DNA of 64,000 bases from Nautilus pompilius (taxonomy: Eukaryota; Mollusca; Cephalopoda; Nautilida; Nautilidae). The notes beneath the pieces were generated by a model, which worked only from the letters and a program-made list of their open reading frames with translations, was not told the origin of the DNA and did not search any database. Position numbers and translations under genes: made by a program. Below are positions 1 to 64,000 of this stretch, one piece after another; positions within the stretch are counted from its first letter, which is position 1, and each line of letters begins with the position of its first letter. The stretch is taken from positions 1,514,501 to 1,578,500 of the forward strand of contig JACATO010000968.1 of the NCBI GenBank assembly GCA_018389105.1. Reading direction: 5' to 3'.

Positions 1-336
1 ATTTTTATGGACCACGTCCAATATTCGTGGTTTTTCACTCTTCGCGGGTGCTCAAGGGACGTAACCCCCGTGAATACCGGGGTACAACTGTATTTCATAA
101 AATACTAATAATGCACACTGAAATAAGAAAACTAGTAACCTACTTCTTTTGTTAATGTCACTTCTTTCCTTATAGTCGAGTGTAAAAATACACACAACCC
201 TAAAGCTTTGATGCAACAATGAATACATTCTCTCTTCATTCTAAAATACAACTGAAGTTAATATTTAAATTAGATAAACTCTAATACATTGAGTGTTTCT
301 TCCATAATACAGGGTTGAACGGTGCTCATCATACTA

Positions 337-722
337 CAGGGTGCCCCACAAAAAACCAGGAAATTTTAAAAGTCCAGATCTCAATGTAATGGATTTTACC
401 ATGTGGGGTTTACTGTTACACCAACTTCAATTACAGAGGAGAGAGGTCACAGACATACAATCCTTAAAACCTGTGTTGATGGAAGCTTGGAACAATATCC
501 CGCTTGAAGTTATCCAAAGGGCAACTGGAAGTTGGCTAGACCGTCTACGTCGTTGTGCAGCTGCCCACGGAAAGCATTTTGAACACTACATCTAACATTT
601 GTGTTTTTGTTCTGTTTTAAGCTACCAAATTTCTATCTGTTGCTTTTGTTTAAATAACTACCAAAATTTCCAACAATTAAATAAACTGTACCAAATTTCC
701 TGTTTTTTTGTGGGGCACCCTG
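337..722 (+). mobile_element. Mariner-family deletion derivative with intact inverted ends
   Basis: A 386-bp element lies in a PSMC5 intron. Both ends carry the inverted repeat CAGGGTGCCCCACAAAAAA, continuing imperfectly to about 29 bp, and each end is flanked by TA, the Tc1/mariner target duplication. The interior encodes only the last ~75 residues of a mariner-type transposase on the plus strand. It begins at the third-acid region (SPDLNVMDFTMWG) and ends in a conserved tail (SWLDRLRRC, HFEHYI). The left inverted repeat joins directly to this tail, so most of the transposase was lost in one internal deletion. It would depend on a full-length relative for movement. Confidence 0.85.
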
Positions 723-791
723 TACTAACTTCTGATTTTGTTAATGAAGATGATGAACAGCTGGAATTGTGGGAATGATCAATGATAGCTA

Positions 792-4998
<4,207 letters not shown>

Positions 4999-5000
4999 TT

Positions 5001-5040
5001 TGAGTCACGACATCCGGTTCGCCACTTCCGTCTGCGATCG
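5001..5040 (-). promoter_or_regulatory. Likely PSMC5 proximal promoter / 5' leader
   Basis: Immediately upstream of the PSMC5 ATG, read on the minus strand, lie TGACTCA (5007-5001; AP-1/NRF-like), CCGGATG (5017-5011) and ACGGAAGTG (5031-5023). The last two resemble ETS/GABP sites common in TATA-less housekeeping promoters. The area is locally richer in G+C than the introns. NRF-type sites are known regulators of animal proteasome genes, but whether this heptamer is used is unknown. No TATA box was seen. Confidence 0.45.
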
Positions 5041-7121
5041 TGTATTTCCGTCACTCTCGTTCGGCGGTCCGACCGGAGCCGCCGTGGAGGGAACTCGATA
5101 CATCTGAGCAGTCTACCGAAATAGGCAGAGATAATGAATGGCGCGCAATAGTAATTTCGTTTCCAGCTAGAAGTCAGCAAATGACAGTAACACCACCACT
5201 AGTACTCTACTAACAACACTAGTTCATGTATTAACAAAAAAAAAAAAAAAAAAAAAAATACTTAACCTGGCGAGACCCGTTCACGCACCCAGGTAGAATT
5301 GTCGGTGCGAAAGACTTCAGCAGTGCCGGATGATTCGATCCCAGCAGTGTGTCTGTCACACCTACAGCTTCTCTTCCTACTCTCGGAAAGTTGCTTCTTC
5401 TTCTTCTTCTTCCATCCATGGCTGAAGCTTCATCTCAAAGGCGGTGATGCTGTCACAAGTGTTCTGTGGCCACCCCTCCCCAGCTCGCACCTTCGTGTTG
5501 AGGTGTTCCGCAACATCCTCCACGGGGGAAGCAAAACCTTGAAGCCATTTATTCTCTTAAAATTCAGGCGCCCGCTTCTGATCTATAAACGGCCATATCT
5601 CGCCACGCAATTCATAACATCATTCCTCTTCCGTGTCATTCCTCAGATTTCGAGACAACTCCAGCTTCCTTGCTCCTGCCAGCACCCGGAACTGTCCCGA
5701 GTTCCTGCCAAAACCGCTGGCCCTCCATCGGCACCAACTCCACAAAACTCTTTTCCACTAAAGAATACTGCGAGCTGCGCCACACACCAGTTGCATCCGT
5801 GCTTCCATTCACCTGCAACCGAAAATGCAGCAGAAGATGTAGCCTTGTCCCGGGGTTGACTGTTAAAGTTCCCAGATAAATCGCCGAGTCTCTCCACGAG
5901 AGAGTCTTACATCCGCAGAAGCTGGCCACTTATCACAAGCGACGGACGTATGTGTGTTGCCACTAGTCACGGGGCCAAGCAGTGGATTCAGGAGATAGAG
6001 AGGAATTACGGAACTGGAGACGTTTGGATTAAAACGTTCCTCGTTTTGTCTTTGTATTTATTTTAATTCCTTTTCGATGGCCAGTCGGGACCAAGTGCTG
6101 ACCAGCCGAAAATGGATGGAAAACACGTACTTTCCAAAGTTTCGAATGGCAGGACATATTTGGACAATAACCCGGTGAACCAAACCCGAGGAAACATCAA
6201 ATCGTGGTGAGACTGCGGGAACTTGTCTACTTTAAGCCCAAATAGTGGTAGCCACACCACGACAATTTTAGAACACGTTATGTAAACACTAATATTTTAA
6301 TAATATCAATACACAGTCACCAGGCAGTTGCTAAACTTTACCTGAGACGTCGTATTTTCCAAATGATTCTGACAAAAGTAATGTCTTCTGAAGTTGGTTC
6401 CGATGGAAGACTCGCCATAAGTTTTTGCCGTCCCGGCGGGTCACATCTCTGAATGATGCTTACAAGAAGCAGAAAATACTCGATTTCTTCTTTTATTTTT
6501 TTGGTTTATAAGTTCTAAACATTTTTTTGGCGAGTTTCGCAAAGCATCTGATGTACTTCTACCGATCATACAGAATAATTTTAAAAAAAGATAATAGAAT
6601 TTTGGTGTGAGTTTCCGTATTCAGGGGCACCTGCTTTGTTATATCTTTGTAGTGCCTGCAGTATACAAGTACGTATTGTGTTCAAAAGCATTTCTGAAAA
6701 GAGATTCTGCCTATTTAAAATAAATAAATAAAAATTACACATAACGTACTCGTTAATAATAATTAAAACGTATTAAGTTGTTTTTTTTTAATTTTCAATA
6801 TCTGGATAACAATTTCCATTTGTTTAGGTTTTTTATTACAAAAAAATATCTCTGGATATTGAAAGTAATTCAAATGACAAGAAACAAAATTAGTGCTTTG
6901 TTAAAGATAACTAAATAAAAATTAAATCTGATATTAGCTTAATCGAATTATTAAAATAAATGTATTAACTGTATTATTAATTCTGAATTTGATCAAAGTT
7001 GTAACAAATTTATATTTTCGTTTTAATTGTCTACTTTGGCATGTAGAGAGTTATCTCCCCTGTTTCTAAGAGCTCTCCGAACAATGTTTACTGTCAAGCA
7101 TTGACTGGGGGGAGAATCGAA
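5041..7121. other. Divergent intergenic region between PSMC5 and BBS12
   Basis: This 2.1-kb spacer contains no gene I can support. It holds an A-run (about 5236-5259), a short TTC run (about 5395-5412), a moderately GC-rich stretch to about 6000, then AT-rich DNA. On the minus strand near 6420-6341 an ATG opens a 25-codon frame ending at a good donor (CTCAG/gtaaag). It does not join PSMC5 in frame, so it may be a leader exon or chance. The BBS12 start region (about 7030-7121) has no TATA box. Confidence 0.5.
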
Positions 7122-10100
7122 ATGGCGAGAGTATTAATAGACGCATCGCTTGAGAGAAATAGGGTTCAGGTTGCCAAAGCTTTAGGTAGGCCATTCACTG
7201 TTTAGTCTTGGAGGGTATTTAATTTAATTGACTTTGCTTGGAGCCTAAGTATCAGTAGTAGTAGTTCCAGCCCGCCTCGTTTTCGCGGCTCTGGTACGGT
7301 GCCAGTAGTACAGCAGCCGATGATGACTGGCTAATTAACTAACCAGACCTGTTCATGCTCCCTAACACTAACCCTAACCCTGTCCATGCTCCCTAACCCT
7401 AACCCTAACCCTGTCCATGCTCCCTAACACTAACCCTAACCCTAACTAACCAGACCTGTTCATGCTCCCTAACACTAACCCTAACCCTGTCCATGCTCCC
7501 TAACACTAACTAACCAGACCTGTTCATGCTCCCTAACCCTAACTAACCAGACCTGTTCATGCTCCCTAACACTAACCCTAACTAGCCAGACCTGTTCATG
7601 CTCCCTAACCCTAACTAACCAGACCCGTTCATGCTCCCTAACCCTAACTAACCAGACCTGTTCATGCTCCCTAACCCTAACTAACCAGACCTGTTCATGC
7701 TCCCTAACACTAACCCTAACCCTAACTAACCAGACCTGTTCATGCTCCCTAACACTAACCCTAATCCTAACTAACCAGACCTGTTCGTGCTCACTAACCC
7801 TAACCCTAACTAGCCAGACCCGTTCATGCTCCCTAACCCTAACCCTAACTAACCAGACCCGTTCATGCTCCCTAACCCTAACCCTAACTAACCAGACCTG
7901 TTCATGCTCCCTAACACTAACCCTAACTAGCCAGACCTGTTCATGCTCCCTAACCCTAACTAACCAGACCCGTTCATGCTCCCTAACCCTAACCCTAACC
8001 CTAACTAACCAGACCTGTTCATGCTCCCTAACACTAACCCTAACCCTAACTAACCAGACCTGTCCATGCTCCCTAACACTAACCCTAACCCTAACTAACC
8101 AGACCTGCCCATGCTCCCTAACACTAACCCTAACTAACCAGACCTGCCCATGCTCCCTAACACTAACCCTAACTAACCAGACCTGTCCATGCTCCCTAAC
8201 ACTAACCCTAATCCTAACTAGCCAGACCCGTTCATGCTCCCTAACCCTAACCCTAACCCTATTTTTTAAAACTTTCCTCTTTTTTTTTTTTACTAATAAT
8301 TTTTAGCAAGTTTCTCAACCCAACCAACTGTCTCTATAGGCGATGCAAAACACTTCCTAAACATTATTCACAGGCACCATATCTCCAGATATTCCTAATA
8401 AGACAACGGCCTTTCCTGAGTTCTATTCCGATTTGTCCTTGTTATGATTTTTTCTGGAGCCAATTAAGCAGGATTGTAATCAAGTACTTGTTCACAGAGC
8501 TCTTAACCAATCGTTGATTTTTCTGATTTGTCAGAAAATCACTTCAAAAGAAAAAAAAATCTGTCTTTACAGTTTTAAGTAGACTTCTGCTATAGTCAAA
8601 TAACTTATACTAAGTTATGATTTTGAATTTTAAACGAAGTAAATAAACATTAGTATTTACTATTTGCATCATAAAAATTTGTCTTCAAAACACTGACAAA
8701 AAAGCAGCTTATAACAGTTATTTTGTTTTTGAGGCTCATAGGATACAAGAACAAGGCACATAATAAATATTATTTACTTCTTTTAAAATATATTTCCACA
8801 CCTACTGAGGCTTTTCACATTATTAGTAGTGATACAACAGTAATGAACCTATTTTTCTGAAATCCTTCACAGTCACCATTATAAGGGACTCTTTTGGCAT
8901 GCAGCTTCTCTTTGTAGTGTTTGAGTGACTTGAGCTGGTTTCAGACCTGTGGCCTGCTACCAGATTATCTGCTTTTGTATAATCTGAAATAACTCTTTAA
9001 ATTGTCAATTCAAAGAGGTGCAGGTTATTTTTAAACCTGGATAATATTTCCATCTTTTTAACTCATCTGTAAAATGTATTTTAAAATAAATTAATGGTGT
9101 TCCATTGAAATTTCACTACAGAATCTTCAGTTTTAACTTACTGGTTCCCTTCCACCTTATAATTACTGCACTATTAATAATGTATCAACAAATTTAATTT
9201 ATAAAATCTGCAGTTTTATTTGCTAAATAGAAGGTTACTTTGAGGATCTGTCTGCAGCTCTAGTTTTGAGTCCTCAATATTTCCTTTGAGCAGTTATCCT
9301 GGCTGATGATACTCAGCTTGCAGGTGTAGTTATCAAGTCGTGTTTTATTAGTCTGGATTGCTAAATAAATCAGCAAGTTTTTATGATATCATGCATTGGA
9401 GGAAGAGTCTGTTAAATATTTATAGAAAAAATTAATAGGTTAGTGTCGGATAATATTTATTCATTAGACAGTTGTAGTGATATTGTGAGCTCTATTTTGA
9501 AATCATAGAGATGGCAAAATATTTAAAAATAGCAAAATAAATTTTTTTAAAAGCCTTAAAATAGTGGACTGGTACATCTGATAAATCTAGTAAAAGAGAG
9601 TAACATTTTTAGAACTGGAGAAATTTGTTAATCCAACTTTTACATTAAGCTACATTTATTTGTAGAAGAATCTCAACTTTGTGTATTCATCCATTGTTAC
9701 CTTGAATTTTTGTGTCTCTTTTCAGCTTCTGTAGCACAGGGTTTTCTTGGAGCATGTAGAAGGTGAGAGATTTATTTTTATTGGAATAAAGTATTAATTT
9801 TTAGTATTAGATGATTTAAAACTTTGCTATCATGCTTTTTTTTTTTTTGAATGTCTGTGTATACTTTATACACAATTAAGACTGTTGAAAAACTTGGACA
9901 GACAAGACCGTCCATGACCTTTCAGCATTTGTGCTAAACATCAAGACTGTTGTGATACCTAGGATCATCTGCTTATAAAGGAAGTGGACTAATGTCAAGA
10001 ATAATGGTGATGGCAGTGTTCTTTGATTATTGTCCACAATTGTAGACATGATTGATGAAGTTGCCTAGTACCATGTTTACCATTAACAAAAATTGCCTTT

Positions 10101-13100
10101 CCTGTATCTCATGGAGACTGGCACTACCATAATCTTCAGCAGGTAATGGAAGGTCTCTGCTAATGCTCCTATGTTTAGTTATGGGAAGAAACTTGACTGC
10201 TGGTATGGAAGAGCAAGAAGAACCCATGCTATCAGAAGTTTGTTAAACTTAGCTGGTTTTCAGTGGAGATCAAATTCAAGCCCTCAATCTAGAGTTGTAG
10301 CTAGGCATTTTTGTGCCCTGGGCAAGTTTCACAAACAACACCCACTTTTTTGGGTTGGAAATAAATATTTAAAATTAATTCAACTGTTTAGCTACAAACA
10401 TCTCTGAAACAACAGAAAACAGGAGGTCTTTTTACTTAGGAGATGGAGAGGAAAAAGAGAAATGAAAGGAATGTGAGAATAGCAGGAGATTGAAATGAAA
10501 TTGAAAGAGATACTTCATAGGAGGATGAGTTGAAGGTGAAGAGATGGAAAGAGGGCTGGAGAAAGAGGAATAGCGAGAATTAGGAGAAAAGAATGAAAGA
10601 GTAGGTGGTAGGGGGAGGGGAGGGAGATAAAGAAATAGGAGAAGAGGAAGAAAGGAGAAAGAGGACAAGAGAAGATGGGAGGTATGATGGAAGGAGTAAG
10701 AAGATGAATGTAAAGAAGCAGTCTCTTCCTAGGGTTGTCTCCTATTGACCACCTCATTTTTTTCAATCCCCACTATATATATACACAAGTGAAATTACAC
10801 TTCTTTGAAAAGATATGAAGAAAATTAAACAGCAAATGTGCTTGTTTTTGACTGACTTGTCAAGCGTAAATAATAAGCACAACTCAAACATCCATGTTCA
10901 CCGTGCTCACTTTCGGTTAATATAAACATGTTTCAAACACTAGTGGTCAGAACAAATATGGCAATGTCTGTCCTAAGCTGATCACTCTGAAAATAATAAT
11001 TAACAAAACAATGGTAGGTCAACTTAATCATTAAAGAATAGTGTAGCAAAGCCTTGCAAGCCTTCACTAACTTACACTGACATATATTGTTTTTAAGAAG
11101 TGTTTTTATTAAATTAATTTGATCACTTACAGATTATTCACTAAATTAGCAATATTTCCCTATAAACAACATCAAAGAACTGTATTAAGCCACATCCATC
11201 AGCTGCTGAACCTGTTCCTACTCACAGGATTCAAGGTCACTAATTAACAACTGGCTTTGACTTAGATTTATTTATCTTATTTAATAACTCCACCACATTA
11301 TAAATCAAAAATGAAAATAATGAAATAGTCAATAAATGTTATTATTAAAAAAATATAATAGCAGAAAAAATTAAATTACTACAAAATGAAATATATTAAC
11401 CAAGAACTTGCCAGAATTGTGGTTCATATTGAGGCATTAATAGGACTCGTGCATCATGTTGGTCAGTTGGTCATTCTGCCTAACCTTTTACGATATTCTT
11501 CCATATGTGTTTCTTTATAGTTGTTATTCACTAATCAAGAAATTTTTACAATGAAATAGGATAGATAATACAGAAAGGTTGAAGATAATTCTTAGAATGT
11601 AACTGAATTATTGAACACACCAATGTTGTGCATTTAACTGCAATATATTTCAAACATCATTTTGTTTTATAGCAGTGACAGATAGAATAGAAACCTGCTT
11701 ACGCCCATCAGGAAGCAACATGTAATTTTGGTTGCTTGACCCGTCCTGGGATATCAGACATGCTATTTTGCAAGCCTTGCTTTCCTTAAACGAAATGTTA
11801 TAGATATTACAAAATAAGTATGTAACCAAATGAGGTGGTAAATGCCACAACAATAAATGATTTCATAAATAAGTTTGATATATCTTAAGGCAACAAGGTT
11901 TAGTTGAGGAATAAGGAGTGGAGGCAAGCATTTAGAAAACTGCAAGGTTAGACCTTGCAGAATTCAGCTGGTAAGTTTTTTTTATTTACCCTCCAATCTG
12001 TAAATTTAGTTCTGGATAGATAATTGGATAAATGGTTTAGTGCTCCCTTCCAGACTGCACCTTGGGCTATGGCCCTGTCTCAACCACAAAAAGCTGGTTT
12101 TCACTATGATTCTGCTAGCTTCTCTTGATAATGGTATAAATTATCAGTGGGCAGCTGACATAAAACAGATTTATTGACATGTGGATGTTGAGCATCAATG
12201 TCTCTCTGTCCATCTGCCTCTCGTGTCAAATTTCATAATATAAATACTAATGCATCTGAAATTGTAATAAATTTGTAATTTTTAAAATCGGTATGCCGAG
12301 TGCCATCAATTTCCAGTTATTTTCTTGTAAACTCAGGAAACGACATTTTAAGCTAAAGTAAAAGTCAGATGGTAAAAAAAGGTTTTGTATTTTTAAATAA
12401 ACTGAATAGAATTTTAATTTTGATTATACAGCTTAACATAACCTGATGTTCACACATTAAAACAGAATTTAAAAAAAAAATTACAAAATAAATAATAAAA
12501 AAAAACAATCTAGTTTGCAATAACCAAATTTAATATAAAATATAAAAATCTCTGGCCATATTTGATTAGAAATATCCATGAAACCTTGTTTGCATTACTG
12601 CTGCTGCTGGGTTTGGAAATAAAATTTACATGCAAATTTAGTTTTGTTATAAAACACCCAAATCTGTATATGGCTTGGCTTGAGAGCTTTGCTTTCTTTT
12701 ATTCTTTGTTTGAATACTTTATCAAATTTAGTTTTCTCACATGGGTGAGACCATCTGGTGCATCTTTGAGAAGTATGCCACACATCTGTCTGGAAGGGAG
12801 AATTTGGTCTTATTGTTTCTTTATTCTGACTGTGAACTTAAATTCAATGGCATCAAGATAGTGGCCACACCTTATTAAATAGCATCATCTTTTTTCTCTC
12901 TGTGTTGTTTTGGGCTCCTAAGTTTAATGTTATCATATCTATCTATATAATTTTGATTAATTTTGGCTGTTAATCTCATGTATTACTATATTAACATATA
13001 GGTTTGAAAATGCCAAATTCTGGAAGAATTTACACTGGAACTTTTGAATTTCCCTATGTTCTAGATGATGTTTTGTCATTTTTTGTTTGCTCTATTAATA

Positions 13101-16100
13101 CAAAAAAGGTACTGATGCTATGATGCTTATATATTTTGTTTTGTTTTTCTTTTTCTTTTTTTTTTTCAGTGTAAGATGTGTTGTTGATGAAGACCGTACA
13201 TTATTTACAAAGGATATTGGAGTTCTTCTACAAAACATAGATGTTGAGGTAGGCTGCACAATGTTATGTCATTCTGTTTTGCTGGAAGCCTGAACATGTC
13301 ATGATGTTAATATAAATTGCCATTAAATTCAGCTCTTAGCAGTTTCTCAGTGCATTTTAACAGAGCAGAAATGAGTTTGCTGCTCTCTATTCAGTTATCA
13401 GATGGTGTGTTCTTTTTACAAGCTGAGGCAGCCAGTGAAAAAAAATATTTAAGGGCATTTTTTTCATTGAAGCTATAATGAGTTTACTTTTGTTGGCTGG
13501 TTATGGTCAAGCAAATAACAGTATCGAACTTTGTTAACATTGTTGCCACGAGATAATTTTTTCTGTATTTCTAAAATTTGAATTCTGCATATGGTGCAAC
13601 TAGGAGGCAGGAAAGCATCATGGCTTATGCCAGACCCTAGGCAAGAGAGGTAGCAGTAACACAGCTGATTCATACAAGCACTATTAATTGCCAAATTTTC
13701 ATTTTTCTATATACCATTGCACACTTCCTGATTTCTAAGAAAATTAAATAAATTGTGTCCTTACCAGGAAAATTGTATTCATATTTTTTCAATGGGCAGG
13801 GTAAATCTATTAATGCCCAATATATAGACTTCCAATGGTTTATCAACAAATATTATAACAGAAGAAAATGAATTCTAGGAAATGAGTGAAACTAATTAAT
13901 CTGTGTGGATTCCTTATGGTTCACAGCAGCTACATAGAGTTTTGAATATCTTAAAACTTTAGAAGATAACAGCTTTTAAAAACAAATCTTAAACATAAAA
14001 AAATAGAACAGAAAACTCTTCTTAACTTCCAGATGTAAATATTGTGACTGTTGATAAATAAAATTCTGGAATTTTCGTATCATACAACACATGTATAGTT
14101 TCAGTAGATCAATGTCTTATTTATCATTCAAGCATCCAATAGGGCAGCTGATCTGTTCGGTTTGTGAGTCACATCATAAGAAGTATGGATGCAGCACAAA
14201 ATCTCTGCTTGCTATGATTGGATGGTGGGTGGAAGAGGCAGGATTTCTTCTGAATCAGGTAAGTAGTCATGAACTGTTGAATGATAAATGACGAATAAAT
14301 AATACTGTTACATTGATCAACATGTCCATGCTAAGCTATGAATATTTGAGTTTAAGAGAAAAGACAGTCACAAGGAAGGATGTTCAGTACTTGGGTATTT
14401 TTAATATATATTTTAATCTTCTGTTGTTTTTGCTTAAGTTTAAACTTCATTCTCCCTATTTTTTTAAAAGTTAATATTAAATACATAATTTCTGGTAGCC
14501 TATTAATAATTCTATTAATAAAACATTTTCTGTCATCAGTTTATGATAAGTTCATTCTTTATGATTACTTGTCCTGCCACATAAATTGTGGAGAAATTGA
14601 AAGTATTCAGTATGACTGATGTTGGTTTGATTTGGCAACTGTATGATTGACGTTCAAATGTTCCTCAGATTCTTTCTTTTAGTGATGAGGAATCAGTCCA
14701 AGTAATGACTTTATGTGAGAGAGGGAAAACCTCAAGAATTGTAGATCACATATCTAAAGGTAGTTTAGCATATAACATCTGCCATGTAGTTATTTTATTA
14801 AACAATAGAAATTATAATTCATTTCACTTTTTTTTTTGTGTGTGCTTTCATAGTCTTTTGACACAGCTGGAATAAGGTTTAGTGCTGGTTGATGTTTTAC
14901 AAACTATAGCTCAGGAAAAGATCTGCAGAAAGTAGGTTTATTAGTTTGTTCAGTAACTAAGAGTAAGCTGATAGCCATACTTAACACTCACTTTATAAAT
15001 AATAGACAACCTATAACTTTCTGTCCTCATCTTTAAAAAAATAATTCATGAAGAAATGAGTTTGCTTTTGATAGCAGGTTATGTTTAAATATCAACATTG
15101 AGTTTTGTGCTAATAATATAACCATCACTGAAAAATATTTTTTATTGTATTTGTCAAATTTGAATTAAACATCAAGAAAATTATTTATGAGCAGGATTTA
15201 TTAAAGCTGATTGATGCTATCACTGTTGACTACATCTGCTAGCTGGATGCCATCTCATGTACCTGAAATGCTTTAGATTGGAAATAATCCAGGTATATAA
15301 TGATTAGAAAAACAAAAAAATAAACTCAATTGATAATTTTGTTGTTTATATTGCAGGGTATTCCTGTTGCAGACATTATTCATTTGATGCACACCAGCCT
15401 TGACAAATGTATTGACCAACTCCACAAAATAATAATTGACACAACTGAATATGTTAATAATGTATTTTTCACAGAGGCTGCTGATACCTGTGATAAATGT
15501 TCTGTCCAGTCTTATCAGCAGAATAAGCAGGTGCTATGTTCAAGGGCATCTCTGCACAGTTTTCATGAAATCAATTTATTGGTGGGTGTTAATCCTAACC
15601 AGAAGGTGGTTGTTAATGACAGTGTAACATCTCATTCTTCAGTTGATACAGAGACAGAAACTGATGACACATGTTGGGGCATTCGGGAAAAAAAAACTAG
15701 CAGTTGTGAAGTGTTGTTAGAGATGGCTGACACTGAACAAAAGTTGAATGACACGAGTTTGTATCTTGATGCAAAAGACAGCAAAATTTGTGTGAAGAAA
15801 GAACTTTGGCAAAATCCTGAGTATAACGACAGAACTTTAAATTCACGAGTTGACAATTCTGATGAAGAGTTTGATGCTTGTTTTAGTTATTTTGAAGAAG
15901 ATAGAAGAAAATTACCAGAGAGGTTTGATCTTCATTCACGTCAAGATCAAGGTTGTTTTGGAACATTTATGGGCAACACAGACATGTGTAAAGTTTTCCA
16001 GGATTGCATATCAAATACAAACTCAGAAAGTGAATTTATTAAAACATTGTCAGCTAAACTGGAAAATACTTGTTTAGTAACTCAAGAATTCCAAACATGT

Positions 16101-19100
16101 TCAGATACTTCTGCCAAAAACATAAATGCTGGTTACTTAGGATCATCTCTAAATAAGAATTCTTGTGACTCTGATTTTGCTTCATTAAAACTTTTGGAAT
16201 TGAAACCTGTATGTACTGACTTCAGCAAAGGTGAGTCTCATTCTTCCTATTGTGAAGACTCAGTAGCAGAGGGTTTGCAAACTGTTGTTGAGATTTCCCA
16301 AGTTAAGGGAACAGTAAGTGGCTGTGAGATGCTTCCAAACTCTGACTGTTTTGCACAAGATGATGACTGCTCACATAAGAGCAGAGGTAAAGAGTCAGTC
16401 AGCTTGCCAAACAGATTCTCTGCTGAGAGTCTAGAACTGTATCTAAATTCAAAGTTGACAGATTTCCAAGCAAAACATTCTGTGAAAGCTTTGACATTTA
16501 GCAGGCATTTCAAAACACTGGACACGGACAGCAGTTTGGAAGCAGACGTTTGGAATAGGCAAGCATCAAAAGAAGCAGATAACTGTGCAAAGAGAGAAGA
16601 TTGTTCTAGTTCAAATGAAGCACTTGATGGTAATGATGAGAAAGAGGAAATGAATATTGTTTTAAACTCTCAAGAGTGTACTAATGTATTGTCTTTAAAT
16701 TATTCAGAACATACTCAGGGAAGTTTCACCTGTGTGGGTATTCATAGTTGTGCTAAACCTTCAGAACCCTGTACACTTAGTAGAGATATATGTTATGGCA
16801 AGAATTTCTTAAAACGTGAGATTAATGATCAGCACCTGCCATGTGAAGACATTTCTACATTAGATTTACCAGGGAGTATGACAAGACTAGGTTTTTCCAA
16901 TGTTCCATGGCAGAGAGATGATGCTGAGAAAGAAGAAATGTATTTTTTTCAATATGGGGAGATTCCTCTTGAATATTTACATACAGATGAACAAATACAA
17001 GGAAATGAAGAAAGAACTTATAAAAGTTTGTCAGCTCTGAAATACAGTAGGGTTTGTAGTTTGGTTCGTGGTCTTTGTCGCAACTTGGATGAGACAGCAG
17101 ATTTTTTGATGAAAGCCTTGTGGGAACAGAACCAAAAAGGAAGATTACATAACAGGTTCCTTAGGTAAAAAGAAAGAAAATTTCTTACTATTAATTAAAA
17201 GGTGTGTAATAATGATTCATGTTCATTTATATTTAATCATTAGAAGTGACCAGGAATCTATCATGGCCTATACAAGGTTTGTTCTGTTTATCTTCAGGTG
17301 TAGTATTATCAGAAGTATTACCAATAATCAGAAAGAATTGATTGGCTATTTTATTATCTGCATGGATTCTGAAGCTAATGTCTGGTGAGCAGTTTTCTTC
17401 TGTTAACTGATCATCACATTCTATCTGAGCCCTGCTGAGAGGAAAGCGGCAGAAACCTCAGGAAAAACTTGAATTTCTCTTCGAAAAATCTCCACCCATT
17501 ACATTTTTTTTCTTGTGCAGAAAATCAGAAAGAAAGGGAAAAAATGTTAATTGGTTTATTTTTTCACTGCTGCATAAAATTACGAACTGATTTGAACAGT
17601 GAAGTTAAGAAATTCGGTGTTAATTTTGCCATGCAGTTTTTCCAAAAAGCATCTGTTGCCAGCCAACCAGCCAAAAGGAGGTTCGATTGATCCCCACACA
17701 CAGAATTTTGGTTAGCTCCCCTGTCTCACTTGGTAGAATTTATAAATTCGGTTCTCTTCTCTTCTCTCGTGGACTCTTGGATAATCCGTGGTGACTACCT
17801 GCCTCCTTGTAACTACCAAAAATAATGCAATTTTCCCCCCTAGATTAGAACTTTTTTTTCTCTTTCCTCCTCCAGACATGCTCAGTAAAGCAAATCGTAC
17901 ATTATTCTAAAACAAAAAAAAAATATTTTACATTTGTTTATGCATAGATTTGTTTCTTTGCACTTGGATTTTGCAAGAAAATAATTTTTTTGTGATTTTA
18001 ATTATCTGAATTCTGTAGAGAATCTTGGTTTTTGGTTTTTGTTGCACAATTACCTAGTTTTTATCTGTTTAGAAGGTACTATGAAGTGCTGTATTTAATT
18101 TAATGCATACTGCATCATTTATAGATTTGATGTTACCAGACTCCACTGTTGCTGCATCATCGGCCCTGGAGCAGAGCGCTCACACCTGGTCCAGGGCGTA
18201 GTCTTACCTGTATCTCCAAGACAGATGGCTTTGGTTTGTGGTGCAATGGAAAGAGAGCACAACATTTTGGTATGGCAGATGTTGCTTAACTCCTTTCAGA
18301 TCCTAGAACTTGAAATCTGTGTTGGCTGCCCTCACTTACCTTGGCTATTTAAATCACTTTTGAACTCTGCATCAGACAATGCTGGGATATATTTATTACT
18401 ATATTGGTAATCATTGATGTTTCCTTGACTTAAGTAAATCAAAGAAATCAGATCAGATAATGTTAACTTCTTTGTAAAAAATTTATATTGGTTTTATTGT
18501 TCTTAAAATTGAGGTTTAATTGTTATTAATTTAGAATTAATTTTAGGTTATTGTTATTATTTTGCATATTGTCAATCTTATCCCATTTATATCGATGTTT
18601 TACAGCTTGTCAATGGCTGTGTAACAGAACAGTTTCGACATGTAGGATATAAGTCACCAGTGGTTTCACAGAGCATATACTCTGAACAGGAATACAAAGA
18701 CAAAGGAAATAGCAAATCATGCTGGCACATAACAGTGTTTGACATCCTGATTAAGGTATAAATAGATTTACTTATCACTCTTTAAGAGAAATAGTACAAT
18801 GCCAATTGATGCAGATACTTTTATTAGAAGAAAAAAAAAACGATTTTTTTTTGTTTTGTTATTAAAAATTTGACACCTATCACAGCACAAAACATTTCTT
18901 TCGGTAAAAGTTATTTTTCTTATTTTGAAATGGACAATTATGGAATTTAGGACAAATTGAAAACTATAACCAAAACTAAATTTTAATCCAGCCTAATGTT
19001 AATTTATTTTGACTGCTGGTGTATTGTTTTCAGACTGAAGCAGTGTTCTGCAGTGGTTGTTTTACCAAGTTCTTCACTTTTAATTTGATGTGGGGCTTTT

Positions 19101-19785
19101 CGGGTTCACGTACCATAAACTTCAAAATCTGAAAGTAAAAAAGAGCTTTCAATTGTATCATTGACATCATCCATGCTGGCTGCTTGGTAGAAAGTACCAA
19201 CTGGACAGACAGACACATGTTCGGTACTGATTGTTGAAAGAGAGTAAATATAATACTGTATTTACATGTTCAGTAAATGCTTTAGGCGTATTGATAAAGA
19301 ATTACACGCAATCATTTTCTGAACAAAGAAACTTTGTTTTGTTGCATAAATTATTTTTGAAATCATTAGAACTTTAAATTACTTTGAATGAAAAACAACA
19401 AAATTCCACCAAGCTATGAGTTGAGTTTATTAGGTACAAGACAACAAGACAGATAACTTTTACAAAGGGCTCCCATTTAAGAGAAATAGTCATCAATACA
19501 ATTCTCAAATTGATTTATACAATCAATCTTAATTAGCTGCGCTCGCTGGTAATTTATTAAACATAGTAAACACAGTGTACAGAACTTGGCATAATATTTT
19601 AATTTACATGAATCAACACCAAAGATAACTTGAAAACACTTTATATAATATCAGCTGAGAATAAACAAATCAACTACTGAATGCTACTCACAGTAATAGA
19701 GATAACTGACTACCTTCTACAATATTTTGAAAACCAAAAATATTAAATTTTAAACAGGATAACTGTAATCTCTCTCGCTCTCCCT

Positions 19786-19834
<49 letters not shown>

Positions 19835-22800
19835 CCTTCTCTCTCTCACGTGCTCATGCACACACACTATAATTTAGATTAGGATATTCGGCACTTGACA
19901 CCAATTTCCGTATAATGTTTTCATCATATTTCTTTTCTCGATACATAAATAGCTAGTTTTAGAGTTTTATTAAATTGTGCATTGTATTAAAGGGATTTTT
20001 TATTAATGTACGCTTGTGTAAGGAAATCAAAAATCTCCAATGACAGTGGCTAACTATTGGTCTCTCCCTTATCACCACTATAAATTAATACAATGCGTAG
20101 CTGACAGATAAATTATATAAATTTTTTAAAATATACTGTTTTGAAAGAATTTTGTTTGTTCAGTTTTTAGAAAGAGTAATACAGTAAAACATTGATTTAA
20201 CGGACCCCCATTCAGCGGACTTCAAAAGCAATGGATGCTGTCTGGTCTCCTAAAAAGGTCTGTGTTGAGCTGTGTGAAATGATTGGGCGCCTTTTGCTCA
20301 TGCGTTATGTAAACATCTAGATTTAATGGATTCTCAGCATTAACAATTACTCCCCTATTAGTCTATTAAATTGAGGTTTTACTGTAAATGTTTTCATTTT
20401 CTTTTTCTTTTTTAGAAAACATTGATGATAAACCTGAATCTAACATGCAAGTTTCTGTATGCTTAGAAGAAATGGAAATACAGTTTAGATATATTTAATG
20501 TTTCCAAACAAATAAAATTACTTTGTGGCTAAATGTCATTGTAATAATTACTTTATTATTTTATTTAGTTAAAAACTACTTGGTCACTGCAAATATGAGT
20601 TTAAACTCTTTACTAAATCACAGCTAAGTTTTATTATTATTATTATGATTACTATTATTATTTTCAGTTAGATGTGACCATTGTTGTTTCAACGGGAAAA
20701 GTAGACAGTACACTATGTGATCTGCTGGAAGAAAAAGAAATAGCAGCTTTAGATAACATCCCATTCAGTGCACTACAAGCCTTGGCTTCATCTGTTAATG
20801 CAGAACCTGTAATATACATAATTGATGCCTCTCAGGTAAGATACAAAATTTATTATAGTCAGTCCATTGTATTATCAGTATCATCTTGTTTGATGAGCAT
20901 TTACTTTCTCGGTGGTACAAGTTAGCTCTAGGTTACTGGATGTTGCTGACTAATGTTGCTAGTTTAGGGCAATTTTGGGGGCACACCCATTCCGCATCCT
21001 TTTCCTACAAAGTAAAAGAAATCTTATAGAACTTTTAGCATCAGATGTGGAAGGATATTGATCTGGTTTAAGAGGAGGTTGATCTTTAGCAACACTGTAG
21101 TGCTGTGAAAGCCAAGCTCATTTATCATGTAATTAAACTTTTTTTACTTGGTATTTTGCCCACTCCTGGAAAACAGATGGTGTAAGCAAACATGTACATG
21201 AGGTGTCATAATGTGACTTGTGCCTCCTTAGGTTCTAAGCCCTGCTATCAGGGAGTATTGGATAGTTTTCTCAGTACATGACAGGAACTATGGACAGTGC
21301 TCCTTATGTGGGAAAACAAACACGAATGGAGATTGATAACCTCCTCCATGCCTTGTTTGAGAGACTGGACGACATGGTCATCGATGGTGTCTTCACCTGT
21401 ATGCAGTATAAAGACATGAGGGACCTAGTCCAAATTTTGATTTATGTAAATTAAGAATCACCAACACACACTTAATCTGTACAAGTGGATCATTGGGTTT
21501 GCCCTTCATAATGGAAATAATTGTTTTGCAAACTTCTGACTTTTTATACTCAGCAGATTGCTTGGAGTAGTCATGGGGTTTTAGAGACTGGCAAATCTAC
21601 TCCAACCAAATTACTATTTCAAAGATACTTGAGACTTCGATTAAGGAAAAAAATTCCTATCATGAGCTTCAGAAGACAGTTTTTTGACACGTGATTAATT
21701 AACCAGGCTTTAGGCTGCCTACGTGGCAAACACTAATTTTTCTCATTCAGATGTGCTTCAAAAAACTGCACCTGACATAAGATAGATTCTTAAGTCAAAA
21801 ATTGTATTTTAGGAAGTGAAATTGCAGGATGTGCAACTTGAATAAAAAATTGATACAGCTCTAAATAGCGGTGTTAGGCTTTGAATATAAACAATACCCT
21901 GGGAGGTCACAGTGGTTAACTAAAAATAGCCCGTAGAAACATACAGAGAGAAAACTGTTCTGAGTCAAGTACCTGGGTATATCGTACCTCTCCTGCTTTC
22001 GGAAAGGAGTCAGGTGGCCAGTTACCTCTTTAGTCTCACTCATAAACAGCTACAACAGTTGAACGTGGAGCTGATCTCATTACATCACATGCCCATACAA
22101 CTTTACACCACAGAAACTTTCTAGCTTCAATAAAATTTAAGTGTAAAAAGATCAGATTTTTTAACAAACACTGCAAACTACCTGTCTTTCTCTACTGCTT
22201 CTTTGTTTTCTTTCTTTCTTTTAATGATTGGTGTTTATCTCTCACATGTGTGCTGATTCTGATTTGTCAGAAACATTAAATATTGTGAAAACAAATCTAT
22301 ATTAAGATATGTTATTTGTTATGATATTTTAGATCTTGATTGTTAAATTGTTCTCTTCTATTTTTCTGTATTATTTAGGAAAACTTGGTCAAAAACATTG
22401 TGGTGGAACCTTGGGTAGAAGACTGGATGTGCAAGTCTGCCACTTCACAGCTTTTATTGACTGTTAGAGCTAGAAAGACTCAGGTGAGATGATTTGTTTG
22501 TGAGATATGGTGTTTACACTGCAGGCAAGAAGCTTATAAATGAGAATGTCTATTTATATCAAAGTATGGTGTTTACACTATAGGCAAGAAGCTTATAAAT
22601 GAGAATGTCTATTTATATCAAGGTATGGTGTTTGTTTATTATTGACAGGCAGATAAATCTTTTTCTGTCTGTCTGTATTGTAGAAACTGTGTCAGCTCCA
22701 TCTGTGGCTTACATGAAAGCCACAATGCCATTGTCATTATACTTCAGGGCAGAGTGTTTTAGTTTGTGTGCTAAAAACCTTTTATTGATAAACATATCAT

Positions 22801-25800
22801 CAGTGAATGGAGTATTCGAAGTTTACCTATTGGTCTTGGTTTAGCTGAGGTCTCTACTCACAACAAGTGCTAAAACTCTAATTGTCCCTTTTCTGAGCTT
22901 GCACGTATACACACATCCAATGGAAATAGCTTTTAGGAAAAAAAATATAAAATTTATTAAGTGTTTCTTTTGTTTTTTTATAGTAAATGTTCAAGAAAAA
23001 TCTAATTGTATTTATTAAAGGTTTTGAAAGTGAAATATCCATACCTGCTAGTCCCTTGAGGAACTTGTCAGTGAGATTTCTTTAATATTTTCTTAAGTTT
23101 CAAACTACAGCTTCAGTAGGCAACGTTTTAGAAGAAAGAATTTATTTACTCTTTAAACACAAGAATAAAAGAAGAAAACAATATAAATATTTACAGATAT
23201 TGGAACTATATATACACTCACTCAGAAACTAATTTATTTATCATGCATACTTACAAATATTCAAACAAAATATATATGAATACTCATGAAAAACATCAAA
23301 ACAGACAATGTTAGTTGTAGATAAGGAAGTAAAAAAAATTTTTATTGTAACCATGAGTTGCATAGTGTGCAAAATGTATACAGTTCATCTTGTGATGATG
23401 GTGTTATACATTTATACTTCTCAATTCAGTCATGTTGAAACTTAGATGAATATATTTCCCGTTTCTTTTTGCTTAAGTGAACTATAGTGATGTAGTATGT
23501 GGAGCTGCCAATTAAAAAATTTTAAAACTGAACTGAGCTTTCAGCATTGAAAACCAATATTTGTGAAATATTACACAGCTCTAAGATTGTTTTTTTTCCC
23601 TACATCTATAAGTTTCACTGGCATTCCATGAAACTTGAAAGCTATGAATATCTACTTAACATATTTTGTTGGAATAGGATATGCGAATGTGTACATAGAA
23701 GGAGAGAGAGAGTGTGTGTGTGTATGTATATATAAAACTGGTTTGTTTTTATCTCTTTAAGACAATGATTCTTTGTCATCCAACACAAGCTGCAGCAGAT
23801 GTCATGATGCAGGAGTTTTGGATGTGTGCCCATCGTCTGGAAAATTCTCTGAAGACCTGCAAAGTTCTTCCAGGGGAAGGCATTACAGAACTATTTTGCA
23901 TAAACTTTCTGAACTCCCTTAGAGGTTAGAATTTTACTTTTTTACTTGTTGAAGGTGGATTTGTAAGACTGATTTAGTCATTTGGTTCATATATATGTTT
24001 ATATATATGCAAACAAATCTGTTTAATTGCAACCATTCAGGACCAGTGGGAAGAAACAAAAAATCAAGACTGGTGCATGGCAATCTTATTTGAGTTTTGC
24101 TTAAATTTATTATGACATCTTTAAAGAGTGAATGTAATACAACATCTTAAAATTGGGGAAAAAAATGCTTATACTTTGTCAGTTTGTTTTTACACAGTGC
24201 CACTTACTTTTATGCTTCCATTTCATATCTTGATTCTCATTTCCTTACACAGCTCTTCAGAACATTTCCTTTTCTTTTTAAAATTATGAAAACACCAGTT
24301 GGGATACCTGGTGCTGCATAGGAAAAAAATGGTTCTAGGCCAATGTGCAGTAGCTTAACACCTTGCACAGTTTTTGATGTATCTATACCAAAAATTTGGG
24401 GACTTTAGGTGCCATGATTTGGTCATGAAAGAGTAACAAAAAAATGCACAAACACTTGAAAATATCTATTAGGTGAGATTCATCACCTCCATGCTTCTGT
24501 CAGACCAGCTTTTGAATCTTCAATTTCTCCACTTTGTCCAAAACATCCACTTGCTTGTGTAACAAGTTACGGTGCATTTTTTATTCAGCCATCTTGAGAG
24601 AAACACAATTTTACTTTTGCACAACACAAACACAAACAAAAATTAGAACTAACTGGAAGCCAAGTCAGGTGGGTTTTTAAAAAGAATGAGGTAACCATCA
24701 CATGTGGCACTGAGCAGCATGTTGACCAAGAAACCATGTTGGGCTGTGCAAGATCTCAGGTTGAAGGGGAAAAGGGTCAAAAGTCTCATTAAAACAGAAT
24801 TTCTGCATATAAGCTAGAATTGCAATAAAACTAATTTTTAACAGTAAAAAATGTAAAAAAACAGAGGGCATAGAAATTGTTAATAAGAAAATTGAAAATG
24901 GGTATGACTGTGTGTATGGCCAAAATATTTACATCTGGTTATGTTTTTAAACAAAATACTGAATGTTTATTGTGTGTTACAACATAATGTATTTTTTACC
25001 AATTAACCATTGCTTTGATAACCATATGGCCTTTTTTAAAGCATCCTCATGTAGTCATTTCCTGTGGTGATGCAACTATAGAGTCAGTAAGTCATATAGT
25101 TTACTATGAGCAGGAACAGGCAATGGAGAGACTCAAGGAGCCTCAGCATTGTGTTCTGGGCAGAGAATAATTAGTACCTGGTGGGTGGCCAGGTCCTTCC
25201 AGATGATGATTTGGACAGTAAGTGTCATGATCAGTTTTCGCTGCTGGACAACCCTAATTAAAGCAAGTCCCTACCAAAACTCATCATATGGGAGAAAAAT
25301 TGGAGTACTGTCAGAAGCCCATGTACTGGATTACTGTATAGACCTCACACACTGAGTGATCTTGCAAAGACTAAACCAATAAAAGAAAATGTTTGATATT
25401 TGGTTGTAAAAGCTTTGTTGTGAGCTAATGAACAGACAGAGAAAGGCATAAAGGAACAAATTCCCAATGCCCTGCACTAAACAGTAATTCTCTGCTTGGT
25501 TAGTTAATAATACCAAATGGTAATTAGTTTATGATGGTGCACTTAAAACACATTAAGTTGGTTCCTTAGAGACTTATTGAGATTGGGGCAAATGGGGCAT
25601 GAGCCAGGGATTTTTGAATTTGTGGGGGAGGTTCTTACTATTTTGGATTGGAAGCTGCTTTAATCCTCTTGATTACTTTCTATTTATAATTAGTTTTGCA
25701 TTTGTTGTTACTTTCCATTTTTAGAGTATAAATTAAATTGGTTTTCTTAATGTCTGGCTGTGATCACATTGTTGATCTTACTTCCACAAGTGGATCCAAA

Positions 25801-28800
25801 AAGACAAAATTACAAAAAAGATATCAGAACTCAACTATGCCAATAACCACTTTTTACATGCCAAATGTAAAAAAAATAGCTAAATTTACTACACTGACAG
25901 CTGAAGTCATTCAAGAGCAACATGAAGATCATGCAGTGAATTTAGACAAATCTAAACATTCATTGATGACGTAAGTCTAGGAAGTGCTGCTGCGCGTGCA
26001 CTAGAGAAGTAACATGATAGAAAAGTATTGTGAAGGTTAATTTTGAAAATGATTTGGCATTGTGGAAAGTTGTTATGAAAGAAATGAGATCACACTTTCT
26101 GCTAGGAAGTATAGTGAAGAAATACAGTATATGAAGAAATTTCTTCAGGATTTTGGCCAATGGAGAAACTTTTTTTGAGATCACGGTTGATATATTTGCA
26201 TACTTTGACTGGTCTACTTTTTTATGAAGCTATTTTCTTTGAAATAAACTTAACTAATAGTGGATTTAATGATTGGAAAACTGTGCAAAAGATTTCTGAT
26301 CATGAAAATAGTGATCTACATTTGCAATGCATTGTCGTTATAACTCTGGCTCTCAAGGAAGGTTGAATTGCCAGACAGCCTGTATTTCAGTATGATAAAG
26401 AACACACACAGTGGGCAAGCTATTTTCTTTGAAATAAACTTAACTAATAGTGGATTTAATGATTGGAAAACTGTGCAAAAGATTTCTGATCATGAAAATA
26501 GTGATCTACATTTGCAATGCATTATCGTTATAACTCTGGCTCTCAAGGAAGGTTGAATTGCCAGACAGCCTGTATTTCAGTATGATAAAGAACACACACA
26601 GTGGGCCAACGTTTTCAAAGATTTGTGCCTATTTTTTTGTAGAATTTTTTATCATCTTGAAAATGATGAAGTAATTGGTTCTTTCCACAATGGGAATTTT
26701 CTTGGCTTAATTGAGCTTTTAGTGCAATTTGATTCTTTTATAGCAGATCATTAAGTATGGCAATGCAGGAAAAGGAAATTTATCCTATTTTGTCAATACT
26801 TTGTTATGAATTCATCCAACTGATGACCAAAAAATGTTTTGTCTCAGATTATATTGGAAGTCAGCACTGCTGAATATTTTTGCTAAATGTAAACTCTACC
26901 CTTGATGTGTCTTGTGCTGATCAGCTGACTCTAATAGTGTACTACATTCACCCAAACAAGTTCTCTTGAGTGGATTATAAAATTCATACCAATTCATTGA
27001 CACAGTTCTGAGTCATTGACAAATTCAGGTCTTGAAGTACTTAAAATGTTAAATTATTTGAACATTCCTCTAGAAGACTGTAGAGGTTAATTATATGACA
27101 ATGAGAAATATGGCAGGGCAATGCCATGGGTTACAGGGCAAGAATTAAAACTGAATTTTTTGGTTGACTTTTACCGTGTTCCATGAATTCTCTTCTTAGT
27201 TGGAAATACTGCTGCAGAATGCTATATTAAAGCTGCTTTGTATTTTGGATTTGTTTAAGTGCTATACATCCTTTTCATATCTTTGTGTTGATGGGAATGA
27301 CTTCAAAAGGTTGACATTGAGTTGTTCATGTGCAGTGAACTGTGCCATAGCTTGTTTGTGCATGACTTCAGTAAGAAGTAGCTTTAATGTGTATGAACTT
27401 CAGGCCAAAGTGCTTGTTGCTAATTGCCATAATTATTGAGCAGATACTGAATGCTCACATGCTATAAAATGAAGTTTAATGAACCTGCAGGAAGTGAAGT
27501 TAAACAATTTGGAAGAGAACAATTTTGATGCAGTACATTTTTTTGTTATTTTGGATTTTCTGTTGGCAGAAGTGACTCAGTGCAAAACCACATACATTGA
27601 GTTAAGCATAGAATTTGAGGTATTTTTTTAAGTATGACAGAGGAGGATATCTGAGAAGTCACATACAATTTGAAAAACAGATACCGCTCAGACTTAGAAG
27701 ACACTTTTGACGAGGAGTTTATAAAATTTTCTGCACATAGAAAAACAATGAAAAATATGAAGAAGAATTCATCTAGTATGCTAAAACAGTTTGGTTGAAG
27801 CATTTCTTAATGTGGACATAGCAGTTTGCCTATATTTAACCTTGCAGCTTCTTAATCCTGAAGGGGAGCAATCATTTTCAACTTTGAAGTAGGTAAAATG
27901 TTTATTACTTTCAACGATAGGACAAGAAAAGCATTGCAATCCTCAGTAATGGCCACTGAACATGAGCTTACTGGTGAATTAGATCACACTTTGTAATATT
28001 GTTTTGACCAAAAAAATAATAAAGAAGCAAGAGAATTGTTTAAGCATTGTATTAGTTAGTCATGGTATAGTTACATTTGAACAAAGAATGATTTTGGCCA
28101 CCAGTTTATGTACATAACATAAATAAACTGAATAAGTAAATAATTAGTTTGTTTAATATTTAGCACATCTTCTCTTTGCATCACAACCATGAAGTGTTTC
28201 ATTTAAAACTTTTGTTCAGATTTCAGAATTCTTTGTGGTAGAAGTCTTACAGTTTATGCCAGTTAACATGTTAAAGAGACTGTCTGTGAAAATACTTATT
28301 AAGAAGCCAGTGAGTGAACTTTAAGGATTTAGAAATCAACTGAAACTCATCATGTTAAAATTTTTGTTTGTTTTTTGTGCTTGTAGATATGTGCACAGAA
28401 CAGGAAGTCTCTGGACCATTCAAAAGTAGCTCTTAGACACATTTTAAACATGTTGCCTGTAGTAGACTGTATAGCTGTGTTGGGCAGACCATTACAATAT
28501 TATTGAAAAATGCTTTAAAAATCTTGTCTTACTGTGGTTCTTAGGATGTTTGTAAACTAGCGTGGATAGAGCAGAAATTCTCTCTCTCTCTCTCTCTCTC
28601 TAAGTTATTTATTTTACATACTTGAGGTTCATTCTTTCAGACAGTGTGAAAGCAACATCAAGTGACTGCAGTCTGGAGATGCTTTTACATGCAGACATTT
28701 TGCAAGGATTGTCCTGTGGTTTTCAAAAATACATCCAGGCGGTGGAAAAGAACAGAGCGAAACCAACATTTTCTGAGATGCTAACTCATTGTGAAAAATC

Positions 28801-28972
28801 ACCCTCTGCTGGATCAGAGGGTCATACTCATGCTGTGCTGGATGATTACTGCAGTAAAGTTGCTGGCTGGAGAACAGCTTTGCAAATTACTTCACTTATT
28901 CTTCAGACAGACATGCACATAGTAACAGGTCTAAATAAAGACTGCGCCATGGTAGATGGTTGGATGTTATAA
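7122..28972 (+). CDS. BBS12: Bardet-Biedl syndrome 12 protein, chaperonin-like
   Basis: Eleven coding exons join in phase with GT-AG introns: 7122-7185, 9726-9762, 13170-13248, 14133-14258, 15357-17164, 18125-18269, 18606-18755, 20668-20835, 22379-22483, 23762-23924 and 28641-28972 (TAA). They total 3,177 nt, or 1,058 residues. BBS12 is a divergent group II chaperonin that works with MKKS, BBS10 and CCT to assemble the BBSome for ciliary trafficking. Recognisable blocks include RCVVDEDRTLF, HPIGQLI, FDVTRLHCCC, TEQFRHVGY, QEFWMCAHRL and WRTALQITSLILQTD, each matching human BBS12 in order. The nucleotide-binding GDGTT of true chaperonins is absent, as in vertebrate BBS12: the corresponding stretch reads YGCSTKSLLAMIG. 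The protein is about 350 residues longer than human BBS12 (about 710), nearly all in exon 5. I see no frame damage. Exon 2 (37 nt) is the least independently supported, but it restores phase and gives SVAQGFLGACR, resembling the human N-terminus. Confidence 0.92.
7343..8262. repeat. Telomere-like composite minisatellite in BBS12 intron 1
   Basis: About 920 bp consists of CCCTAA hexamers in short blocks (one to several, with variants CACTAA and CCCTAAT) separated by a spacer close to AACCAGACCTGTTCATGCT. I count about 24 spacers. Spacer variants (CCTGTCC, CCCGTTC, CCTGCCC, GCCAGACC) recur in neighbouring units, as expected from unequal exchange. The hexamer is the animal telomere repeat read on the C-rich strand. 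The array lies just inside intron 1, about 160 bp after exon 1. Confidence 0.95.
10430..10700. repeat. Low-complexity purine-rich tract in BBS12 intron 2
   Basis: A GA-rich stretch (GAGGAAAAAGAG-type) runs for about 270 bp with no clear unit. Open frames on its complement are compositional and were not called as genes. The rest of introns 1 and 2 (7186-13169, outside this tract and the telomere-like array) is AT-rich with no gene I can support. Confidence 0.7.
15357..17164 (+). other. BBS12: BBS12 exon 5 carrying a lineage-expanded insert
   Basis: This 1,808-nt exon codes for about 603 residues. It starts with GIPVADIIHLMHTSLDKC, matching the human GVPISIIVSVMSEGLNFC region. It ends with SLVRGLCRNLDETADFLMKA, matching the segment just before human FDISRIF. 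Between these ends the human protein has about 200 residues and this one about 560. The insert is rich in Ser, Asp, Glu, Asn and Cys, has no repeats or domain I recognise, and looks largely disordered. It follows a standard acceptor (TTGCAG) and ends with AG at a gtaaaa donor. The 2-nt overhang joins exon 6 (A) to restore FDVTRL. Confidence 0.85.
19784..19843. repeat. (TC)n microsatellite in BBS12 intron 7
   Basis: About 60 bp of TC dinucleotides with CCC interruptions, followed by ordinary AT-rich intron sequence. Confidence 0.9.
20182..20384. mobile_element. Tigger/pogo-like MITE in BBS12 intron 7
   Basis: A 203-bp element has 20-bp imperfect inverted ends: left CAGTAAAACATTGATTTAAC, right (complement) CAGTAAAACCTCAATTTAAT. 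TA flanks both ends (20180-20181 and 20385-20386). It has no coding capacity. The CAGTAAAACCTC terminus and the adjacent CGGACCCC resemble Tigger/pogo non-autonomous elements. Confidence 0.75.
22506..22634. repeat. 59-bp tandem duplication after BBS12 exon 9
   Basis: A 59-bp unit beginning TATGGTGTTTACACT is present twice, followed by the start of a third copy (TATGGTGTTTG). The two full copies differ at only a few positions, so the duplication is recent. It begins about 22 bp past the exon 9 donor and does not change coding sequence. Confidence 0.85.
25735..28060 (+). mobile_element. hAT-type transposase fossil (ZMYM1-like) in BBS12 intron 10
   Basis: On the plus strand, pieces of a hAT-family transposase of the ZMYM1-like type can be read in order. 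They are an N-terminal segment (about 25740-25970), the zinc-finger tail motif GFNDWKTVQKISDHENSDLH, a catalytic-region remnant (ADQLTLIVYYIHPN, LNIPLEDCRG; about 26900-27100), and a C-terminal dimerisation-like segment near 27850-28000. Many stops and frame changes separate them, so it is inactive and old. A 190-bp internal segment is duplicated in tandem. I could not define the terminal repeats. Confidence 0.65.
26227..26606. repeat. 190-bp tandem duplication inside the hAT fossil
   Basis: Positions 26227-26416 are repeated at 26417-26606 with a single difference seen (GTCGTT versus ATCGTT). The near-identity is far younger than the surrounding decayed transposase. Confidence 0.95.
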
Positions 28973-31731
28973 TTAAAAGTGCAACAGGTATTTACTCTTT
29001 TTTTTTTTTAAAGAATTGTTTTGTTTTTCCCTTAGTTCATTGTTTGCTGTTAATTTACTTTTATTTTCCATCTGTTTAAATTATCAGTACACTTTCAGCA
29101 GAAAAGTGTTGAGGAACACCGGATCACTTTATTATCCGAATCTTCATCTTCTGTTGGGGGTCTGCTGCTGCTCTAGTATTCATTTTCATAAGTATTTAAT
29201 TAAATTTCTTTTCAAAAGGCTATGCTATTGCCCAGCATGAAGAATTCTACTTCTAGCTGAGTGGCATGTCTGTGTTTTAACCCCTACACAATCAGAAGAG
29301 TCGGAGCAATATACAACATTTCTTTACCCTGACTTATCTTAGCAAAGAGGCTTGAAGTGACCAGGGCTTTTGTAAGATTCCCCACAACAAAGAGAAACAG
29401 CCATTCCCTATGTTTGTCACATTGGGTACTACTCTACCTATTAGCTACATTTTAAAATATTACTTTGTCCACCTTACTAAAGGGTTGTTTATATGACAAC
29501 AGTACTCCATTTAATCAATACTCTGTTTTCTATGCATAGTAGAAGCTGGCCCACACACTTATTTCCTTATCTTTATCTGTTATCTGGAACTTTTTATCAA
29601 AGTTGTATCAATTAAGTAAGCATCAACAACTTGGATTTTAACATTAGTTAAACCATCCAAACATTTTAGATTTATTAGGCGTGATTTTTTTTATCTTGGA
29701 ACTCACGATAAGAATATTTTCCAGCTGATTTTTTTATTAATCACACCATTATTTAATATTTTTTTTAAAAAAATCAACTTTTAAGCATAACATATTTTAA
29801 AATATCAAAAAACTGAAGGTAGGTAGTTAATGAACTCTGCAGTAGCTGTTTCAATTTTTCTGAGCAGCAATTATGGTGGAAAGAAAATACTCTCCACTTT
29901 TAAAGGCTGAAAAAAGCTGGCACAGGTGAATTTATGTGCATCTATGGCTTGAGCCAATCCAGAAAGTGGTGAAAATTTGATGTCTTTGATTTATAATTAT
30001 AGATTTTTTGGCATTAAATACTAAGTTATTATTTTGAAAGACTTTCAAATTATTTTCAATTCTGAATCTATGTTTGTAGATCAGTATAAATTTCAATACA
30101 TTGTTACATATTAATCTGGATTTGGAAATGGCTAAGTTGATTAGTTTAACAAATATTTTTAAGCTTTTGATTTAAGTAGAAAGTTTTCATATTTTTGACA
30201 GCCTTCAGAAGTTTCATAAATGCATTGGATTTTGAACTTAGGTTTGTAGAACACTGTTGCTATTAATATTTTGTTTTGGCTCTTAAATCCTCTAGTTATG
30301 TATTAATTGGAATTTTGATATATGGCCTATATTGATTAGTAAACTTTTGAATATTTCAGTTTCCTCTACTGAATTTTTATTTATTAATTTTTTTTATAAA
30401 CTTAATTCTCATAATGTGATTAATTTTGAATTGGGATTTTACAACAGTATTATTCTTTGTTTTGGTTTTCACTTAGGTAAGCACAGGGATGGAATCCTTG
30501 ATTTTGGGGGAGTTGATGGTTGTCTCTCCACACACCCTTTCCATCTTCATTCCAGACCGGTTTCTCTGGTTGTGTGTTAATCTGGATAAATTCATTTGCT
30601 GATAAAACTTGGCATAATATTGAAAAATGCAGAGAAAAGCAATATTCTATTTATTTTTGACTGGCAAAACAAAAGTTCTCCATTTGCTATGAAGCCTTAT
30701 AACAGGCTGATCCCTACTTCTGTTACAAGTGATAATTTTTAGTTGTCAGGTAGTTTTTAAGACCAGCTCACTGACTTTGTAAGAAAGGAATTGAAGTACA
30801 GTAATTTTAAAACTTAACCATTTTATACTGATTTGTCTTCATTTTTATCAGTGCAATCAATATCACACTACATATACTTTATTTTAGTAAATCCCACCCT
30901 AATGGTATGCTCTAATAAACAAACATCCTACTTAATTTGTCATATTTTTCTGTCAGAAAAACCCACATGATTAAGTGGGTCATAGTGTAAATATTCTAAT
31001 AGATGTTGAGTAGAGCAAACTCTTATCTAATTTAGTTAACAGGCTTAAATTAACTGATGCCTTTACCATAGTCTCTGTAAATCAGCCAATCTATAATTAA
31101 TTTACTTCTAGTGGTGCCATCCCAATCTTATTTCAATGTTTTGTGTAGCGGTTGGTGAATAAATCAGTCCATTTATCTAATGAAATGTGGCTTCACTAGC
31201 AGGATGCAGGCCAATTTTGTTGACTCAGTAATAGCATCAGGATTTTGCACATGTACTTAATAAAACCAGATAGTGATGTGTAATTGTGGTGCTTATAATT
31301 ATTGAGAAAAAGTAAGAATGGATATATCAAAAGGTGCAACCCAATGGAGATGTCCATAAACAACTCATTACCTACAATTAGTTCCGCTTAAATCTACTTG
31401 ACTTTAATGTTTTGTGTGCAGGTGACAGGTATACCTGAGATAGCTCGGGGTCAGCATGATTTGTGTATGTTTTTCACAATCAGTTTTTGTTGTGAGAGTT
31501 TCTCTTGTTCAACTTAAAAATCTTTAAATTAGACTTTTGTTTCGTTTTTTTTTTATCAGAATGTTAAAGGAATCGATAATTAGTAAGAAGAGAACTCTAA
31601 ATAACTGGTGGACTTTTTGTCTGTTTTTTAGGAATGAGACAAATAAATAAACCATTAAGTCTATCTGTGTGCTGAGACTTTTTAATAATGAATTTTATGC
31701 ATATATTTTTTAACTAACAGTGTGACTGATG
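28973..31731. other. Tail-to-tail intergenic region, BBS12 / chitinase-like
   Basis: About 2.8 kb of AT-rich DNA follows the BBS12 stop and runs to the 3' end of the chitinase-like gene on the other strand. It should contain the BBS12 3' UTR, but I could not pick a clear poly(A) signal apart from a weak ATTAAA almost overlapping the stop. I see no other gene, RNA or recognisable repeat in it. Confidence 0.6.
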
Positions 31732-31737
31732 TTTATT
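31732..31737 (-). terminator. Poly(A) signal of the chitinase-like gene
   Basis: AATAAA on the minus strand lies about 36 nt downstream of the chitinase-like stop codon (31775-31773), a usual position for a short 3' UTR. Confidence 0.6.
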
Positions 31738-31772
31738 TCAGTTCAGGTCTTTTATACTGTATAAATTGGATT

Positions 31773-34700
31773 TTAATCAGGAAGTTGGCTCTTTAGTATT
31801 CTCATCAGGGGAAATGGTACATTCTGGCACTTTCCTCTGAAATCATCCAGTGAGATCTCCCAAACCATGGCTCCACCTAGCTTCATCTTCTGTATGTAAT
31901 GAGCCTGTGGTATACAAGTTGCAATTTCAGAAATCATCATCATTCAGGAAAATTTCTGAATCATTAGCTGCATTATCAGTGATGCATTGCTATAGTTATG
32001 TACATAAGATGCAGAAATCTCCTAACTTCTTGAATTGTTGGGGTTTTTTTAGTTATCTTTCTAGGGATATTTGGATATATTGATTGGTTTCACCTCAACT
32101 ATCCCACTCAGCAAACTTTACATAGCTTAAATGTTTGGGATTAAAAAAAATTATTATCTATACAAAGTTAAACATTTCTATCAGCCCTCTTAATGTTAAA
32201 TTGAAAAGGTCCTTTTATTTTCTCGGATTGTTACAAACTTGGTTATGATAGTTATATTAAACTGCATGATGAAGTTCTTATAATTAAGAAAGTCCTTTGT
32301 GACAAATATTACAATGGAAATTTCAGAATTTGGTCAAGTGCAACATCTATAAGACCATGAGTCTTTGCTGTTGATCTCATTAAAAGCATATGACAGTCAC
32401 TGTAAGAATGTCCAGTGCATCTCTAGACATAAACAACAGAAAATATTGCAGTCTGGTAATTGACTTTATTTGAACTCTTTTGAAGACTGCAATGGTCATT
32501 ATTTTCTGAAACCCAAAAGCATTTTTTTCTCTGGTTATCGATCTAATCTTGAAAAGAAAACCTGATTTAAAGTCAGATCTTCTCTAAACTCAGTGAAGTC
32601 TAGTTTCAGAATTATTTTCCAATAAAGGAATCCAGACATTGCCTATTTTCCTTGTTGTTTCCATTAGCAGAAATTTGATTTAAGCAGATATCTACATTAA
32701 AGACTTCAGAAAATACCATTAGCAGATATCAAAGTAAAATATTGCAGTAGACATTCCAGATTTACTAAATATAGCTGATTGAATATTTGAAAGTGTGGCT
32801 TTTATGTCATATGTGAGGGACTGTTGAAACTTAAAGACTACCAGAATTTATTGTCAATCATTTAAAATTAATTGAAGCAACATACCTTTATGGAAATACT
32901 TTGCATGTCATCGTACCCAATCCACTGATCTCCTTTGAAAGCATATGGTTCTTTCATGAATTTTAACCATTTTCTGGTCCATTCACCTGATTTTACCTGC
33001 TGGCAGATCTGTTAGAATGAAAAATGTCAAAATATTAATTGCTTTGTGTGCGTGTGTGCATGTGTGTGTGTTTGTGATCTCCTTGGATGTAGAATAACAA
33101 AAGCAGATAAGCTTACTATAGAGTAGGCTGCTGAACCTTCTCCATAGTGTGAAATTCCAACCACTGGATCACCAATGTTGTGTCTTTTGGAATCAGCCAG
33201 GGTGAAACCTTTCCCAAAGAGTGCTACTCCAAGAATAATTTTATGACTTGGTACACCTTGGGACAGGTAGTATTTAATATTTCTATCCTGTTGATAGAAG
33301 AAAAGAAAGAAAAGGACACATTATAAAGTGCAGAGTTTGGATACTTACCATGAAAAAAAGACTAATTTTAAGAAGTGTCTTGGTGCTTTTTATTTAGTTG
33401 TAAAAATATATGAAACAAAATTGCATTTGTCTGGCATAAGAATTCAGCTTGGAAGATAAATGGTTACAAATTAATAACCTGAACCTGATCCAGATTGAGA
33501 ATATTTTCAGTCATGATTTAAAAAGGAATTGTGTTTTATGTGAAGTAGTTTTTAGCACAAAATTTCTGCCAAATGCAGGTTAACAAACTAAGAAAAATTT
33601 AGGGTTCTAATGTTGGCAGGTTGTCTTAATCATACATTAGATTGTTTTCTGAATGGAATACTAATGTATTGGAATTAATTTTTTTTGTTTTGTTTTTAAA
33701 ATCTGAAAACTTTAGTATTTTGACACAAGGTATTGTAGACTAGTATTAGATTTTTAAAAACAAAAGTGAAAGCATTATCTGAAATAAAGTTTGTCTTAAA
33801 CAGTGAGGGAGGTTGGTTAACAAAACAATTGGAGAGGCTCTATTTTCCATATATACCTACATTCTCTCATTGATAAACTCACATTGTTTCATGTGGGCTC
33901 GCCAATAAAATAATTCAAGTGTATGGGCTTAAAGTTTGGTTTCTTGGGTGAATCTTTCCTGTGGGGTATGGAAATGGCTTTAAAAAGATGTAAGACCTAT
34001 AATACTGTATGGTTTAACAGGGCAAACGCCAATCACGTAACCAGTGATGTACACGAAGAGCATACACACTGTACGTTGTATCTTTCCATTCACAAAATCT
34101 GTCATGTTTACCACATCTGACTCTAAAATGAACACAGTATATGCATACATTTTTACAATGGCAGCACAGTTATTTGGTAATATGAAAATGATGCTATTTC
34201 ATTTACTTCGACTGTTTCTTAGTCTTTAAAATATTAAACCTCTCTTTAATTTTCCAATGAACTCATTCTCCAGTTTATAGTTTTGAGAGCTGCTGTCCAT
34301 CCATATCAGGAATATTTGCATAAGCCTCTCTTCTGAGCACACCTGTGAAAACTCATCATCTTGATGGAATTCAGTTTTCTTGTTAGTTTCTGTAGGCAGC
34401 TTTTTCTTCCATTGTTGAGGAGGAACATAGAAAATGCCATTACTATTTTTTAGCTGCCTTGCCCTTTTCAACTTTCCATCTTGTAGTTGAAGGTACCAAT
34501 GTCGGTACTCATACTTTTTCCCTCCCTGTTGAAACTTCACTTATTTTGAGTTTGAGTTTATTCATGAGCATATTTAACTTCTCACCACCTCAACAGAGCT
34601 TCATTTTTTTTCTTCCTTATGTTACTAACCATAGGTGACTGGTATTTTTGACACTTTTAGAACTTTTTTTTAATAGACATGTCCAGTTTGCACTTTAGAT

Positions 34701-37700
34701 AACCTCCAGATTCCTCAACTTTCCATTCTTGCAGTTTGGAAAAACACCTAAGCATGTAAAGCATGGTTCAGTTCCTCTTCCTCCTTTTTAACCAGCACTT
34801 GGTGGTATATATTCATTATACACAACATCTACTGGTATTAGGATATCGTCAGGCTTTTCTTTTGGTTTATCTTTAGGACGCTTAGCTGATTTCTGGCGGG
34901 TGGTCATATTCTCTCTTCTGCTAAGATGATTTGGTCTTAGACTGCCTGAAACACAATTGCGAATCTAAATATTCACCTCAAGAAGCTGAATTGGTGAGAA
35001 TAATACATTTACACTCTGGGATTAGCCCTTGTTTTACAAGTACATACATCAGCCAGGATCATGCTTCTCTTCTCTTTCCCAGAAAATACAATCCTGGGAA
35101 AAATTTCTTCACTTCACTTCGCTTCACTTGTCCCACCATAACCAATAGGTCATCATGGCACCTTGAGAGGTGGGTCCAGGAGGGCATTTTAAAACCTGGT
35201 GGAAGGGCAAATTACACTTTGCCAAATGATCTCTAATTCAAATTATACAAGTTGTTTATTTCGAATATACTGAACTGATCACCCCATTTAAATTTAAGGT
35301 AACATTCTCAATTTAAAATATAAATTATAATTTATTTATTTTTTCTTTTACACTTGTAAATTTCAAATGGATTGCAGCATTCTCTCTGTAGAATGTCAAG
35401 GAAAACTTCATGGTGGTGCAAGAGACGCTGTTGGATTCCAAACTGTCCGTCACTTCCTGAGGATATTGTTACAGAATGATGAACCTGCCTGACTTTGGGA
35501 TGTTGTTTAGATTTATCAGTTCATTTCTACTGTGTGTGTGTGTGTGTGAACATTGTAGCATTCAAGTTCACGTAAGGTATTTATGATGCATTTGGTTAGG
35601 TCCATTGCTTTAGCTCTCTTAACCTACTAAGATAGCAAGCGATGGCTAATAGTTGAAGTAACATGCTCTCAAGGTTTCTGATGTGATCAGAAATGAATAT
35701 GGCTAAAGCCTGTTAATCATAGAGAGGCATGCATATATGTATATGTAATCTACACACACACGTACATATTTATGATTACATCTCTCATTTTTATCTAAAA
35801 AAGTGTTTTCTCTCTTATTAGGCTGAACATCTTTTCTAATTTTGGTCTAAAGTTATCTTTAGTATTGCTGAACACATAACCAGAGTTGGGTTTTGTAGCA
35901 ACTGTGCCAGTGGAATTTCAAGGGTCTGAAGTTCTTTCTTTTTTATACCTGTCCATACTCTAAAGTATCGTATATATATACATCGTTTTTTAATGCCATT
36001 TTCAGACTACAGTGGAAACAGAGAACCCAAATTTGGAGCTTATGTCTTTATTTTTTAAAGAGTTATGAGTAATGAAAAAACAAAATGTTTTGAAAGTGGG
36101 TGTGGCACACCTTCAGGATCAAATCTCTTGTATAAAATGGGTTATAACTCCCTCATTAATGAGAGTTGATATCAAATATTTTTACAGACTATTTGATACA
36201 TATGCTAACTACATATAAAAAAGAGTCAGATATGAGATGTTGTATGGAAATCTGTCATCCAAACTGTTATAAAATTTTAGTGCATTCTTGTATGTGTGTG
36301 AGTAGTTGGTCATTATAATGGTCAGCTCACCGTATTTGGAAATAAAGCACTGTGGTGGTTTACTTGAGTACTTCTTCGGCCATAGTAACCATAGGACATC
36401 ACATTAATGAAATCCAAATTACTATTTTAAAAAAACAAAAAAAAAAACACATTAACTAATGGCACCAAGGTGACAAGAATAAAGTTGTTTGTGATGTTAT
36501 TTTTTTATAGAAAGCAGAGTAGTTCAAGCATTTCATGCCATCTCAATAGGTGTAGCTGATGAACTTAGTGTCACCATCAGCAGGGTGTTTTTAGTCATGA
36601 AAATGACTCTTTTTGAGAACAGTGATGCTAATTTTCAGTGGGCATTTATATTTTTTGGATTGTACGAGTGACCTGAGGTGGTCTTGAGGCTATTGGTCAG
36701 TGGGCCAAAGCATTGGTCAAAAACTATGTTAAAATTGTAGCAACTAACACAGGAAGTAGTATCTATAAATAATAATAGGCTGCTGACTAAAGTTTGAATA
36801 AATGATTCACTTTTTATTAAAAAGTGAACATTAAAAACAAAATAATAAGGTTCAACTTTAAGTTATATGAAAACATGATTATATTCAAATTTTGATGAAT
36901 CAAGCATCCTACAGTAGGAATATTTCAAAATTCTTTGTAAATATGAGTTTGACTTATAAAAAACACAGGGCCTTACATACTTCTTGTTAATACAGACTTC
37001 TGTTAGTGGCTAAAACATAAAACCATCTTGTATAATGTCTATCTTCCTTACGCTGCATATATGCAGGTGTGATGTGCTTCAGGCAAGGTAGATATAAAGA
37101 TTTTGTAGGAAGTACATACTTGCTGAGCTGCTTCAGTTCAAAACCATGCTGAGCTGTCAGTTTGGCTGCAGGCAGTGCAGCTGTAAGAAGCAGCCCATGT
37201 TTGACACACACTGCTTTCATCATCTGTGGAAATGGAAGATAACTCAGATAGTTAATCAACATTCAGTGGTATGTAGCACATCTAATTCATGTTTTACAAC
37301 TGTAGCAGTATACTGAGAACATACATTAAATTTTCTATATATATATGTCCAAAAAAAAAGTAATTTTTAGCATTTTAATTAATTGCATTTTCCACCCACC
37401 AAAGCTACTAATAAGATATATAATTCAACATGCAAAATACTAGAGCAAATGTTTTTTGGGGAGATTCTAACAGAACTTGGGTCTTTAAAAAAAACTTTTA
37501 AAGAAAAATGTAATTAATTTGCTTTTTTTTCAAAAAGTGAAAACTTTCCAAAAATATCATAGGAATGAGATGGAGTTTTATCTGTTTGCTGTCTTCTGAT
37601 GCAGTAATGAGAATGCACTGGGAAACTAGAAAATTCCTAAGAAACTTTATCAATTTCACATGAGGTTAACTTAATTTCTCTATTAGCTGAAACAAAAAGG

Positions 37701-40700
37701 AAAGCAGCTCATTGTTCTAGCTAAAGGATGAAAACACACACCCTTCACATGTCTGAGAGGGCACATGTATATGTAATCAGTCCAACATTGGTAAGACATC
37801 ACACAATTTCCAACTCTGCACACAAGAACATGGAGATCTCTCAAAACAGTCAGGACCTGCTCCTTATCTTTTCCCACATCCTGGAAACTAACTTAAATAA
37901 TTATAACCCATCCTTGGAAAATTAGAAGAACAATAGAAGCTTTTACCATGATCTCATTGATTGAAAACATTCATGTGAGTTGCTTAATGCAAGAAATCAG
38001 TGCAATACAGTAGTCTTCCCTCTTTCATGGGGTCTAGCAGAAGGCTTTAAGGAGCAAATATGAGAATGGTTGGCTCTCTGTTTCTGACTGGTCTAACTCG
38101 TATTTATGACTGAATCACACAACAGACTGAACTAGGGCGACTCCAGCTGGTGTTTGGCAGAAGTTGGCTTCTGCTACATAATTCAGTCTTGTTCTTCAGA
38201 CCAGTACATAGATAAAACTGCATGCATTTGCATTACATTACACTAATAAAGATGTAAAAAATCTGTCACCCTAACACTTTGGGAATTATCTATCTATTTT
38301 AAAGAATTACTTGTAGCTTACACAATTATACGGTAATAGAAATGACTTTGTTGTGGTTGTGTGGGTGAAAGAGTGAAATAATCTGTTTTAGTCAATATTG
38401 CAGTTTTATTTTAGTAAATGCTGATTTCTACAGTGGAAGTCAAAGATCTCTCTCTCTCTCTCTCAGAAATTTCTTCCCACCCCAGAAAAATGACATTTGT
38501 TTATTGCTATTTTCCATCATCTCACAGAAAACATCCATTTATTTATTTCTCAGTTAATAACGAGGATTTACACACTTATGATATCCAAGGGTTTCTATAC
38601 CCTTTTTTGAATTTGAGAAAAGAGCGTAAGGTGGCACTGCATGATTTATGTCAAACATAGAAAAGGTGTGACGAGGATTGGAGAAGAATCTGTGCCTTAC
38701 CTGAAAATATACAAAGCAAAACTGTGTGTCAGGAAATTCTCTAAGGCACCGTTTTGCTTTGTATAAGCCAAATTTAAAACAAAGTGCACAATGTTTTGCA
38801 ACAAAAAGAAAATGAAGGGAGTTACACATTTGCTTCCAAAAATTCCTTGACATGATGGATGTGGAAGTGTCACCTTTAACTTTGGCGGTAATATTTTAAT
38901 CTGATTTGAAAAAAAAAACAACTTTTTTTCTTTAACTTGGAAGCGTTTCGGGTTTTTTAAAATATGAAGCATGTCGAACCTTATAAGTAGTAGGCAGGGA
39001 TCTTTGGGAATCAAATTCAAATTTATTTTTTTCACCAAAAAGTTACAACTTAACAAATGTTTCAAAGAGAAATTCTTACTCAGATCCGATTTCATGGCTT
39101 TGTGTGATAGTGTATGGCAATAAAAACATCTTCACTGGAAATTGTTCTCATAGTAGAATACCACAATTTTAAAAAAAAATGTAATTGTGTATTTAATTAT
39201 ATTTGATTTGAAAGTTCTCATTGATCTCTTTTGTAAAAAATGTGGACTTACGTAGTTTGTTGCAAGTGATGGGATCTTAATTGTTAATGTTCAGTCTACA
39301 GGAGCCTATAGCAATTCAGCAACTCATACTTCAGTATTAAAGTATAGAAGGTTTACTATACATAAACTCTGCAGTATCCTTTGAGTTTTATGTTGTTTTA
39401 AGGTTTAGATATTTTTGGCTATTTATACCCTAACATGTGCTGTACAACTTTTGTGAATTTTTTACTAATCCTCTTGTAAGTGGAACTCAACTGTATTCAC
39501 AAGAATTTCAGTCAGTGGCTTTTCCTTTTGGTTGTTTAAAATGGTTACAATGTTTTCTGCACTGACAGTGGTTTTGAACATGCGATATGATCATTCAATT
39601 CCTGGTGAAAAACCAGTGTTAAGTGCTGAAAGTCAAATGGCTCTGACTTGGTGAAATTTGTATGGTGGCTATTTTGTTTACAGTAATTCCTGCACTTCAT
39701 TGTGCTGCTAAATTTATCTTGGAAAAGCCAGGCAACTTTTGACAATCATCTATACTAGAAGACTTCATTATGAGAAATGTGATGCATTATACATTTCCCC
39801 AGTAGTACATCTAAAACCTGAATAAGAAACATTAAAAGATTTGGTTTACTGACCTTTATTAACTTGGTAAATTGGATCTTGTCTCCAGCTGGGCTTCCAA
39901 AGAAGGCAGGGTACTCCCAGTCTATGTCAATACCATTGAAGTTATGTTTGAGGGCAAATTCTATGGAATTATTGGTGAAGGTTGCCATGTTTGCTGGTGA
40001 TGAGACAGTCACATGGAACTCTGGGATTACTGCTCCGCCACCAACCGATATCAACGTTCGTAGTTTGGGGTTTTTCAGTTTCAATGCATTTATTCTGGCA
40101 TAGCTGAGAAAAAAAATTTATGCCCTATACACATGAAACCACTGAGAGGGAAATAATTGAATTATTGAAGAAGTGTCAGCAGTTTTGTGCAAAATGTCAA
40201 ACTTTATTACCAGAGTTGGCTTTGTTTTTGCTTGTTTTTTTTCTTCAAAACGTTAAAGGAAGATCAGTAATTTTGTGTGGAATGTTAAACACTGCTGCCA
40301 AATATGGTTTGTTTGTGTTTTTTTCTAGTTGCAAAAATTGATGCTTTTTTAATTAATATGTTGTTTTTTAATACAAACAGTATTAATGTTTCTTTTAACC
40401 TGAGATCTGACACATTGCCGTATACATTTCTGAAAACTGAAAAGAATGGTGACAAATTTTCGTGCAGGTTTCACTAAAACTAAATTTGCAACATTCATAA
40501 CGAGAGAAAAGAGGTTGGGGAAGGATAAATTGCTGAGATGCACGATTCATTTTGAAAAACATCTGAGGAAAATAGCATTAAGATGAGAAGCTGTTGGATT
40601 ACTTCATGATGACCAGGGTTAGAGATATTGATTCGGTAGTAGCTGAGTAGCTTTAAAGCAGTGCTTTTCAACCTTATTTGATGCACAGAACCTTTTGAAA

Positions 40701-43700
40701 CTGGACACCACATCACGGAACTCCCTGGCGCTCATCACTGAAAAATATCTGAGGAATGTACTTTAATAGTAAACTATACATGCAGATGTTGCAAACATGG
40801 TTCAAGAATTACATAAAGTACTATATTTAATTAATTAATGATTGGCTTGCTGCTGCTTTGATTTAATCATAACTTCAAACTGAGAAACGCATCTGGAGAG
40901 AGGGCATCGCATCGCAACATCCAAGTTCTTTTTGAGACTGTTCCACATTTTTGATTTTATTTATGAGACAAGAAAATTCATTCTCACAAAGGTGTTTGGA
41001 AACCGAACGAAGATTTTAAGAGCCAACTCAGAAATTACAGGCATATCACCTTTTGGCAACAAAAACGCCCCAAAATTTCCCCTGTCATCATTGAACCTTT
41101 AAAAGAGGTTCTTCAGAGTAACATTGGTGTGGAGTTTGGTAAGAGGCTTCATGAGCTCTGCATTTTTCTCCATAGTAAGGTTTTGAGTAGAAATTGGATC
41201 CAGAATCCAAGGCTTTTCCTCCCAGCCTAGTGATTCTTTCATGGAAAAGTATATCACAAAATTTTCTTCTAGGCCTTTCTAAGGAAAGATCATGAGTTCT
41301 CTCATTTCTTTAAAATCATCTGCATAAGAATCTGGAAGAACCTGTTGTAGGGTTGGAAATCTTGAAAAATACCTTGTCTTTCCACAATTTTTTGAGCTAC
41401 ATTTTTAATGCCTCCACTTTGCTGTGTAGAATGAAGATATCAGCCTCACTACCTTTCAGGCTCAGGATCAAAGAGTTCACCAGATGAAACATGTATGCCA
41501 GGCAAGCCAATTCTGATATCCAAACAGGCTGCACAAAAAGGCAAGCCTTCTCATGCATCTCTTTAGTCAAAACACTCCCATGTCTAAGCAGCAAAGGAAT
41601 TCTCAGACAGTCTTGGTCTTAGGAATAGGATATTGAACATATTGAATATCGACTACTCATGTCAGTATATTCATCAATCTGCAGGCCAAACCAGCAGGGT
41701 GCTCAAACGTTTTGAAGCATTTGATCTATCAGGTTGAAATTGGAGTCTGAAACAGGCCAAAGCATCACACTATTGGACAAAGACAGGTTCTTAACTCTGT
41801 TGACAGCCTTTTCACCATGAAGTTTTTTTACTGCAATTACAAGGCTCAGTTTGATGACATCTTCAGTAAATGGTTGCTTTTGCTTACACAAGACATCGGC
41901 AATGTGATATGATGCTCTCATCAGGTCCATATATTGACTATTAGACATCATTGTAGACTTGAAGGAGTCTTTCTGCTTGCAGGAAAGTTTACACATCTTC
42001 CCTAAGTATACCTTCATTTTGGTTTTGGTATTCTTCATGATTTGCCTTAAGATGCCCTTTCAGTTTCACTGGAGCCAGAGAAGAGTTGCATAGCTGCTCT
42101 CCGCAAATTAGACATGTTCCTTCTGGTTTAGAGCACAATGTTTGATTTGATCATTAGGAAAATAAAATCTGAGAGTAACAGTTCTCATTTGATTTTCTTG
42201 CCTTATTCCCTGAAGATTGGTAATCTTTATGACATTGATGATATATATTTTTTTCTTTTGTGGCTCCCCCCATAACTGAGTCGCTTTCTTCCAGGAAGTG
42301 AACTGGTTCCAGGAATGTTTGGTGAGTTTTTTAAAGAAGAAATTTGCCAGGGTTGACTGCTTCATTGTAAAGAAAGGGGTGTAGGGGTGGGAAAAAAACT
42401 CAATTAAACAATTTATAATAATGAATAATCATCTCAAACTTTTTAAAAGTTAATGTTGGTTAAGCTTTGTTGAATTAACCCTGCAACAATTGAAATCCAC
42501 TTACAATATATTTCAAAATTGTATGGTAAATTTGGTTCGGTAGGCTCTGTATTTTTTCATTGAATTGCTCAATCTCTAGTGTTCTGTGCATTACACTAGT
42601 CAACACAAATAGGTTGGTACACTTTTAATATCCTGCTCTAGTCACTAAAATAGTTGGACTTGCTGACCCCTGACTTTGGGACCTTTGGTCTGTACAATTT
42701 TTTATGCTTGACGTGTGACTGCCATCCATCTTAAGACTTCTTGAAAATCGTAACCTAACCATTTGCCCAGTTTAAAATTCGTAAACAATGACAACCATCT
42801 CTCATCCATCCTTAGTCTTGACCTTGACCTTGCCTGAAGTTGAAAACATTTGACGTTGAAAGATTGAAAGCGTCGCCCTACATGCTTCCCATGAAGTTTA
42901 ATGAATCGGTATGCCCATGAATCAGATTGTGTTGTCTAGACAGAATGAAATGTTGTCCAAATATTTTTTTTCAAACAGTGTAGTAATTCATTGTGATGTA
43001 ATATTACTTGCATAACTACATAGCATATGAAGGCAACTTGAGGTTGGATTGTTTAGGAATTCTGCTCACCTGGCAAGGAAATTTGTATTTAGTGTTTTCT
43101 TTTCAAGGAACCCTTGCGTAACCCCTGGAGCACCTTGGCAGAACCCCTGACTATTTCATGTGAATGGAGCACTGATCCAAGTCAATAATTCGGCTTAGTT
43201 TACCCTATGACTAAACGTAAGTTCAGCAATAACTTTCCTTTGTTATTAATCTTAATGCAATCCAATGTTTCAGACATGGATGGCTGAGACCCTAACTTTT
43301 CTGGTAAAAACCCACAAACCACTCTGCTTTTGTCATAGTTAGACATGTCTGGTGATGCCATAACTCTCCTGTCAAGAAGATCATGTGTTCGTTATAACTG
43401 TGATGAGAACTGCATGTCATTTGGTTTTATGTCTTGGTTCTGCCAAATGGCACTTAGTGCTACTATCTTTTTTTTTTTTTTGCTTATTTAAGAAGAGTTA
43501 AAAACCAAAATGGCAGTCTGTTATGAAATTATTTAATTAATTTTTCCTTATGCACATTTGATAATTTGTGGTCAGTAATTTGAAAATGAATGAAATATAG
43601 TAATATATTTTAAACTGTGTGGACTTCAGTTTTTGTTTAGAGAGGGTCCAAACCTTTTACATCCAAAAAAATAGTCAAGTAAATTATATATCATACCATC

Positions 43701-46190
43701 CATTTTTAGATCTTTTAAAGTTATATTAATAATATGTGCTTTACAGCATTTCTTATTAACTCTGTGAACAGCTAAGTAAAGTGCTATTTGTAATACTGGC
43801 TTCCCTTACTCAATGAAATAAACTATTTGTTCAGTTTTATTACGTACAGGCCATTTGGTCCATCATGGTTTGGCTTTTCTGGCATTAGGTCATTGTTGGT
43901 AATGCTGACGAAGGCAAAAATAAGATGCGTGCACAAGGAAGGGTCGATGTCCTCTGGCCAAAACTTGGTGTTGAACTTGCGTAGAGTTGATCTGTAGTTG
44001 AAGTAGCATGCACGGGTGTAGCCAGATCTTTCTAAATAATATAATAATTGCATTTATAATTATCTACTTATTTGTTTTACTTAGTCATAGTTATATTTAT
44101 AAGATTATTTTTTGTTTTGGTGAGTTACCGGAAGTCTTTCATAAGGAAAAACGCAAGATATTACTTATAATCTACTCATTATCCCTAATTAAAAGGCTTT
44201 ATTTGTATCATCTGCAGCCATGTGCTAACATTTCTCTTTCTCTGTTATACTATTTCATTGAAAGTTCTTTTCTTCCAAGTGAAAAACAAATTCCTTTAGA
44301 TTATTTGGCTATAAATAGACCAGTTTATGACATTGGTAACATACAGTATAAATTAATTCTTGCTGTAATTTTATTTATTCCAGAAGTATGTGTTAAGAAT
44401 CCTTTATGCAGACATTGTGCATGCATACACGTTGTTCACTTATAGTAGTAGAAATGTGGTTGTAAATTTAACAAAACACTGACATTTCAGCCACTCTTCT
44501 TGAAAACAAAGCAGTAACTACTAAATGGTGTAACATATTATCAACGAAAGAAAAAAATCCCCTTAGGAACGATAGACGAGCGTGGAACTGAAATAATTTT
44601 ATCTACACTAATGTATTAGTTAACTGAAGATATCTCTGAGATGAATACAAGATGCTTTGTCTTATTGCTCTAAAATGCCAGATAATATGCATTTTTTTAA
44701 TTCATATTTTGCATAATTTAGTCATGGTCTCACTAAGAAAGATCACACTAACTCCATGTCTGTCTTCTGATGCTGACTTGGAAAGATAACTCAGAAAATT
44801 GATAAAACATTCCATGAAAAAAAAAAACATTAACTTCATTTTTTTTTTGCAAATTATTTTTGCTCAAATATTTTCTCTAAATTTTGATTTGATAATGCGT
44901 GGTGAAAAAAGATAGAATTAATATCTGTGGAAGGACATCTCAGTTCTTCCAGGAACATTGCATTGTTAATGAGATATCCTACCACTGTACCAACAAGGGT
45001 CACTGTCATACTGGTGATTTGATGCCTGTGTTTCCCAGGTGGACTGTGAGGCATTCATCCTATTTCACAGAAAGCTTTTGCTGTCTATAGCCATATGAAC
45101 AAGAGTAGTGGGCAATGAAGTCCATTGCCTTATCAGAGAATTTTGCAGTTCTTGGGGCAACATGTCTTCATAGAGGATCCAAAACATTCTTAATAGGAAT
45201 TAGCTCATATTTGCTGGCCTTGTCATGTGAGTAAAGGTTTGGTCTTGAAGATATTGGTTAGTTACACATGCTCTATGCGAATGAATGTTACTATCTATTA
45301 AAATGAAGTTTTCTCTAATTTCACCTGCACATGGTCTAACACAAGGATCTAGAATCTCATCCTTTATCACTCTACAACTTCAGTGATCCCTTTCCATGAT
45401 GTTTGTGGGCTGGTTGCATTCTGTTCCCTCTAGATGAGTACGTGCCATGAGTCACATTGAAAGCTAAATGTAGACTTGCATGGTCCCAGTCATACGTCCA
45501 AGCAGCGTATTTCCAGCACTAGTTTAACCACTCTTTGTGGAATTGGATCACGGGAAAACAAAACATCAGTCATCTCTTATACAGCCTTTTGTGTTAAGGC
45601 TGAGGCTGGCAACCTTTTAGTGGCTACAGAGAGATCAGAACCAAGTTGGGTCATGGTTGAATTCCTACTTTGCTGAGCCAAAAGTGGCGCACACTGTTCA
45701 TCTACTGGGATTGTGACCTATGGTTGACCTTGAATTGGTCTTTGGGCAATATCTCTATACACTTGAAATCGTCTCCATAGGTGAAAAATCACACTTATGT
45801 TCACATTTAGCCATCGCCCACCTCGGTCTGTGACTGTCCAATCTTTCTCCACCTTCGAGATTCTTCCAACAGGTATAACTACTGATTTATAAGGTTCGTC
45901 CTCAAATCAGACTAACTAGCAGAGCCAGCAATGATATAACCAGCTTTCTTCAAATTTATGCCAAAGTGAATTCACATATTTCTCTTATAAAAGTTTTGTT
46001 GCATAAAAGAGATTTTGTGATGAACATTTGGTGAATCAAACTTTAATTATTTTAGAAATAATTTTGTTTGCTTCTTAACTTTTGTAAACCAGTGTATATG
46101 CTAATTTTTATATATATTATAAAAAAACGATGTGTACAGGAGAACGGGATATGTCGATACTGGGAGAAATACTCCTCGACTGGCCTTACC
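31773..46190 (-). CDS. GH18 chitinase-like secreted protein
   Basis: Seven exons on the minus strand join in phase: 44031-43848, 40103-39854, 37223-37120, 36421-36331, 33287-33117, 33008-32886 and 31904-31773 (TAA). They give about 350 residues of a glycoside hydrolase 18 domain of the acidic mammalian chitinase type. Blocks in order are TRACYFNYRSTLRKF, IDPSLCTHLIFAF, LRTLISVGGG, NGIDIDWEYPAFFGSP, LLLTAALPAAKL, FINVMSYGYYG, VALFGKGFTLAD, QWIGYDDMQS and LGGAMVWEISLDDF. The DxDxE acid is kept (DIDWE), but the first Asp of the longer motif is Asn. MTYD has become MSYG and GGW has become GGG, so activity is doubtful. About nine residues usually found before the xxIKYY helix are missing between exons 4 and 5, possibly a true deletion or an unseen micro-exon. 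There is no C-terminal chitin-binding domain. A probable signal-peptide exon ends at 46190. Confidence 0.9.
34226..34920 (-). pseudogene. Unidentified decayed coding fragments in a chitinase intron
   Basis: The minus strand has two stretches that look like former protein: about 34,900-34,800 (basic, Lys/Pro-rich, starting MTTRQKSAKRPKDKP) and 34540-34226 (KYEYRHWYLQLQDGKLKRAR, then FYVPPQQWKKKL). Stops and frame changes lie between them. The composition looks like a processed pseudogene or an old transposon. I do not recognise the parent. Confidence 0.3.
40659..43174 (-). mobile_element. hAT fossil, ZBED5/SCAND3-like, in a chitinase intron
   Basis: On the minus strand, successive pieces of a hAT (Charlie-type) transposase of the ZBED5/SCAND3 kind can be read: an N-terminal segment (42365-42108), a Cys-containing stretch (LICGEQLCNSSLAPVKLKGH), then ASYHIADVLCKQKQPFTED and HGEKAVNRVKNLSLSNSVM (about 41950-41760). 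A middle segment follows (EMHEKACLFVQPVW), then a C-terminal CVSQFEVMIKSKQQQ (near 40870). The left end reads CAGTGCTTTTCAACCTT, matching the hAT-Charlie terminal repeat. The right side keeps the typical subterminal sequence (AACCCCTGGAGCACC), but its tip is unclear. Multiple stops show it is inactive. Confidence 0.7.
44880..45870 (-). mobile_element. Degenerate Tc1-like transposon in a chitinase intron
   Basis: The minus strand reads as a heavily mutated Tc1 transposase. Near 45,860-45,600 are GRWLNVNISVIFHLWRRFQ, IAQRPIQGQP and LLAQQSRNSTMTQLGSDLSV (DNA-binding region). Further left are fragments resembling the catalytic core (TYDWDHASLHLAFNVTHGT) and a possible second-acid region. Numerous stops and frameshifts mean it is dead. 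Terminal repeats were not identified, so the ends are approximate. Confidence 0.65.
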
Positions 46191-46258
46191 TTGAGTTTTG
46201 CCGGGGAGAACCACGAGGAAGAGAACCAGACTTTGCAGCAGGAGCCAGCATTTCTTTA
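46190..46258 (-). CDS. Probable signal-peptide exon of the chitinase-like gene
   Basis: Read on the minus strand, this stretch gives a Lys-Lys start, a hydrophobic core (WLLLQSLVLFLVVL), then PGKTQ. It ends at a consensus donor (CAAG/gtaagg). The leftover G joins AA of the next exon to make Glu, leading directly into ERSGYTRACYF, where mature chitinases begin. No in-frame ATG occurs before the upstream stop, so the initiator must lie on an earlier exon further right. The right boundary is approximate. A chance hydrophobic frame is possible but the phase fit argues against it. Confidence 0.55.
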
Positions 46259-46259
46259 A

Positions 46260-48080
46260 AATCACAACGGAAAACAAACTTGAGATGAAAGTTCACGTAT
46301 GCTTGAATGAAAATAAGACCACCTTAGCAAGCAAGAGATACTGGTTATATGACCAGCTAAAAAGCAGATACATAAATAAATGAAACTGCTGGGTTTTAAA
46401 GGTACGTAATGGCGTCAAGTGAAACTTTCTTGAATGAGCTGACTGACTATTCTGCTCAGAAGGCGAACTAACGGCGGGCAGTGGTCAGGGAGTCAAGGAA
46501 ACAAACTTCCAGATGTAACTTTATTGCGGTTGGTTTATTCATTTTACTTAGACCACTTTTATGATAAAAATTCTAGTGGGGGAGAATCACATCTGTGATA
46601 TTTTCTTTACCTAAAAAACGATATCAGAGCGAAATCCTTAGATTTTGCAAAAACTTATAAGGAAAAATTGGACCAATGTTTGATTGGCTTTTTGGTACAT
46701 TTCTCGTTTGAGACGAAAGGTAAATAAGAGATGTTTTTGTCTAATTAAAACTCTAGAAAAACAATATGGCTGTCAGATGAATTACGAAATTGAAAATCCT
46801 TCATAAATACTAAGGAAAGGTTCCGTTTAGTGTGCTCGTGTATTCAGCTTTAAAGAAAAGCAGGCAGGTGAATTAGGTTGAAGTAGAGTTTTAGAAAAGG
46901 TTCATAAATGTGCTTGCTTACCATTTTGTAGAAATAATGACCAACTGGCATCATACGCAATCAAACTTAACTGGGACAAATCTCATAAAAATGGGTCGAG
47001 GTTTTTCTTTTTATAGTTACTAATCGATAATCCCTGATAGCTTTGGGAAAGAGGATGAGCGTTCAGTCTCGATTCTGTTATTGTGAGGAAGTGCTTAATA
47101 GTGCGTCATCGAGTAGTTTGGCCTGACGGCGGCCAGTGTAACTGCGCTATGGTCAAATCGGTCATCTAACGAACAGTGGTTATGCTACTGGGGGCTCGAT
47201 GGCCGCTTTGATTCAGTCTAGCGTACCTCCCAGGCATGGTCTCTCTCTCTCCTCGCTTTTCCTCATCAGGCGGAGTTTCTTCTGGTTCCGCTCGTGCTGT
47301 ACGTCAGCAGAATCCCGCAGAGGCGGAGGTTCAGAATTCAGTGGGTGACAGGTGGCTCCCTGCTCCCATTATAACCGTTATCAGGAGGCTGAATTGTCAC
47401 GGAGTCTGTTCGTTCACCTGGTCTGCAGTTACGGAGGCACCTGTCCGACGAAAGCAGGCTTCCTCTTTAACAGATGAAGAAGGAAGCTTACAACCACTAA
47501 AATGTTGCCGAGGGCGATGTGGGAGTGCTTCTTGAGAGTGTGAACTGGATCTCAGAGCGGCTGGCATACCGACGTTCGTGAATGACAGTGCTTGACCACA
47601 GCGGTCTGGGAGAGACAGTCGGAACACAGGTTTATTGGTTAGTTTAGCCAACTAATCGTCTGTGAGCAGATATGATTCTGTGCTTGGCAGATGCTGAAGT
47701 TTTGTAACAGTTCCATATCAATACTGCTGCTAGAATTTGCTGCAAGTCCATACTATTAAGCTTAGCTTTAGACTGAAAGCGACTTTAGAATCAGTGTCTT
47801 ACGACAGCACTGCAGTCAACTATTTGCAAGTAGTGTATGTAATACTGCCGAGTCAGGAGTTTTCCTTCTTTCGCAGATTTGTGTACACACGAATTTGGCA
47901 GGATTTAATTTTCACGCATTCGTCCAATAAGCTGAAAGAAATTAACTTATATACTTGGCATGGCAGTGCCACATTTGCAGCGCAGATTTAATCCTCTTAG
48001 CCTTAGTGGCTGGGTGCCGGTAATCTTTAGTAGAGCTTGATCCGCAGGAATTAGAGACCAAGAGTTTCCACACACCGTGA
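46260..48080. other. No recognisable gene
   Basis: Mixed-composition DNA, less AT-rich than the left half. Short open frames exist on both strands (for example around 47,236-47,650), but none resembles a known family and they overlap each other on opposite strands, so I call none. It could include the upstream exon of the chitinase-like gene. Confidence 0.45.
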
Positions 48081-48995
48081 GTGGCTTTAAAACGGCAAAG
48101 GAAAAAAAAGGAATGTCATGTTTTCAGTAGTTCCAGGCTCTCGAAGTTCAAGAAGCAGCAGTCGGAGTTCGCTCTCCCCGACCCTAAAACAAGATGTCTT
48201 AGTGGATCTGGAGGAGGCTGGAACAGCAATCGCTGCTCGAAAAAGAGAGCGTCGGGAATACAGTTCCTACGACGACGAGACAAGGGCTAGGATAGCGAGG
48301 CTTTAAGGCAGCGAATCACCGAGTGTGCAGACTGCCTACCTCCGAAATGTGAAATCCAACCCAGAGAAATCGGTTTCATTCTCTCTCCAACCAACCACGT
48401 GGCCCCCTTCCCCTTCTTGGCGAAACGTACGAGACCCGATGGCGAAAAGTTGGGTGGATAATAATGGCGGCACTATAAACCGAAGAATAGTGATGGCTGT
48501 CGCAGAAGGAATTTTGATGAAAGACGACAAAACCAAACTTCCTATGTAGGATGGGAATCTGGTCTTTACATATTCCTGAGCGAAAATTCCCTGCGCCATA
48601 TGGGGGTACATAAAAAGGAAGGGTCGACATCAGTAAGAAGGCTTTGTCCACCGAGTCAAAACTGCTGTCAACAACAATATTCGTGATCGCCTTGTTATCA
48701 ACTGGGACCAAACAACCGGTGTCAGCAGGGTCCCTGGTAGTGGGGGACGGGGGTGGATGATAGAGAAACGAGGAGTCACCGTCACTGGGATCGATGATCA
48801 AAGACAGACTACTTTACTGTTGGTTGTCAGCATGGCGGGTCATTCTACCCCCCCCAAAAAAGCATCATCTTCGGTGGGAAAGCCGACCGCTGTAATTCCC
48901 AGTTTAGTTTCCCGGAGAACTGGATTGTTACTGAATCTCCCAGGTTTAGCCATCTTCGAGTGTCCAAGGGCCACCGGGGGAGCGATGTCTTGAAA
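48081..48995 (+). mobile_element. Pogo/Tigger-like transposase fossil
   Basis: On the plus strand, decayed but ordered pieces resemble the pogo/Tigger (DDE) transposases common in marine invertebrates. They are KRERREYSSYDDETRARIAR (N-terminal helix), RIVMAVAEGILMKDDKTKL (about 48,490-48,545), a remnant of the NWDQTG catalytic motif near 48,700 (INWDQTTGVS), and MIEKRGVTVTGIDDQRQTTL followed by VSMAGHSTP (about 48,757-48,850). Several frameshifts and stops separate them. Terminal repeats were not found. Confidence 0.65.
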
Positions 48996-51130
48996 AAAAC
49001 TAAAGAGAAACAACATCACTGCATATCAACGTCTCGCCTGTAGGTATTTGCACTTAGTTTTTAATATTTGAGAAATTTATTTATATGGAGGCGTTTATAC
49101 CCGGAAGAAAAGATTCCCGACTTACTGAAAATCTAATAAATCTTGGATTATCACGAACAAAAGCTCGGTGATGATAAAAAATTAACTTTCCTGTTTTAAA
49201 TTTGCTTTTAAAAATCTTTAAAAATATTATTATGCACAATGTGACTTCTCCGCGTTTATTTGTATTTCATCCATTGTCATGTCGTTGGAAACAGTACAAA
49301 AGGAAATGGCTATATACGTTTGACGAACTGGCTGAAGACATTGAGATTAATTTTTAAACAAACATGTCTTCTGAAAGTGACCCTTCCACGGCGACGTGCT
49401 AGGGAGGTTGACTGCAGCTCCACCAATGGGATGACGGCATCTGTTAGGTAGATATCTGCGTACGAACCAATCAGGTTCCCCGTTGTACGTAGACACGGGG
49501 AACAGAAGTATGTACGGCTCTCTAGAGGAAACGGTGCTGGGCGGAAAAGCAAGGAAATACATCGAGAGGTGGGGAAACACACATCACGTATAAACGCAGC
49601 ACAGCCGTTAGTCCATCCTTAGCATACTGGGAGTTATGCCAAGTGTATCTCGGAAAGAGAAAACTTGTTATGTATCAGGGAAGTTGATTAGGTAGGCTGT
49701 TCCGTCGGGTTAAAAGGAGAGAAAACAAACACACACAAACGTTGGCTACCATGCTGTTTTTATATCGAATGCAGCATTTCAAGGATAAGCAGACCTTCAT
49801 CGTGCCAAGAATTCAGAGAAGGCACAATAAGTTCTCGCGTTCATTATGCACACCTAACATTTCAGTTATTTGATTTGAAAACCTTGCCAGATGTTTAGCG
49901 CTTGTCGGCGGAGGAGGAAAAAAACGTATGAAGCCAAACAAAGCAAGCCTGGAACTTCCATGAAAAGGAAACGGTATCAGCCCGTTAGAGTGCTACTTAT
50001 TCCTCTTAGTTTACAACCGAACGCCACGCCCATCCAGGCCGTTCTTCCTGGAATGGCGTCTTTAGTTTACTAGGAGCTAAATTCAGCAGAATTGAACCCT
50101 GACTCGCTTACGAAAGCTGCTGAGAAAACGCTGGCAACAAGGGAGCATAGCTCTTTTTTATGAATTGTAACTGGAGATTAAAGTTGTTGGATTTTCCGCC
50201 CTTCTGTCAGCTCTCGTTAAGATCTCACTTGTAACCCTGCGAGACAATGCTCGCTCCACATGGAATACCGCTGTCACGGGGGCGCCGCGGAACCAATCAC
50301 AAGTGGTACTGTCATTAAAATTATTATTGCGTATACATGTTTCAGCATTTGCCAGTTCTAATATTCTTCTTGGCTGATCCCTGTCCTGACTTTCGGGATT
50401 TAAGGACATCGCCACCAGCAGCAATTCTCGGGTGACCCAACGGCGGCCGTATTTGTAGACACCCGTACAGATAAACACAGCAGCGACGCGCTGGGAGATT
50501 TACCCTGTGAACCCATTCAACCTTTTGTGTGTGTTTAAAAAACAAAAAAATTTTCCAGTCACGTGATGTAGTTAGCGAGAAACATGCTGGGGTTTAAAGT
50601 TACCTTTCTTAAGTACTACCTTCCTATCGTGTGATTACAGAATCTGGCATCGAGCCGTGAACATCAGAATTCTTAGTCATGGACTCAGGTTTACGTTTCT
50701 CGATGAACTAAGTCGTGGTATTTAATTGATTTAAGTGCGGACTTAGTGACCGTGACCTTGGCATTAGAGAGAACAAGAACACGGATGTTTGTCCACATTG
50801 GCCATAAAATGGAAGTTTGGCTGAACAGATTTATTATAGATATAAGTAAAGTGACGTCACAACCCCAATTCCCCTTTGAAATAACACGACTTAACATTTC
50901 TTGTTGATCAGATCTATAATATCCAGGCTGCTCGTAGAGTGGAGTACAAGACACCGCCTATAGTTGGTCAGGGTTATGGATGATTCCAAACCTCACGTAA
51001 AAGAAAATAATATTTTTGAAGATTTTCTGGCGAGAAATTTACAAGTTCCAGATATGCAAGTTTCACTCTTCAAGAAAATTTGGTCTGCCGCGAGGTTGCA
51101 TTTAGATGTGCCGTTCCCCCCCAGCTTCGC
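48996..51130. other. No recognisable gene
   Basis: About 2.1 kb with short frames on both strands (for example 49,310-49,582, 50,158-50,478 and 50,691-50,954). I could not match any to a family. There is no clear repeat structure. A palindromic TGACGTCA occurs at 50852-50859 without an adjacent gene start. Probably decayed transposon DNA. Confidence 0.4.
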
Positions 51131-51149
51131 CTTTCTGGGATTAGAACCG

Positions 51150-51690
51150 TCAAATCTACCAGAATTTTTCATTTGTTCCCCCGGTTCACCTTCGGAATGG
51201 ATTCAGAATCGCAGCCGAGAAAATTAGTATTTCTATCAAACTGCTCTTCTGGTTCCTTTATCAGCTCTGTTTTCCCCCATCGCCATGTATCCAATGAGCA
51301 TTTGAACAATGAGACTGCGACGAGGGGCGTGTTCGTCTAACTTCACCTTCCGTACAAATCTGAACGGAGAATCTTCTAGAAGTTTTTCATAAGCTTGAAC
51401 AATGTACATTTGACCGACTGTCTTCATGTAGTCTTCTATCGACATCTTTTTTTGCAAGATGACGGTTTCCGTAGAAACATCATCGATATTTTTGGAAATT
51501 TGAACCCTCTTATCATTCACGAACTTCCTGACACGTGATACACTCTTCTTCGTCGTCAAGTAATCTATCAGATAGACAACAGCTATAACAGCTGATGCGA
51601 GCAAAACAGCTTAGAAAACGTGATTGACTTCCACATGTATACACACACACACACACACACACTAAGTTACGGTTTCCTTTTCTTTGTTTA
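51150..51690 (-). pseudogene. Truncated duplicate of the OTULIN-like gene
   Basis: This stretch matches the 5' end of the OTULIN-like gene (about 58,760-59,265), including the CA repeat next to the start codon. It covers the membrane anchor and the first ~130 residues of domain 1. From about 51,355 to 51,600 the match is almost perfect. It falls clearly over 51,236-51,355 and is weak toward 51,150. The start ATG is changed (GTG at that codon), a stop replaces a Leu codon in the membrane segment, and the frame is lost after about residue 115. It is a non-functional copy in the same orientation, 7.6 kb from the full gene. Confidence 0.85.
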
Positions 51691-51829
51691 TTCTGTATCA
51701 GTGATGTAGTTTGGTGAATACTATGGCTCCTAGGAAGGAAATATTACCTGGTGAGCACATGTAATTCGAAGTTTTAGTTAGTGAAGGCTGCTGCCCCCAC
51801 CCCACATATGGCAGATCGCATTCTGACAT

Positions 51830-52600
51830 CAGGAGATGCGTGCAAAACTGGAACTGCTGACAATAGAAGCGGTCGAGAAAGAAATCCCAAGCTGAAAAGC
51901 GATGGTTAGTACCTCAGGGGTGGGTTCTCTGTGTGATAGAAGACGAGTCAGTAGAGATCTTACAACGGGTGTTAACGTTCCTTCAAGAACAGTAAGATAC
52001 ACATCAGCGCGAAGTGTATCTCAAAATGTTTGCTGAAGAGAGACAACCAAACGGCAGGGCTGAAATGAAGCAGCGGGCTGACCAAACCTGGAAGGTGGTT
52101 TCTACAGACGTTTGAACTGTTTGGCAATAATTAATGGCAGTTTGCTTGAAACTGGACTGGGGGGTACAGTCTGTACAACAGCTACAATGAAGCATGGGGG
52201 TGTAGGTATCGGTCATTGTTGTCAGAAAGATTTGCATAAACTAGCGGGTATATTGACTGCTGGAAGGCACACGCGGGTTTCCATCCATTATGCTGCCCCT
52301 TCGAGATGACATCTCATTTCGCAGCGATTTGTCTTCCAACGTGACCGTATACAGCTACTGTCATGGAAAACTATCTGAAGCTGGGGAGAGGCTGACCGAA
52401 CACTCACAACGACGCCTACGAACGTTGCGGCTATATGGGCTAATGGAGAGTTAAAGGACAGCCAAACGCCGTGGATGAATTGCGGAAGGTGCTACAGGAT
52501 ATTTGAAACACCATTCCGCAGTCATGCATTGATAACCTGTATAGGAACATTAAAGCAAGGTGCAGTGGTCCGTGTAAAACAAAGGGACCGCATACGATAC
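51830..52600 (+). mobile_element. Degenerate Tc1-like transposon
   Basis: The plus strand carries heavily mutated Tc1 transposase pieces: a linker-like GRERNPKLKSDG with arginines (about 51,865-51,905), MKHGGVGIG (about 52,188; the KHGGGSVMVWG block of Tc1), and a C-terminal DELRKVLQDI followed by NTIPQSCIDNLYRNIKARC (about 52,475-52,565). Stops and frame changes are frequent, so it is old and inactive. Ends were not found. Confidence 0.6.
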
Positions 52601-53490
52601 ACTAATGCACATGTATTGATTTCGTTTTTTTGTGCATTTCTGCAATAATGGACCGTGCGTGCAGTTCAAATTACTCATCATTTGTACGCATCTGTGTGTT
52701 TCCATGATTATTTATTTTCTCGTTTGTCTGCCACCTACCGATTTTAGTTGTTCTACTAGTAGCCTTTATTGTGGAAAGGCCAGAGTGGCTGACTGTTGGT
52801 TTGCTTTTTTTCACTGACAATTTGGTCATCGTTTTATGTTGAATGCTTCTCGATCCCTGTAGTTTACAGCTGCACGTGTAGTATGACGTCACGAATACTG
52901 CTGTTTGCTGCTGTTGATGATGCCACAATTCCAACTTCCTTCGATGGGAGCCATCTGTCTTCCGACCAGAAAAATATTTTAGTTCTGTCACTTGTGGTTG
53001 ATGTGTCAGATGCACGTGATAAACAATTTATAACGTAGATGCTATGGTCAGCCTGTCGTAGAGCTGCTTTCTTTGTCAGAAACATCTATGCTGCTGATGT
53101 AGTTAGTGTCTACGTTCTGAAAACCATTCTATGCAGATCATGTATTTGCCGAACATTTACTGGCAGCCACGATGCCTGACTGACCAACTATCCTATGCTT
53201 CTTGCCTAGATCAGGAGTTACATGTAAATAGACAAACGCCATTCTTAAAATCCATACGTGTCAAAATGTGTATATTGAAACTTTAGTCTCACGGAAATAT
53301 CTCCTCCGTTTACCTTAAGTGTTTTATTGGTGAGTCCACGATTATTTATGTCTGTAAGTGTATAGGGTGATAATGGAATTCCGAATAAAGATAGTCAGAT
53401 ATTGAATTTTAAAAAAATAATTAAATGTTTGTATTTCGTTAAGTACAAAATTCAAAAGATTTATTAGTAAGAAACTGGTAGCTACAAGGT
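52601..53490. other. No recognisable gene
   Basis: Mixed sequence with short overlapping frames on both strands and a palindromic TGACGTCA at 52884-52891. I see no conserved motif or repeat structure that supports a gene. Confidence 0.4.
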
Positions 53491-53499
53491 CTATTGTTT

Positions 53500-54025
53500 A
53501 CTGTTTTCAGTACCCAAAATAACACAGGGCGGTTGAAAAAAGAAAGGAAAAGAAATTATTTGTTGTGGATGAGGTATCCGTTTGTATTCTTAGGGTGTGC
53601 TGTTCGATTTCTCGTCTAACTTTCCTGGTTCTCCCAAGAATGACGCCCGAAAGTCGTCCATTGGGGAGAGGTCCGGCCACGTGGAAGACCATAGCAGAGT
53701 AACACATTTTATTAGATGGAATAGAAACATTGTTCCTTCAGGGACGTCCATTGCCTCCCTGGCTAATTGTGAAGGTGACACTTAAACACCCCCCCCTGAT
53801 ACACGTTCCTTGATGACATCTAACTTAGTTTTATCACGCTTGATGGTGCCTGCCCTGTCCATACTGCTATTGATCTACCACCACGCCAATGATGAGCTAC
53901 GTGTTTTGCAGGAATGTATCAGCCGCCGCCCTGACTGAATTTGAGATCGAACCGAAACTCATCAGCCAACATCTGATCGGCCCATCTGGCCCGTGTAAAC
54001 CAGCCTCGACACACACACACACACA

Positions 54026-54109
<84 letters not shown>

Positions 54110-54190
54110 GTTTGGTATTGCTGCCAGCCATGCTTTCAGAAACTTTTCCAGCACTTCTTTGTCACCTGTCGTTGACCCTACAAAATAGCC
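53500..54190 (-). mobile_element. Mariner-like transposase fossil interrupted by a TC microsatellite
   Basis: On the minus strand, scattered frames give fragments resembling the catalytic part of a mariner-type transposase: ADEFRFDLKF (first-acid region, about 53,970-53,940) and WPDLSPMDDFR (third-acid region, about 53,680-53,650). A TC/GA microsatellite (about 54,028-54,110) sits inside. Frames shift repeatedly. Assignment rests on short motifs only. Confidence 0.4.
54028..54110. repeat. (TC)n microsatellite
   Basis: About 80 bp of TC repeats with two short interruptions, preceded by a short CA run (about 54,010-54,027). Confidence 0.95.
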
Positions 54191-54726
54191 CTTAAAGCCT
54201 GTTGGGCCCTCTTTTACGCTGGATATAACGCACGTGCATCAAAAACCTTTTGTGTAATTTAGACAGCACACCCTAGACTACTTTCAGCGAAATTCGTATG
54301 AACCTTGTGTGAGAAGATCAATCCTTGGTAGGCTATAGATTTAGCACCGAGAAAGTCCCTTATCAAACATCACATTATTATTGGATTCATTTACTTAATC
54401 ATGCACTTAGACGTGAATATAGAAATCTTGAGGTTTTGCTTGCGTTAACACTTTGAATTACTTCATCTCTCTAAGATATTAACTGAAGTAATTCAAGGCT
54501 ATTCTCGTTTCTAGATCGTTGATAGCTACTGTGATTAATAGCCCGGTTGAGGGAAATAACACGACAAGAGTTATATAGGGAGAGAACATGAAGCCTCAAA
54601 CTCCTCTATACGTTTTCTTTCACCTAAAGCAAGCTTTAAAAAGAAGAGATAATGAATCGATTAATCCCATAATGAATTTTTACTTATTTGTTAAGATTTT
54701 GCTAGGTACGTGTAGCTAAGCTTCGA
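54191..54726. other. 3' flank of the OTULIN-like gene
   Basis: About 530 bp follows the stop codon of the OTULIN-like gene. No other gene or repeat was seen, and I could not choose a single poly(A) signal with confidence. Confidence 0.4.
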
Positions 54727-57700
54727 TTAATTGCATTTTCTTGGTTCCAAATTACTTTCCAAAATGGTTTTCAGCATGGACCAGGGTTTAAATATTTCAG
54801 AATTATCGTTCATGAAAATCAGACCCCGGCATAAAGTATCCTTAATTATACTAATTTCAGGAAGCATGTTGTCATTGTAATGTTCAAGATAAAAGTGTTC
54901 TTCGTTGAAGCCTATTTGAAATTTGCTTACTTTTAATCGTAAAGCCATTGCCAGCAATTCCAAATACGGATTATTCAGAGGGTTTTGCAGGAAAACGTAC
55001 GCTGTGTGGTACTGGATTTCTACGAGCACGGACAAGCCTATGATTAAGATCCACTCGATTACAGGGTTGTTGTTTAGATACTGCTCCACCCAGCATTCTC
55101 TTTCCCAGTTCGAGACAAACGAGTTGGCGTCGTCACAGATAGTCCATAATATGTCCAAAATTTTTGTTATCGCCCACAGTTCGTCGTCAATGTTTATAAT
55201 CAGAAGAGATTGGAAAGCACAGCTGCTGAAATCGATGCCTTTAGCCAACAATTTCGCCACTGTCGTTATCTGATGGCTTTTGCTTTTCCATCGCCTTTTG
55301 ATATGGATGTTATCAATGAGCATCTGTATGATGCTGGTGCGATAATGGTATTTACTATCTGACCTCACCTCTCGCAGAAATTTAAACGAAGTATCCTTTT
55401 GAAATTTGGTGTACGCCTGAAGAACGACGGTCGACTTGATATTTTTCACGTGATCTTCGATTAAGAGTCTTGGGGACAGACACAGGGTCTGATTGCAAAC
55501 CCTGTCTGAAACGCGAATGGCTTTGTCTTTTATAAACGCTTTGACGAGTTCTTCACTCTTCAGCGGATGATGCGTTTCCCGTACGGCAACGGGCAGGCGA
55601 GTAGGCGGCACGTCACAGACAGATACATTTTCGCTCATGAAGATGAGATGAACAGTTTTCTTGCCACTTCGAAGTATATTAACCGTTGGAAGATCACTCT
55701 TGTTGTTGTAAACTATCTTGCGAAACACAGGTTGGTGACCATCTAAAGCGAACATGCGTATTTTCACTCGGCACGCTTTTGCTATGATTTTCATCTCGAC
55801 ATCACGTTTGGTTTTTCCAATGGGAAAGGACCCTCGTTCGTACAAATAGAGACAAAAAATAGCGGATGTTGCCGACACTAAGATATACAGCAGCACTGGA
55901 TTGGCATTTATATACTGTACAATCCAGTTCTCTCTTTCCGAGTTCGACCTAAACGTTCTGGCGTCGTCGAATACAGCCCACAAGATGCCGAGCATATTTA
56001 TAATTGCCCATAATTTATTCTTCTCTGCTAATCTCAGAAAGTAGTCGAACTTGCAACTTCCAAACCGAGATCCTTTGAGATACCAGTACGTCATAGCTGT
56101 TATTAGTTTGCTTTTACTTTTCCATTGATTTTCCATGTGGATATTTTTTATAAGCATCTGAACGATGACGCTGCCTATAAAGGGCTTATTCACTTGTAAT
56201 GTTCGCAGAAATTTAAAAGAAGTCGTTTCCAAAAATGACTCATACGCTTCCATCTCTTTGCTGTCTGTGATTCCTTTCATATAATCCGCTATCAGCATTC
56301 TTGCGTCCAAGAAAACCGATTGGTTGGAAACAGTATCTAAAACATCGACTGCGTTATCACTGATGAATGCTCTAAAGAAACTCTCACTTTTCATTGTTTC
56401 CGGTTTTTCCCATATCATTTCCGACTGATAATCCGAATGAGTAAAAACAGAGTCATTACTCTCACTTTTGTCCGACTGAACATCACTTTCGGGTTTTCTC
56501 GTGGGATAGAAATACGGCTGAGAAATTAACCCAGTGTCGTCATTTTGATGAGTTCTCGCCTCAGCGGCTTTAAAGACAGCGCTTTCACTGTTTGTTCTCA
56601 CCAAATTATTGATTTTTCTTGTGCTAAATGAATATTGCCGATCAACACTAGCCTCATCAGTTTCAGGTGTGTCCACCTCAGCAGCTTTAACGAAAGCGCT
56701 GTCACCTTTGTTACCACTGGTCGAATCAGTTTTGATTTTTCTTGTGCTAAATGAATATTGCCAATCAACACTAGCCCCATCAGTTTCAGGTGTGTCCACC
56801 CAAGCAGATGCAACGCCAGTGCTCTCACTTTTAGCACTGGTCAAATCAGTTTTGAGTTTTCTTGTGCTAAATGAATATTGCCAATCAACACTAGCCCCAT
56901 CAGTTTCAGGTGTGTCCACCCAAGCAGATGCAACGCCAGTGCTCTCACTTTTAGCACTGGTCAAATCAGTTTTGAGTTTTCTTGTGCTAAATGAATATTG
57001 CCAATCAACACTATCCCCATCAGTTTCAGGTGTGTCCACCTCAGCAGCTTTAACGAAAGCGCTGTCTCTGACCAAATAATTCTCGATTTTATTTGTGCTC
57101 AATGGATATTGCCGATCAATACTATCGTCATCAGTTTCAGGTGTGTCCACCTCAGCAGCTTTAACGAAAGCGCTGTCTCTGACCAAATAATTCTCGATTT
57201 TATTTGTGCTCAATGGATATTGCCGATCAATACTATCGTCATCAGTTTCAGGTGTGTCCACCTCAGCAGCTTTAACGAAAGCGCTGTCTCTGACCAAATA
57301 ATTCTCGATTTTATTTGTGCTCAATGGATATTGCCGATCAATACTATCGTCATCAGTTTCAGGTGTGTCCACCTCAGCAGCTTTAACGAAAGCGCTGTCT
57401 CTGACCAAATAATTCTCGATTTTATTTGTGCTCAATGGATATTGCCGATCATACTATCGTCATCAGTTTCAGGTGTGTCCACCTCAGCAGCTTAACGAAA
57501 GCGCTGTCTCTGACCAAATAATTCTCGATTTTATTTGTGCTCAATGGATATTGCCGATCAATACTATCGTCATCAGTTTCAGGTGTGTCCACCTCAGCAG
57601 CTTTAACGAAAGCGCTGTCTCTGACCAAATAATTCTCGATTTTATTTGTGCTCAATGGATATTGCCGATCAATACTATCGTCATCAGTTTCAGATGTGTC

Positions 57701-59233
57701 CACCTCAGCAGCTTTAACAACAGCGATGTCACCTTTGTTACCACTGGTCAAATCAGTTTTGATTTTTCTTGTGCTAAATGAATATTGCCAATCAACACTA
57801 GCCCCATCAGTTTCAGGTGTGTCCACCCCAGCAGGTGCAACACCAGTGCTCTCACTTTTAGCACTGGTCAAATCAGTTTTGATTTTTCTTGTGCTAAATG
57901 AATATTGCCAATCAACACTAGCCCCATCAGTTTCAGGTGTGTACCTTTTAGCATGACGCTCGAGTCCTTTTGGTCGATTGAAATATGGCTGAACATCTGT
58001 GCGACGATCGGTGCTCCTTTTTCTCATCCCATCAACAACAACCTGACTCTCATCAGTCTTCCTTTCACCTTTTCCACGATCCCCTTCGTTTTTAAACGTA
58101 CTCGAAGAACGCGGCTGACGCTGCACCCTTTCATTTGTGCAATCAACAATTTTACCGTCTGTCTTTAAATCGGACACCTGGGCTTTGTCCCCCTTACGTT
58201 TTCTTTTACCCGAAGCAGCTTGGTTTTTTCCAGCGCTATGCAGATACGACCGGGTGATTTTAAGGGGCGAAAACTTAAATGCTTTCAACGCATCGACGAG
58301 CTCTGTCCCATCTTTCGAAATGCCGGCTGGTAAAGGGTTGAACAACCTGGAGTCGTCATCCAGGATAATTGTATCGAATTTCAAATCGAAACTGTCTGAA
58401 ACCAAGGTGATTTCGGGAAAATCTGACCGGTTGTTGACGACCTTTTCCAGTCTGAACACGGGACGAACTTCATCCAAAACACACAGATTTATTTTTATTC
58501 CGAGGCCCCTTGCTAGCATTTCCAGGTATTTCCTGGTCGATCTTCTGTACTTCTTACTCGGACGGAATTCTGGGAAACGAGACTTGGAGAGCTCAACAGC
58601 TGCGAGAATGAACGCGCTATTTAAGAAAATCAAGTCTACCACGGGGCTCGCATTTACAAAATGTTCAATCCAATTTTCTCTTTTTTCGTTTGAATTAAAC
58701 GTGTTGGCGTCTTCGAAAATAGTCCACAGAATTTCTAACACCTGTTTCATGGCCCATAGTTTATTTTTACGGTTTACTTTTAGAAAAGATTCAAAATCGC
58801 AGCCGTGAAATTTAGTGTTTCTATCAAACTGCTTTTCTAGTTCCTTTATCAGCTCTGTCTTTTCCCATCGCCTATTGATGCCAATGTTCCCAATGAGCAT
58901 TTGAACAATGAGGCTGCGAATAGGGGTGTGTTCGTCTAACTTCACCTTCCGTACAAATCTGAACGGAGAATCTTCTAGAAGTTTTTCATAAGCTTGAACA
59001 ATGTACATTTGACCGACTGTCTTCATGTAGTCTTCTATCGACATCTTTTTTTGCAAGATGACGGTTTCCGTAGAAACATCATCGATATTTTTGGAAATTT
59101 GAACCCTCTTATCATTCACGAACTTCCTGACACGTGATACACTCTTCTTCGTCGTCAAGTAATCTATTAGATAGACAACAGCTATAACAGCTGATGCGAG
59201 CAAAAGAGCTAAGAAAATGTGATTGATTTCCAT
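54727..59233 (-). CDS. Membrane-anchored protein with three OTULIN/FAM105-like pseudo-deubiquitinase domains
   Basis: An intronless minus-strand gene starts at ATG 59233 (MEINHIF, just inside a CA repeat) and stops at 54727. It would be about 1,502 residues, but two 1-nt deletions near 57,448 and 57,491, within one repeat unit, split it into frames of 594 and 902 residues. Residues 5-25 form a membrane segment (FLALLLASAVIAVVYLIDYL). Domain 1 (about 35-300) follows the OTULIN fold: SIEDYMK, FVRKVKLDEHTPIRSLIVQ, KYLEMLARGLGIKINL, FPEITLVSD. OTULIN IRRVRGDNYCALRATLFQ aligns with the second block: Asp and Arg are kept, but Cys is Thr103. A basic linker (KRKRKGDK) and about twelve 37-41 residue repeats follow, then domain 2 (about 56,395-55,610) and domain 3 (about 55,565-54,760). 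Cys is Phe in domain 2 and Tyr in domain 3, and the catalytic His is not apparent in domain 1 or 3. OTULIN cleaves linear ubiquitin, and its relative FAM105A is an inactive membrane-bound homologue. By analogy this is a scaffold or ubiquitin binder (inference). Confidence 0.65.
56600..57960 (-). repeat. Coding satellite inside the OTULIN-like gene, about 12 units of 111-129 bp
   Basis: About twelve tandem units each begin with the codons for DTPETD. Two subtypes alternate in blocks. Type A (111 bp; DDDSIDRQYPLSTNKIENYL, then VRDSAFVKAAEV) fills about 57,060-57,710 with virtually identical copies. Type B (about 120 bp; GASVDWQYSFSTRK, then KTDLTSAKSESTGV) flanks it on both sides. A degenerate unit (RTHQNDDTGL) precedes domain 2. 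Unit lengths are multiples of three except the unit near 57,440-57,500, which lacks two bases. The repeat is hydrophilic, rich in Asp, Ser and Thr, and probably a flexible stalk. Confidence 0.95.
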
Positions 59234-59328
59234 ATGTATACACACACACACAAAGTTACGGTTTCCTTTTGGCTATACTTTATTTTTTCTAACTAGCCTA
59301 CATACATTATTGATGGAAAATTAAAAGT

Positions 59329-59332
<4 letters not shown>

Positions 59333-59368
<36 letters not shown>

Positions 59369-59380
59369 ATTATGACGTCA
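59333..59380 (-). promoter_or_regulatory. CRE plus TATA-type run upstream of the OTULIN-like gene
   Basis: Reading the minus strand, a palindromic TGACGTCA (59380-59373) is followed within 6 bp by a 34-bp (TA)n run (59366-59333) and, 100 bp on, the start codon at 59233. This is a plausible core promoter, though the TA run may simply be a microsatellite. Confidence 0.4.
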
Positions 59381-59957
59381 AGGGAGCAATGCATTTCCAC
59401 TTTATAGAATTAGAAGTCACGCCATCCATGCCTACCATTGGAAATGGCTGCCCAGAAGAAAGGAGGAATTACGAGCTATCAACGAAAATAAGTGAATTTA
59501 CGCCCTCATAATTTTCAAATTCAAGCCGAATTCCTTTTTTTTCCTCAATATTTTAAGACGCCAAGATTCTAATTGTACTGTAGTTTTGTTACATCCTGAG
59601 GCAGTGATGACGTAATCGTAGCCATTCCATCATTTGATTGCTTACGTTGCATACAATAGAATGTTTTTTAAACAACTTTGAGAATATGGAATTGTGTACG
59701 TAATAGTGCGAGTGGAACTGCATTGTATGTAGCAGATTCGCTGAATCTGTAGCCGTGTTTAAAGAGAAAGATAACAAGAAAACTGCTAACAGTCATTTAT
59801 TTTGAATTGCAACAGCAAAAATGTCTTTGACATCCGACCGTCAATTTGCTTCGTTCTCTGGCAAACTGCAGCTGCTCCCCCCCCAGTAAATGCCAAGTTG
59901 TGCCAGAACTGTTTGTGTGGACGGAACCAATTTACTCCCTTTCCTCTCGAGAAAATA
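59381..59957. other. Spacer between the OTULIN-like and ankyrin genes
   Basis: About 580 bp separates the OTULIN-like promoter candidate from the ankyrin stop codon. It should hold the ankyrin gene's 3' UTR. No independent gene was recognised. Confidence 0.45.
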
Positions 59958-60539
59958 TCACGTGGCACATTTGACGGGCAGGAAGCAAAATTTCGTTAAT
60001 TTAGGCTGCGGAGTGATGCAGTCGGCAGTTTGGTCCCTGGGAGAACACACGTCCGCCCCGTCGGCCCCTTTGTCCGTCAAATAGTTCACAACGTGGAGGT
60101 GATTCGCTTCCGACGCGTAGTAGATTGGAGTTCGGCCGGTCGAGTCTTGGGCGCTGACGTGCGCTTCCCTCGAGAGAAGTAATTCCACGATCTTCAGATC
60201 TCCTCTGTGCGCCGCCAGGTGGAGCAGCGTGCACCTGCCGGGCAGCCCCTTCGGGTGGCCCATCTCCGTGTTTACGTCCATCTTGGCGCCCAGCAAGACC
60301 TTCAAGAGTTTGCGCGACCCGCGTAGCGCGCATGCGTGGATCGGTGTCCAACCGTCGATGTCCCGCGTGAACACTTTGCAGGCGAGTTCGCGGTTCTGCT
60401 TGATAAGTTGCCGAGCCTGCCGGATCAGCTTCGCTTCGTTGCTCCTCATCAGTCCCATGACGGTCTTGGCCAGGTCTGTCACCTTGCTGTCGTCCAGGTG
60501 CTGGATGACTTGCTTGCATAGGTCTCCCTCTAATGTCAT
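59958..60539 (-). CDS. Short ankyrin-repeat protein
   Basis: One coding exon (ATG 60539, stop at 59958) gives 193 residues. An AG acceptor (GTTTTCAG) lies 9 nt before the ATG, so at least one untranslated exon lies to the right. Residues 1-60 are helical and charged (KVTDLAKTVMGLMRSNEAKL). Three ankyrin repeats follow at about 63-95 (DGWTPIHACALRGSRKLLKV), 103-135 (CTLLHLAAHRGDLKIVELLL) and 137-165 (GRTPIYYASEANHLHVVNYL), then a short tail with several Cys (PQPKLTKFCFLPVKC). The coding sequence is distinctly GC-rich compared with its surroundings. I do not recognise the orthologue. Such small ankyrin proteins usually mediate protein binding. A Tc1 transposon sits in the presumed 5' intron. 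Confidence 0.8.
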   Translation of the reverse strand: MTLEGDLCKQVIQHLDDSKVTDLAKTVMGLMRSNEAKLIRQARQLIKQNRELACKVFTRDIDGWTPIHACALRGSRKLLKVLLGAKMDVNTEMGHPKGLPGRCTLLHLAAHRGDLKIVELLLSREAHVSAQDSTGRTPIYYASEANHLHVVNYLTDKGADGADVCSPRDQTADCITPQPKLTKFCFLPVKCAT

Positions 60540-60612
60540 GATTGGAGGCTGAAAACGACAAAGCAAAAAGAGTCGTGAAGATTGTTTTGTTCACCGTAAG
60601 TATATATATATA

Positions 60613-61935
60613 CAGGTGCATCTAAAAAAATCAGAATATCGTGGAAGAGTTCGATATTTTTTGTCAGTTATTTCAGAAAGTGAAAATTGTATATATTCTA
60701 GACTCGTTACATGTAAACTAAAACGTTTCAAGCATTTTTTAATTTTAATTTTGATAATTACGGCCTATAGCTGAAAATATTAGAATATTCCATTTCGAGT
60801 TTGAGTAAATCACTATTTATGCAGTGTAAATACCATGAATCTCTCAGTCTGGTTCAGTACACACAACCACAATCATGGGGAAGACTGCTGACTTGACAGT
60901 TGTCCAGAAGACACTCATTGACACCCTCCACAAGGAGGGTAAGCCACAGAAGGTCATTGCTGAAAGGGCTGGCTGTTCGCAGAGTGCTGTATCAAAGCAT
61001 ATTCATGGAAAGTTGACTGGAAGGGAAAAGTGTGGTAGGAAAAGGTGCACAAGCCAGAAGGATGACCGCAGCCGATTGTCAAGCAAAGCCGATTCAAGAA
61101 CTTGGGGGAGCTTCACGAGGAGTGGACTGAAGCTGAAGTCAGTGCATCAAGAGCCACCACGCACAGACCTGTCCAGGAAATGGGCTACAAGTGTCGCATT
61201 CCTAGTGTCAAGCCACTCCTGAACCAGAGACAACGTCAGAAGCGTCTTACCTGGGCTAAGGAGAAAAAGAACTGGACCGTTGCTCAGTGGTCCAAAGTCC
61301 TCTTTTCAGATGAAAGTAATTTTGCATTTAATTTGGAAATCAAGGTCCCACAGTCTGGAGGAAGAGTGGAGAGGCACAGAATCAAGTTGCTTGAAGTCCA
61401 GTGTGAAGTTTCCACAGTCAGTGATTATTTGGGGTGCCATGTCATCTGCTGGTGTTGGTCCACTGTGTTTTATCAAGTCCAAAGTCAACGCAGCCATCTC
61501 CCAGGAGATTTTAGAGCACTTCATGCTTCCGTCTGCTGACGAGCTTTATTGAGATGCTGATTTCCTTTTCCAGCAGTACTTGGCACCTGCCCACAGTGCC
61601 AAAACTACTAGTAACTGGTTTGCTGACCATGGTATTACCGTGCTTGATTGGCCAGCCAACTCGCGAGAGACACCAGATACAGACGAGCCGAAGGCCGCTA
61701 TCAAAGCGACCTGGGCTTCCATAACACCCCAGCAGTGCCACGGGCTGATCGCCTCCATGCCACGCCACATTGATGCAGTGATTCATGCAAAAGGAGCCCC
61801 GACCAAGTATTGAGTGTATAAATGATCGACATTTCTATATTATAAATAAGCCGTATGAGAGTTTCATTGTGTGAATTAAATTACAGGAAAAAATGGACTC
61901 TTCCACGATATTCTAATTTTTTTTAGATGCACCTG
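60613..61935 (+). mobile_element. Nearly full-length fish-type Tc1 transposon
   Basis: A 1,323-bp element has inverted ends reading CAGGTGCATCTAAAAAAA on both sides, continuing to GAATATCGTGGAAGAGT, and is flanked by TA within a TA microsatellite. The plus-strand transposase starts at 60875 (MGKTADLTVVQKTLIDTLHK) and ends IDAVIHAKGAPTKY at 61813. It includes the paired-like HTH (AERAGCSQSAVSKHIHGKLT) and ALL-type Tc1 blocks such as WTVAQWSKVLFSDES and GAMSSAGVGPLCFIKSKV. It closely matches a Tc1 transposase common in teleost genomes. It is inactive: the frame changes at least twice, a stop interrupts the middle near 61,550, and a deletion after VLDWPANS removes the PDLNPIENLW block with the third catalytic acid. 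Confidence 0.93.
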
Positions 61936-61937
61936 TA

Positions 61938-63890
61938 TATATATATATCAGAATAACGATTACCATATAACACAAGATCAAGTTAGATGGGCACTGATTT
62001 CCTTCCAAAAGAAAATCAGTTTCCATTCGTCTAACCGCTGCTAATGAGATTTCTCTTCTTTTCTTTAATCGTTTAGCAGAGCCATCCACGAACTACAATT
62101 GGATCTAAATCATCGCCCCATTCCCGTTCTTTTCTGTTGACCCGCGGTAGTTAATTGTGTCACGTAACGTTTCAACTCCTCCTATTTCCTTCTTTCTATC
62201 GGTGAGCAACACCGACACTGGCTGACCTGAGGTGGCCTGATTTCGCTTCTCGGTGACAAATCCCCGAGCGCGGACGCGAACTGCCGTTAACCCTAGCCAG
62301 ATTACTATGCCTGACGGTCCTTTTGCTCTTTAAAGAACAGACCTACTTAAAACGGAACACCGTGATAGTCAGCTATATCCGAAACCGCTGCCTTCCACAC
62401 AGGTTAACAATGTGAGGGAGATATCATTGATCCGTTGCAGAATACAACTCGAACTCGACCAAGGGTTAGGAGATACGGCGTATTCCGAGCAATCTAGGCT
62501 GCCCCACCCACGCAGGACCGCTTTAGCCAGATGCTCTCCTCTATCTTTGCGTAATCTTCGTGTTTCTTAGACTACGAGCTCAACACGGTTATCACAATCA
62601 TTTCCACTCTGACTTTCCATCTCTTCAGTATCTTTTCTCGTTCTCCCTCTCCGATGTTGTTGTCTGCTGATCTTGTCCGCGAATATTATCCGGTCTATGG
62701 GTGTGTATTTTTCTCCAACTCCCATTTCCTGTATTTCCACTATTATTAAATACCCGGCTTACACGTGACAAAAGTTAAGTTTCATTTTTATAAATTTTGT
62801 CATTAAATGGTTAAAAACCGTATACTTCATTTGGCTCGTTCGCAGAACCTGCTATCGAGGGTAGATATAGAAAACAAATGCGAAGAATAAATCATCTCTT
62901 CAAATGTAAAGCAGCAAGAATGGTACGATGCTAATAAGCAAATCTAGTTGAGCATCTTTGGAACGTAAATAGCATCTACTTAAAATCCTTTTTACCATTG
63001 AGATTTGTGACGAATGAGGAGATATTGGAATTTCGGAATAGCTGAAATCTGTAACAAAATTATATTGACATGTAAGTATTCTAAGTTACAAAGAGGCGAA
63101 TGGCTCACTCGGTGGTAATTTATCCTGCTCGTTGAAGACGGTCTTGCTTAAAAACGGGCAGTGTAAACTTTAGACGGGAAGTTTCCGCTGACTTTTCCCG
63201 ACAGGGCCGACGCCGCCGCGTGCGGAGCCAGCTGACGCGGTACTGTATCCGAGAACACGCCGAGGAGCTCGGGCTGCCGTCCTGGACCCTTCTCCTGAGA
63301 GAGAAAACAACTGCATTAGGAGTTGTGTGTTTAGTGATGATTACACACACACACACACACACACACATCCAGGTAGTAGGAGAAGGGGGTCCCGGGCTTC
63401 ATCCTCCTCGATGTTTATTTAGAATGGTTCTTGTTTTCAGCCAGAGGGTATCCAAGGCTTCTCCTCCATAGGCGTTCAGGGATGAGGCGAAGAGAAGATA
63501 ACGCGGTATCTCCGCCACCCAGGTCAGTCCGCCTCGATTTACTAACATCCCGAGTAAATCTCCCCATTTCCGGTTTTGTGGATTCAGGTATTTTACCCTT
63601 TTCCTTTTCTTAAATTTCTCCGTTCGCCCCCCCCTTTTCATTAATTGTCGATGTCCACCGTGTTGTTATTATTATTATTATTATTATGACGGTTATTCTG
63701 AAGCACCTGCCAGCTTACCTTATGGTTTAATGAAACAGAAAAGACAAAAAGGGGTCGTCCTCGCAGCCCTTACTTCTTCTGTCTTCCACTAAACTGTAGA
63801 TCGTAGTTCGCTAAGAGAAATCCCTCAGTTGTAGTAGTAGTAGTAGTAGTAACGGTCACCAGATTCGCGAGATCGGCGATTAACTACGTA
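61938..63890. other. Presumed 5' intron and leader region of the ankyrin gene
   Basis: About 2 kb lies between the Tc1 copy and the promoter candidate at 63.9 kb. It contains microsatellites: (CA)n about 63,342-63,367, (TTA)n about 63,664-63,687 and (TAG)n about 63,829-63,850. The stretch from about 63,150 rightwards is comparatively GC- and CpG-rich. Open frames around 63,120-63,640 could be part of a leader exon, but no splice chain could be proven and I call no coding sequence. Confidence 0.4.
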
Positions 63891-63918
63891 CTGGTAATCG
63901 ATCGCGGCCGGGGAGTCG

Positions 63919-63947
63919 TTATATAGCCGTCCACGCGCGTGACGTCA
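63919..63947 (-). promoter_or_regulatory. CRE plus TATA-box promoter, minus strand
   Basis: Read on the minus strand, the palindrome TGACGTCA (63947-63940, inside GTGACGTCACGC) is followed 14 bp later by TATATAA (63925-63919) in a GC-rich setting. Initiation would be expected near 63,890, leading leftward to the ankyrin gene whose coding exon has an upstream acceptor. The layout is typical of CREB-responsive promoters. Use by the ankyrin gene is inferred from strand and position only. Confidence 0.5.
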
Positions 63948-64000
63948 CGGCTTTGTTGCCACAACCGCTTGAATGAGACGAGTTCAAGTTGGTGGGGGAG

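Follow-up and report, generated by a model that had tools for sequence, protein, structure and literature searches.

Three OTULIN-like domains without a catalytic centre and a repeat stalk in a putatively membrane-anchored protein of Nautilus pompilius

Structure of the locus

The window, a stretch of 64,000 nucleotides from contig JACATO010000968.1 of N. pompilius, contains a gene that encodes a hydrophobic N-terminal segment, a first OTULIN-like domain (D1), a linker, a stalk of repeat units and two further domains (D2 and D3), in that order (Table 1). No Rfam families or tRNA genes were found within the window. A sequence-only reading of the locus had placed the start and stop codons where we place them, and had proposed three homologous domains with a repeat stalk between the first two. 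This architecture was confirmed, as D1, D2 and D3 share 34-37% pairwise identity with E-values of about 1e-50, far above chance, and tandem-repeat rows span positions 56604-57942.

Table 1. Features of the gene and its surroundings (positions in the window).
Feature	Position	Strand	Remarks
Whole gene span	54727..59233	minus	ATG at 59233, stop ends at 54727; no intron evident; two frames
N-terminal membrane-type segment	59165..59221	minus	residues 5-23; Lys residues soon after; hydropathy 2.62
D1, OTULIN-like	58316..59152	minus	LDEHT replaces GDNYC
Linker, D1 to repeats	57944..58315	minus	basic-residue-rich; from translation
Repeat stalk	56560..57943	minus	12 units, mostly 37-41 residues, TPETDxxSxDxQYxxST..; end of last unit assumed
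Frame break, repeat unit 4	57492 (approximate)	minus	one base fewer than sister units, at short run
Frame break, repeat unit 5	57450 (approximate)	minus	one base fewer than sister units, at short run
D2	55609..56421	minus	loop VNK-PF; Asn for Asp; without Cys
D3	54730..55584	minus	loop SDSKY; without Cys
Truncated duplicate of gene start	51172..51634	minus	in-frame stop; pseudogene fragment

The N-terminal segment, HIFLALLLASAVIAVVYLI, lies in the short N-terminus of the gene product. Its mean Kyte-Doolittle hydropathy of 2.62 over 19 residues bears out the membrane segment suspected earlier, and segments of a similar kind were recognised by eye in the seven relatives inspected. The protein is apparently membrane-anchored through this segment. 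Each domain also has a hydrophobic stretch, with means of 1.88 in D1, 2.06 in D2 and 1.63 in D3, and more membrane contacts and another topology are therefore possible.

Among the 11 measured repeat units, nine have lengths divisible by three (111, 120 or 123); the other two, units 4 and 5, measure 110. The twelfth was set to 111 by the script, and this length is not a measurement, unlike those of units 4 and 5. Because each of these two lacks one base, D1 and the initial repeat units (59233-57449) are read in a different frame from the remaining stalk with D2 and D3 (57450-54727); the former frame has 594 open codons and the latter about 900. The reading frame past both breaks is still open. 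The domains had been described as lying in one chain, but with the frame broken twice inside the repeats, between D1 and D2-D3, a single continuous chain is unproven. Both breaks may be assembly errors. In seven pairwise comparisons of near-identical contigs from the same assembly, some of them with overlapping stretches, we counted 31 gap openings against 62 mismatches, and 20 of the gaps were of one base, 16 of these adjoining the same base. A recent genuine frame break in this gene is also possible. The truncated duplicate matched D1 with 90% identity over 123 residues and, in another frame, with 76% over a further 37.

Relationship to OTULIN

The Pfam model Peptidase_C101 scored D1 at 27.3 bits when the domain was scanned alone and at 25.5 bits within the longer frame (cut-off 27). 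D3 reached 15.9 bits, below this cut-off, and D2 scanned alone had no match to the model. A profile built from 12 family sequences retrieved ten PDB matches at E<=10, all of them OTULIN or FAM105A (E 3e-14 to 1.5e-10). When the profile was built from D1-D3 only, FAM105A was the sole PDB match at E<=1 (E 0.0069), the genome's own OTULIN scored 56.4 bits and there was no match among 405 reversed frames. Profile-profile comparison with three OTULIN-type sequences returned 95.9% (E 5e-9). These searches uphold the OTULIN-family identity proposed previously, and from the profiles we consider descent of the family from OTULIN to be firm. A fold prediction of D1, made with an alignment consisting of D1-D3, had a mean pLDDT of 40.4, too low for the model to be used.

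A collection of 5.8 billion proteins yielded no match to D1 (E<=1), to a single-domain relative (E<=1) or to the 12-sequence alignment (E<=0.1). Since the same single-domain relative matches human OTULIN at E 6e-7 when used as a query, the collection is probably poor in such animal proteins, and absence from it carries no information on novelty. A viral origin was considered in one pattern scan of viral contigs, in which none of the 104 pattern matches was confirmed as a relative.

The gene family

The triplicated gene is not isolated. Matches to D1 fell on 15 contigs and formed 39 groups, some of which are allelic, and the genome holds a large family with two- and three-domain members. The family members read have a single open frame over the domain and no introns, unlike the ordinary OTULIN of the same genome, which has several exons and an intact Cys-His-Asn triad. 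The window gene is the longest family member read. In the tree, normal OTULIN was followed by single-domain copies, three of which keep Cys, and then by 35 Cys-less domains. The tree placed D1 beside the first domains of other genes (support 83/81) and D2 with D3 (84/74), and a single origin of D1, D2 and D3 within the window gene was neither established nor rejected (p-AU 0.296).

The same genome has four single-domain OTULIN-like sequences, each in one open frame: two designated C1094, and C598 and C96. All four exceeded the Pfam C101 cut-off. The two C1094 frames matched D1 at E 1e-40 and 2e-40, and an N-terminal hydrophobic segment like that of the window gene was recognised by eye in the three frames whose start was read (C1094, both, and C598). 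The four differ from the window gene in having one domain, in keeping Cys in three of four cases and in an arm stretch of 39-56 residues.

Five two-domain frames, two of them an allelic pair, were open over 586-590 residues. Many relatives had stops or frame shifts, and the frame was interrupted in every three-domain relative that was read. In recent two-domain copies, dN/dS was near 1 (0.81-1.32 over 10 pairs), so that relaxed constraint fits as well as diversifying selection. Their first domain was nearly invariant and their second was synonymously more divergent, from less than two up to about 14 times, in comparisons that took in open frames only. Comparing D1, D2 and D3 with each other, we found dS well above dN, with ratios of 0.15-0.29 at saturated synonymous sites.

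The window gene could on these grounds be read as a decaying pseudogene of an amplified family, with the three domains and the stalk as relics. Its two frame breaks, the dead fragment 3 kb downstream, the damaged relatives and the ratios near 1 among recent copies all agree with decay. The long open stretches on either side of the breaks count against it, as do the repeat lengths that mostly preserve the frame, the open two-domain frames, the low ratios between the three domains and the frequent indels by which near-identical contigs of the assembly differ. We regard decay as unlikely.

Catalytic centre and ubiquitin-binding arm

Residues were counted over 39 distinct, near-complete family domains in an alignment beginning at human residue 116. 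Catalytic Cys was kept in three of the 39 domains, and catalytic His in none of the 35 with a residue at that position, near an end where the alignment is gappy. D1-D3 have neither Cys nor His of the Cys129-His339-Asn341 triad. The position of Cys is occupied by Thr in D1, by Tyr in D3 and, beside a one-residue alignment gap, by Pro or Phe in D2. The sequence-only reading was thus correct on the loss of Cys in all three domains, and its claim that Asp is kept in each was correct for D1 (LDEHT) and D3 (SDSKY) but not for D2, which has Asn. The alignment supports loss of the catalytic centre in D1-D3. Of all 39 family domains, 35 kept Asp at human position 126 and 37 kept Arg at 132.

The helical S1 arm of OTULIN at residues 254-264 is reported to bind the distal ubiquitin, and the substitutions L259E and E314R to weaken binding (PMC3690481). 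The stretch equivalent to human residues 231-288 has 58 residues in human OTULIN, in FAM105A and in the genome's OTULIN. Five single-domain frames have 39-56 residues here, and the remaining 34 of the 39 domains have 22-31, a range that includes 34 of the 35 Cys-less domains of the tree; D1, D2 and D3 have 29, 24 and 23. L259 was kept in none of 39 domains and E314 in none of the 38 domains that have a residue at its position.

These counts bear on the suggestion, made from the letters, that the protein is a ubiquitin-chain receptor, in which three dead OTULIN domains in tandem would hold linear ubiquitin at a membrane. The widely kept Asp 126 and Arg 132 would suit such a role, catalytically dead OTULIN C129A is reported to bind Met1-diubiquitin tightly (PMC3690481), and a 2015 review thought ubiquitin binding by FAM105A quite likely (PMC4765238). 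The proposal is weakened because the stretch with the arm that holds distal ubiquitin in OTULIN is shortened in all three domains. Moreover FAM105A, in which the arm is retained, showed no binding to ubiquitin or to LUBAC according to a later report (PMC7862380). We consider a receptor of this kind improbable; the protein may instead have the scaffold role suggested with it.

Interpretation

As far as sequence can establish them, descent from OTULIN, loss of Cys and His, shortening of the arm, repetition of the domain and the size of the family stand. We think it fairly probable that the window gene encodes a catalytically dead, membrane-tethered binding platform from a family of OTULIN copies that has grown in this lineage. 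The founder would have been an OTULIN copy, probably a retrocopy, since the family members read have no introns and the ordinary OTULIN does. An early single-domain copy would have borne the membrane anchor. Catalytic His and Cys would then have been lost, followed by most of the S1-arm stretch, and repetition of the domain within the chain would have given rise to two- and three-domain proteins, with the expanded stalk between D1 and D2 as an addition in the window gene. The anchor would set the domains on the cytosolic face, where the stalk may serve to space them and the surface that the repeated copies retain may bind partner proteins. The probable role of the family's products is that of binding or scaffold proteins, and a membrane-tethered scaffold fits the data better than a ubiquitin receptor.

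A less likely reading is an independent reinvention of a membrane pseudo-deubiquitinase, in which a retrocopied OTULIN that had lost catalysis and its grip on ubiquitin became a modular, repeat-stalked and rapidly diversifying family of membrane receptors or decoys, perhaps in innate immunity. A family driven by host-parasite conflict, whose dead domains would sense parasite proteins targeting OTULIN or linear-ubiquitin signalling or act as decoys for them, is very improbable: the family is large, clustered and multi-copy, with a second domain more divergent than the first and dN/dS near 1, but the ratio does not clearly exceed 1 and was 0.53 in a three-domain comparison, gene conversion can explain why the first domain diverges so little, and the divergence figures come from open frames only.

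The family represents a second, apparently separate origin of a dead OTULIN beside vertebrate OTULINL. One genome holds the intermediates, from ordinary OTULIN through Cys-bearing single-domain copies to dead multi-domain copies in which most of the arm is missing. With this series one can ask at which step ubiquitin binding was lost and what the copies acquired, and whether membrane anchoring is the common theme of dead OTULINs. Searches of the open-licence literature, judged by title and opening of the abstract, brought up no work on invertebrate OTULIN relatives with several domains or a membrane anchor.

Comparison with OTULIN and FAM105A

D1-D3 share with OTULIN (FAM105B; Peptidase family C101, PF16218) the same domain as judged by sequence profile, and most family domains retain its loop Asp and downstream Arg. 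Unlike OTULIN, D1-D3 lack catalytic Cys and His and most of the S1-arm stretch, and the window gene product has a membrane-type segment at its N-terminus, more than one domain in the chain and a repeat stalk.

FAM105A (OTULINL), the best PDB match of the family, is described as an inactive paralogue of OTULIN that is located at membranes and has a predicted membrane motif at its N-terminus; what vertebrate OTULINL does in the cell is given there as an open question (PMC7862380). The window gene appears to combine the same two traits, a membrane segment and a dead centre, and to this extent the parallel drawn by the earlier reading stands. Shared descent does not: a tree grouping the family with FAM105A was rejected (p-AU 0.0005, to be read with caution given the long branches), and the likeness therefore looks convergent. 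FAM105A also differs from the window gene in having one domain, in keeping His and the S1 arm, and in the replacement of its Cys by Asp.

Relationship of the window domains to OTULIN

The two open frames of the window gene were treated as separate. Its hydrophobic segment comprises 19 residues (positions 5–23), and its three OTULIN-like domains, D1, D2 and D3, share 34–37% pairwise identity (E about 1e-50). With the Pfam OTULIN family Peptidase_C101 (PF16218; cut-off 27 bits), D1 was borderline (27.3 bits alone, 25.5 in a longer frame), D3 fell below the cut-off (15.9) and D2 had no match. A D1–D3 profile searched against 177,635 PDB sequences had a single match at E<=1, the inactive OTULIN paralogue FAM105A (E 0.0069; best stretch by itself E 0.1). 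A 12-sequence family profile had ten matches at E<=10, every one OTULIN or FAM105A (E 3e-14 to 1.5e-10), and hhalign placed D1–D3 alongside three OTULIN-type sequences at a probability of 95.9 (E 5e-9). P0001, a single-domain relative on contig C1094, matched human OTULIN (E 6e-7, residues 88–308) and, in the genome search, D1 (E 2e-40). At the level of sequence, we regard the kinship with OTULIN as settled by the profiles and not by the single-domain Pfam scans. Fold prediction produced no usable model (mean pLDDT 40).

Among the relatives, Peptidase_C101 exceeded the cut-off in two two-domain frames (29.8, 33.2), the second C1094 frame (35.4), C598 (71.6) and C96 (47.8). It scored below it in L022 (25.5) and L006 (17.7), and the scan of L024 and the C647 frame found no match.

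Coordinates of the window gene, neighbouring features and related loci
Feature	Position	Strand	Content
Window gene, frame 1	59233–57449	minus	ATG at 59233, 594 codons, stop ending at 57449; hydrophobic segment, D1, basic linker, first repeat units
Window gene, frame 2	57450–54727	minus	Open down to stop ending at 54727; rest of repeat units, D2, D3
Truncated copy of the window gene's start	51172–51634	minus	GT-rich leader included; ~90% identical to D1 across 123 residues; in-frame stop within membrane segment; a pseudogene fragment
Ankyrin-repeat open frame	59958–60621	minus	Immediately upstream of window gene; Pfam Ank, 73.9 bits
Tc1/mariner-like transposase remnant	60875–61539	plus	Helix-turn-helix start (HTH_38, below cut-off); presumably Tc1
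Open frame	15330–17168	plus	612 codons; no Pfam family above cut-off; perhaps one long exon
Tandem array	7348–8261		CCCTAA-type telomere-like motifs in 31–45-base units, inside long contig
Frame with NGIDIDWEYP	39755–40084	minus	Motif which we take to be the active site of family 18 chitinases
L022, three domains	1293–3398		Acidic linker between domains 2 and 3
L024, three domains	1932–4151		Acidic linker between domains 2 and 3
L021, three domains	6115–7635		Acidic linker between domains 2 and 3
OTULIN	C656:1428277–1431554		Multi-exon; found with PF16218

Catalytic centre and ubiquitin-binding arm

The 138 domain matches were reduced to 39 distinct near-complete domains, fragments and identical copies being left out. 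The catalytic Cys was present in three (both C1094 copies and C598), and His at human position 339 in none of the 35 domains with a residue there, the alignment being gappy at that end. Asp at human 126 was found in 35/39 and Arg at 132 in 37/39. D1 and D3 both have Asp at 126, with Thr and Tyr respectively for the catalytic Cys; D2 has Asn at 126 and Pro or Phe for the Cys. The C1094 copies retain Cys, with Asp replacing His. In C96, which sits on a separate branch of the tree, Ser replaces the Cys, and the Cys has therefore probably been lost more than once in the family.

One OTULIN study states that the helical arm (254–264) binds distal ubiquitin and that L259E and E314R reduce binding (PMC3690481). 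Human OTULIN, human FAM105A and the OTULIN on C656 all have 58 residues in the stretch matching human 231–288. Three single-domain frames have 51, 53 and 56, and two further ones, the second C1094 copy and C647, have 39 and 44. The stretch comprised 22–31 residues in the remaining 34 domains, including D1 (29), D2 (24) and D3 (23). L259 was retained in 0/39 domains and E314 in none of the 38 with a residue there; position 314 is Asp in FAM105A and the C656 OTULIN. The dead catalytic centre is thus accompanied by loss of the main ubiquitin grip.

The family in the genome

In the genome (728 Mb, 2558 contigs), D1 as query detected 105 matches, which fell by distance into 39 groups spread over 15 contigs, with more than one gene in both the C1829 and the C880 group. 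Contigs C1067 and C2304 were 99.4–99.95% identical across 3.9–9.4 kb in the compared stretches. At such identity some copies are probably alleles, and the true number of copies is lower. Five two-domain frames were open (586–590 residues: L027, L029, L032, L033, L034), L027 and L033 being an allelic pair, and others were broken. Three-domain arrangements were found on C50, C880 and C1829, each of those read being interrupted somewhere along its length; a gene with three domains is therefore not peculiar to the window. A 32-residue piece of their linker is tandemly duplicated in L022 and single in L024 and L021.

The C656 OTULIN has GDNYC and RHYN, with the Cys-His-Asn triad intact, and was read as five exons with four introns between, splice sites being placed by eye. 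The single-domain frames on C1094 (two), C598 and C96 have no introns across the domain. The family lacks introns and the C656 gene has them, which suggests that the family may have arisen by retroposition.

In a tree whose outgroup comprised the C656 OTULIN together with human OTULIN and FAM105A, C598 joined with C96 branched first, followed by the two C1094 copies in turn and then 35 Cys-less rows, with starred support at every step. C647 had a very long branch in an unresolved fork at the base of these 35. Two groupings within them had weak support: D1 with first domains from other genes (83/81), and D2 with D3 (84/74). A single D1–D3 clade was not rejected (p-AU 0.296); the inner branching order is unsure because many branches are long. 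A grouping of FAM105A with the family was rejected (p-AU 0.0005).

Five recent two-domain copies, compared in 10 pairs, gave NG86 dN/dS values of 0.81–1.32 over whole frames; one pair (L013 and L015, 99.9% identical across the locus) is probably allelic. The ratio was 0.61–0.69 for these copies against the more distant L003, and 0.86 and 0.53 in two three-domain comparisons. Among recent copies, divergence was small in the first domain (dS 0–0.05, with ratios of 0.69–1.66 where defined) and larger in the second (dS 0.006–0.19, with ratios of 0.50–1.52). These comparisons cover open frames only and are thus biased; the pattern would fit any of diversifying selection, relaxed constraint or first-domain gene conversion.

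COX1 matches in the same genome filled 148 rows, with some overlap between rows, and in many of them the standard code gives TGA or other stops; the nuclear genome evidently holds many mitochondrial copies. One nuclear contig (L044) carries a COX1-like stretch in which AGA stands for Ser, ATA for Met and AAA for Lys (invertebrate mitochondrial code), and these codons presumably fall at conserved COX1 positions. The residues of this stretch look spiralian, of mollusc or annelid type.

Frame breaks and proposed function

Among the loci read, the window gene alone has the long stalk separating D1 from D2, which consists of 12 repeat units (consensus TPETDxxSxDxQYxxST). Nine of the 11 measured unit lengths are multiples of three (111, 120 or 123 bases); the remaining two, those of units 4 and 5, come to 110, and for the twelfth unit 111 bases is an imposed limit. 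Units 4 and 5 each lack one base at a short run, and the frame therefore shifts. The main rival explanation is that this copy is a pseudogene. In seven comparisons of near-identical contigs from the same assembly, some of them overlapping, 62 mismatches were accompanied by 31 gap openings. Of these openings, 20 were one-base gaps, 16 of them adjoining the same base. As indels are this frequent between near-identical contigs, assembly error is plausible for the breaks in the stalk.

The sequence-only reading had offered a ubiquitin-chain receptor or a scaffold. Because D1–D3 have neither the catalytic residues nor the greater part of the stretch containing the S1 arm, cleavage of ubiquitin by them seems very unlikely, and binding it in the OTULIN manner unlikely. 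We lean towards a membrane-tethered scaffold, in which the remaining OTU surface would serve as the scaffold, the stalk as spacer and the membrane segment as tether. Lys residues directly follow that segment, which by the positive-inside rule suggests that the domains would face the cytosol. One hydrophobic stretch lies inside each domain (means 1.88, 2.06 and 1.63 in D1, D2 and D3), so further membrane contacts are possible.

The nearest known analogue of the product is FAM105A. An earlier review considers that FAM105A may well bind ubiquitin (PMC4765238); a further source places it on ER-like membranes and reports that it binds neither ubiquitin nor LUBAC (PMC7862380).
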